From positions 1-35,718 of the IMG/VR virus record IMGVR_UViG_3300037041_001150: 35,718 nt of DNA; one strand, written 5' to 3'. This stretch comes from a virus. Both the position numbers and the translations under genes were made by a program. Below are positions 1-35,718 of this stretch, piece after piece. The notes beneath the pieces were generated by a model that was not told where the DNA came from, searched no databases, and saw nothing but the letters and a program-made list of their open reading frames with translations. How positions within the stretch are numbered: position 1 is the stretch's first letter; each line of letters opens with the position of its first letter.

Positions 1-474
1 ACAGAACTGGAACTACTCATAGGCGAGATTGCTGGCAAGGTTGATAGCGTCAAATATGTCATAGATATATTTGAAAAGGAAGCCGAGCGGTTCAAGTCCT
101 ACCGTGACGAAATGGCGGCAAGGTCGAAGTCCCTGCAGAATGCAGCAGACCGGATCAAAGGGTATGTGGTGAAATGCCTTGATGCTCACCATAGCACTTT
201 CGAAAAAGGCAACATGTGGGTGGTTAAGGTGCGTGAGAACAAGCGCATTGAGATGCAAACAGACCGGCCACAAATAGAAGATGTGATGGCTTTAGGAATG
301 TATCCTGTAATCAAAACAAGCTTCGATTGGGACAAAGCCAAATTTAAAGAGATTTTATACGATCCTAACCACAATGAAAAGCTTGATCAGTACGCCAAGA
401 TAGTCATCAATAAGACCGTCAATTTTACCACAATAAACATAGCAGCAAAGAAAAAGGAAACAGCAGATGAATGA
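1..474 (+). CDS. Siphovirus Gp157-like protein (5' end outside window)
   Basis: The frame is open from the first base of the window, so the true start lies upstream; the first internal ATG is at 112. The visible 157 residues read like the C-terminal two thirds of the phage Gp157 family. A charged helical stretch (ESVKYVIDIF-like, then a run of Lys/Glu/Arg) leads into RIKGYVVKCLDA, and a beta-rich C-terminus follows. Members are usually found in early phage operons next to recombination genes, and their biochemical role is not well defined. Here the stop overlaps the RecT start by 8 bases (ATGAATGA), so the two are translationally coupled, which supports a role in the same recombination module. 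The family call is by pattern recognition. Confidence 0.65.
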   Translation, partial: TELELLIGEIAGKVDSVKYVIDIFEKEAERFKSYRDEMAARSKSLQNAADRIKGYVVKCLDAHHSTFEKGNMWVVKVRENKRIEMQTDRPQIEDVMALGMYPVIKTSFDWDKAKFKEILYDPNHNEKLDQYAKIVINKTVNFTTINIAAKKKETADE

Positions 475-1441
475 AGTAGCAACAACCAGCAGCAAATCGA
501 TATCGACCAACCATCTTGGATCGCTCAAGAGCATCCTGGAGAAAAATAAAGGTGCATTGGCATCAGTGCTACCCAAGCACATGACTGCAGAACGCATGGT
601 GAAGCTTGCAACTGTGGCAGCAAGTAAAAGCGCGGAGCTGCTTAAGTGCGAGCCTATGAGTGTTCTTAGGGCTTTGATGGATGCGTCTCAGGTAGGTCTA
701 GAGCCTTTTACTCCGCTGCAGCATGCTTACATTATCCCTTATTACAATAATAAAAAGGGATTCACAGAAGCACAGTTTCAAATATCGTATCGTGGTTTGA
801 TCGAACTGGTCCGTAGGTCTGACAAGATCATCAGCATTGAAGCACATGCTGTTTATGACCAAGATGAATTTGAATGCATGCTAGGAAATGAAAGCTACAT
901 CAAGCACAGACCGAAGTGGGCTGGTGAGCGCGGAAAAATGATCGCAGTGTATGCCGTGGCCAAGCTAAAAGATGGTGGTTGTCAGTTTGACGTGATGGGA
1001 AAGAATGCTGTTGATGAGATTCGCAAAAAGAGCAAATCCGCTAACAGTGGACCATGGAATGATTACTACGACGAAATGGCTAAAAAGACAATTATTAAGC
1101 GACTAATAAAAATGCTACCTATTTCAATAGAAACCGCTAAGGCTCTTGCCGTTGATAGTAAAGACGATAGTATTATTGGAAACAGTGATATGATTGTTGA
1201 TGTTGACATGGATTCTGAGGAAGTTGAATTTGTTGAGGCTGATGCTGTAAAAACTGTGGGCCAACTCGAAGGCGAAGCCAAAGTCAGCGACATGAAAAAA
1301 CAGCTTCACATCAAAATCAAAGATTCCAACATCGATCCAGCGATGAAAAGTGAACTGCTCAACAAATTGGTTGTCGTGACCGATAGAAAAGGCTTAGACG
1401 ATATCACTGCATTAATCATGCTTCACATAAATAAAGCTTGA
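467..1441 (+). CDS. recT: RecT-family single-strand DNA annealing protein
   Basis: This 324-aa protein would bind ssDNA and promote annealing and strand invasion during phage recombination. The RecT core is clear at about residues 60-225. It has a helical segment ending in LMDASQVGLEP, then the block YIIPY-N-K--F-EAQFQISYRGLIELVRRS, and later a WNDYYDEMAKKTIIKRL segment typical of the family. The C-terminal 100 residues are acidic and poorly conserved, as is usual. The length matches the family (roughly 270-340 aa). The start overlaps the upstream Gp157-like gene. RecT proteins normally work with an exonuclease (RecE type); none is visible here, so it may lie upstream of the window. A hairpin terminator follows. 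Confidence 0.93.
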   Translation: MNEVATTSSKSISTNHLGSLKSILEKNKGALASVLPKHMTAERMVKLATVAASKSAELLKCEPMSVLRALMDASQVGLEPFTPLQHAYIIPYYNNKKGFTEAQFQISYRGLIELVRRSDKIISIEAHAVYDQDEFECMLGNESYIKHRPKWAGERGKMIAVYAVAKLKDGGCQFDVMGKNAVDEIRKKSKSANSGPWNDYYDEMAKKTIIKRLIKMLPISIETAKALAVDSKDDSIIGNSDMIVDVDMDSEEVEFVEADAVKTVGQLEGEAKVSDMKKQLHIKIKDSNIDPAMKSELLNKLVVVTDRKGLDDITALIMLHINKA

Positions 1442-1522
1442 TATTTTCGGTCAAAAATCAGATTTTACCATAGCAGAGAAAATCGTCGTTCTAAGAAGTT
1501 TTGAGATAGTCCAGTGACAATG

Positions 1523-1553
1523 AATGCTCCTATGTGCATGGGAGCATTTTTTA
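1523..1553 (+). terminator. Rho-independent terminator after recT
   Basis: AATGCTCC (1523-1530) pairs with GGAGCATT (1541-1548) across a 10-nt loop that can itself pair ATG with CAT. A T-run (TTTTTTA) begins at the end of the stem. It sits between two converging genes and ends the early operon. It overlaps the stop codon of the leftward gene at 1551 by three bases. On the other strand the T-tract is poor. Confidence 0.8.
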
Positions 1554-2096
1554 TTTGGTAGGTGGAATGATGTTAATCCCGTTGGCCGTTGCGAATTCAA
1601 TCAAATCGGCAACACTCTTAATTGATTTACCGTTATCGAGAGGAATCTCTGTGCCAGATTCAATCATTTTTACCAATTCTTCAATGTTAGGGATCCTACC
1701 ACCGAGCCTTAGAAATTCAGATTTGGCAAGGCAGTTTGAGCATAGTTCAAATTTGTCTGTATACATTTCAAAAAATTCTTGCTCTGGAACAACACCGATT
1801 GGCTCTTTCTTCTCATTGTAGAGAACAAAGTCCCTTGGCTGAACTGCTACAACCTGATTATTCAATAGTGTGCATCTTCCCGAAGTGCAGACTTTTATCA
1901 TTTTGGAACCCTGAGAGAAGTAGTTCTCTACTTCGCTTCCCCTTAGAATGTCTTTTGGATCGAATGTTTGGGAAGGTGGTGGTTCAGGGATATCGATCAA
2001 AACATCTATAACATTGGGAGTATTAGAAAAAGGCGTCCACTGTTTTGCGTAAACTCGTTTCGGGATTCTTGTATATAAAATGCCGTATTGATCCAT
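1551..2096 (-). CDS. Hypothetical protein, 181 aa
   Basis: I do not recognise this family. It reads leftward from ATG 2096, preceded by GGTGAAAT as a modest ribosome binding site, and converges on recT. Two cysteine pairs are present: C-TSGR-C near residue 70 and C-SN-C near residue 118. The second is followed by a helical region and looks like a small metal-binding or structural site, although a complete four-cysteine knuckle is not obvious. The C-terminal third (PNIEELVKMIESGT..., DLIEFATANGI) is predicted helical. The N-terminal third is proline-rich (IPEPPPSQ). No signal peptide or membrane segment is seen. Its isolation and reversed orientation suggest a morn-type (separately inserted) accessory gene. 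Confidence 0.7.
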   Translation of the reverse strand: MDQYGILYTRIPKRVYAKQWTPFSNTPNVIDVLIDIPEPPPSQTFDPKDILRGSEVENYFSQGSKMIKVCTSGRCTLLNNQVVAVQPRDFVLYNEKKEPIGVVPEQEFFEMYTDKFELCSNCLAKSEFLRLGGRIPNIEELVKMIESGTEIPLDNGKSIKSVADLIEFATANGINIIPPTK

Positions 2097-2116
2097 ATTT
2101 CACCCACAAAGTTGTA

Positions 2117-2145
2117 TTGACGTTACTACACATAAACGATAACAT
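2117..2145 (+). promoter_or_regulatory. Candidate sigma70-type promoter for the paralogue pair
   Basis: TTGACG at 2117-2122 matches five of six -35 consensus bases. After a 17-nt spacer, TAACAT at 2140-2145 matches four of six -10 bases. It lies 46 bases upstream of the ATG at 2192, which has AAAGG at the right distance. The region is AT-rich and intergenic between divergent genes. Confidence 0.5.
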
Positions 2146-2191
2146 TAAGACGATAATCAATCCATTTTTTAATTTTATTTGAAAGGCTGAT

Positions 2192-2503
2192 ATGGATAAC
2201 AACATCTATGACATCATTTTGGGACAAATTGCAAATGACGTGGCTTTGCAAGCAAGGGCTGCTAACTCGGCATTCATCACCAACATGGCCGGTGTCAATA
2301 GCGTTCACGCACGTTGTGCTCAGGTGATCGATAAGCGCATTGCCGAGTATGACATCGAAGAAGTACGGGCAGCATCCTCAATTGATCCCTCTACACAATC
2401 TTGGTGGTTGTCAAAAGCAAATGGCGATAACGGAGCAAGTCAAACGTCAACAGGGCAGTTACTTGAGATTTTAAGGCAGATGCAAAGAACAGGCACTAAA
2501 TAG
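2192..2503 (+). CDS. Hypothetical protein, first of a tandem paralogue pair (103 aa)
   Basis: I do not recognise this family with confidence. The protein has 103 residues, is hydrophilic and probably mostly helical, without a signal peptide or membrane segment. It is a close paralogue of the next gene: over a 69-residue core beginning at GQIANDVALQ and ending at WWLSKANGD, I count 56 identical residues. The core includes the conserved stretch NDVALQARAANSAF, an HARCAQV segment and an EYDIEE acidic patch. The extreme N-terminus and the 20 residues before the C-terminus differ between copies. AAAGG lies 6 nt before the ATG and a promoter candidate sits upstream. Tandem small helical proteins of about this size occur in several multimer-forming systems, but no function can be assigned. 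Confidence 0.75.
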   Translation: MDNNIYDIILGQIANDVALQARAANSAFITNMAGVNSVHARCAQVIDKRIAEYDIEEVRAASSIDPSTQSWWLSKANGDNGASQTSTGQLLEILRQMQRTGTK

Positions 2504-2557
2504 GCATTAAAGCGATAGGCGCTTACTCCATAAACAAGGATGAAAGGGAGATAAATC

Positions 2558-2869
2558 ATGGCAGGAAGTGATGTATTAGAACTGATTAATGGCCAATTTG
2601 CTAACGATGTGGCTTTGCAAGCTAGGGCTGCAAATAGTGCATTCGTTACAAATATGGCGAGTGTTCAAACAAATCATGCACGTTGTGCACAAGTGCTTGA
2701 CAAGAGAATTTCTGAGTATGATATCGAGGAAAACAGAGCGGCTACATCGATTGATCCAGCCGCACAAAGCTTCTGGCTCAGTAAGGCCAATGGTGACGCT
2801 GGTAACGTCAACATCGGCACAGGGCTTTTGCTTGAGATTCTTAGGTCAGTGCAATCAGGGACGAAATAG
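2558..2869 (+). CDS. Hypothetical protein, second of a tandem paralogue pair (103 aa)
   Basis: It has the same length as the preceding gene and is about 80% identical to it over the central 69 residues. The changes are mostly conservative (I/V, I/L, A/S, W/F). The start is supported by AAAGGGAG nine bases before the ATG. The nucleotide sequences have diverged much more than the proteins, suggesting an old duplication kept under purifying selection rather than a recent copy. A strong hairpin terminator follows, so the two genes look like a self-contained transcription unit. Two copies kept side by side would fit a hetero-oligomer or two alternative subunits, but this is inference. No catalytic motif is visible. 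Confidence 0.75.
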   Translation: MAGSDVLELINGQFANDVALQARAANSAFVTNMASVQTNHARCAQVLDKRISEYDIEENRAATSIDPAAQSFWLSKANGDAGNVNIGTGLLLEILRSVQSGTK

Positions 2870-2932
2870 GCTTTGCATTGATGTTTCCGCTCGGCTGAAT
2901 TAGGATGATTATGTCAACGGAAAACAATTGTG

Positions 2933-2973
2933 ACGGGAAACGGTCAAGTATCGTTTCCCGTTTCTAATTTTTA
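2933..2973. terminator. Strong, probably bidirectional terminator
   Basis: ACGGGAAACG (2933-2942) and CGTTTCCCGT (2952-2961) form a perfect 10-bp stem with a 9-nt loop. The rightward strand continues TTCTAATTTTT. The leftward strand continues into CACAATTGTTTTCC, which is also T-rich. It lies exactly between two converging genes and overlaps the stop of the leftward gene at 2971. Confidence 0.85.
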
Positions 2974-3432
2974 CTTGCCGGGTGATTTTATCATTTGAAA
3001 TAATTTTGTTTGCAGAGTAAAAATGTCGATGAGTAACTCATTGATTTCTTTCTTCCCGATCATACCTTGTTCATAGTACACGTCAAGTTTGCGCCTAAGC
3101 GAATTCGCATTACCATATGCATCTTCGATTTGTGTCTGATCAATCATGTTTTGGCTCACTAGATTCTTAGGTGGTTGTGGACTTTCGATAGTCATGGACT
3201 TCCTTTCGTTAAATTCAATCATCGGTTCAGGTTCAATAGGCTCTTTATAGAGTGGTTCTAACTTCGGTGCGTCTTTTCCTTCCTTGATAGATCTGATATT
3301 TGCAACGGTTCTAGCTGCTTTGTCAGCACCATCAAGGATAGTATCTAACATCGCTTTTTGGTCTTCGGCTTTCGAATAGGCCATTGTTTTCAGTATCTGC
3401 AACATGATTAATTTCTCCAGCATCTCATTCAT
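2971..3432 (-). CDS. Hypothetical protein, 153 aa, helical
   Basis: I do not recognise this protein. It reads leftward from ATG 3432 and converges on the paralogue pair, sharing their terminator. Three zones can be seen. The first is a helical N-terminus (MLEKLIMLQILKTM..., about residues 1-50). The second is a proline/glutamate-rich linker with several PEP-type turns (about 55-90). The third is a helical, coiled-coil-like C-terminal third (DAYGNANSLRRKL..., then a Leu/Ile-rich segment). It has no cysteine pairs, signal peptide or membrane segment. This two-helical-domains-plus-linker layout resembles small phage structural or assembly proteins, but that is only a resemblance. The ribosome binding site is weak. 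Confidence 0.65.
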   Translation of the reverse strand: MNEMLEKLIMLQILKTMAYSKAEDQKAMLDTILDGADKAARTVANIRSIKEGKDAPKLEPLYKEPIEPEPMIEFNERKSMTIESPQPPKNLVSQNMIDQTQIEDAYGNANSLRRKLDVYYEQGMIGKKEINELLIDIFTLQTKLFQMIKSPGK

Positions 3433-3444
3433 ATTGTCTTTGCT

Positions 3445-3460
3445 CTTAACTCATGTTAAG
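3445..3460. repeat. Short inverted repeat in a divergent intergenic region
   Basis: CTTAAC and GTTAAG flank a TCAT spacer, 13 bases upstream of the leftward start at 3432 and about 45 bases upstream of the rightward gene at 3503. This is a plausible operator half-site pair for a dimeric regulator, or chance in AT-rich DNA. No clear promoter hexamers were found beside it. Confidence 0.35.
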
Positions 3461-3502
3461 TTTTGTATACATGCACTACACCATAAATGGAAGGTATTTT
3501 AT

Positions 3503-3697
3503 ATGCAAAAATCGATCACAGCACATTTTCTTAAAAGAGCACTTGTAAGGATGAGCCAAACATTTTGTCACCACAAGTGGGTATATGATAAATCCATTTT
3601 TTTGATGGGAAGGCGCTGCGCTGAATACAACTGCAAAAAATGTGGTAAAATTGGTCATGTTGTTTATAAATACGATTATGAGTTAAAGAGGGGTTGA
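3503..3697 (+). CDS. Small zinc-binding-type protein, 64 aa
   Basis: I chose ATG 3503 because AAGGT lies about 8 bases upstream; the frame is open further back to 3404, but there it would overlap the divergent gene. The 64-residue protein carries an FCHHKW segment, then R-C-x4-C-KKC-GKIGH. Together these supply Cys and His ligands for one zinc ion in a compact rubredoxin- or zinc-ribbon-like fold. Basic residues dominate both ends, which fits nucleic-acid or protein binding. Many phages carry small proteins of this kind with no known job. It opens the rightward small-gene run that leads into the MazG-like gene. Confidence 0.6.
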   Translation: MQKSITAHFLKRALVRMSQTFCHHKWVYDKSIFLMGRRCAEYNCKKCGKIGHVVYKYDYELKRG

Positions 3698-3756
3698 TCA
3701 GGTTTTCATTGCTGTAGTTTGCCTCGCTATTCAGTTAATAAGATATTTAACTGCCC

Positions 3757-3784
3757 CCCTCTATTTTAATAGTATGACAGAGGG
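3757..3784 (+). promoter_or_regulatory. Hairpin covering the ribosome binding site of the MazG-like gene
   Basis: CCCTCT (3757-3762) is complementary to AGAGGG (3779-3784), the only Shine-Dalgarno-like sequence before the GTG start at 3795. The 6-bp stem with a 16-nt loop could hide the ribosome binding site and tune translation. The run of six C before the stem is unusual in this AT-rich region. No regulatory factor is implied by the sequence. Confidence 0.35.
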
Positions 3785-3794
3785 ATTTTAGCAA

Positions 3795-4076
3795 GTGAAT
3801 TTAAAATCAAGCGAGATTATTAAACGGCTAGCAGGGCTGGATATGTGGGAGCAATTGAATCAAACGCAAGAAGAATGCGGGGAACTGATCACAGCAATCA
3901 ACCACTTTAGACGAAAGAAATCGATAGAAGAATATGATCATTTGTGTGAAGAAGTGGCCGATGTATCAATCATGGTGAATCAATGCATGTGCTTTTTAGA
4001 CGGCGAAATAATAAATAAAAAAATCTCTGAGAAACTGGCGAGAGCCGGTGAAAGGCTGAAAAATGGGACTATCTGA
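3795..4076 (+). CDS. MazG-like nucleotide pyrophosphohydrolase, 93 aa
   Basis: This is a small all-alpha NTP pyrophosphohydrolase of the MazG/dUTPase-2 superfamily, which hydrolyses (d)NTPs to monophosphate and pyrophosphate using Mg2+. The metal-binding signature is visible in two helices. EECGEL (ExxE, about residues 27-32) is followed about 20 residues later by EEVADV (ExxD type, about residues 51-56), and a third helix follows. The length fits single-domain phage versions. The start is GTG, with AGAGGG ten bases upstream inside a possible hairpin. Phage MazG proteins are proposed to reset host nucleotide or ppGpp pools or to clean the dNTP pool. The last residues overlap the start of the next tiny gene at 4063. 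Confidence 0.8.
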   Translation: MNLKSSEIIKRLAGLDMWEQLNQTQEECGELITAINHFRRKKSIEEYDHLCEEVADVSIMVNQCMCFLDGEIINKKISEKLARAGERLKNGTI

Positions 4077-4173
4077 CTTTGCGATAATGATATTGTTAAG
4101 TGCTAATGGTTTTGCATGGGGATGCATTGTAGCATCGGTAGTTTTTTATTTCATCGGGAGAAATAGGGAATGA
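4063..4173 (+). CDS. Tiny membrane protein, 36 aa
   Basis: A complete ORF of 36 residues runs from ATG 4063 to TGA 4171-4173. It overlaps the 3' end of the MazG-like gene by 14 bases and the next start by 4 bases (ATGA). AAAGG lies about 7 bases before the ATG. The protein is almost entirely one hydrophobic helix (IMILLSANGF, then CIVASVVFYFI) ending in a basic GRNRE tail, a typical single-span membrane miniprotein with the tail inside. The chain of overlaps supports real translation. A holin-like or membrane-regulatory role is possible, but there is no direct evidence. Confidence 0.6.
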   Translation: MGLSDFAIMILLSANGFAWGCIVASVVFYFIGRNRE

Positions 4174-4376
4174 TAGGACTTTGGATTTGTGTTGTGTTGT
4201 CTGCAGTATGGTTAGCAGTGCTGACGCTGCTTGTGCTGTCGCACATTAATTATCTGCAGAAATTTATCATCGGGCAAGACGCTGTTAATGAGATTATTGA
4301 TAAAAGGCATTGGGCTTTTGACGAAAAGCTCAACATGATTAACGATAGAGTTAACAACATCAAAAGGCGCATATAA
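4170..4376 (+). CDS. Small membrane protein with coiled-coil tail, 68 aa
   Basis: The N-terminal 25 residues form a strongly hydrophobic span (LWICVVLSAVWLAVLTLLVL). A charged helical tail follows with heptad-like spacing (AVNEIIDKRH, then KLNMINDRVNNIKRRI), suggesting a membrane-anchored coiled coil. Its start overlaps the preceding stop in an ATGA arrangement, and its stop overlaps the next start by one base, so it belongs to a coupled set of three mini membrane genes. The topology resembles Rz-like spanin components or holin partners, but no lysis gene (endolysin) is present nearby, so I leave the role open. Confidence 0.65.
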   Translation: MIGLWICVVLSAVWLAVLTLLVLSHINYLQKFIIGQDAVNEIIDKRHWAFDEKLNMINDRVNNIKRRI

Positions 4377-4576
4377 TGTTTGTTTGGATCAAAATAATAG
4401 TCATGATCGGATTGCTATATATTACCGGCAAGGTCACAATTGTTATAATAAAAAGCCACAGGGAAAAGTTTTTTGGCGGTGATAAATATTTGCGCTGTCC
4501 GAACTGTAAACACAAGCTATCGCTGTGGCAGACGCTTAATTTTGATCGCTGTCCATCCTGCAGGTACTTCTTTTAA
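4376..4576 (+). CDS. Membrane-anchored zinc-ribbon protein, 66 aa
   Basis: The protein starts with one hydrophobic span (about residues 4-25, IKIIVMIGLLYITGKVTIVII). A basic stretch follows, then a zinc ribbon: C-PN-C near residues 41-44 and C-PS-C near 59-62, with 14 residues between the pairs. The fold would place a single zinc knuckle on the cytoplasmic side of the membrane. Its ATG overlaps the previous TAA by one base. It is the last gene before a promoter-containing gap of about 100 bases. The function is unknown; similar small zinc-ribbon proteins are common in phage accessory regions. Confidence 0.65.
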   Translation: MFVWIKIIVMIGLLYITGKVTIVIIKSHREKFFGGDKYLRCPNCKHKLSLWQTLNFDRCPSCRYFF

Positions 4577-4612
4577 TTAAATCAACAAAATACAATAAAA
4601 ATTAAAGTTTTC

Positions 4613-4641
4613 TTGAAAAATGACGATAAGACAGTTATAAC
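4613..4641 (+). promoter_or_regulatory. Sigma70-type promoter upstream of the lipoprotein gene
   Basis: TTGAAA (4613-4618) and TATAAC (4636-4641) each match five of six consensus bases and are separated by the optimal 17 nt. The predicted start point (about 4648) falls inside a perfect palindrome. This is the best-matching promoter seen in the window and should drive the operon from 4683 to 6349. Confidence 0.75.
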
Positions 4642-4644
4642 AAG

Positions 4645-4660
4645 GTTGCGATATCGCAAC
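4645..4660. promoter_or_regulatory. 16-bp perfect palindrome, probable operator
   Basis: GTTGCGATATCGCAAC is fully self-complementary and begins three bases after the -10 hexamer, so it covers the expected transcription start. That is the classical position for a repressor-binding site. A dimeric HTH protein is the obvious candidate ligand. The small HTH gene at 6003, in the same operon, is one possibility. Confidence 0.65.
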
Positions 4661-4682
4661 ACAACAAAGGAAGGACTACAAA

Positions 4683-4943
4683 ATGAAAACATACAAAACA
4701 ATATTATACACGTTAGCAATCATTTTATTATCAGCTTGTTCCCACACTACGCACATGTCCCCTTCTGAGGATGGTAAAACGGCTTGGATCGCACAAGATT
4801 CAATCATGCTGATATTCACTACAAGCAAAAAATACTATTGCATTGCAGACCCAGTTAGGCCCAAATGCATTGAAACAATCGATATAGAGCCTACACCAGA
4901 ACCCAAGGTTGACGATGGGAAGCTTAGAAACATATTTTTTTAA
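4683..4943 (+). CDS. Small lipoprotein, 86 aa
   Basis: The N-terminus is a lipoprotein signal peptide: MKTYK basic start, hydrophobic core, and lipobox L-S-A-C with the lipidated cysteine at residue 19. Signal peptidase II would leave a 68-residue mature protein. Serine at +2 would favour the outer membrane in a Gram-negative host. The mature part has two further cysteines near residues 53 and 62 (YYCIADP, PKCIET), able to form a disulfide, and a short proline-containing segment (EPTPEPK). AAGGAAGG precedes the start. It is the first gene after a strong promoter with a palindrome. Phage lipoproteins in regulated, promoter-proximal positions often act in superinfection exclusion; Rz1-type spanins are the alternative, but the protein is not very proline-rich. 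Confidence 0.75.
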   Translation: MKTYKTILYTLAIILLSACSHTTHMSPSEDGKTAWIAQDSIMLIFTTSKKYYCIADPVRPKCIETIDIEPTPEPKVDDGKLRNIFF

Positions 4944-4957
4944 AACGGAGTAAAAAC

Positions 4958-5203
4958 ATGCTTTTAAAAGGCAGAGACCCAAACGATAAGATTGTACTTA
5001 AAAATGACTTCCACGGTACAAAGTGCATTATCTATCCCTATCCTGGCCAAATCATCACAAAAAGGCAAGTAGGTCATGCTTGGTCAAAGCTCTGTGGCCA
5101 TTATGATTGCGATTGCGTTAAGCCTTTGGGGATAAGAGGCATTCAAAATCAAGAGATTAAAGTCTGTGAGGATGGATCAGCAAAAATCCTAATAAGGAAA
5201 TGA
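4958..5203 (+). CDS. Hypothetical protein, 81 aa
   Basis: I do not recognise this protein. It is a small, mixed alpha/beta-looking protein with four cysteines. Three of them are close together (KLCGHYDCDCVK, about residues 45-53), and a histidine lies inside that cluster, which suggests a metal site or redox-active centre. GGAG is well placed before the ATG. It lies in the operon starting at the lipoprotein gene, with gaps of a few bases on both sides. There is no signal peptide, so it should be cytoplasmic and its cysteines reduced, which favours metal binding over disulfides. Confidence 0.65.
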   Translation: MLLKGRDPNDKIVLKNDFHGTKCIIYPYPGQIITKRQVGHAWSKLCGHYDCDCVKPLGIRGIQNQEIKVCEDGSAKILIRK

Positions 5204-5204
5204 A

Positions 5205-5405
5205 ATGAAAAAACAAACACCATCATATAGAAAAGCTATCGAATGGATTGCAATTAATGATGATCCAGGAAGTCCTGAATCAATGGATATAGAATGTGTA
5301 AGGCATTATATATCAGTTTGTTTAATAGCTGATTTATTTGCAAAAGATCAAATTATTGTTGCTTGCGCTGTAGTAAGATTAAGAGAAAAAATTTTAAAAA
5401 CATGA
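5205..5405 (+). CDS. Small phage hypothetical protein, 66 aa
   Basis: The sequence begins YRKAIEWIAINDDPG and continues to a VRHYISVCLIADLFAKD segment. This is a pattern seen in many phage proteins of 60-90 residues with an N-terminal (Y/F)RxA(I/V)xWIAxNDxP motif. Their role is unknown. The whole protein is predicted helical. It begins one base after the preceding stop, with an AAGGAAATGAA context, and ends in an ATGA overlap with the next gene. No catalytic motif can be seen. Confidence 0.65.
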   Translation: MKKQTPSYRKAIEWIAINDDPGSPESMDIECVRHYISVCLIADLFAKDQIIVACAVVRLREKILKT

Positions 5406-5587
5406 TATCACGTAGGCATAAAAAATTTGCCAAGATTGGCAAGAAAAAAAGAAAAAAACGATGGTATATGCCATATGTTTATATCATCCTATTTTTTGCT
5501 ACCCTATATTCGTTAACAACGCTTGTTTTCGAATACTACAAAGAAAAAGCCGAATTTTTAAAAGAGACAAACGAGAGGGAAAAGTAA
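5402..5587 (+). CDS. Small membrane protein with very basic N-terminus, 61 aa
   Basis: I chose ATG 5402, which overlaps the previous stop as ATGA, over an upstream in-frame TTG at 5363 that has no ribosome binding site. The first 22 residues are extremely basic (RRHKKFAKIGKKKRKKR). A single hydrophobic span (YVYIILFFATLYSLTTLVF) and a charged helical tail (YYKEKAEFLKETNE) follow. By the positive-inside rule the N-terminus is cytoplasmic and the tail outside. The function is unknown. The coupling to both neighbours argues that it is translated. Confidence 0.6.
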   Translation: MISRRHKKFAKIGKKKRKKRWYMPYVYIILFFATLYSLTTLVFEYYKEKAEFLKETNEREK

Positions 5588-6010
5588 ATGTTGGATGCTG
5601 AAAATCAAACTCAGTGCGATATTTGTCAAGGCAAACACTCGTGTTACTATTGTGGCAATGTTAAGACTCAGAACAAAACCACACTTCAAGAATTGGAGAT
5701 GATCGATATCTATTATAATGGTGGTAAGATTGTTGCTTTGACCATAGACGATCAAACAAACGATGTTGATGTTCATCCAATAAACCGCGATCTAGTAGAT
5801 GATATCGGTACAATCGTGACAACTCGCACCTATGAAGTGGATCCCAATCTTCACCCATTTTGGCCGAGTGCCGGAACTTATCGCAAAATCCTATCGCCTA
5901 CTCTACGAAAAAACGAAACCATAGGAAAAATGATTACAACTGTCACAAAAGTATCTAATACTAAAAGATTAACAAAATTAGTAGCTTTTGAGGTGATCAG
6001 AGATGAGTGA
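5588..6010 (+). CDS. Hypothetical protein with N-terminal Cys cluster, 140 aa
   Basis: The protein begins directly after the previous stop. It opens with a compact cysteine motif: C-DI-C-QGKHS-C-YY-C at about residues 10-22, with a histidine inside. This is enough for one zinc knuckle. The remainder is beta-strand-rich with many Thr/Ile/Val, including a DVHPINRDL stretch and a W-P-S-A-G-T-Y segment. I do not recognise a family. The arrangement (zinc knuckle plus beta domain) could suit nucleic-acid or virion-protein binding. The end overlaps the small HTH gene by 8 bases. Confidence 0.65.
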   Translation: MLDAENQTQCDICQGKHSCYYCGNVKTQNKTTLQELEMIDIYYNGGKIVALTIDDQTNDVDVHPINRDLVDDIGTIVTTRTYEVDPNLHPFWPSAGTYRKILSPTLRKNETIGKMITTVTKVSNTKRLTKLVAFEVIRDE

Positions 6011-6182
6011 TAGCATAACAGACCAGGGGAAACTGATAAATCTTGCAATCAAGAAAGCTGGCAGCATTGATGCTCTGTCTCAGCGTTTGGGTGTATGCCG
6101 ACAAACCATTTTCAAATGGCGCAAAGGGGTGCATGAGATGAAAATGTCTAGATATTTGGAATTATCAAAATGGGTGGGCTGA
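6003..6182 (+). CDS. Small Cro/YdaS-like HTH DNA-binding protein, 59 aa
   Basis: A complete 59-residue ORF runs from ATG 6003 to TGA 6180-6182, overlapping both neighbours. The sequence has a helix-turn-helix: KLINLAIKKAGSIDALSQ, then RLGVCRQTIFKWRKG. This matches the second and third helices of small Cro/YdaS-type regulators (ALSQRLGVxRQTxxxW). A short C-terminal helix could dimerise. It is in the operon driven by the promoter with a palindrome at 4645-4660, so it could be an autoregulator of that operon. The binding partner is inference; the HTH itself is well supported. Confidence 0.75.
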   Translation: MSDSITDQGKLINLAIKKAGSIDALSQRLGVCRQTIFKWRKGVHEMKMSRYLELSKWVG

Positions 6183-6349
6183 TGAAAGCTGAGGGGACTG
6201 CAGTGCTGGTAGTGTATATCGTAATATCGTTTATGGCAGCATCTTGTATGGTCATGGGCTGGTGTGCACATGCATGGTATTCCGAGGATAGACTTGTGCT
6301 CTGCAAAAGCTATGAAAAATATTATTACAACAAGAAACTGGAAAAGTGA
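6182..6349 (+). CDS. Small membrane protein, 55 aa
   Basis: This ORF of 55 residues starts in an ATGA overlap with the HTH gene and ends at TGA 6347-6349. It has one hydrophobic span (AVLVVYIVISFMAASCMVMGW, about residues 7-27) and a basic, tyrosine-rich C-terminal tail (SYEKYYYNKKLEK). It has three cysteines. It is the last gene of the rightward small-gene run, and a structured element lies just after it. No function can be assigned. Confidence 0.55.
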   Translation: MKAEGTAVLVVYIVISFMAASCMVMGWCAHAWYSEDRLVLCKSYEKYYYNKKLEK

Positions 6350-6359
6350 TATCATTGAT

Positions 6360-6419
6360 TGTCGGATAGGTCTTCGGGACTTGGCCGAAAACTGAAATGG
6401 TGGCTTTCAGCTTCCGACA
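6360..6419. other. Three-stem (cloverleaf-like) inverted-repeat element
   Basis: The outer stem TGTCGGA (6360-6366) pairs with TCCGACA (6413-6419), 7 bp. Inside it are TTCGG/CCGAA (6373-6377 with 6385-6389, 7-nt loop) and CTGAAA/TTTCAG (6392-6397 with 6405-6410, 7-nt loop). Together these make a closed three-way junction in 60 bases. It sits between converging genes and overlaps the last codons of the leftward one. There is no T-tract, so it is not a standard terminator. It may be a structured RNA end, a processing signal or a DNA hairpin site. Confidence 0.5.
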
Positions 6420-6898
6420 CAAATGAAATTCAAATCATTTGGAATCATGACATTATTCTCATATCCGGCATACCGAGCCACAAAATAAGCATCAATAAGG
6501 TCAGGGTCTTTAATGCCAGAATTGGGATTTAACCGCCTAAACGCTGCCATGGATCGCTTTTTAGCTTCCCCTGCTTTTCTTTCCATCCCTTTGTGCGCTA
6601 GCTTCTGCCAAGCTTGGGGAGTGACTAGCTGATAGGGATAATGTCTCAACATCAGAAGCACCATCCAATATATACCACCAAAACGGAAATTATTGCTAAC
6701 TCCCCATGGCTTCATCCCATGCACTTGCTCACAGTAAATATAGTCTGCTTTGTCAAAGTAAAATTCAGATTGAATCAAATTAGCATCTAAGATTTTATCC
6801 TCTCTAAAAGGAAGCTTCATATACCGGCAAGTCTTTTGCATCGTGTCAATCTCACAGATTACACCCTTTGAACCAGCGTCTATCCCTATCAATCTCAT
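6407..6898 (-). CDS. RuvC-like Holliday junction resolvase, 163 aa
   Basis: This RNase H-fold endonuclease would cut branched DNA. The acidic catalytic set is visible: D7 in IGIDAG, E57 in CEQVHG, and D133/D136 in DPDLIDAYFVARY. Between them is the usual PQAWQKL block of phage RuvC-type proteins (about residue 95). I chose ATG 6898, which overlaps the HNH gene stop as ATGA and has AGGAAGG upstream, over a GTG two codons earlier. The length is typical (about 160-170 aa). It is the last gene of the leftward operon. In phages such enzymes resolve replication and recombination intermediates before packaging, so it pairs logically with RecT elsewhere in the window. Confidence 0.85.
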   Translation of the reverse strand: MRLIGIDAGSKGVICEIDTMQKTCRYMKLPFREDKILDANLIQSEFYFDKADYIYCEQVHGMKPWGVSNNFRFGGIYWMVLLMLRHYPYQLVTPQAWQKLAHKGMERKAGEAKKRSMAAFRRLNPNSGIKDPDLIDAYFVARYAGYENNVMIPNDLNFICVGS

Positions 6899-7227
6899 CT
6901 GCACACCTTCCTAAAACTGCATTCAAGTGCCATGGCTTCGATTCTTTTCATCATGAAAGAATCGACGTCAAGGCGAACATTTCGGTTGTAAATATCAAAG
7001 TCTCTCAAATGGCCTAACACAAGATGACAGCTTCTGCATAGTGTCATTAGATTTTTAGGCTCTAGCTCTAACTCAGGGAAACGGTGAAAAGGCTTGATGT
7101 GATGCACTTCCAAATGATTATGGCTTGAACAAGCTTCACACCGTGGCTTTGTCTTTAAAAATTCTTTCCTGACTTTTTCCCACTTCGGACTTCTTCCCTC
7201 AAGTGCAAATTTGATTTTATTAAGCAT
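6895..7227 (-). CDS. HNH endonuclease, 110 aa
   Basis: The protein shows a canonical HNH nuclease with its zinc ribbon: C30-x2-C33, then the catalytic VHHIKP (H42/H43), N59, and C64-x2-C67-H68 followed by H73. I prefer ATG 7227 (SD GGAAAAG just upstream) over a GTG seven codons earlier. The size and domain match free-standing phage HNH proteins of the packaging type, which often sit next to terminase genes. Here the terminase lies about 6.5 kb away on the other strand, so a role as a homing-type or general nuclease is equally possible. It overlaps both neighbours. Confidence 0.9.
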   Translation of the reverse strand: MLNKIKFALEGRSPKWEKVRKEFLKTKPRCEACSSHNHLEVHHIKPFHRFPELELEPKNLMTLCRSCHLVLGHLRDFDIYNRNVRLDVDSFMMKRIEAMALECSFRKVCR

Positions 7228-7873
7228 GATCTTTTCCGATAACTGCACAAGTTGAATAAATTGGTAGCCTATCTTTCCATTTTACTTCCAAGTATTCAGC
7301 AGTTTCAAAGAATTCTTTCGGTACTTCATAACTCTGGCTTGAATTGTGGTGACAGAATGAAAGCACTGCAAAATTCTCAAATCCTTTATCCAGAGATTGC
7401 AAACAAAGATCAGTGCCAAAAAGATGCTGATTGGTGATTCTCTCATCAAACATGATATGCTCAAAAGTGCTCTTTTTCACCACCAGACATAGTTCATCAA
7501 GAGTTTGAACAGGAGCATGTAGGTTAAAAGCGTTTCCCCATACATTGCCACGGTCCAGGATGTTTCCTCTCATCATTCCCCGATCATCCCTACCAGCTGG
7601 ACCAATCACTCCCCAGTTAACCGATTCAAGCCTTGCAATGGCAATATCTAGGGATTCAAAAAAATAGCTTGGTAAAAAGACATCTTGATGAACAAATATT
7701 AGTATTTCATTTAATGATTTATCTATAGATTCATTATAAGCTTTACAAATATTTGTTATGTCATATGTAAATAATAAATCATGTTTTAAAATATCAGGTG
7801 ATGAACATAGATTGCTTTTAAAGACTTCTGTTTTATTAACAGCGCATATTATAGAGTATTTGTTTTTAATCAT
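7220..7873 (-). CDS. Probable glycosyltransferase (GT2/GT-A-like), 217 aa
   Basis: The start at ATG 7873 overlaps the methyltransferase stop as ATGA. The sequence has a Rossmann-like N-terminus (KYSIICAVNKTEVF) and a long helical stretch. A hydrophobic strand ending in FVHQDVFLP (about residues 60-68) follows, which occupies the place of the metal-binding DxD strand end of GT-A enzymes. WGVIGPAG and the C-terminal aromatic/His-rich region (FCHHNSS) resemble a family of bacterial glycosyltransferases that carry an HQD motif. Donor and acceptor cannot be told from sequence. It lies in an operon with two other glycosyltransferases. Confidence 0.65.
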   Translation of the reverse strand: MIKNKYSIICAVNKTEVFKSNLCSSPDILKHDLLFTYDITNICKAYNESIDKSLNEILIFVHQDVFLPSYFFESLDIAIARLESVNWGVIGPAGRDDRGMMRGNILDRGNVWGNAFNLHAPVQTLDELCLVVKKSTFEHIMFDERITNQHLFGTDLCLQSLDKGFENFAVLSFCHHNSSQSYEVPKEFFETAEYLEVKWKDRLPIYSTCAVIGKDHA

Positions 7874-8316
7874 TTTATAGCTCTCAACACAGCTTTCACC
7901 CAACAAATTTCATCTTCAGTCTTTTCTGTGGTGAAAAGCTGAATCACTTCGAATTTTGGCTTGATGCTGTAAAGTGCTCGGTAACGATCATCAGTGTAGT
8001 ACAGGAAAGAATTTTGATTCCAGAATGCATAATGGGTTGGATCTTGAAAGGCTCCCCTTCCATCGGTTGAAGGCGTAGTCGAGTAGAAAAACCCGTCAGG
8101 CTTTAGAAGCCGCCAAATCTCTGTCATGATATGAATTCGCTTATCATTTTGAACATGCTCTAGAAAGTCCGTAGCATTCACAGAATCGGCAATATTATCC
8201 TCAAGCGGAATCCTCAGATTGCAATCACACACAAGGTCAACACCATCTAAGGGCTGGCAATCGATCCCGAAAGATCCATGCAGTTTTCGCCTACCACAAC
8301 CTAAGTCAATTATCAT
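7870..8316 (-). CDS. Class I SAM-dependent methyltransferase, 148 aa
   Basis: The true start is probably ATG 8316 (GGAG 7 nt upstream, overlapping the preceding gene). From there the protein opens directly with motif I, MIIDLGCGRRK. A D-containing strand end (FGIDCQP, about residue 19), an ATDFLEHV block and a LLKPDGFFYSTTPS segment follow, all typical of class I methyltransferases of the Methyltransf_11 type. An in-frame start 34 codons upstream lacks support. The protein is short for the family, which suggests a minimal catalytic domain acting on a small molecule, a sugar or a glycan. In this operon, sugar O-methylation is the simplest guess. Confidence 0.8.
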   Translation of the reverse strand: MIIDLGCGRRKLHGSFGIDCQPLDGVDLVCDCNLRIPLEDNIADSVNATDFLEHVQNDKRIHIMTEIWRLLKPDGFFYSTTPSTDGRGAFQDPTHYAFWNQNSFLYYTDDRYRALYSIKPKFEVIQLFTTEKTEDEICWVKAVLRAIK

Positions 8317-8881
8317 TTTCAACTCCCATGCGAGTAAACTTAACAAGTCCAATTTTATCATCGCTCTTTTGACGGTAGTGACCTTTTGGTCCCTCAACCT
8401 GATAGCTTTTACTAACAAACGCCCATACTGTTTTTCCCGTCTTGTTCGCTATCGTTTGAGCTATGCAAACGGGAAATTTCTTGCCTTCCCTGCCACCGGC
8501 TTGGCAGCCATAGAGAATAATCTCAGCGTTATCTGCATAAGGCGCTTTGTAGTGGAAAGATGACCTAAAGTACCTTTGATTAATATCAAGTCCTGTTTTT
8601 GTGTGACTGAATAAAATCAGGCTCTCATCGCTTGAATGGCCGGAATAGATAATCTTGTCGATCTTATCGAATTTTGAGCAAGCGTCTTCCCACAAGTCCG
8701 AAACGGGTGTTGCCGATTCTATCTTTAGATAGTCCCTTGCGTCTATAATCACCACGGTTTCATAGGGATGTTCATGCTTATAGGTAAGCATGTTATCCAA
8801 AAAAGCGTCAGAATACTTAATGACGTTTCCTGCAGCGTCCCTAATTGTCTCTATACCGCAGATAGCTACCACGTTTGTCAT
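8306..8881 (-). CDS. Caspase-clan-like (His/Cys dyad) protein, 191 aa
   Basis: The fold pattern is alpha/beta with two diagnostic strand ends. KIIYSGHSSDESL puts a histidine at residue 82, and AEIILYGCQAGG puts a cysteine at residue 126. This His-Gly-type loop followed by a strand ending in (L/Y)GC is the catalytic arrangement of the caspase/gingipain/C80/DUF4347-type clan, where a His-Cys dyad forms the active site. The following helix (VCIAQTIANKTGKTVWAF) also matches that clan. I infer a cysteine-protease-like or self-processing domain; activity and target are unknown. It lies between two glycosyltransferase genes, overlapping both neighbours. Similar domains occur in bacterial surface proteins and effector systems. 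There is no signal peptide. Confidence 0.6.
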   Translation of the reverse strand: MTNVVAICGIETIRDAAGNVIKYSDAFLDNMLTYKHEHPYETVVIIDARDYLKIESATPVSDLWEDACSKFDKIDKIIYSGHSSDESLILFSHTKTGLDINQRYFRSSFHYKAPYADNAEIILYGCQAGGREGKKFPVCIAQTIANKTGKTVWAFVSKSYQVEGPKGHYRQKSDDKIGLVKFTRMGVENDN

Positions 8882-9543
8882 TTTATTTTACCTTTCAAAT
8901 ATTCAATTTGATCACTGTGCGTAATGTATTCATTATAGTCAATGGTCTGGCTTGTCAGATGATCCACCCTACTGTTAGCACAAAGGGCATGTTTTATCTC
9001 ATGTTCTTGCAGTGCGTCGGCATAGATGTTGTCCGAATACCAGAGGGAGCATCTTTCGCTGAGCGGCATGATCTTCTCAAGTGCTGATCTTTTAGCAACA
9101 AGGCACCATCCACCAATCTCATAGCAAATTCGATATCCTGGCAGAAGTCCTACCCAATTATTCGGGAAAGCCTTCTCATGCCAATGGTTGTGGCTATTCC
9201 AAGGCGTGAAAGATTCAAACTGAGGAAAGCATTTAGCCGAAGCCATTAACGCAGTAAACCAGTACCGAATATAATTCAAATCATTATTTGCAAAAACTAC
9301 CCAATCACTCGAAGATGCTGCATAACCAAGGTTAAGTGCTCGGTTGTAACTAAACTTTTCCTGGTCGAACATGATAGTCATGTCCTGGCCGATGTTAGTG
9401 ATAAATGGCATTGATTCAACAAGTATGACATTAAAGCTATATTCGCTCTCAGATTCTTTCAAGCTTCCAATCGATTTTTTAATCATCGAAGCCAAATTAT
9501 AAGTCGTTTTGCTCGGAATGATAACGTCAACTAATACTGTCAT
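8878..9543 (-). CDS. Family 2-type glycosyltransferase, 221 aa
   Basis: This GT-A fold enzyme would transfer a sugar from a nucleotide-sugar donor. The N-terminal DVIIPSK strand, the YNRALNLGYAAS helix and the strand WVVFANNDL (N86-N87-D88) are the hallmarks of GT2: donor-binding start, A-x-N-x-G helix and the metal-binding NND/DxD site. A C-terminal block (GGWCLVAKRSALEKI, then W-Y-SDN) fits the acceptor loop. AAGGCGAG precedes the ATG at 9543. It overlaps the TPR-glycosyltransferase gene by 17 bases. The acceptor is unknown; candidates are virion proteins, host surface glycans or modified DNA. Confidence 0.8.
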   Translation of the reverse strand: MTVLVDVIIPSKTTYNLASMIKKSIGSLKESESEYSFNVILVESMPFITNIGQDMTIMFDQEKFSYNRALNLGYAASSSDWVVFANNDLNYIRYWFTALMASAKCFPQFESFTPWNSHNHWHEKAFPNNWVGLLPGYRICYEIGGWCLVAKRSALEKIMPLSERCSLWYSDNIYADALQEHEIKHALCANSRVDHLTSQTIDYNEYITHSDQIEYLKGKIK

Positions 9544-10567
9544 ATTCGCTCGCCTTAAAATGTTTATCTACTGCCTGTTTGATTTGCCTAATGTGCAGAA
9601 GCATATTGCATGGAGTTACCGAGTATTTATCTTGCTCACTAAAAAGGCGCTGAACATATTTGTTCTTCATAGCCTCTAGGCAGCATCTTTCAGCCTCATC
9701 GTATCTCTTTTGTGTCGTATAGATATAGGCTAGCTCGCACCATGATTCGGACCATGTGGGGTCTTTCGAGAGTAACTCTTTGGATAACCTGATAGCCTCA
9801 TCGGTTTTACCTAATGCCTGTAACCATCTTGCCGCTCTAAAATAGCAGTGAGCTAGTTCAGCAAACCAACATGTTTCCCCTGCATTAACCCTTCTGATAT
9901 ACTCACAGTACCATTTGATAGCCTCATCATAATTCTTGATATCAACATTTTCATTTGCATAGTAAAACAGAGACCGAAGTGGTGGATAGATTTCTTCCTT
10001 CAAAATCCTTAGATTTCGCTGTGTCCCGTTTTCCTGATTGGCATGGCTCACATAATGGTGCTGAACGGTGATAGGGATATGATGAACACGTTTCTCCCAA
10101 TTGACAGCCAAGCATTCGTGGACCCTTCCAACATACCTAGCTCTCATGCTCTTTCGCCAAATCTTATAGCTATTAAACGTGAGACCACTATCCATCCGGT
10201 AGTTGATAGAAAAGAAATCACCTTCGTTTTCTTCAATCACCTTTTTGATATCGGTGGTGATCAGGATATCATCAGCGTCAGCCGACATGATAAAATCAAC
10301 ATCCATTTCTTCTAACAGTTTGATGTACTGATTGCGAGCGAGTGAGAAGTCCCTCATTCTTCCCTCATCGTCATTACATTCAAGAAACGTGACAACCTGA
10401 TAATCAATGCCAGTATGACGCAAAGCTTTCATTGCTGCATTGATTGTTCCATCGCTTGAACCTGTGTCTACAATCACAATTGCATCCACTGCAGGGATAA
10501 AGCTTTCCAGACAAGCTGGTAAATCCTTTTCCTCATTTTTAACGATTAATCCAAGTCCTATTTTCAT
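9527..10567 (-). CDS. GT2 glycosyltransferase fused to TPR-like repeats, 346 aa
   Basis: The N-terminal half is a classic GT2 domain. LIVKNEEKDLP starts it, VDTGSSDGT (residues 33-41) contacts the donor, and MSADADD (97-100) supplies the DxD metal ligands. The C-terminal half (about residues 205-315) consists of helical repeats resembling TPRs, such as YDEAIKWYCEYIRRV, KTDEAIRLSKELLSKDP and RYDEAERCCLEA. This GT2-TPR arrangement occurs in peptide S- and O-glycosyltransferases of the SunS type and in other bacterial protein glycosyltransferases, where TPRs bind the polypeptide acceptor. A protein acceptor is therefore likely, though this is inference. It overlaps the Fis-like gene by 4 bases. 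Confidence 0.85.
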   Translation of the reverse strand: MKIGLGLIVKNEEKDLPACLESFIPAVDAIVIVDTGSSDGTINAAMKALRHTGIDYQVVTFLECNDDEGRMRDFSLARNQYIKLLEEMDVDFIMSADADDILITTDIKKVIEENEGDFFSINYRMDSGLTFNSYKIWRKSMRARYVGRVHECLAVNWEKRVHHIPITVQHHYVSHANQENGTQRNLRILKEEIYPPLRSLFYYANENVDIKNYDEAIKWYCEYIRRVNAGETCWFAELAHCYFRAARWLQALGKTDEAIRLSKELLSKDPTWSESWCELAYIYTTQKRYDEAERCCLEAMKNKYVQRLFSEQDKYSVTPCNMLLHIRQIKQAVDKHFKASEYDSIS

Positions 10568-10833
10568 TCTGTAAATACCCTTTTGTTTTTGTTGGGACCA
10601 CGTTTTTTTCTAGCAGATATCTCATACCGTTTTACTGAAATCCCTTGCTTTTCTAAGTATTTTATATACCTGCATACTGTCCTATAGCTTAAGCCGAGTA
10701 TCTCACTCGCCTGTGTCCGATTGCCGTTTGTTCTGTTCAAGATTTCTCTTGTCCATAACATCTCAACATGAAGCTTGGTTAGTTCAGTAGGAAGGCTTTC
10801 AAAAGTTTTGAGAATTTGTTCTACATCGATCAT
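10564..10833 (-). CDS. Fis-like HTH regulator, 89 aa
   Basis: About 40 residues in the middle form a Fis-type (HTH_8) DNA-binding domain. MLWTREILNRTNGNRTQASEIL is followed by GLSYRTVCRYIKYLEK, with the characteristic NGN-x-TQAS-x-LG-(I/L)-x-R-x-T motif. This domain is usual at the C-terminus of NtrC-like regulators and in stand-alone phage proteins. The tail is very basic (ARKKRGPNKNKR), which could add DNA affinity. It is the first gene of the leftward operon, directly after a divergent promoter region, so it probably controls that operon, the rightward modification/packaging operon, or both. No ATPase or receiver domain is present. Confidence 0.85.
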   Translation of the reverse strand: MIDVEQILKTFESLPTELTKLHVEMLWTREILNRTNGNRTQASEILGLSYRTVCRYIKYLEKQGISVKRYEISARKKRGPNKNKRVFTE

Positions 10834-10857
10834 GATTTTCTCTCTAAAATTTTATAT

Positions 10858-10887
10858 AGGATAAATATAACTAGAACTAATTGTCAA
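10858..10887 (-). promoter_or_regulatory. Leftward promoter of the glycosyltransferase operon
   Basis: On the minus strand a perfect TTGACA (10887 to 10882) is followed after 18 nt by TATCCT (10863 to 10858), four of six matches to a -10. It lies about 25 bases upstream of the Fis-like gene. Its -35 shares the same bases as the -35 of the rightward promoter, so occupancy of one is likely to interfere with the other. Confidence 0.5.
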
Positions 10888-10907
10888 TTTAAAATATATG
10901 TTATAAT
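10881..10907 (+). promoter_or_regulatory. Rightward promoter with extended -10
   Basis: A perfect TATAAT (10902-10907) is preceded by TGT (extended -10, TGnTATAAT). TTGTCA (10881-10886) sits 15 nt upstream. Extended -10 promoters tolerate a short or poor -35 spacing. It is followed by AGAGGTG and the ATG at 10930, and should drive the modification genes and terminase. Confidence 0.6.
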
Positions 10908-10914
10908 ATTAAAT

Positions 10915-11318
10915 AAGAGGTGAACACATATGTTTGAAGATTTAAAAATGACGCTGGAATACTGGCCGATAGAAAAACTAATACCATATGCCAGAAACCC
11001 AAGGAAGAATGATCATGCTGTGGAAAAAGCAGCATCTTGGATCAGGGAATTTGGCTTTAGAGTGCCTATCCTTGCAAAGAGCGATGGAACTATTGTCGAT
11101 GGGCACTTGCGTTTAAAGGCAGCAAAGAAGCTTGGCATAACCCAAATACCTGTTAGCCTTGCCGATGATATGACCGAAGTCCAAATCAAAGCTTTTAGGC
11201 TATCAGTCAACAAGATGAGCGAGCTAGCAGATTGGGACGATGATTTATTAAAGCTTGAATTAGAGGAACTGGACAATCTGCAGTACGATATCGATAGCCT
11301 TGGTTTTGATGATATTAA
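10915..11318 (+). repeat. 404-bp direct repeat, copy 1 (ParB domain and RBS)
   Basis: This covers the ribosome binding site and first ~130 codons of the ParB-domain gene. It matches 12543-12946 at an offset of exactly 1628 bases. I count about 26 mismatches, roughly 94% identity, and the first 84 coding bases plus the RBS are identical. Homology ends abruptly at both ends. Confidence 0.95.
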
Positions 11319-11697
11319 ATTCGACAAAGATATTGAAGATGAATTAGAAAACAATAATTACACCAAGAAAATAAAATCACCTATTTATGAACCAAAAGGC
11401 GATAAACCTGAAGTAAAAGAGCTATTTGACAATCAAAAAACAAATGAATTGATAGAAGAAATAGACAAACAAGATTTACCCGAAGAAATAAAAATATTTC
11501 TTAAGAAAGCAGCCGAAAGGCATACGGTATTTTCATATGAAAAAATAGCGGAATATTATTGTCATGCTAATAAAAACATTCAAGATTTGATGGAGAAGTC
11601 TGCGCTCATAATAATTGACTTTAATAAAGCAATTGAAAATGGCTTTGTAAAACTTGCTGATGAACTAGCGGAGGCTTATTCGAATGATAAGCAATGA
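10930..11697 (+). CDS. ParB-domain protein with conserved phage C-terminal domain, 255 aa
   Basis: Residues 1-125 form a ParB/sulfiredoxin-like domain: IEKLIPYARNPRKND, then GTIVDGHLRLKAAKKLG with the GHxR box, as found at the front of phage DNA methyltransferases. In place of a methylase, residues about 145-250 carry a different, helical domain. It begins KKIKSPIYEPKGDKPEV and contains ERHTVFSYEKIAEYYCHAN and LMEKSALIIIDFNKAIENGFVKL. I recall this domain from phage proteins beside TET-associated glycosyltransferase genes, with no known activity. The gene ends by overlapping the glycosyltransferase start by 14 bases. The N-terminal part is an almost exact copy of the ParB domain of the gene at 12558. 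A role in choosing DNA sites for modification is inference. Confidence 0.8.
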   Translation: MFEDLKMTLEYWPIEKLIPYARNPRKNDHAVEKAASWIREFGFRVPILAKSDGTIVDGHLRLKAAKKLGITQIPVSLADDMTEVQIKAFRLSVNKMSELADWDDDLLKLELEELDNLQYDIDSLGFDDIKFDKDIEDELENNNYTKKIKSPIYEPKGDKPEVKELFDNQKTNELIEEIDKQDLPEEIKIFLKKAAERHTVFSYEKIAEYYCHANKNIQDLMEKSALIIIDFNKAIENGFVKLADELAEAYSNDKQ

Positions 11698-12565
11698 TTT
11701 CATCGCATTCATCTTGACAAACGGACGGCCTAACAATGTTGTGACATATGACACATTAAGAAAATGTGGCTATACAGGTCCCATCAGATTGATTGTTGAT
11801 GATCTAGACAAAACAAAAGAAAAATATATCGAAAAATATGGTGAAGATGTCATCATTTTTGATAAGAATGCAATAGCAAAAACATTCGACCAAGCTGATA
11901 ATTTTAACGATATGCGAGCAATAATCTATGCAAGAAATGCATGTTTTGAGATAGCTAAAAATATTGGATATGAATATTTTATAGAACTCGACGACGATTA
12001 TACAAGCTTTGATTGGCGTTTTGATAACGAATTTAATTATATTCACACAACTATAAAATCAAATCTTGATGCTGTTTTTCGAAGCATTTTGAATTTTTAT
12101 AAGTCAACAAATATTCACTCTATAGCCATAGCTCAAGGTGGCGACTATATCGGCGGTCCAGGATCTGGCATATGCTTTGGTAAAGGTCTAGTAGGTCTTA
12201 AAAGGAAATGCATGAATTCTTTTCTCTGCAGTACCAAGAGACCTTTTCAATTTTTAGGAAGAATAAATGAGGATGTAAACACATACACAAAACAAGCTTC
12301 AATAGGTCTATTGATGTTTACAACAAATCAAGCATGTTTAAATCAAAAAATAACGCAAACAAACTCAGGTGGCATGACTGAACTATATCTTGATTCAGGA
12401 ACATATGTGAAAAGTTTTTATTCGGTAATGTTTCAACCATCTTCTGTAAAGATAAAATTGATGGGATTTACAAGTAAAAGATTGCACCACAATGTTGATT
12501 GGCCAAATACAATACCTGTTATTTTAAATCAAAAATATAAAAAAGAGGTGAACACATATGTTTGA
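11684..12565 (+). CDS. TET-associated glycosyltransferase (TAGT)-like protein, 293 aa
   Basis: This appears to be a GT-A-type glycosyltransferase of the TAGT group, known from phages that hyper-modify DNA bases. Visible features are FILTNGRPNNVVTYDTLRK and GYTGPIRLIVDD at the N-terminus (the donor-binding start), a FNDMRAIIYARNACFEIAK helix, and the metal-binding ELDDDY (D103-D105). A GRINEDVN segment near 192-199 follows, in the position of the catalytic base loop. In known neighbourhoods these enzymes sit with TET/JBP oxygenases and glycosylate oxidised methyl groups. No such oxygenase is seen in this window. GGAGG precedes the ATG. Its last codons read into the second repeat copy, so the C-terminal tail (KKEVNTYV) is created by the duplication junction. 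Confidence 0.75.
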   Translation: MISNDFIAFILTNGRPNNVVTYDTLRKCGYTGPIRLIVDDLDKTKEKYIEKYGEDVIIFDKNAIAKTFDQADNFNDMRAIIYARNACFEIAKNIGYEYFIELDDDYTSFDWRFDNEFNYIHTTIKSNLDAVFRSILNFYKSTNIHSIAIAQGGDYIGGPGSGICFGKGLVGLKRKCMNSFLCSTKRPFQFLGRINEDVNTYTKQASIGLLMFTTNQACLNQKITQTNSGGMTELYLDSGTYVKSFYSVMFQPSSVKIKLMGFTSKRLHHNVDWPNTIPVILNQKYKKEVNTYV

Positions 12566-12946
12566 AGATTTAAAAATGACGCTGGAATACTGGCCGATAG
12601 AAAAACTAATACCATATGCCAGAAACCCAAGGAAGAATGATCAGGGTGTAGACAAAGCCGCATCTTGGATCAAAGAATTTGGCTTCCGTGTGCCTATTCT
12701 TGCAAAGAGCGATGGAACTATTGTCGATGGACATTTGCGTTTAAAAGCAGCAAAGAAGCTTGGCATAACCCAAATCCCGGTTAGCCTTGCCGATGATATG
12801 ACCGAAGTGCAAATCAAAGCCTTTAGGCTATCAGTCAACAAGATGAGCGAGCTAGCAGATTGGGACGATGACCTATTGAAGCTTGAATTAGAGGAACTGG
12901 ACAATCTGCAGTATGACATTGATAGCCTTGGATTTGATGATATCAA
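12543..12946 (+). repeat. 404-bp direct repeat, copy 2 (ParB domain and RBS)
   Basis: This is the second copy of the 10915-11318 repeat. It includes the same AAGAGGTGAACACAT leader and ATG, and continues through the ParB domain of the methyltransferase gene. The repeats face the same way and flank the glycosyltransferase gene plus the variant C-terminal domain of the first ParB protein. Confidence 0.95.
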
Positions 12947-13736
12947 GATAGATAAACATGATTCAAATGGTGGTCTGACCGATCCCGATGAAGTGCCGGA
13001 AGTCCCTCAGAACGTCTTTGGTGTGAAACGTGGGGATATCTGGTTACTTGGTAATCATAGGCTTATGTGTGGTGATAGCACAGATGAAAATGATGTTAAG
13101 AAACTGATGAATGGTCAGAAGGCGGATATGGTCTTTACCGATCCGCCATACGGAATAAATTTTAGTAATGATTCACTTCCAAAAAAAGATTTTAAAGGCG
13201 TTAGGGAAGGACTAAAGCATAATAAATATAAACCTATTATCGGTGATTATTCAGATTTTGATCCAAGTTTTATTTTAGATTTTTTTGATTGTGATGATAT
13301 TTTTGTTTGGGGAATAAATCACTATGCCGATAAATTGCCAAGAAGCACTTGGATAGTATGGGATAGAAAACTAAATGATTCAGCCGATAAAAATTTGGTA
13401 GGGGACTTTGATTTATGTTGGTCAAAAAACACACATAAAATGACAATGATTAGAATACCATGGTTTGGTGTTTTTGGTCACTCAAAGGTTGATGATGGTA
13501 AAAATAAGGTTCATCCTACGCAAAAACCCGTAAAGTTGGCTGAAAAGTTTTTTGAAAAATGGGGAAATAATAAACAAAATATTGTCGATTTATTTCTCGG
13601 ATCGGGATCAACTTTAATAGCTTGCGAAAAGACAGGCCGGACATGCTACGGGTTAGAACTAGATGAGCACTATTGCAGCGTTATAATTAAAAGGTTTCAA
13701 GATTTTAGCGGTAAACAAGCAGTAAGAGAGGGTTAA
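12558..13736 (+). CDS. ParB-domain DNA methyltransferase (N6-adenine/N4-cytosine type), 392 aa
   Basis: Residues 1-125 form the ParB-like domain with GTIVDGHLRL. The methylase follows: a VKRGDIWLLGNHRLMCGDST lead-in, catalytic motif IV TDPPYG (DPPY at 195-198), VHPTQKP (318-324), and the AdoMet-binding motif DLFLGSGST (344-352) followed by GLELDE. Motif IV before motif I marks the beta class, which methylates the amino group of A or C. The architecture is common in phages just upstream of the terminase. It starts within the last codons of the glycosyltransferase and ends one base before the small-terminase ATG. It may protect phage DNA from restriction. Whether its product is further glycosylated is unknown. 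Confidence 0.92.
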   Translation: MFEDLKMTLEYWPIEKLIPYARNPRKNDQGVDKAASWIKEFGFRVPILAKSDGTIVDGHLRLKAAKKLGITQIPVSLADDMTEVQIKAFRLSVNKMSELADWDDDLLKLELEELDNLQYDIDSLGFDDIKIDKHDSNGGLTDPDEVPEVPQNVFGVKRGDIWLLGNHRLMCGDSTDENDVKKLMNGQKADMVFTDPPYGINFSNDSLPKKDFKGVREGLKHNKYKPIIGDYSDFDPSFILDFFDCDDIFVWGINHYADKLPRSTWIVWDRKLNDSADKNLVGDFDLCWSKNTHKMTMIRIPWFGVFGHSKVDDGKNKVHPTQKPVKLAEKFFEKWGNNKQNIVDLFLGSGSTLIACEKTGRTCYGLELDEHYCSVIIKRFQDFSGKQAVREG

Positions 13737-13737
13737 A

Positions 13738-14142
13738 ATGGAAGATAAACCCAAACGCAAGACAGGACCAAAGAAAGGCGAAGGTGGTAGGCCTCTTATC
13801 GAGATAGATTGGAAGCTTGCCGAAAAGTTGGCATATATCCAATGCACCGCAAGGGAGATAGCATCCACATTAGGTATTGACGATGAGACCTTGGCTAACG
13901 CATGTAAGCGAGTGAATAAATTAACATTTTCGCAATGGTATAAAAAGCATTCCGAAGCTGGATGTTGCTCTTTACGCAGGTCAATGTGGAAATCTGCAAC
14001 ATCAGATAGGCCAAATGTTGCTATGCAAATATGGCTGTCTAAGAACTACTTAGGCATGAAAGATTTCGTCGAACAGAATGTTGATGTGAAGAAAACGCCT
14101 ACCTTAAATCTTATTATTGGTCAGAAAAAAGACGATGAATAA
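13738..14142 (+). CDS. terS: Small terminase-like DNA-binding protein, 134 aa
   Basis: Terminase small subunits recognise phage DNA and deliver it to the packaging motor. The basic, glycine-rich N-terminus (KRKTGPKKGEGGRP) leads into a helix-turn-helix: LAEKLAYIQCTAREIASTLGIDDETLANACKR. The block SLRRSMWKSA...NVAMQIWLSKNYLGMKD, typical of one TerS group, follows. The gene lies directly between the methyltransferase and the large terminase, with a one-base overlap to the latter. The length (134 aa) is normal. The assignment relies on these motifs and position. Confidence 0.85.
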   Translation: MEDKPKRKTGPKKGEGGRPLIEIDWKLAEKLAYIQCTAREIASTLGIDDETLANACKRVNKLTFSQWYKKHSEAGCCSLRRSMWKSATSDRPNVAMQIWLSKNYLGMKDFVEQNVDVKKTPTLNLIIGQKKDDE

Positions 14143-15332
14143 TGGATATAATCATACCAGAGAAGTTTACCGGACTTGCTGAAGATAAGCGTTATTATGT
14201 TTACTATGGTGGTCGAGGCAGCGGCAAGAGCCATAGCATTGCAAGATATCTAATATGTGTTGCTCTGAATGCGCCTACAAAAATACTCTGCACAAGAGAA
14301 TTTCAAAACTCAATCACTGAATCCGTTTATGTACTCCTGAAAGACATTATTAGTCAGTATGAGCTAGCAGACTATTTTCATATCAAGAATTCATCTATCG
14401 ATTGTGTGAATGGATCAACACTTATTTTCAAGGGACTTGCCCACAACATTGAATCGGTAAAATCAACTGAGGGTGTTGATATTTGTTGGATTGAGGAAGC
14501 CGACAAGGTTAGTCAGAATTCATGGGATATTCTAATACCCACAATCAGAAAACCGAACAGCAAAATCATTGTCACGTTTAACCCTACTCACGATGACGAT
14601 CCAGCCTATACAATGTTTATCGTCAATCCTCAGCCTAACTCGATTATCGAGAAGGTAAATTACTCTGATAATCCATGGTTCCCCGAAGTGCTTAAGCAAG
14701 AACTAGAGCACATGAAAGCAACGGACTATGACCGTTATTTGCATGTTTGGGAAGGCGAGTTAAGGACAATATCCGATGCTCAAGTATTTAAAGGAAAATT
14801 TGTTGTAGAACCATTTGAAACAGGTAATGAAGTATTTTATCACGGTATGGATTTTGGTTTTGCGAAAGATCCAACAACGATTGTCAGATGCTTCATCAGG
14901 GGAAAGTCTCTTTACATTGACCGTGAACAGTATGGACACCATATAGAAATCGACAAAATCCCTATCATGATCAAAAAAATCATGGAAGGCGCTGAATCAT
15001 GGCGCTGGAAAATTAGGGGAGATGCTGCTAGGCCAGAGACCATTTCATATCTCAAGAATCTGCACTTCAATGTTGAAGCTGCGCCAAAATGGCAAGGCAG
15101 CGTAGAGGATGGAATTGAATACATTAAAAGCTTTCAAAAAGTTGTGATCCATCCTTCTTGCATTCACTCGATTGAAGAATTCAAACGCTATAGCTACAAA
15201 ATAGATAAACGCACAAATGACATTCTTCCTATCGTGCTTGACGATTACAATCACATAATCGATAGCGTTAGATATGCGCTGGCCGATCTTATTAAACGCA
15301 AGACAACGATATACGATGCGGGAGTGCTATAG
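14142..15332 (+). CDS. terL: Terminase large subunit (packaging ATPase/nuclease), 396 aa
   Basis: The N-terminal ATPase has Walker A GGRGSGKS (residues 23-30), Walker B ICWIEEAD (114-121) and the coupling segment VTFNPT (about 144-149). The C-terminal RNase H-like nuclease starts at GMDFGFAKDPT (first catalytic Asp at 237) and includes IRGDAARPE and the final DDYNHIIDSVRYAL. This is the Terminase_3/XtmB group. The length is near the lower end for the family but both domains look complete. It cuts concatemeric DNA and powers packaging into the procapsid at the portal vertex. A promoter-like gap of about 70 bases separates it from the portal gene. Confidence 0.96.
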   Translation: MDIIIPEKFTGLAEDKRYYVYYGGRGSGKSHSIARYLICVALNAPTKILCTREFQNSITESVYVLLKDIISQYELADYFHIKNSSIDCVNGSTLIFKGLAHNIESVKSTEGVDICWIEEADKVSQNSWDILIPTIRKPNSKIIVTFNPTHDDDPAYTMFIVNPQPNSIIEKVNYSDNPWFPEVLKQELEHMKATDYDRYLHVWEGELRTISDAQVFKGKFVVEPFETGNEVFYHGMDFGFAKDPTTIVRCFIRGKSLYIDREQYGHHIEIDKIPIMIKKIMEGAESWRWKIRGDAARPETISYLKNLHFNVEAAPKWQGSVEDGIEYIKSFQKVVIHPSCIHSIEEFKRYSYKIDKRTNDILPIVLDDYNHIIDSVRYALADLIKRKTTIYDAGVL

Positions 15333-15339
15333 CCTTCTC

Positions 15340-15367
15340 GTGACATTGCGTTATAATAGTGTATTAT
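15340..15367 (+). promoter_or_regulatory. Candidate promoter before the portal gene
   Basis: GTGACA (15340-15345) and TATTAT (15362-15367) each match five of six consensus bases with a 16-nt spacer. A perfect TATAAT (15352-15357) inside the spacer has no good -35. The gap is the only sizeable one between the terminase and head genes, so a structural-gene promoter here is reasonable but unproven. Confidence 0.4.
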
Positions 15368-15403
15368 AAATATGAAGCCTTTATAAAAAGGGAAATTGGA
15401 AAT

Positions 15404-16756
15404 ATGGATAAACATACAAATTCAATGTTTGAATTCTCGCAATCGATTGGCAGCGATCTTAGCAGCGCCAATGCAATGGCATTCAACAAAAGATATGCGG
15501 CTATCACCCTTAATCGGTCCCTTCTCAGCAGCACATACATGGAAGAAGGCATTGTCCAGGTGCTTATTGATCAGCCTGTAGACGATGCATTCCGTGGTGG
15601 AATTAAGGTGCTGACCGAAGAATTGTCAGCCGATGAACTGGCAGAACTGCAAAATGCGCTAGAGGAAGACGACATCCTTGCTACCTATGGCCAAGGTCTG
15701 AAGTGGGCAAGGCTCTTTGGTGGTGCTGGCATCATTATCAATTGTGGCCAAGACATGAGGCAGGAACTAAACATTGAATCGGTCAAACAGGACACTCCCC
15801 TAAAATTCTATGCAGCAGACCGTTGGGAGCTATCCTATGCGCCTTATGGCATGAATGCACTCGACCAGCTTGGTCAAGACACTGCAGAAGTGGGAACATC
15901 AGAACACCCATATAACTATTATGGCCATGCCATCCATAAATCAAATGTGATCAAGCTAAACGGTAAGCTACCACCTTCCCTGCTGAGAGGCCAATTTGGT
16001 GGATGGGGAATGAGCGAGATGGAAAAACTGGTTAGGTCATACAATCAATATCTTAAGCACCAAAATGTCACATATGAGTTACTGGATGAAGCCAAAGTTG
16101 ATGTGATGAAAATTGCCGGTTTTAACTCAGCAATTGCAACATCAATGGGAGCACAGCAAACCGCTCAAAGAGTAGGATATGCAGCACAAATTAAGAACTA
16201 TCAAAATGCTTTAGTTATTGACAAAGAGGATGACTACGAACAAAAAACAATGAACTTTGCCGGTTTGTCTGAAGTGCTTAATCAAATCAGGATTGGCCTC
16301 GCTTGTGATTTGCGAATGCCTATGACCAAGCTTTTTGGTATTTCTCCTGGTGGTCTTAATGCTAGCGGTGAAGAAGAAATAGAAAACTACAATAGCATGA
16401 TTGAGACAGAAATCCGTTCTAAGGTCAAAGCCGGTATGATCCTAATTCTGAAAATCATGTGTAAAAAACTGTTCGACTATATCCCTGAAAAGATATCATT
16501 TGAGTGGAAGCCTCTCAGAGAAGAATCTTCGATTGAAGTCTCTGCAAGAAAAACAGACACCTTAAACCGTGTTATCACTGCATTCGGTAATGGCTTAATG
16601 ACAAGTGAAAAAGCAGTGCAGGAACTAAATGCTGCCAAGGTTTTCGATTTGGATTTGAAGGAAGGTGAGGCTTTGAGTTTAGAAGATGCAAGCGCACTGT
16701 CAGCTTCAAAGGTAGGCGAAGTTTCAAAGCCGGTAAGCAAGACGGGTAATGTTTAA
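15404..16756 (+). CDS. Portal protein (DUF1073 type), 450 aa
   Basis: The dodecameric portal forms the DNA entry channel at one capsid vertex. I chose ATG 15404 (GGAAAT upstream); an in-frame GTG at 15359 lies inside promoter-like sequence and has no ribosome binding site. The protein shows the DUF1073 pattern. An LNRSLLSSTYMEEG lead is followed by VQVLIDQPVDDAFRGG. A KWARLFGGAGIIIN segment comes next, and then the GISPGGLNASGEEEIENYNSMIE block near residue 330. This family is found in myo- and siphoviruses with DUF2213 and DUF2184 head proteins, exactly the neighbours here. Its stop overlaps the head morphogenesis start by one base. Confidence 0.92.
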   Translation: MDKHTNSMFEFSQSIGSDLSSANAMAFNKRYAAITLNRSLLSSTYMEEGIVQVLIDQPVDDAFRGGIKVLTEELSADELAELQNALEEDDILATYGQGLKWARLFGGAGIIINCGQDMRQELNIESVKQDTPLKFYAADRWELSYAPYGMNALDQLGQDTAEVGTSEHPYNYYGHAIHKSNVIKLNGKLPPSLLRGQFGGWGMSEMEKLVRSYNQYLKHQNVTYELLDEAKVDVMKIAGFNSAIATSMGAQQTAQRVGYAAQIKNYQNALVIDKEDDYEQKTMNFAGLSEVLNQIRIGLACDLRMPMTKLFGISPGGLNASGEEEIENYNSMIETEIRSKVKAGMILILKIMCKKLFDYIPEKISFEWKPLREESSIEVSARKTDTLNRVITAFGNGLMTSEKAVQELNAAKVFDLDLKEGEALSLEDASALSASKVGEVSKPVSKTGNV

Positions 16757-17763
16757 TGCCAAAGAAAATCATTCCACCGATCATTTATAAAGATGCATGG
16801 CATAATGACCTAGCTAAGAGGCTGATAGCTATCTTAAGCCAAGCCATTTTTAAACCTTTGGCCGATGCACTTAATGAATCTGATCTTAAGGCTAACGCTA
16901 AGAAAAGCGCATTAGAAACGGCTTTGAGAGAAGGGACTATTCAGTTTCAAGGTGGTGCTTTCAGGGGAGCGATCAATTCAGCTATCTCAAAAGAAATCAA
17001 GTCCCTTGGTGGACAGTTTCGAAATGGAGCATGGCGCTTGCCTTCCCCTTCCCTGCCAAGCCATTTGCAAAAAGCCATTTATGCCAACAAACAAGCGATG
17101 GATCTTTTATCCGTTAGATTCTCAGAACTGACATCAGCAATGCCAAAGAAAATTACATCGATGATTGCCGATTTGTCCATCGATGGACTAGGGCTTGAGG
17201 GAGTGAATAGGGTAAGCAGGGAATTTAAGCGGACAGTAGGGAAAGCCTACGCAGTTATGCCAGACATCAAGGATGAAGGCAGGGATGTTCTGCTGAAAAC
17301 CTATTTCGATAGCGAACAACTTCCGATAAAGAAACGCTTACTCAGAGAATTTGAAGACGGGACCAAAACCTACACCGAAAACTTTGCTCAAGAAGTGGTG
17401 GAAAAGCTTAGGCGTGAGATATCCGAAAAGATCGCAAATGGTAGGCCAAGGCATGAAGTTAGAAATTTGATCGAAAATAGGCTTAACATTTCAGCCGATA
17501 GATGTAAGTTTATTGCTAGGCAGGAAACTAGTCTTTTAACTTCCAAGTTTAAAGAGATACAATATAAACAGGCTGGCATAGACAAATACATTTGGCGAAC
17601 AGTAGGCGACAATCGTGTCAGGGATAAGCACGATGACCTGAATGGCAAGACTTTCAGTTTTGATAGTCCACCGGATGCGAGTTATTTCAACACTCATGAG
17701 CCTTGTAATCCAGGTTTCGATTATAATTGCCGTTGTGTCGCACTCCCAATAGTTGAATGGTAA
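16756..17763 (+). CDS. Phage head morphogenesis protein (Mu F/SPP1 gp7 type), 335 aa
   Basis: The C-terminal third holds the diagnostic minor-head-protein domain. CKFIARQETSLLTSKFKEI leads to YIWRTVGDNRVRDKHDDLNGKTF, and the ending is PCNPGFDYNCRCVALPI, with conserved Cys/His positions that probably bind metal. The N-terminal two thirds are helical and variable, as is usual. Members are carried into the procapsid through contact with the portal and help DNA injection or head maturation. Location directly after the portal gene supports the call. An inserted GAFRGAINSAISKEIKSLGGQFRNGAWRLP-like segment near residues 55-95 is also seen in several relatives. Confidence 0.88.
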   Translation: MPKKIIPPIIYKDAWHNDLAKRLIAILSQAIFKPLADALNESDLKANAKKSALETALREGTIQFQGGAFRGAINSAISKEIKSLGGQFRNGAWRLPSPSLPSHLQKAIYANKQAMDLLSVRFSELTSAMPKKITSMIADLSIDGLGLEGVNRVSREFKRTVGKAYAVMPDIKDEGRDVLLKTYFDSEQLPIKKRLLREFEDGTKTYTENFAQEVVEKLRREISEKIANGRPRHEVRNLIENRLNISADRCKFIARQETSLLTSKFKEIQYKQAGIDKYIWRTVGDNRVRDKHDDLNGKTFSFDSPPDASYFNTHEPCNPGFDYNCRCVALPIVEW

Positions 17764-17782
17764 GATAAAGAGAGGCTTAAAA

Positions 17783-18775
17783 ATGGATAAATTGTTATCA
17801 GTGGGCAAAGTGATAAAAATGCCTTGTATGCGATCAGGGCTTTGCAAATATTCTGAAGAAACGGTACTAGTTACCAAAGAATTTCTTGAGCACTTAGCGC
17901 CTTCAATGCAAGGCGTACCGGTGGTGATAGAGCATCCTGACATCAGGATAACCGATCAAAATGTTGGAACACTTCCAGTTGTTGGTCGTGTTGCTGATAT
18001 GCATTTCGATCAGGAAAATGATGTTTGGCTTGCCCATTTCGTTATCGATAATGCGAAGGCTGTGGAGCTATTGCAACATGGCTATGGTGTCTCAACTGCT
18101 TGGATCGGGACTAAGTACGCAGGTGGTGGTACGTTTAACAATTGCCCATATGACCGTGAGGCAGTGGAAGGCAGATATGAGCACTTGGCAATTGTACAAA
18201 ACCCACGGTATGAAATGGCAGTAAACCCAATTTTTTTAAATGCAAAAGATGGACAAAATGAAGATAATAAGGGTATCATAAATATTGATAAAACAAAGGG
18301 GAATAATTCTATGTTTGGTAAAGTTTGGAAAAAAATAACCCAAAAAGAAGAATTAATGCAGAATTCAAATGAAGAATTCATCGTTGAAATTGATGGTGTG
18401 GAAAAGCCGCTAAAAGATTTCATCGAAGATTTCAAGGCTAACGCCAAGAAAAATGAAGAAGAAAGCAAGTATGATGTTGACGGTGAGGAAATGACCGTTA
18501 ATCAGCTTATCTCTGCCTACAAAAACCTCAAAGTCAAGAAAAATGAAGACGATGAGGCAGATAAGAAGAAAAAAGAGGAAGAAGAAGCGAAGAAAAACGC
18601 TGAGGAAGAATCTAAAGACAAAGAAGAAAAAGAGGAAAAGGCTAAGACCAATTCCCGTTTTGAGGAAATGGACAACATCCATCAAAACGCTGGAAACACT
18701 CCTGACGAAGTAGTGTTTTTCAGTCTCAAGGAAAGAACAGACTTAGGTAAAAACCGTTACGGTTCTAAAAAATAA
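17783..18775 (+). CDS. Prohead protease (DUF2213) fused to scaffold-like tail, 330 aa
   Basis: The start is ATG 17783 with AGAGAGG upstream. Residues about 1-150 form a DUF2213 domain. VVIEHPDIRI supplies a candidate catalytic histidine, and GYGVSTAWIG a candidate serine. The DREAVEGRYEHLAIVQNPRY block follows. This domain is regarded as a prohead-protease-like serine peptidase. The C-terminal half is extremely rich in Lys/Glu (KKKEEEEAKKNAEEE) and predicted to be a long helix, as in scaffold proteins. A protease-scaffold fusion would template the capsid, then digest itself away. It sits between the minor head protein and cement/capsid genes, which fits. The active-site assignment is by pattern only. 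Confidence 0.85.
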   Translation: MDKLLSVGKVIKMPCMRSGLCKYSEETVLVTKEFLEHLAPSMQGVPVVIEHPDIRITDQNVGTLPVVGRVADMHFDQENDVWLAHFVIDNAKAVELLQHGYGVSTAWIGTKYAGGGTFNNCPYDREAVEGRYEHLAIVQNPRYEMAVNPIFLNAKDGQNEDNKGIINIDKTKGNNSMFGKVWKKITQKEELMQNSNEEFIVEIDGVEKPLKDFIEDFKANAKKNEEESKYDVDGEEMTVNQLISAYKNLKVKKNEDDEADKKKKEEEEAKKNAEEESKDKEEKEEKAKTNSRFEEMDNIHQNAGNTPDEVVFFSLKERTDLGKNRYGSKK

Positions 18776-19419
<644 letters not shown>

Positions 19420-19440
19420 TTAAAATGGAGATTTAAATAT

Positions 19441-20421
19441 ATGAAAAATCCACTTCAGTTTTTTGATCCAAGCACTGGCGAGATTATGAAGAACAGTCTT
19501 GGTTACCAACAAGTAATCACCACCCTTACAGCAGTAGGTCGTAAGGTGAGTGAGCAAAAATTCTATGAGATAGCACCGGCTGACTATGTTCCAGTGGTGA
19601 TGGGAAATGGTGCTTACAAGCGTCAAATCCTAAACTGGAGAACATATGTTAAGGGTGAAGGTTTTGAATCTGGAATCATGGGTAACAGCAGCAACGGCGC
19701 TAGGGTTAGTCTCGTTGATGCTGCTTATGACAGCATTAATCAAAATGTTTTGTCATGGGCAAAATCGGTTGAGTACAATCTTTTCGAACTGCAAGAAGCA
19801 CTGCAAGCAAACACTCTTTTCAGCCTCATCGAAGCCAGAGAGTTAGCAAGACGCAAGCAATGGGACCTTGGCATCCAGAAGGTAGCTTTCCTTGGAATTG
19901 GCTCTGAAACTGGACTTCTCAACAATGGGAATGTCACGGTTGACACTGCTACAATCACAAAGAGAATTCCTGCTATGAGTAGTGCAGAATTCAACACATT
20001 TGCTGGCGCAATTTATGAAGTTTATCGTGCAAACTGTGCAAGAACTGCACGTCCTACTCACTTCATTATTCCAGAGGCCGATTGGAACGGTCTTATCAAT
20101 TTTCCCGATGCGACCTATCCTCTCAAGACAAAATTGGAACTGTTAGAAGCAGCTTTCAAAACAATTACTCAAAGGGCTGATTTCAAAATTCTGCCAAACG
20201 CCTATTGCGACAAAGCAAATTTTGACACAACCAACAACCGCTATGTTTTGTTGAACTACGATGAAACCAGCGTAAAGATGGACATCCCAATCGACTACAC
20301 AAGCACAGCAGCAGGGACCGTAAACGGTTTCACTTGGGAAAACGTGGCCTATGGCTCTTTCACTGGAGTTGTGGCACAACGTGAAAAAGAGATGCTGTAT
20401 TTCGGTAACACTGCGACCTAA
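19441..20421 (+). CDS. Major capsid protein (DUF2184 type, HK97 fold), 326 aa
   Basis: I chose ATG 19441 with GGAG nine bases upstream; an in-frame ATG at 19408 would place the start too near the terminator. The protein matches the DUF2184 major capsid group. PSTGEIMKNSLGYQQV is near the start, and ALQANTLFSLIEARELARRKQWDLGIQKVAFLG in the spine-helix region. A LLNYDETSVKMDIPIDYT segment precedes the C-terminal VAQREKEMLYF. Its position after the protease-scaffold and cement genes, and its size, agree with this. It should form the icosahedral shell. No delta domain is visible at the N-terminus, in line with a separate scaffold encoded by the 17783 gene. Confidence 0.93.
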   Translation: MKNPLQFFDPSTGEIMKNSLGYQQVITTLTAVGRKVSEQKFYEIAPADYVPVVMGNGAYKRQILNWRTYVKGEGFESGIMGNSSNGARVSLVDAAYDSINQNVLSWAKSVEYNLFELQEALQANTLFSLIEARELARRKQWDLGIQKVAFLGIGSETGLLNNGNVTVDTATITKRIPAMSSAEFNTFAGAIYEVYRANCARTARPTHFIIPEADWNGLINFPDATYPLKTKLELLEAAFKTITQRADFKILPNAYCDKANFDTTNNRYVLLNYDETSVKMDIPIDYTSTAAGTVNGFTWENVAYGSFTGVVAQREKEMLYFGNTAT

Positions 20422-20435
20422 CAGAAAGTTGCACA

Positions 20436-20633
20436 ATGGCTAAAGAAAAAAACAAAAAAGATGGTGCAGAAAACTCAGAATCAGAAATGATTAGGGTTTT
20501 CTCTACTCGCAAAGGTTCTATCATTCTTCCCGATGGTAAGACTTTGAACGCTGGAGATGTTTTAAAAGTCAATCTTGAAACAGCAGATTGGCTTGAAAAA
20601 AGCTTCAAAGGGTTTGTGAAAAAAATTGACTAG
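20436..20633 (+). CDS. Small conserved head-neck region protein, 65 aa
   Basis: The N-terminal 18 residues are charged and probably flexible (KEKNKKDGAENSESE). The rest forms a small beta domain, VFSTRKGSIILPDGKTLNAGDVLKVNLETADWLEKSFKGF. Proteins of this type (short, with a GxxxLPDGxxL turn followed by an aromatic WL segment) are common right after capsid genes in this phage group, but their role is unproven. It may be an adaptor or fibre-like head component. The gene is separated from its neighbours by 14-bp gaps. Confidence 0.65.
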   Translation: MAKEKNKKDGAENSESEMIRVFSTRKGSIILPDGKTLNAGDVLKVNLETADWLEKSFKGFVKKID

Positions 20634-20647
20634 AGGATTTAATAGTA

Positions 20648-21118
20648 ATGATCACTGTAACTGATATCGTGGTTGATGATTTCAAAACATGGTTTTACCG
20701 TGACTTTAGCTATTACATTCCTTTAGGACAAACCGATCCAATTGCAGATTGTTACAAGGGATATGTGACTGATCAGGATATAAACAAAGCTTTTATTGAG
20801 GCAAAAATGAACTTCAATGAAGCACTGTTTGGTGACGATGATGGTCTTAAAACAGCATTTTTATATCTCGCAGCACATTACCTTTGTAACGATATCCAGG
20901 CATCGGATGAAGGCATCACGTCAACCGGATACTTTACTGTTTCCAGCCGATCAGTGGGCTCGGTTAGTGAAGCTTATGACATCCCTGCTTGGATGACTGC
21001 AGATTCAAATCTTTCATACTTCACAACAACTAGGTATGGTCAGAAATATTTGTCGCTCATAAAACCGCTTCTCATTGGCAATGTTGTCGTTTATCAAGGC
21101 GCAACAACCTATCGATAG
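20648..21118 (+). CDS. Head-tail connector (DUF4054 type), 156 aa
   Basis: The helical pattern is characteristic. YVTDQDINKAFIEAKMNFNEALFGD is followed by LKTAFLYLAAHYLCNDIQA. The motif SRSVGSVSEAYDIPAW precedes the C-terminal YFTTTRYGQKYLSLIKPLLIGNVVVY. This is the DUF4054 family, which contains gp6/gp15-like adaptor proteins that bind under the portal and extend the DNA channel. The length is standard. It lies in the expected place, between the capsid and neck genes. Confidence 0.88.
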   Translation: MITVTDIVVDDFKTWFYRDFSYYIPLGQTDPIADCYKGYVTDQDINKAFIEAKMNFNEALFGDDDGLKTAFLYLAAHYLCNDIQASDEGITSTGYFTVSSRSVGSVSEAYDIPAWMTADSNLSYFTTTRYGQKYLSLIKPLLIGNVVVYQGATTYR

Positions 21119-21128
21119 GGAGTAGGGT

Positions 21129-21605
21129 TTGATCGAAATTAAAACAGATTTTAAACTAGATGAACAGAAGTTAAAAAATATCGAAAATTTTTTAGCTAAA
21201 AATCATCTAGTTAATGTTGGCGTTTTGGCAAATGAAATCAGACCGGAAGGATTTGGATCGGTTGAACTGGCTATGGTTCATGAATTCGGTTCTCAAATAA
21301 GAAAAATACCTAAAAGATCATTTTTTATCATGACTATGACAAATAGAATGAAAGATTATGAAAAAGAAATCACTGCAAATTTACCTACCATCATGCGAAG
21401 AATAGCAGACGGTCAAGGTGAACAATTTTTGCAGAAGGTAGGCGCAATGTGGGTTAGGTATGTCATGGAAACATTTGATGCTGAAGGTCCAGGATGGGAT
21501 AGTCTTTCACCCAAGACTATAGCGAATAGGCGTCTTGGTAGTGATAAAATTTTACAAGACACTGGTGAAATGAAAAAATCTATTACTTTTAAGGTCGTAG
21601 AATGA
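21129..21605 (+). CDS. Virion morphogenesis / tail completion protein (Mu gpG-like), 158 aa
   Basis: The start is TTG at 21129 with GGGAG about 8 bases upstream; no nearby ATG fits. The signature motifs are VNVGVLAN, LAMVHEFGSQ, IPKRSFFIMTM and the C-terminal GPGWDSLSPKTIANRR followed by ILQDTGEMKKSITF. This is the usual form of the HK97-gp10/Mu-G 'virion morphogenesis' group, which acts in head-tail joining. Its stop overlaps the next start by 4 bases. Neck location agrees. Confidence 0.85.
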   Translation: MIEIKTDFKLDEQKLKNIENFLAKNHLVNVGVLANEIRPEGFGSVELAMVHEFGSQIRKIPKRSFFIMTMTNRMKDYEKEITANLPTIMRRIADGQGEQFLQKVGAMWVRYVMETFDAEGPGWDSLSPKTIANRRLGSDKILQDTGEMKKSITFKVVE

Positions 21606-21967
21606 ATTCTAAGCAGACATTTCCAAATATGCGCCAGGCTGTTATGGCCTGGGCTGAAGATACAAAGGTTTTCATTGTTGGAAAAAGTCAGCAAGATTTT
21701 AAGACGATTGAATCCTACTATGAGCAAACAGTTAAGATGGTCCGCATTCCAAGCGCGCAAAACCTCGAGATGAAAATGGAAGGCGAGCGCAGATGGAATT
21801 ATGAGACCATTTATGCTGATCATTCGTTAGATTTAAAGGTTGATGATATAATAGTGTTCGGATGCACATCATCAAACAAATTCAGGGTTGTTAATAAAAT
21901 CGATTACACTAAATTTGGTTATATCCAATATGAAGTTGTGAGCGATTACTCGAAGGGTTTTAAATGA
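21602..21967 (+). CDS. Neck / head-tail joining protein, 121 aa
   Basis: I do not recognise a precise family. The protein is about 120 residues long. Its N-terminus is helical (NMRQAVMAWAED) and is followed by a beta-rich body (TVKMVRIPSAQNLEMKMEGER, LDLKVDDIIVFG, FRVVNKIDYTKFGYIQYEVVSDY). This resembles the stopper-type beta-barrel of many phage necks. It overlaps both neighbours in ATGA-like fashion and occupies the position usually held by the stopper between the adaptor and tail terminator genes. Confidence 0.65.
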   Translation: MNSKQTFPNMRQAVMAWAEDTKVFIVGKSQQDFKTIESYYEQTVKMVRIPSAQNLEMKMEGERRWNYETIYADHSLDLKVDDIIVFGCTSSNKFRVVNKIDYTKFGYIQYEVVSDYSKGFK

Positions 21968-22473
21968 CAACTACCAGAGTTACACCACAAATAATTTGCC
22001 AAATCATCCAGAAGTGCATGGTTTTGGAAGATGATCAAATTTGGATATATAACCAAAGGCGAGCTATCCCCGAAGATAAGCGTCTTTATGTTGTGGTAGG
22101 GCTGGCAGGTTTTAAAATGTACGGTAACACAAATGTCAGCAATCTAGAGACTGGCTTAACCGATGAGCTATCTCAGTTTATGCAAGAGACAGTCACAATA
22201 GACTTGTTTAGCTACACGACAGAAGCTTTAGAAAGATATCCGCAAATCATGGGATCTTTGAAATCATCCTACTCTCAGCAAGTGCAAGAACTGTATGCAC
22301 TTAAGATTGCTGATTTGCCTTTGACAATCAATGATGTTTCAGCGATCGAAGGCATTGCGAGACTTAACAGGATATCCATTGCATTGTCGGTTCTTAGAAA
22401 ATACAGTATGCTGATAGCAGCAGATTATTACGATCAACTATCTCCGGGTTATGTCCAGTTTGTTAACAAATAG
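21964..22473 (+). CDS. Tail terminator / neck protein, 169 aa
   Basis: This protein starts with an ATGA-type overlap to the stopper-like gene and ends 13 bases before the sheath gene. That is the normal place of a tail terminator in myoviruses. The sequence has an N-terminal helix, then strands with the motif DKRLYVVVGLAGFKMYGN and a TVTIDLFSYTTEALERYPQIMGSL block. Next comes a helix (SSYSQQVQELYALKI). This is the alpha/beta layout of phage neck terminator proteins of the gp12-like group. It would cap the tail tube at the head side. Assignment is by order plus pattern. Confidence 0.7.
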   Translation: MTTTRVTPQIICQIIQKCMVLEDDQIWIYNQRRAIPEDKRLYVVVGLAGFKMYGNTNVSNLETGLTDELSQFMQETVTIDLFSYTTEALERYPQIMGSLKSSYSQQVQELYALKIADLPLTINDVSAIEGIARLNRISIALSVLRKYSMLIAADYYDQLSPGYVQFVNK

Positions 22474-22486
22474 GAGTTAAAAATAT

Positions 22487-23650
22487 ATGGCAATGATCGA
22501 TATCGTAAATGTAGTAAATATAAGCGTAGTCATGCCAGCCGCAGGGCTTGCAAACTACAATATCAATAACCTTGTGTGTTTCACCAAAGAGACACCAGCC
22601 GTTTCTTTGGGAACTGCTAAATATGCTCTTTACTCCAATTCAGCGGACGTAGCCACAAATTGGGGAACTGCAAGTGCAACATATGCTGCTGCTGTCGCAG
22701 TATTCAGCCAATCACCCAACATCTTAACTGGTGGTGGTCTATTCATCGTAGTTCCGATGCTTACCGATGAAGTGCTTGAACAAGCAATCGAACGAGCACA
22801 GGGATATGTGTACTTCGGTGGATGCTCTGCGAACTACACGTTGGGTGTGACCGGGCCTACCGGCTACACAGGCGCAACGGGAGCTAACCTAGAGGCTCTA
22901 AGGGCAGCAGCTACAGCGCAATCGGCTGGCAAGCTTCTTTTCTTAGCTGATAGTGCAGAGGCATCGCTTCAAAATGGTGGTCTTGCTTATGAAGTTGATG
23001 ATTCAAGCCTTAGCTACACTAGAGTGCTTCATCATACCGATGCTGCAGAACTAGAGACTTTCAAGTGGTCGTATGCCGGAAGAGGCATGAGCACAAATTT
23101 CTCAGCGATCAATACTACTTCATCCATGAACCTGAAATCACTTCCTGGTGTTAGCTCTGATTCGGGTATGACACAGACTATCTTGAATGAAGCAAAAGCC
23201 GTAGGCGCTGATGTTTATGTCAACATTGCCGGTCAATCGTGTGTGATTTCACACGGTGCCAATGGATTCTTTGACGATGTTTACAATCTGCAATGGCTGA
23301 TCGGTGCACTTGAAGTCGCAGGTTTCAACTTCCTACGCACAACGGGAACAAAGATCCCTCAGACCGAAGGCGGTATGGATGGGCTTAAAGCTGCTTATCG
23401 TGCAGTGCTAGTCCAGGCATCGTCAAACGGCTTTGTAGCTCCAGGGGAATGGACAGGGACCGACACCTTCGGCAATCCGGTTGACTTCAGGCGCAACATC
23501 CGGGACTTTGGCTTTTACATCTATTCGCTTCCTGTAGCGCAACAATCGGTAGCAGACAGGGAAGCAAGGATTGCACCAGCGGTTCAAATAGCTATCAAGT
23601 ATGCAGGAGCTATTCACTCAACTTCTGTAATCGTAAACGTAAACAAGTAA
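22487..23650 (+). CDS. Contractile tail sheath protein (DUF3383 type) with collagen-like insert, 387 aa
   Basis: The N-terminus (IVNVVNISVVMPAAGLANYNINNL, then FTKETPAVSLGTAKYALY) and SQSPNILTGGGLFIVVP are the signature of the DUF3383 sheath-type family. It makes the outer contractile layer of the tail, so the phage is a myovirus. Residues 120-131 (bases 22844-22879) contain four Gly-X-Thr triplets (GVT GPT GYT GAT) that look inserted in a surface loop directly before a helix. The C-terminal part (MDGLKAAYRAVLVQASSNGFVAPG...) forms the conserved core. At 387 aa it is a little longer than typical minimal sheaths. Confidence 0.88.
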   Translation: MAMIDIVNVVNISVVMPAAGLANYNINNLVCFTKETPAVSLGTAKYALYSNSADVATNWGTASATYAAAVAVFSQSPNILTGGGLFIVVPMLTDEVLEQAIERAQGYVYFGGCSANYTLGVTGPTGYTGATGANLEALRAAATAQSAGKLLFLADSAEASLQNGGLAYEVDDSSLSYTRVLHHTDAAELETFKWSYAGRGMSTNFSAINTTSSMNLKSLPGVSSDSGMTQTILNEAKAVGADVYVNIAGQSCVISHGANGFFDDVYNLQWLIGALEVAGFNFLRTTGTKIPQTEGGMDGLKAAYRAVLVQASSNGFVAPGEWTGTDTFGNPVDFRRNIRDFGFYIYSLPVAQQSVADREARIAPAVQIAIKYAGAIHSTSVIVNVNK

Positions 23651-23675
23651 ACAACTTTCATTAGAGGGTTAAAAT

Positions 23676-24131
23676 ATGGGCTCTTTTTCATTATTAGGCA
23701 CAGATACAATCAAAATCGGTGAGCGAGTGCTTGCCGATTTTGGATCGGGTGAAGTCGCAAAGATCAGTTACCCAACTGAACTAGCGACAGTCAAAACCGG
23801 CAAGAATGGCAACACCATTTTTGTTCAAAACGCTTCCGGCTTTCAGGCATCTTTGGAAGTCAAGGTTATCAGAGGATCGGCTGACGATAAGGCACTTCAA
23901 AGCCTTCTCACTTCATACCGTTCAAATCCAACTGCCTTTGTTCTGCAAAATGCTGAACTAAGCAAAAAAATCGGTGATGGAACGGGTGTTGTCTCGGCTG
24001 ATACCTATGTGCTCACAGGCGGCATCCCGACAAAGCAGGTTGAAGTTACAGTCAATGTTGAAGGCGACACCGAACAAGCTATCAGCAGCTATACTTTCGT
24101 TTTCGCAGTAAGTGATAGGGCGATTTCATAA
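23676..24131 (+). CDS. Tail tube protein (DUF3277 type), 151 aa
   Basis: The protein is short and beta-rich with the pattern of DUF3277 tail-tube proteins. GSFSLLGTDTIKIGERVLADFGSGEVAKISYP opens it, and a block about VQNASGFQASLEVKVIRGSADDKALQSLLTSY follows. These assemble as stacked hexameric rings that form the DNA channel inside the sheath. The gene comes immediately after the sheath gene and its stop overlaps the chaperone start (TAATG), as expected for sheath-tube-chaperone order. Confidence 0.88.
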   Translation: MGSFSLLGTDTIKIGERVLADFGSGEVAKISYPTELATVKTGKNGNTIFVQNASGFQASLEVKVIRGSADDKALQSLLTSYRSNPTAFVLQNAELSKKIGDGTGVVSADTYVLTGGIPTKQVEVTVNVEGDTEQAISSYTFVFAVSDRAIS

Positions 24132-24511
24132 TGAAGATTAATTTAGAAAGTGGTGCAGTGCTTGACATCACCTTGCTTCCTTTCGAGGAAGCTTGGGGAG
24201 TTAGTCAAGCGATAACAAGAGAAATCGAAAGAATTGAGTTTGATCCAAGGTCAATCAATTTTTCCGATTTTCAAGCTACTGACATCTTAAATCTGAAGTC
24301 TCCAATATGCGCTATTTTGTCAAGTCAGGCAGTTATAGATTCAGCTAAGACATGTTTCAAACGCTGCACCTATAACGGTCTGAAAATAGATTCTCAAACT
24401 TTCGAAAAGAGAGATTGCAGGGCTGACTTCCTTCCGGTTGTCTTTCATGTTTTGAAAGAAAACATCTCCCCTTTTTTCGAAAATCTGCTTTCGTCTTTAA
24501 AGAAGAACTAA
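24131..24511 (+). CDS. Tail assembly chaperone, short form (126 aa)
   Basis: This protein lies between tail tube and tape measure genes, where phages nearly always place a chaperone that coats the tape measure during tail assembly. It is mostly helical, beginning MKINLESGAVLDITLLPFEEAW, and ends FENLLSSLKKN. The 3' end contains two candidate -1 slippery heptamers. After slipping, translation would continue in another frame to 24726 and give a second, longer chaperone of about 198 residues. Such a gpG/gpGT-like pair is a hallmark of tail chaperones, which supports both the identity and the frameshift. Confidence 0.82.
   Translation: MKINLESGAVLDITLLPFEEAWGVSQAITREIERIEFDPRSINFSDFQATDILNLKSPICAILSSQAVIDSAKTCFKRCTYNGLKIDSQTFEKRDCRADFLPVVFHVLKENISPFFENLLSSLKKN
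24472..24502 (+). promoter_or_regulatory. Programmed -1 frameshift region (two slippery heptamers)
   Basis: T TTT TTC at 24472-24478 and T TTA AAG at 24496-24502 are both in the register needed for -1 slippage (X XXY YYZ with the zero frame as shown). The second lies two codons before the zero-frame stop at 24509-24511. The -1 frame is open from well upstream through to 24726. UUUAAAG is the more canonical candidate. Confidence 0.7.
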
Positions 24512-24726
24512 CCGAAAGCAGCAAAAGAGATCTTCCCAAAATAGACATAAAAATGGATTCACACCGATTTATCATAATGGAGCTATCGGCTGCAGGTTTT
24601 GGTTCGCCTGAAGTTTTAATGGGTGAACGGGTTGACTTAATATGTGATGCTTATGATTATTTGATTTTCAAAAACAAGTATGAAAAGCAATGCTATCTGA
24701 TAGGGGAGCGAAATGAATCTAGGTGA
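24502..24726 (+). CDS. Tail assembly chaperone, -1 frame extension (74 aa)
   Basis: Read in the -1 frame relative to the short chaperone, this stretch continues without stop from the slippery region to TGA at 24724-24726. It encodes EELTESSKRDLPKIDIKMDS, then FIIMELSAAGFGSPEVLMGERVDLICDAYDYLIFKNKY. The helical, aromatic-rich ending resembles the T part of gpGT-type chaperones, which binds tape measure. Internal ATG starts exist at 24553, but no good ribosome binding site precedes them, so fusion by frameshift is more likely than separate initiation. It overlaps the tape measure start by 14 bases. Confidence 0.7.
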   Translation, partial: EELTESSKRDLPKIDIKMDSHRFIIMELSAAGFGSPEVLMGERVDLICDAYDYLIFKNKYEKQCYLIGERNESR

Positions 24727-26281
24727 ATTGGCTTTTAGCTTGGGTTTTAAATCAACTGGAATTGGTGAAGCTAAGAATTTTCAAAATGCCTTATCGTCTA
24801 CGCAGGAAGTGACTGAAGTCCTCGCTCAGTCCATGGAAAGCCTAAATGAGATTCTCACCAAAATTGCTGTTAAAATGGGAGCGATCACAAAGGCAGAGGC
24901 AGCAGAGTTAAAATCAAACAAAGATTTGCTGAAAAACACAAACCAGCTTAACAATGCCAAGCAGGTTAGTAACGATAAGTCAAAGCAAAATCTTGGAATA
25001 CTTGGCAACATCAATAGTAAAATGAAAAATTACTTTGGTACGCTATCGACTATCCGATTGCAAATCATGGCAGCGACTACCGCTCTAACCTACTTTGTCA
25101 AAAAAGCTTCTGATGTTGCCGTTCATATCGATAAGATTTCATCGCTGACAGGGCTTTCAACTACATCAATTCAGCGTATGGGTGACATGGCAGCGCAGAC
25201 AGGTGCTTCCATCGACGATGTAGCTGGAGCGGTTAGGCACTTCCAAGAAGAATCCGTTAACATCATGCTTGGCCGTGGTGGAAACATAGGCGTCTATCAG
25301 TTTCTAGGGCTGAACCCACATGATGATCCACTTAAGCTTTTGGATCAATTGTCACGCAAATTAAAGACTATGCCAACGGCTTTAGGTACAACCATGGCCA
25401 AAGACTTAGGCTTGTCTGATGATATGATCTATCTGCTTAAGAACACGCAGAACCTTAAACCACCGGCTGAAGGCACTCTTTTAAGCGAGAAAGAAATTCG
25501 AAGATTGAAGGAATTCAACTTCTATTTCAACCGTGTTTTTGAGCAAGGTAAAAGAGTGTTGCAGAAATTCGGTGCATTCCTCACACCGATAGCAACACAG
25601 GTTATCTATTTCTTTGATCGCTTGGGGACCATGTTTGCTGGAGTGATGGAACGCATGGAGCCATTCTTTCAGAAGCTTAAGCAGTATATGCCTTATCTTG
25701 TAGTGCTTGGTGGTGTTTTGTTTGCTGCATTCTTTCCCCTAACCGCAGCATTGATAGGGATTTCGTTAGTGTTGGAGGATTTATGGTCGTTTGTCAAAGG
25801 CGATGATTCTTTGTTCGGTAGGATGTTTAAATGGCTTACTGACATCAATGGCGCTGTTAAAGACGTTATTCATTATTATGTGCAGTTAAGGAAGCTTTTT
25901 ACTCTCGGTAAGCACGATGAATATTTTGATCAAATGGAAAAGGATTTGCTTACAGGTGCAGAAGGATTTTTGAAAAAGGTTAAAGACAAAGAAGAAAATC
26001 CCGATAGGAAGAAAAAACTAGAGGCTGTTAATAACGTAGTTGATAAGCAGTTTGATCAGATAAATCCTGATATCAAAACAGGCATCGAAAATCTTGTAAA
26101 GTCCGCTTCTGGCTTTATGAACATAAACGCCAAAACGGGAAGTGCAGGAGCTACGACTAACAACAATAACGCTGATATCACAATCAACATTAATGAAGCA
26201 AAAACACCGAAAGAAACAGCCAATGCAGTTAAACAAGCTGTAGGCGATGCATACTGGCAACGTAAAGGTGGAGCAAGATAA
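24713..26281 (+). CDS. Tape measure protein, 522 aa
   Basis: This protein sets tail length and is injected with the DNA. At 522 residues it is fairly short, which by the usual rule of about 0.15 nm per residue would give a tail near 80 nm. The N-terminus is helical and Lys/Asn-rich with heptad spacing. A KASDVAVHIDKISSLTGLSTTSIQRMGDMAAQTG segment typical of tape measures is near residue 130-165. A hydrophobic region at about 325-358 (MPYLVVLGGVLFAAFFPL...) may insert into the host membrane. GGGGAG precedes the ATG. The C-terminus (ADITININEAKTPKETANAV) matches the commonly seen beta-strand/helix tail motif. Confidence 0.92.
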   Translation: MNLGELAFSLGFKSTGIGEAKNFQNALSSTQEVTEVLAQSMESLNEILTKIAVKMGAITKAEAAELKSNKDLLKNTNQLNNAKQVSNDKSKQNLGILGNINSKMKNYFGTLSTIRLQIMAATTALTYFVKKASDVAVHIDKISSLTGLSTTSIQRMGDMAAQTGASIDDVAGAVRHFQEESVNIMLGRGGNIGVYQFLGLNPHDDPLKLLDQLSRKLKTMPTALGTTMAKDLGLSDDMIYLLKNTQNLKPPAEGTLLSEKEIRRLKEFNFYFNRVFEQGKRVLQKFGAFLTPIATQVIYFFDRLGTMFAGVMERMEPFFQKLKQYMPYLVVLGGVLFAAFFPLTAALIGISLVLEDLWSFVKGDDSLFGRMFKWLTDINGAVKDVIHYYVQLRKLFTLGKHDEYFDQMEKDLLTGAEGFLKKVKDKEENPDRKKKLEAVNNVVDKQFDQINPDIKTGIENLVKSASGFMNINAKTGSAGATTNNNNADITININEAKTPKETANAVKQAVGDAYWQRKGGAR

Positions 26282-27067
26282 ATGTCAATTTTAAACACAA
26301 TAAGCGGTGCTAGTTCTGCCATTAACATAGGCGGCTCTGCACTCTCTTTGATAGGCATGGGATCGGCTTTATTTAAAGGAAGAAGTCTAAAAAAAGGTAT
26401 TGACGGTTTTCTGTTTGATATCCCTTTAACCGACAATGTGTCATACTCGGCCAATATTACCGATCACTACGCAGAAGATAATAGCTCAATTCAAGACCAT
26501 ATCGGGTTAGACCCACTTAAAATAACAATGACTGGAAAAATTGCTGAACTGGTTTATACCAAAACGCAGCAATTGACCTTCCTATCGGCGATGGTTGATC
26601 GGCTGGCACCTTTGGGTGTCTTTTCACCCAAACAGGCTCTACAGGCTCAAAAAGCCATTTCAACGGCAAATCAGGCTTTATCAGCGATTGACACTCTGCA
26701 AAAAACCTATAACAATTTGGCTGATATTTTCAAAGATGAACCTTCGAAAAATGCACAGCAAAAAGCATTCGCAACACTTGAAAACATGTTCTTAGGCAGG
26801 TCAATCATCTCAGTAGAAACGCCATGGAAAACATACACAAGTATGGCTATTGAAAGTTTTTCGGCTGATCAAGATGCTGAAAGCTTGATGGAAACAACCT
26901 TTACCATTTCATTTAAACAAATGAGATTTGTCGGGACTACAACAAATATAGGTTCACTAGTGGGAAGAATTGCAGCGCAAAAAAGTGGAATAGTGAATAA
27001 AGGATTACAATCGGGAACAACTAAAAGTGGAGCGGCATCCTTATGGGATGCTGCAGCAGGTAAATAA
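26282..27067 (+). CDS. Dit-like tail/baseplate protein, 261 aa
   Basis: The centre of the protein, starting GFLFDIPLTDNVSYSANITDHYAEDNSSIQDHIGLDPLKITMTG, is the pattern of the Dit-like N-terminal family found after tape measure genes in this group of myoviruses. It would form a ring at the distal end of the tail tube. The first 25 residues are small and hydrophobic/glycine-rich (TISGASSAINIGGSALSLIGMGSAL), and the tail end is Ser/Gly/Ala-rich. The stop codon of the tape measure is directly adjacent. Residues 125-165 form a helical insertion (KQALQAQKAISTANQAL...). Confidence 0.8.
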   Translation: MSILNTISGASSAINIGGSALSLIGMGSALFKGRSLKKGIDGFLFDIPLTDNVSYSANITDHYAEDNSSIQDHIGLDPLKITMTGKIAELVYTKTQQLTFLSAMVDRLAPLGVFSPKQALQAQKAISTANQALSAIDTLQKTYNNLADIFKDEPSKNAQQKAFATLENMFLGRSIISVETPWKTYTSMAIESFSADQDAESLMETTFTISFKQMRFVGTTTNIGSLVGRIAAQKSGIVNKGLQSGTTKSGAASLWDAAAGK

Positions 27068-27069
27068 CT

Positions 27070-27408
27070 ATGAGACAAATCACAACACTCAATGATTCAA
27101 ATAAGCAGCAATTTAGATTCTCAATTGACGGTTATGATTCTGCGGAAGTCTATCTGGAATTCAAGCCGCAGCAATACGGTTGGTTCATGGATATAATTTG
27201 GGGAAGCGTCTTTTCTCTTTACCAAACAAGGGTTGTCGTTAGTCCGAATTTGCTTAGACAGTTTATAAACGTGTTGCCGTTTGGAATAACGATAGTAGGA
27301 CCAAGCGCAATCGATCCATATGCTATAGACGCTTGGCTTAATGGCTGGCAATTTTATGTTCTCGATTCGACAGATTTAGTTGATGTAGAGGATATTTATG
27401 TCAGATAG
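27070..27408 (+). CDS. Baseplate plug-like protein, 112 aa
   Basis: This short beta-rich protein has the pattern of the small 'baseplate plug' proteins (Pam3 gp18-like) that follow the Dit-like gene. FRFSIDGYDSAEVYLEFKPQQYGWFMDI is followed by RVVVSPNLLRQFINVLPFGITIVG. LNGWQFYVLDSTDL is in its C-terminal half. It would close or line the tube end inside the hub. It overlaps the next gene by 11 bases. Family assignment is from recall of the pattern and position. Confidence 0.75.
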   Translation: MRQITTLNDSNKQQFRFSIDGYDSAEVYLEFKPQQYGWFMDIIWGSVFSLYQTRVVVSPNLLRQFINVLPFGITIVGPSAIDPYAIDAWLNGWQFYVLDSTDLVDVEDIYVR

Positions 27409-28303
27409 AAAATTTAATAGGGCTTTTATCCTCAAGATTGAAACTGGTGATAATGAATTTGTGGAAGTGAAATCGCCTTTTACACTAGATTTTAATGTTG
27501 TTAGAAACAATCTTGCTAGCGCCAACACAGCTACATTTACTATCTATAACCTGGGTACTGAGACAAGGGCAAAGATTTTCAAGGATGTTTATGATATTGG
27601 CAATCTAAGGGCAATACAGCTTTTTGCTGGTTATGCTGAAAGCGAAGGTGATTTGATCCCTAGATGTTTTAATGGAACTATTAAAAGAGCTTTTTCATAT
27701 CGGCAAGGTGCAGACTTTAAAACTGTAATTGAAGCCTATGATGGTATGATTTCGATGGGGACTGACTTTGTAAGCATGACTGTTCCGCCTAGCTCGCCCG
27801 TAGGCGCTGCTGTAGCAAAAGTCGCAAGCGAGCTAAAAAATGTTGATAAAGTTACAATCGGTCAAAAATTTACCGATCTAACCAAAAGAGCCATGTCAAT
27901 CATGGGCAATCCTGGTGACATCCTAAAGCAGCTTACAAATAACAATTTTTACATCGATAATCAGTCAGCATATGCGCTTGACCAAACCGAAGTTGTGCCG
28001 GGTGAAATAAGGCTGATAAACTACGATAACGGTCTAATCGGAACACCAAAAAAATCGGAGTTAATGATTGAAATCGAGATGATTTTCGAGCCAAGAATAA
28101 AGCCTTCGCAGCTTATTGAACTAGAATCTTTGACTGAGGATAGATTCAACGGTGTCTATAAAGTCACAGGCATGACGCATAGAGGCATCATATCGGGATC
28201 GATGGGTGGTGATTGTAGGACAGTATTAACAATGCAGCTTCAGAAAAATACTAGTGTTGTTTATGATCAGGCTACAAACGAATATAGGGTGGTGCAAGAA
28301 TGA
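27398..28303 (+). CDS. Baseplate hub protein, 301 aa
   Basis: The N-terminal half has the split-barrel hub pattern VKSPFTLDFNVVRNNLASANTATFTIYNLGTETRAKIFKD, common to hub proteins that connect the tube to the spike. SYRQGADFKTVIEAYDG follows. The C-terminal half (GEIRLINYDNGLIGTPKKSELMIEIEMIFEPRIKPSQLIELES, then NGVYKVTGMTHRG) matches hub domains of Mu-like gp44/T4 gp27-type proteins. AGAGGAT precedes the ATG. It overlaps the spike gene by 4 bases, a usual arrangement. Confidence 0.8.
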   Translation: MSDRKFNRAFILKIETGDNEFVEVKSPFTLDFNVVRNNLASANTATFTIYNLGTETRAKIFKDVYDIGNLRAIQLFAGYAESEGDLIPRCFNGTIKRAFSYRQGADFKTVIEAYDGMISMGTDFVSMTVPPSSPVGAAVAKVASELKNVDKVTIGQKFTDLTKRAMSIMGNPGDILKQLTNNNFYIDNQSAYALDQTEVVPGEIRLINYDNGLIGTPKKSELMIEIEMIFEPRIKPSQLIELESLTEDRFNGVYKVTGMTHRGIISGSMGGDCRTVLTMQLQKNTSVVYDQATNEYRVVQE

Positions 28304-29070
28304 CTAGCAAAGTTTTAGGGCCTACAGCAGAACCGGAATTATCAGATTTATTGGATGATCTTAAGGTTGATACATCTACTTCTCTTAATTGTGTGAAGCT
28401 TGGAACAATACAATCGTATGATCCAATCACAAATACAGCTAAAGTTTCGATCAATTTTAAAATCGAAATGGCCAACGGAGATATCAAAGAATATCCTCAA
28501 TTAGAGGATTGCCCTGTCTATATCATGGGTGGTGGTGATTCGTATATCTCTTTCCCCATAGCCAAAGGCGACACTTGTCTAGTTCTTTTCAATGACGTTA
28601 ATATCGATAACTGGTATTTGACGGGTGAGACTACGACACCATGGAATTCAAGGAAGCATGACATTGCCGATGGAATTGTTCTGGTAGGGATCAGGTCAAT
28701 CAATAATGCTGTGTTTAATTCCATTGGAAGTCTTCTGATCGAAGGTGGATCAAAAAAGATCACATTAAAAAATGATGAGAATGATTTAAAGACTTTGATT
28801 GGTGATCAGGTGACCGTGTTGAAGGACATGATCGACACAATCAAGGATATGAACACCCAAATTAATTCTCTCATTGATTTGATTGGAGCTATTACTGTGA
28901 CAGGAGTTACAGCAGGGGTAGCAGCTTCTGGACCTCCAGCGAATACCGGAGCAATAACTGGTTTAAAAACCAATTTTGAAAACTATAATACAGCACTTGA
29001 CGGTTTCAAGACAGACTTAACAACTTTCACAACTGACTTAGCTAAATTGCTTGATGAGGGTTTAACATGA
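28300..29070 (+). CDS. Baseplate spike protein (Gp138 N-terminal OB-fold type), 256 aa
   Basis: Residues about 28-125 form the Gp138-type OB domain: LNCVKLGTIQSYDPITNTAKVSINFKI, then PVYIMGGGDSYISFPIAKGDTCLVLFND and WYLTGETT. These trimeric proteins are membrane-puncturing spikes at the tip of the contractile tail. A C-terminal helical region (TLIGDQVTVLKDMIDTIKDMNTQINSLIDLIGAI) and a small-residue-rich segment follow, probably a trimeric stalk. No iron-binding HxH tip is visible, so the tip may be a separate PAAR-like protein or absent. Confidence 0.85.
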   Translation: MTSKVLGPTAEPELSDLLDDLKVDTSTSLNCVKLGTIQSYDPITNTAKVSINFKIEMANGDIKEYPQLEDCPVYIMGGGDSYISFPIAKGDTCLVLFNDVNIDNWYLTGETTTPWNSRKHDIADGIVLVGIRSINNAVFNSIGSLLIEGGSKKITLKNDENDLKTLIGDQVTVLKDMIDTIKDMNTQINSLIDLIGAITVTGVTAGVAASGPPANTGAITGLKTNFENYNTALDGFKTDLTTFTTDLAKLLDEGLT

Positions 29071-29414
29071 TATTTAGAGCACTATCTTCAAGCGGAGACT
29101 GGCTTTTCGGATCGGGTAAAGATTCCTACGCAAAATTCAACAATGCTATTATTTTGAGCATCGAGACTTCACTTAGAACATTTTTAGGCGAATGCTTCTT
29201 TGCTCCTGACGTTGGTCAGCCATGGTTTGATATCATCGATTACAAGAACAAAGATTTGATAGTGCTAACCATCAAATCAGCCATAACTCAACTGTATGGT
29301 GTTATCGGAGTAAATGAACTAGAATACACATATGATTTGAATCGAGTATTGACCATAAAATATGATATAAATACAATGTACACAAAAAATTTATTGGGGA
29401 CTGTAACCATATGA
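29067..29414 (+). CDS. Baseplate wedge protein (gp25-like), 115 aa
   Basis: This short protein has the T4 gp25/W-type pattern. A SIETSLRTFLGECFFAPDVGQPWFDI block is followed by TIKSAITQLYGVIGVNELEYTYDLNRVLTIKYDINTMY, with characteristic helix-strand order. gp25-like proteins nucleate sheath polymerisation on the baseplate. It overlaps its neighbours by 4 bases on each side, and lies between spike and J-type wedge genes as in related phages. Confidence 0.8.
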   Translation: MIFRALSSSGDWLFGSGKDSYAKFNNAIILSIETSLRTFLGECFFAPDVGQPWFDIIDYKNKDLIVLTIKSAITQLYGVIGVNELEYTYDLNRVLTIKYDINTMYTKNLLGTVTI

Positions 29415-30616
29415 CAAGCAATTATATTGATAGCACTGGTTTGCACTTGCAAGCACTTGCAGACATAGTTACAGAACTGGAAACAGGATTTAAGACGATT
29501 TACGGGAATGACATCAGCCTTGATGCTAACTCGCCTGATGGTCAAATGATAAACCTGTTTGCACAAGCTAAGATCGATACACTTGACCTTATCTCAAGCG
29601 TCTACAATTCATTTTCACCCAACTCTGCAATCGGTGTTTCGCTTGACCAACGGTGTGCCCTGAATGGCATCGTGCGAAAAGGAGCTACCAAAACCACTGT
29701 TAATGTGCAGGTGACAACAGATAGAGTAGTCAATCTAATTGGTGTTACGAATGGTAATGGTACGCCTTTCACCGTGAGCGACACGTCAGGCAATAAGTTT
29801 TATTTGACTAATGACACAACCACGACAAACGGAGTAAACACTCTTCATTTTACTGCTGCGGTAGCAGGTGCTGTTTTTGTGTCTAGTGGGACCATAACAG
29901 TGATCGAGACCATCTTGCTTGGAGTGCTGAGTGTTACTAATTCAGGCAATGCTTTGATCCAAGGTGTTGACGAAGAAACTGACGCAGCACTTCGCTACAG
30001 GCGCTCTGTGTCGGTAAGTAATCCCTCAAGCGGCTATCTTGATGGGCTTATGGGAGCACTTCTTGCGCTTGACGATGTTAAATATGCGAAGGTCTACGAA
30101 AACAACACGGATCTAACTGATGTTTATGGAATTCCGCCACATTCAATTTGGTGCGTAGTAGATGGTGGTCTCAGCACAGATATTGCGGATATCATCTATC
30201 AACGTAGAAATGCAGGTTGTGGCATGTACTACGGTACGGGATCGACCGGGCCGACCGGGCCAGCAAAAACAGTCAATGTTACACAATTAAATGGCTTTGA
30301 TATTCCGATCAAATATTCAGAAGCTGCTTATTATGATCTTTATATTGATTTGACAATCACTAGCCTTACAACTCTTCACACAATCGATCAAACATTCATA
30401 AAGCTTTCAATTTTTGCCGATATCGAATACGGGATAAATGATGTAGCAGACTACTCGGAAATATCGTCATATGTTAAATCAATCGATCCACTAGCGGTTA
30501 TTATTTCAGGTGGTGTGGGCTTAACCGGTGCTGCTGCCGATCCCTATCTTGCACCACCGACAATAGATGGTAGGTGGATAATCTCTGAAACAAACATACA
30601 CATAACAGTGGTGTAA
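29411..30616 (+). CDS. Baseplate J-like wedge protein with collagen-like insert, 401 aa
   Basis: The N-terminal pattern LADIVTELETGFKTIYGNDISLDANSPDGQMINLFAQAK and ALNGIVRKGATKT is typical of the Mu gp47/P2 J baseplate wedge family. A VDEETDAALRYRRSVSVSNPSSGYLDGLMGALLALDDV region in the middle is conserved in the family. Bases 30239-30265 encode three collagen-like triplets, GST GPT GPA, inside an otherwise regular domain, with a 19-bp sequence identical to part of the long fibre gene. The insertion is probably in a loop. The protein should bridge the hub and the fibres. Confidence 0.87.
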   Translation: MTSNYIDSTGLHLQALADIVTELETGFKTIYGNDISLDANSPDGQMINLFAQAKIDTLDLISSVYNSFSPNSAIGVSLDQRCALNGIVRKGATKTTVNVQVTTDRVVNLIGVTNGNGTPFTVSDTSGNKFYLTNDTTTTNGVNTLHFTAAVAGAVFVSSGTITVIETILLGVLSVTNSGNALIQGVDEETDAALRYRRSVSVSNPSSGYLDGLMGALLALDDVKYAKVYENNTDLTDVYGIPPHSIWCVVDGGLSTDIADIIYQRRNAGCGMYYGTGSTGPTGPAKTVNVTQLNGFDIPIKYSEAAYYDLYIDLTITSLTTLHTIDQTFIKLSIFADIEYGINDVADYSEISSYVKSIDPLAVIISGGVGLTGAAADPYLAPPTIDGRWIISETNIHITVV

Positions 30617-30618
30617 AT

Positions 30619-31362
30619 ATGACAACTGACTTAGAAAATACAATTGAATATTATAAGGACTTGCTGCTTTATCAGTATATCAACTTGCCTAAAGCAAGGG
30701 CTGTTACCGGACTTCTTTGCTCTCAGGCTCTAGTCGATTTGCTGCCCGTAGAAATGGATGAATCGTTTGATATTGAAACCGCGACAGGTCCACAGCTTGA
30801 CATCCTGGGTGAATATATCGGCTTCAGCCGAAATATAAACACTCAAATAACAAGAGACTATTTCACGTTTGATGATAACGTAATACCTTCTAGCGATCTT
30901 TTTGGCTTCACCGACTACACCGATCCATCATTAAATGCCAATGCTGCCATGTATGCCTATGTTAATTACACTTCCTCAGTGTCAACACTAAGTGATTCTG
31001 AATATAGGCTGTTACTCAAGCTAAAAGCACTTTTGAACATTTCATCAAACACCCTTTACGAAATGAACAATATTCTTTATGACTTCTTTGGAACTGATTT
31101 GATCTTATGTGATCAGCTTGATATGTCATTGTCATATTTTGTTAATCCTAATATCTCTAGAATTATCAGCATTGCAAACGAACAAAACCTACTGCCAAAA
31201 CCTATGGGTGTTTTGATCAGTGGTGTTTTTGAAAGCAGCGATCCCACTAAAGTATGGGGTTGGTCTGACTACATTATAGATTCAGGATTTACAACTTCCT
31301 TTAGTGATTATGTGACAGGTGAATCGGATGCAACATTCTTAAGTTATTTAGACAGGATTTAA
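30619..31362 (+). CDS. Baseplate wedge/tail-fibre connector (DUF2612), 247 aa
   Basis: The start (DLENTIEYYKDLLLYQYINLPKARAVTGLLCSQALVDLLP, then FDIETATGPQLDILGEYIGFSR) is the clear DUF2612 pattern. This family is the gpI-like wedge end that attaches tail fibres in many myoviruses. The rest is mixed alpha/beta (DSEYRLLLKLKALLNISSNTLYEMNNILYDFFG). Position directly after the J-type gene and before the fibre genes agrees. No collagen-like triplet is seen here. Confidence 0.85.
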   Translation: MTTDLENTIEYYKDLLLYQYINLPKARAVTGLLCSQALVDLLPVEMDESFDIETATGPQLDILGEYIGFSRNINTQITRDYFTFDDNVIPSSDLFGFTDYTDPSLNANAAMYAYVNYTSSVSTLSDSEYRLLLKLKALLNISSNTLYEMNNILYDFFGTDLILCDQLDMSLSYFVNPNISRIISIANEQNLLPKPMGVLISGVFESSDPTKVWGWSDYIIDSGFTTSFSDYVTGESDATFLSYLDRI

Positions 31363-31363
31363 T

Positions 31364-32092
31364 ATGGCAAAAATTATAACCAAGCTTCAAAAGGTTTTTG
31401 GTTCGACAGGGCCGACAGGCGTCTTAGGGCAATTTGGATCTTACAAGGAAAATACGCCAACATATAGCGATGATGTTGAAACCATCCAAGCACTGAATGA
31501 GTATGGCGATGGTATTGCTTCTGCGCTAGTTAACGGTGCACCACCAACCATTCAAGACGTTAACGGGCTTTTCTACGTCATATCAAAGCAAATTGCTTAT
31601 CTCATGCAACAAGGCATCCCGGAATGGGACGCAGCTACAAACTATTTCATCGGTTCGTTTGTGACTAGACCGAGTGGAACTGACGGGGAAATATTCATGT
31701 CCGTTGCAAACGACAACTTGAATAATGCGCTGACAGACACAACAAAATGGATGATCTACAAGTCAAACAAAATGACATCATATACAGCATCTAATTCCTA
31801 CAGTGTCGCTTATGACGACGCCTACATCAATTACAGTTTTGCAAGCGCAGGAGCTATCATCCTTCCTGAACCTGTGGCGACAAATAAAGGTAGGACAGTT
31901 TATATTTCCAATTCATCTGCATACAACCATACTTTAACTATCAGCGCACTTGGTACTCCATACGGTCAAATAGATGGGCAGCAATATGTGTATCTAAGAA
32001 CAACTTCAGTTATTCCTGGGACATTTTCTAAATTTATTTCAAATGGTGCATCTTGGGACGTTATCGATGCATTTTCCTTACAATATTCTTAA
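31364..32092 (+). CDS. Tail fibre-type protein, paralogue 1 of 3, 242 aa
   Basis: The first ~130 residues follow a pattern shared by all three successive genes: K-x-QK-x-F, FGSxK--PxYSxD, IQxLNE/A, PxIQDxN, Q-AYLxQ-GIPEW-A-T-YxIGS, then an ALTDxTKWM ending. This is a baseplate-attached fibre N-terminus seen in many phages. The C-terminal ~100 residues differ between paralogues and probably contact receptors. Bases 31400-31420 encode GSTGPTG where the paralogues have CGD-type sequence, another collagen-like replacement. The gene starts one base after the DUF2612 stop. Confidence 0.8.
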   Translation: MAKIITKLQKVFGSTGPTGVLGQFGSYKENTPTYSDDVETIQALNEYGDGIASALVNGAPPTIQDVNGLFYVISKQIAYLMQQGIPEWDAATNYFIGSFVTRPSGTDGEIFMSVANDNLNNALTDTTKWMIYKSNKMTSYTASNSYSVAYDDAYINYSFASAGAIILPEPVATNKGRTVYISNSSAYNHTLTISALGTPYGQIDGQQYVYLRTTSVIPGTFSKFISNGASWDVIDAFSLQYS

Positions 32093-32109
32093 GAATAGGT
32101 TTTTAACAT

Positions 32110-32748
32110 ATGGCAAAATTAACAGTTAAAGCACAAAAGATATTCTGTGGTGACGTTTCACCAAATAATGTTGTCAGTGTGTTTGGATCTAACAAGGCGG
32201 GTAGTCCAGCCTATTCTTCCGATCCCGACACCATTCAAAGCCTATCGGCATGGACAGAAGGATGGTCACAAGCGGTGATCACTAACTCAGCGCCTTCGAT
32301 CCAGGATATGAATTCATTTTTCTTTGTGGCAACACGTCAACTTGCGTATTTGCTGCAAGGCGGCATCGGTGAATGGAATGCAGCGATTACTTATTATATT
32401 GGCTCTTTGGTTAATGATGGACTAGGAACAATCTATAAATCGATTGTTGACGATAACATCAATAATGCTTTAACCGATGCTACAAAATGGATGAACTATC
32501 AGAGTAACACGTCAAGAGATGTTTCAGCAGATGCTTACACTGTGGTAAACGGAGATCAAGCTTTTACATGGCCAAGCGGAGCGACGGGACCTGCAGACAT
32601 GTTCGGTAATATTCCTGCAGCAAGTGCAGCGAATAAAGGAAGAAAATTTGTGCTGGCAGATTTGCATGATCCAGCCACAAACGTGGTTGAAGTTCTAATT
32701 TCCAGTGGATCAGCATATTTTGCTGATAGCATCAGTGTTATAACCTAA
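32110..32748 (+). CDS. Tail fibre-type protein, paralogue 2 of 3, 212 aa
   Basis: The N-terminal domain is like its neighbours: AQKIFCGDVSPNNV, FGSNKAGSPAYSSDPDTIQSL, PSIQDMNSFFFVATRQLAYLLQGGIGEWNA, then ALTDATKWMNYQS. The C-terminal part is shorter and different. It includes SGATGPADM (bases 32578-32595), a short collagen-like piece absent from the other two. ATG is preceded by AGGTTTTTAACAT. Such tandem fibre genes are often a source of alternative receptor-binding tips. Whether all three are used in the same particle is unknown. Confidence 0.8.
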   Translation: MAKLTVKAQKIFCGDVSPNNVVSVFGSNKAGSPAYSSDPDTIQSLSAWTEGWSQAVITNSAPSIQDMNSFFFVATRQLAYLLQGGIGEWNAAITYYIGSLVNDGLGTIYKSIVDDNINNALTDATKWMNYQSNTSRDVSADAYTVVNGDQAFTWPSGATGPADMFGNIPAASAANKGRKFVLADLHDPATNVVEVLISSGSAYFADSISVIT

Positions 32749-32767
32749 TATTTTGGATTGAATAAAA

Positions 32768-33463
32768 ATGGCAAAAATAACTAGAAAAAATCAAAAAGTA
32801 TTTTGTGGCGACACTCCTGTTACCGGCATTGTTGCTCAATTCGGGTCGCTCAAGGCTACTGCACCGATTTATTCATCTGATCCCGACATAGTTCAAGCTT
32901 TACCAGCTTGGGGTGAGGGATGGGCCTCAGCTATGATAAATAACTATCTGCCAGCAATTCAAGATTTGAATGCGCTTATATTTATCATCACAAGACAACT
33001 CGCCTACCTATTTCAAAGTGGTGTGCCTGAGTGGAATGCAGGGACCACTTACTATATCGGATCGATGGTGAGTGATGGGCTTGGCGGTATTTATAAATCA
33101 GTAATCGACACAAATCTCAATCAAGCACTTACAGATTCAACTAAATGGCTCAATTATCAAAGCATCAAGCAAACTGAAATCGGTGACAACTATGCGGTGC
33201 TGAATGCTGACTATCTCATTAGATGGTCTCAGGGAGCTACAACCGCAAGTAAAAGAACTGTAACCCTTCCAACACCATCAGCAGCACTCAAGGGAAGGAA
33301 TGTAATTGTCAAGGCGATAAGTTTGACGGGTAGCTATCCGATCTTAGTTGTTACCAATGATGCATCAAAAATAAACAATCAAACAAACATTTCCATGGCA
33401 CAGTATAAGTCAAAACACTTTTATTGCGACGGTACTAGATGGACATGTTTAGGAGACTATTAA
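32768..33463 (+). CDS. Tail fibre-type protein, paralogue 3 of 3, 231 aa
   Basis: The common domain is again clear: QKVFCGDTPVTGIVAQFGSLKATAPIYSSDPDIVQALPAWGEGW, PAIQDLNALIFIITRQLAYLFQSGVPEWNAGTTYYIGSMV, ALTDSTKWLNYQS. The C-terminal ~90 residues form a separate small beta domain (TVTLPTPSAALKGRNVIVKAI...). No collagen-like triplets are present. The gene ends one base before the next ATG. Sharing of the first two thirds with its neighbours and divergence at the end is the pattern expected for receptor-binding paralogues. Confidence 0.8.
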   Translation: MAKITRKNQKVFCGDTPVTGIVAQFGSLKATAPIYSSDPDIVQALPAWGEGWASAMINNYLPAIQDLNALIFIITRQLAYLFQSGVPEWNAGTTYYIGSMVSDGLGGIYKSVIDTNLNQALTDSTKWLNYQSIKQTEIGDNYAVLNADYLIRWSQGATTASKRTVTLPTPSAALKGRNVIVKAISLTGSYPILVVTNDASKINNQTNISMAQYKSKHFYCDGTRWTCLGDY

Positions 33464-33464
33464 A

Positions 33465-33802
33465 ATGGCAAACTTAGATTTTATAACAACGGATTGTGAG
33501 GATTTGGCTTGTCATACGGGGGTTACCTTTGAGGCTGATTTACTGTTTACAAATGAGTGCAGTGGTGTTCCCGATGATTTGACCGGATATACTTGCAGCA
33601 TGAAAATTTATTACGGTGTGGAAACTGCAATACTCGATACAATTACGGGTGATATGACGCAAGCTGATAACGGTTTGGTCAGCTTTTCAATACCGGCAAG
33701 TAAAACGCAAACTTATGATACTGGCATTTATAAACACAATATTGATTTAACCCTTGGCAGTACAGTTTACAGAATTGCACAAGGATTTTTTGAGGTGAGC
33801 GA

Positions 33803-33806
<4 letters not shown>
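33465..33806 (+). CDS. Small beta-sandwich baseplate/fibre protein (BppU-like N-terminal pattern), 113 aa
   Basis: The protein has the form of a beta-sandwich often seen at the base of phage fibres. A strand pair around [32 protein letters not shown] is followed by [43 protein letters not shown]. Related proteins in many phages end with the same 'GxYxYDLxLT...R-L-xG-F-V' pattern. It may attach the collagen-like fibre whose ATG overlaps its stop (ATGA). Two cysteines near residues 11 and 16 (CEDLACH) could form a pair. The assignment is tentative. Confidence 0.65.

Positions 33807-35718
<1,912 letters not shown>

What the first reader, a model, noticed from the sequence alone, without database searches (positions are those of the whole stretch)
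10915..13736. ParB-domain protein + TAGT-like glycosyltransferase + ParB-methyltransferase: candidate DNA-modification module
The sequence shows two ParB-domain proteins flanking a glycosyltransferase with TAGT-like motifs, followed by a DPPY methylase, all in one operon upstream of the terminase. TAGT enzymes are known in phages next to TET/JBP oxygenases, where they are thought to glycosylate oxidised bases. No oxygenase is visible in this window. Either the oxygenase lies elsewhere in the genome, or the glycosyltransferase acts on a base made another way, which would be an unreported combination. The ParB domains could provide site selection.
Basis: partly seen in the sequence, partly recalled or inferred. 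Interest (0 to 1): 0.82.

Follow-up and report, generated by a model that had tools for sequence, protein, structure and literature searches.

The report
TET-free phage glycosyltransferase with obligate partner
Next to its DNA-packaging genes this phage carries a sugar-transferring enzyme of the family that usually decorates TET-oxidised DNA, but it and its relatives lack TET and instead always pair the enzyme with a small uncharacterised protein domain, a pairing that also sits in about one in six complete E. coli genomes and so can be tested in the laboratory.

Summary
In detail: ORF 11684-12565 is a TAGT glycosyltransferase (PF20691, E 5.6e-30) between a ParB-domain protein and a ParB-fused DNA methylase, directly upstream of terminase. 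The interpretation changes in three ways. (1) ParB and the methylase are not the core. The constant partner is the C-terminal ~110 residues of the first ParB protein ("CTD", 11344-11694; no Pfam family, no PDB fold match). It accompanies 177 of 180 TAGT loci; the three exceptions begin at contig ends. A search with CTD alone found TAGT beside it in 80 of 80. In dozens of loci CTD stands alone without ParB. CTD co-evolves with TAGT (r 0.65); the ParB domain fused to it does not (r 0.02). (2) No TET was found in 46 CTD-TAGT records, including complete small phage genomes. In Acadian-type phages TET sits where CTD sits here (ParB-TET-TAGT-terminase). (3) TAGT without TET is not itself unreported (T6; 'solitary' TAGTs). 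Best reading: CTD-TAGT is a two-protein glycosylation unit, probably modifying phage DNA before packaging, on an acceptor not made by TET. The chemistry is undemonstrated. At least 80% of the pair lies in 885 of 5426 complete E. coli genomes (Rac prophage).

The parts
10930..11697 (+). ParB_A: exchangeable ParB N-terminal domain followed by the CTD
   Evidence: phrog_620 E 1.9e-56; PF02195 19.8 bits, below cut-off
10930..11332 (+). ParB N-terminal domain of ParB_A (motif IVDGHLRLKAA), recently homogenised with the domain of the methylase
   Evidence: 93% identity over 390 nt to 12558-12947; only 33% identical to the ParB domain of L002, whose TAGT is 73% and CTD 65% identical
11344..11694 (+). 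CTD: conserved ~110-residue partner domain of TAGT; an extended conserved N-terminal segment followed by five helices
   Evidence: present in 177 of 180 TAGT loci; TAGT beside it in 80 of 80 loci found with CTD alone; model pLDDT 83; no PDB fold match
11684..12565 (+). TAGT glycosyltransferase, GT-A fold
   Evidence: PF20691 E 5.6e-30; model pLDDT 91, best match GnT-I Z 14.6
11990..11998 (+). DDD motif of TAGT (residues 103-105), expected metal/nucleotide-sugar site
   Evidence: D104 and D105 invariant, D103 at least 90% in 72 homologues
12266..12274 (+). NED motif of TAGT (residues 195-197), GT-A xED position
   Evidence: D197 invariant, N195 and E196 at least 90%
12485..12490 (+). HH of TAGT (residues 268-269), C-terminal His position of GT-A enzymes
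   Evidence: both invariant in 72 homologues
12558..13736 (+). ParB domain fused to a beta-class N6/N4 DNA methylase (DPPY); an accessory, not conserved with the pair
   Evidence: PF01555 E 3.4e-19; relatives in 1101 phage records; any relative in only 9 of 180 TAGT loci
13738..14142 (+). terminase small subunit (conserved downstream context)
   Evidence: phrog_309 E 7.6e-7
14142..15332 (+). terminase large subunit (conserved downstream context)
   Evidence: phrog_3717 E 1.9e-69

Best explanation
The unit is CTD plus TAGT, two proteins that work as one glycosylation enzyme. SHOWN by sequence: the two are inseparable across phages of very different hosts, including a haloarchaeon; CTD-linked TAGTs form a subfamily apart from TET- and hydroxymethylase-linked TAGTs; the enzyme keeps its GT-A catalytic residues; TET and hydroxymethylase are missing. 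INFERRED: CTD (acidic) binds TAGT (basic), partly through its conserved extended N-terminal segment; the optional ParB domain delivers the complex to DNA; TAGT moves a sugar from a nucleotide sugar to bases of the replicated phage genome just before packaging, shielding it from host nucleases. Since neither TET nor a hydroxymethylase is there, the acceptor is a base made another way: an ordinary or methylated base that TAGT can use only with CTD, or one prepared by CTD itself. In this window a ParB-fused adenine/cytosine methylase was added to the operon and shares its ParB domain with the pair.
For: Pairing: 177/180 TAGT loci and 60/60 clusters at 60% identity have CTD; 80/80 in the reverse direction; in the phage collection the CTD search returns only TAGT-bearing records. 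Co-evolution: CTD-TAGT r 0.65, Mantel 0/500; ParB-TAGT r 0.016, 203/500; 95% range of the difference 0.43-0.76; mean net charge CTD -7.4, TAGT +6.0. Distinct subfamily: fork 99/98. No TET: 0/93 genomes or records by PF12851 and 0/46 by a phage TET profile with its control ringing; Nigel and Zemanar ring with PF12851. No hydroxymethylase: PF00303 in 2 of 54 CTD-TAGT records, one an annotated thymidylate synthase beside dihydrofolate reductase. DNA as target: same slot upstream of terminase as ParB-TET(-TAGT) hypermodification islands; T6 TAGT acts on phage DNA (PMC13216743).
Against: No modified base has been seen; nothing here proves that DNA is the substrate. CTD lies between ParB and TAGT, so linkage explains part of the co-evolution contrast. 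ParB domains are poorly conserved (31%), although they do track TAGT above 70% TAGT identity. Most viral records are fragments. The profiles could miss a very divergent oxygenase. L. delbrueckii phages Ld25A and Ld17 carry deletions through the pair, so it is dispensable there.
Confidence: 0.55

Rival explanations
1. CTD is itself the enzyme that makes the acceptor: a new base-modifying enzyme that replaces TET or dCMP hydroxymethylase, after which TAGT adds the sugar.
For: In Acadian TET is the gene directly before TAGT and in T6 dCMP hydroxymethylase is; here CTD is. R59, H60, Y72, E84, D92, Y15 are near-invariant.
Against: About 110 mostly helical residues, no recognisable cofactor motif or fold match; the conserved part includes an extended N-terminal segment that looks like a docking peptide.
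Confidence: 0.25
2. TAGT glycosylates a protein (CTD itself in a glycogenin-like way, terminase, or a capsid protein) rather than DNA.
For: Fold neighbours include protein glycosyltransferases: collagen galactosyltransferase, polypeptide GalNAc-T, glycogenin; CTD has invariant tyrosines; the pair sits beside packaging genes.
Against: GT-A fold neighbours say nothing about the acceptor; the characterised relative (T6) acts on DNA and the TET-linked relatives are expected to; the pair also occurs away from terminase in Vibrio phage pv27.
Confidence: 0.17
3. An ordinary TET/JBP pathway, with a divergent oxygenase elsewhere in the genome.
For: The window is an incomplete linear record; PF12851 scores phage TETs only weakly (28 bits).
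Against: No hit with a phage-derived TET profile in 46 CTD-TAGT records, including complete genomes of 32-65 kb; no recurrent neighbour enzyme apart from CTD and terminase-region genes.
Confidence: 0.05
4. A ParB-guided DNA-modification module of ParB, TAGT and methylase, as first proposed, with the methylated base as the sugar acceptor.
For: The three genes overlap in one operon and the two ParB domains are nearly identical.
Against: The methylase is absent from nearly all relatives and ParB from dozens, so neither can be required; the ParB identity is a recent local event.
Confidence: 0.05

Closest known systems
TET-TAGT hypermodification islands of actinobacteriophages (Mycobacterium phage Acadian; Arthrobacter phages Altadena, Klevey)
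   Same: ParB-domain gene first, then TAGT; in Acadian just before the terminase genes
   Different: TET is present and CTD absent; their TAGTs fall outside the CTD-linked clade
T6 beta-glucosyl-HMC-alpha-glucosyltransferase (ggt)
   Same: PF20691 member, E 4.8e-11 in the T6 genome
   Different: next to dCMP hydroxymethylase, adds a second glucose to glucosyl-hmC; no CTD; very divergent
'Solitary' phage TAGTs noted in PMC13216743
   Same: TAGT without alpha-GT or beta-GT; our family is probably part of this group
   Different: the passages of that paper read here describe no partner domain
ParB-fused phage DNA methylases (phrog_498)
   Same: the third gene of the window is one (E 1e-104)
   Different: an independent, very common phage gene (1101 records)

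Membership tests
TAGT (PF20691) | profile score above the curated cut-off | tested here: met
   105.2 bits against 27.5
TAGT (PF20691) | GT-A fold with DxD and xED motifs | tested here: met
   model pLDDT 91, GnT-I Z 14.6 rmsd 3.6 over 198 residues; DDD and NED conserved
TAGT (PF20691) | linked to a TET/JBP oxygenase (source of the name) | tested here: not met
   0/46 records with the phage TET profile, control positive; 0/93 with PF12851. T6 shows that this link is not needed for membership
TAGT (PF20691) | transfers sugar to a hydroxymethylated or glycosylated DNA base | not testable with these tools
   needs mass spectrometry or enzyme assay
TET/JBP hypermodification operon | TET/JBP dioxygenase gene | tested here: not met
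TET/JBP hypermodification operon | ParB-domain gene at the head of a cluster just upstream of terminase | tested here: met
   compare
ParB partition protein (ParABS) | ParB N-terminal domain | tested here: met
   phrog_620 E 1.9e-56; PF02195 below cut-off
ParB partition protein (ParABS) | ParA partner and parS sites | not tested
   not searched for
N6/N4 DNA methylase | PF01555 score above cut-off and catalytic DPPY | tested here: met
   70.1 bits against 26.7; DPPY read in the translation

The most novel reading that the evidence does not exclude
CTD is an unknown kind of base-modifying enzyme, or an activator that lets a glycosyltransferase act on DNA bases that were never hydroxymethylated or TET-oxidised: a third, TET-independent route to sugar-bearing DNA, spread over phages of bacteria and archaea and carried by many E. 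coli Rac prophages.
Probability: 0.35. Interest if true: 0.88.

Novelty: new variant of a known kind. Interest (0 to 1): 0.7.

Why it matters
What phage TAGTs do when no other DNA glucosyltransferase is present has been stated as open (PMC13216743). An obligate partner domain gives that question a handle: the right protein pair to express, residues to mutate, and natural nulls. Because at least 80% of the pair is in 885 of 5426 complete E. coli genomes (16%), annotated only as ynaK and 'hypothetical' or 'GREB1-related protein', while K-12 has lost all but a ynaK fragment, a clean test can be made in standard laboratory strains. If DNA is modified, it would be a widespread anti-restriction modification in prophages of the best-studied bacterium that has gone unnoticed.

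Tried and rejected
Profile search of CTD against PDB sequences: best E 0.0055 to adhesin A and similar coiled or repeat proteins, judged chance. Fold search of CTD in PDB: no E below 1, VIA Z at most 2.5; absence of a match does not prove a new fold. Viral fold library: only its own family. TAGT sequence profile against PDB: no hit. NCBIfam and PADLOC gave nothing for CTD or TAGT; a weak SerK hit (E 0.011) for the ParB domain was not pursued. CTD in ParB proteins of TET phages: not found. Recurrent unknown oxygenase near TAGT: neighbour clustering shows only terminase, small HTH-like proteins, replication and recombination genes. Literature: by DOI, three papers on TET/JBP and viral DNA glycosylation that I recalled (Iyer 2013, Burke 2021, Pyle 2024) are not in the library, so a prior mention of this domain there cannot be excluded.

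Full report
CHECK. The middle one is a TAGT: PF20691 105.2 bits (cut-off 27.5), phrog_842 E 2e-68. The third is a ParB domain fused to a DPPY methylase (PF01555 E 3.4e-19). Terminase genes follow at once. The two ParB domains are 93% identical over 390 nt with the same ribosome-binding site; 23 of the 31 nucleotide differences over 134 codons are synonymous, so they were duplicated or converted recently and kept under purifying selection. The window is an incomplete linear record of a phage with RecT, portal, major head protein and a contractile tail.

THE REAL PARTNER. The first ParB protein has a second domain, residues about 139-255, here called CTD (11344-11694), covered by phrog_620 but by no Pfam model. 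Among 180 non-duplicate TAGT loci from IMG/VR, GTDB genomes and named phages, 177 have CTD on the same strand, 171 of them directly before TAGT; the three without it start 50-114 bases from a contig end. At 60% TAGT identity, 60 of 60 clusters have it. A scan with CTD alone returned 80 loci, all with TAGT close downstream. In the phage collection CTD occurs only in TAGT-bearing records. Dozens of loci have CTD as a free ~132-aa protein without ParB, including a 191-kb Vibrio phage. The counts come from the best-scoring hits of capped scans, not from a census.

CO-EVOLUTION. In 71 dereplicated loci that have all three domains, CTD and TAGT distances correlate (r 0.65, Mantel 0/500), while ParB and TAGT do not (r 0.016, 203/500) although ParB is fused to CTD. 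At 60-70% TAGT identity half of the pairs already have unrelated-looking ParB domains. The window shows it: against L002 its TAGT is 73%, CTD 65% and ParB only 33% identical, while its ParB domain is 61-62% identical to those of L113, L126 and L182. Physical linkage contributes, since CTD lies between ParB and TAGT. CTD is acidic (mean -7.4) and TAGT basic (+6.0).

NO OXYGENASE. PF12851 found nothing in 93 genomes or records, but it is a weak detector: it scores the TETs of phages Nigel and Zemanar at only 28 bits. A profile of eight phage TETs found none in 46 CTD-TAGT records while its control rang (the control, MED4-184, was also a row of the profile); these include complete c5, phi jlb1, JNU_P11, HHTV-2 and NTR1. 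PF00303, which detects T6 dCMP hydroxymethylase, was in 2 of 54 CTD-TAGT records; in pv27 it is annotated thymidylate synthase beside dihydrofolate reductase, and in the contig of L070 it is unresolved. Neighbour clustering showed no other recurrent enzyme.

CONTEXT. In TET phages the same slot holds ParB-TET-(modifying enzymes)-terminase: Wooper has TET, aGPT-Pplase2 and 5-hmU DNA kinase; Acadian has ParB-TET-TAGT-gp4-TerS-TerL. Their ParB proteins lack CTD. In T6 the TAGT gene lies beside dCMP hydroxymethylase. So where other TAGTs have an acceptor-making enzyme as neighbour, this subfamily has CTD. CTD-linked TAGTs are separated from the TET- and hydroxymethylase-linked ones by a 99/98 fork, with long-branch caveats for T6, L087 and L106. 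Occasional extra genes between CTD and TAGT are a SAM methyltransferase (L066, L101, L137), a phosphatase-cytidylyltransferase (L155) or a second TAGT (L102, L159), which fits nucleotide-sugar chemistry.

STRUCTURE. The TAGT model (pLDDT 91) is GT-A, nearest GnT-I (Z 14.6, rmsd 3.6, 198 residues), with D104/D105, D197 and H268/H269 invariant. The CTD model (pLDDT 83) has five helices after a low-confidence but conserved N-terminal stretch, which I read as a docking segment. No fold match in PDB.

HOW IT PROBABLY WORKS. CTD-TAGT is one enzyme; ParB, when present, is an exchangeable DNA-loading domain; the sugar goes to phage DNA before packaging. Only the genetics and the fold are shown; DNA as substrate, the base and the sugar are inferred.

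E. COLI. At least 80% of the pair's DNA is in 885 of 5426 complete E. coli genomes; 1572 have at least a part. Intact reading frames were not checked in each. K-12 MG1655 keeps only a truncated ynaK, followed by ydaY. The pair is dispensable in L. delbrueckii phages: Ld25A joins the ParB N-terminus to the last TAGT residues, and Ld17 has lost ParB-CTD and part of TAGT.

VERDICT. A real, widespread and overlooked two-protein unit built on a known enzyme family: a new variant of a known kind.

Noticed in passing
window 7220-10567, minus strand: A divergent cluster next to the module: three GT2-like glycosyltransferases (one with TPR repeats), a class I methyltransferase and a weakly DUF4347-like protein. 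It may alter host surface sugars or extend a sugar put on DNA.
   Followed up: partly
L066:5117-6001, L101:5162-5998, L137:1509-2342 (also L158:4207-4944): A ~280-aa SAM methyltransferase family (about 35% identity between unrelated loci) inserted between CTD and TAGT, or just before CTD in L158: a possible third component.
   Followed up: partly
L155:5323-6318: A histidine-phosphatase/cytidylyltransferase fusion between ParB-CTD and TAGT, suggesting a dedicated nucleotide-activated donor.
   Followed up: partly
L102:5160-6858 and L159:5339-6996: Two TAGT genes in tandem after CTD, as if two sugars were added.
   Followed up: no
L226 (Ld25A) 90-515 and L225 (Ld17) 75-833: Natural deletions that remove CTD and most of TAGT, or ParB-CTD and part of TAGT, in Lactobacillus delbrueckii phages closely related to c5.
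   Followed up: yes
L234 (E. coli K-12 MG1655) 4878-5141: ynaK in K-12 is an 87-aa remnant of the ParB-CTD gene of the Rac prophage; no CTD, TAGT or terminase gene lies between it and ydaY/ynaA.
   Followed up: yes
L222 (Gordonia phage Wooper) 1-4649: ParB, TET, aGPT-Pplase2 and 5-hmU DNA kinase in a row before terminase: a complete-looking thymine hypermodification island.
   Followed up: no
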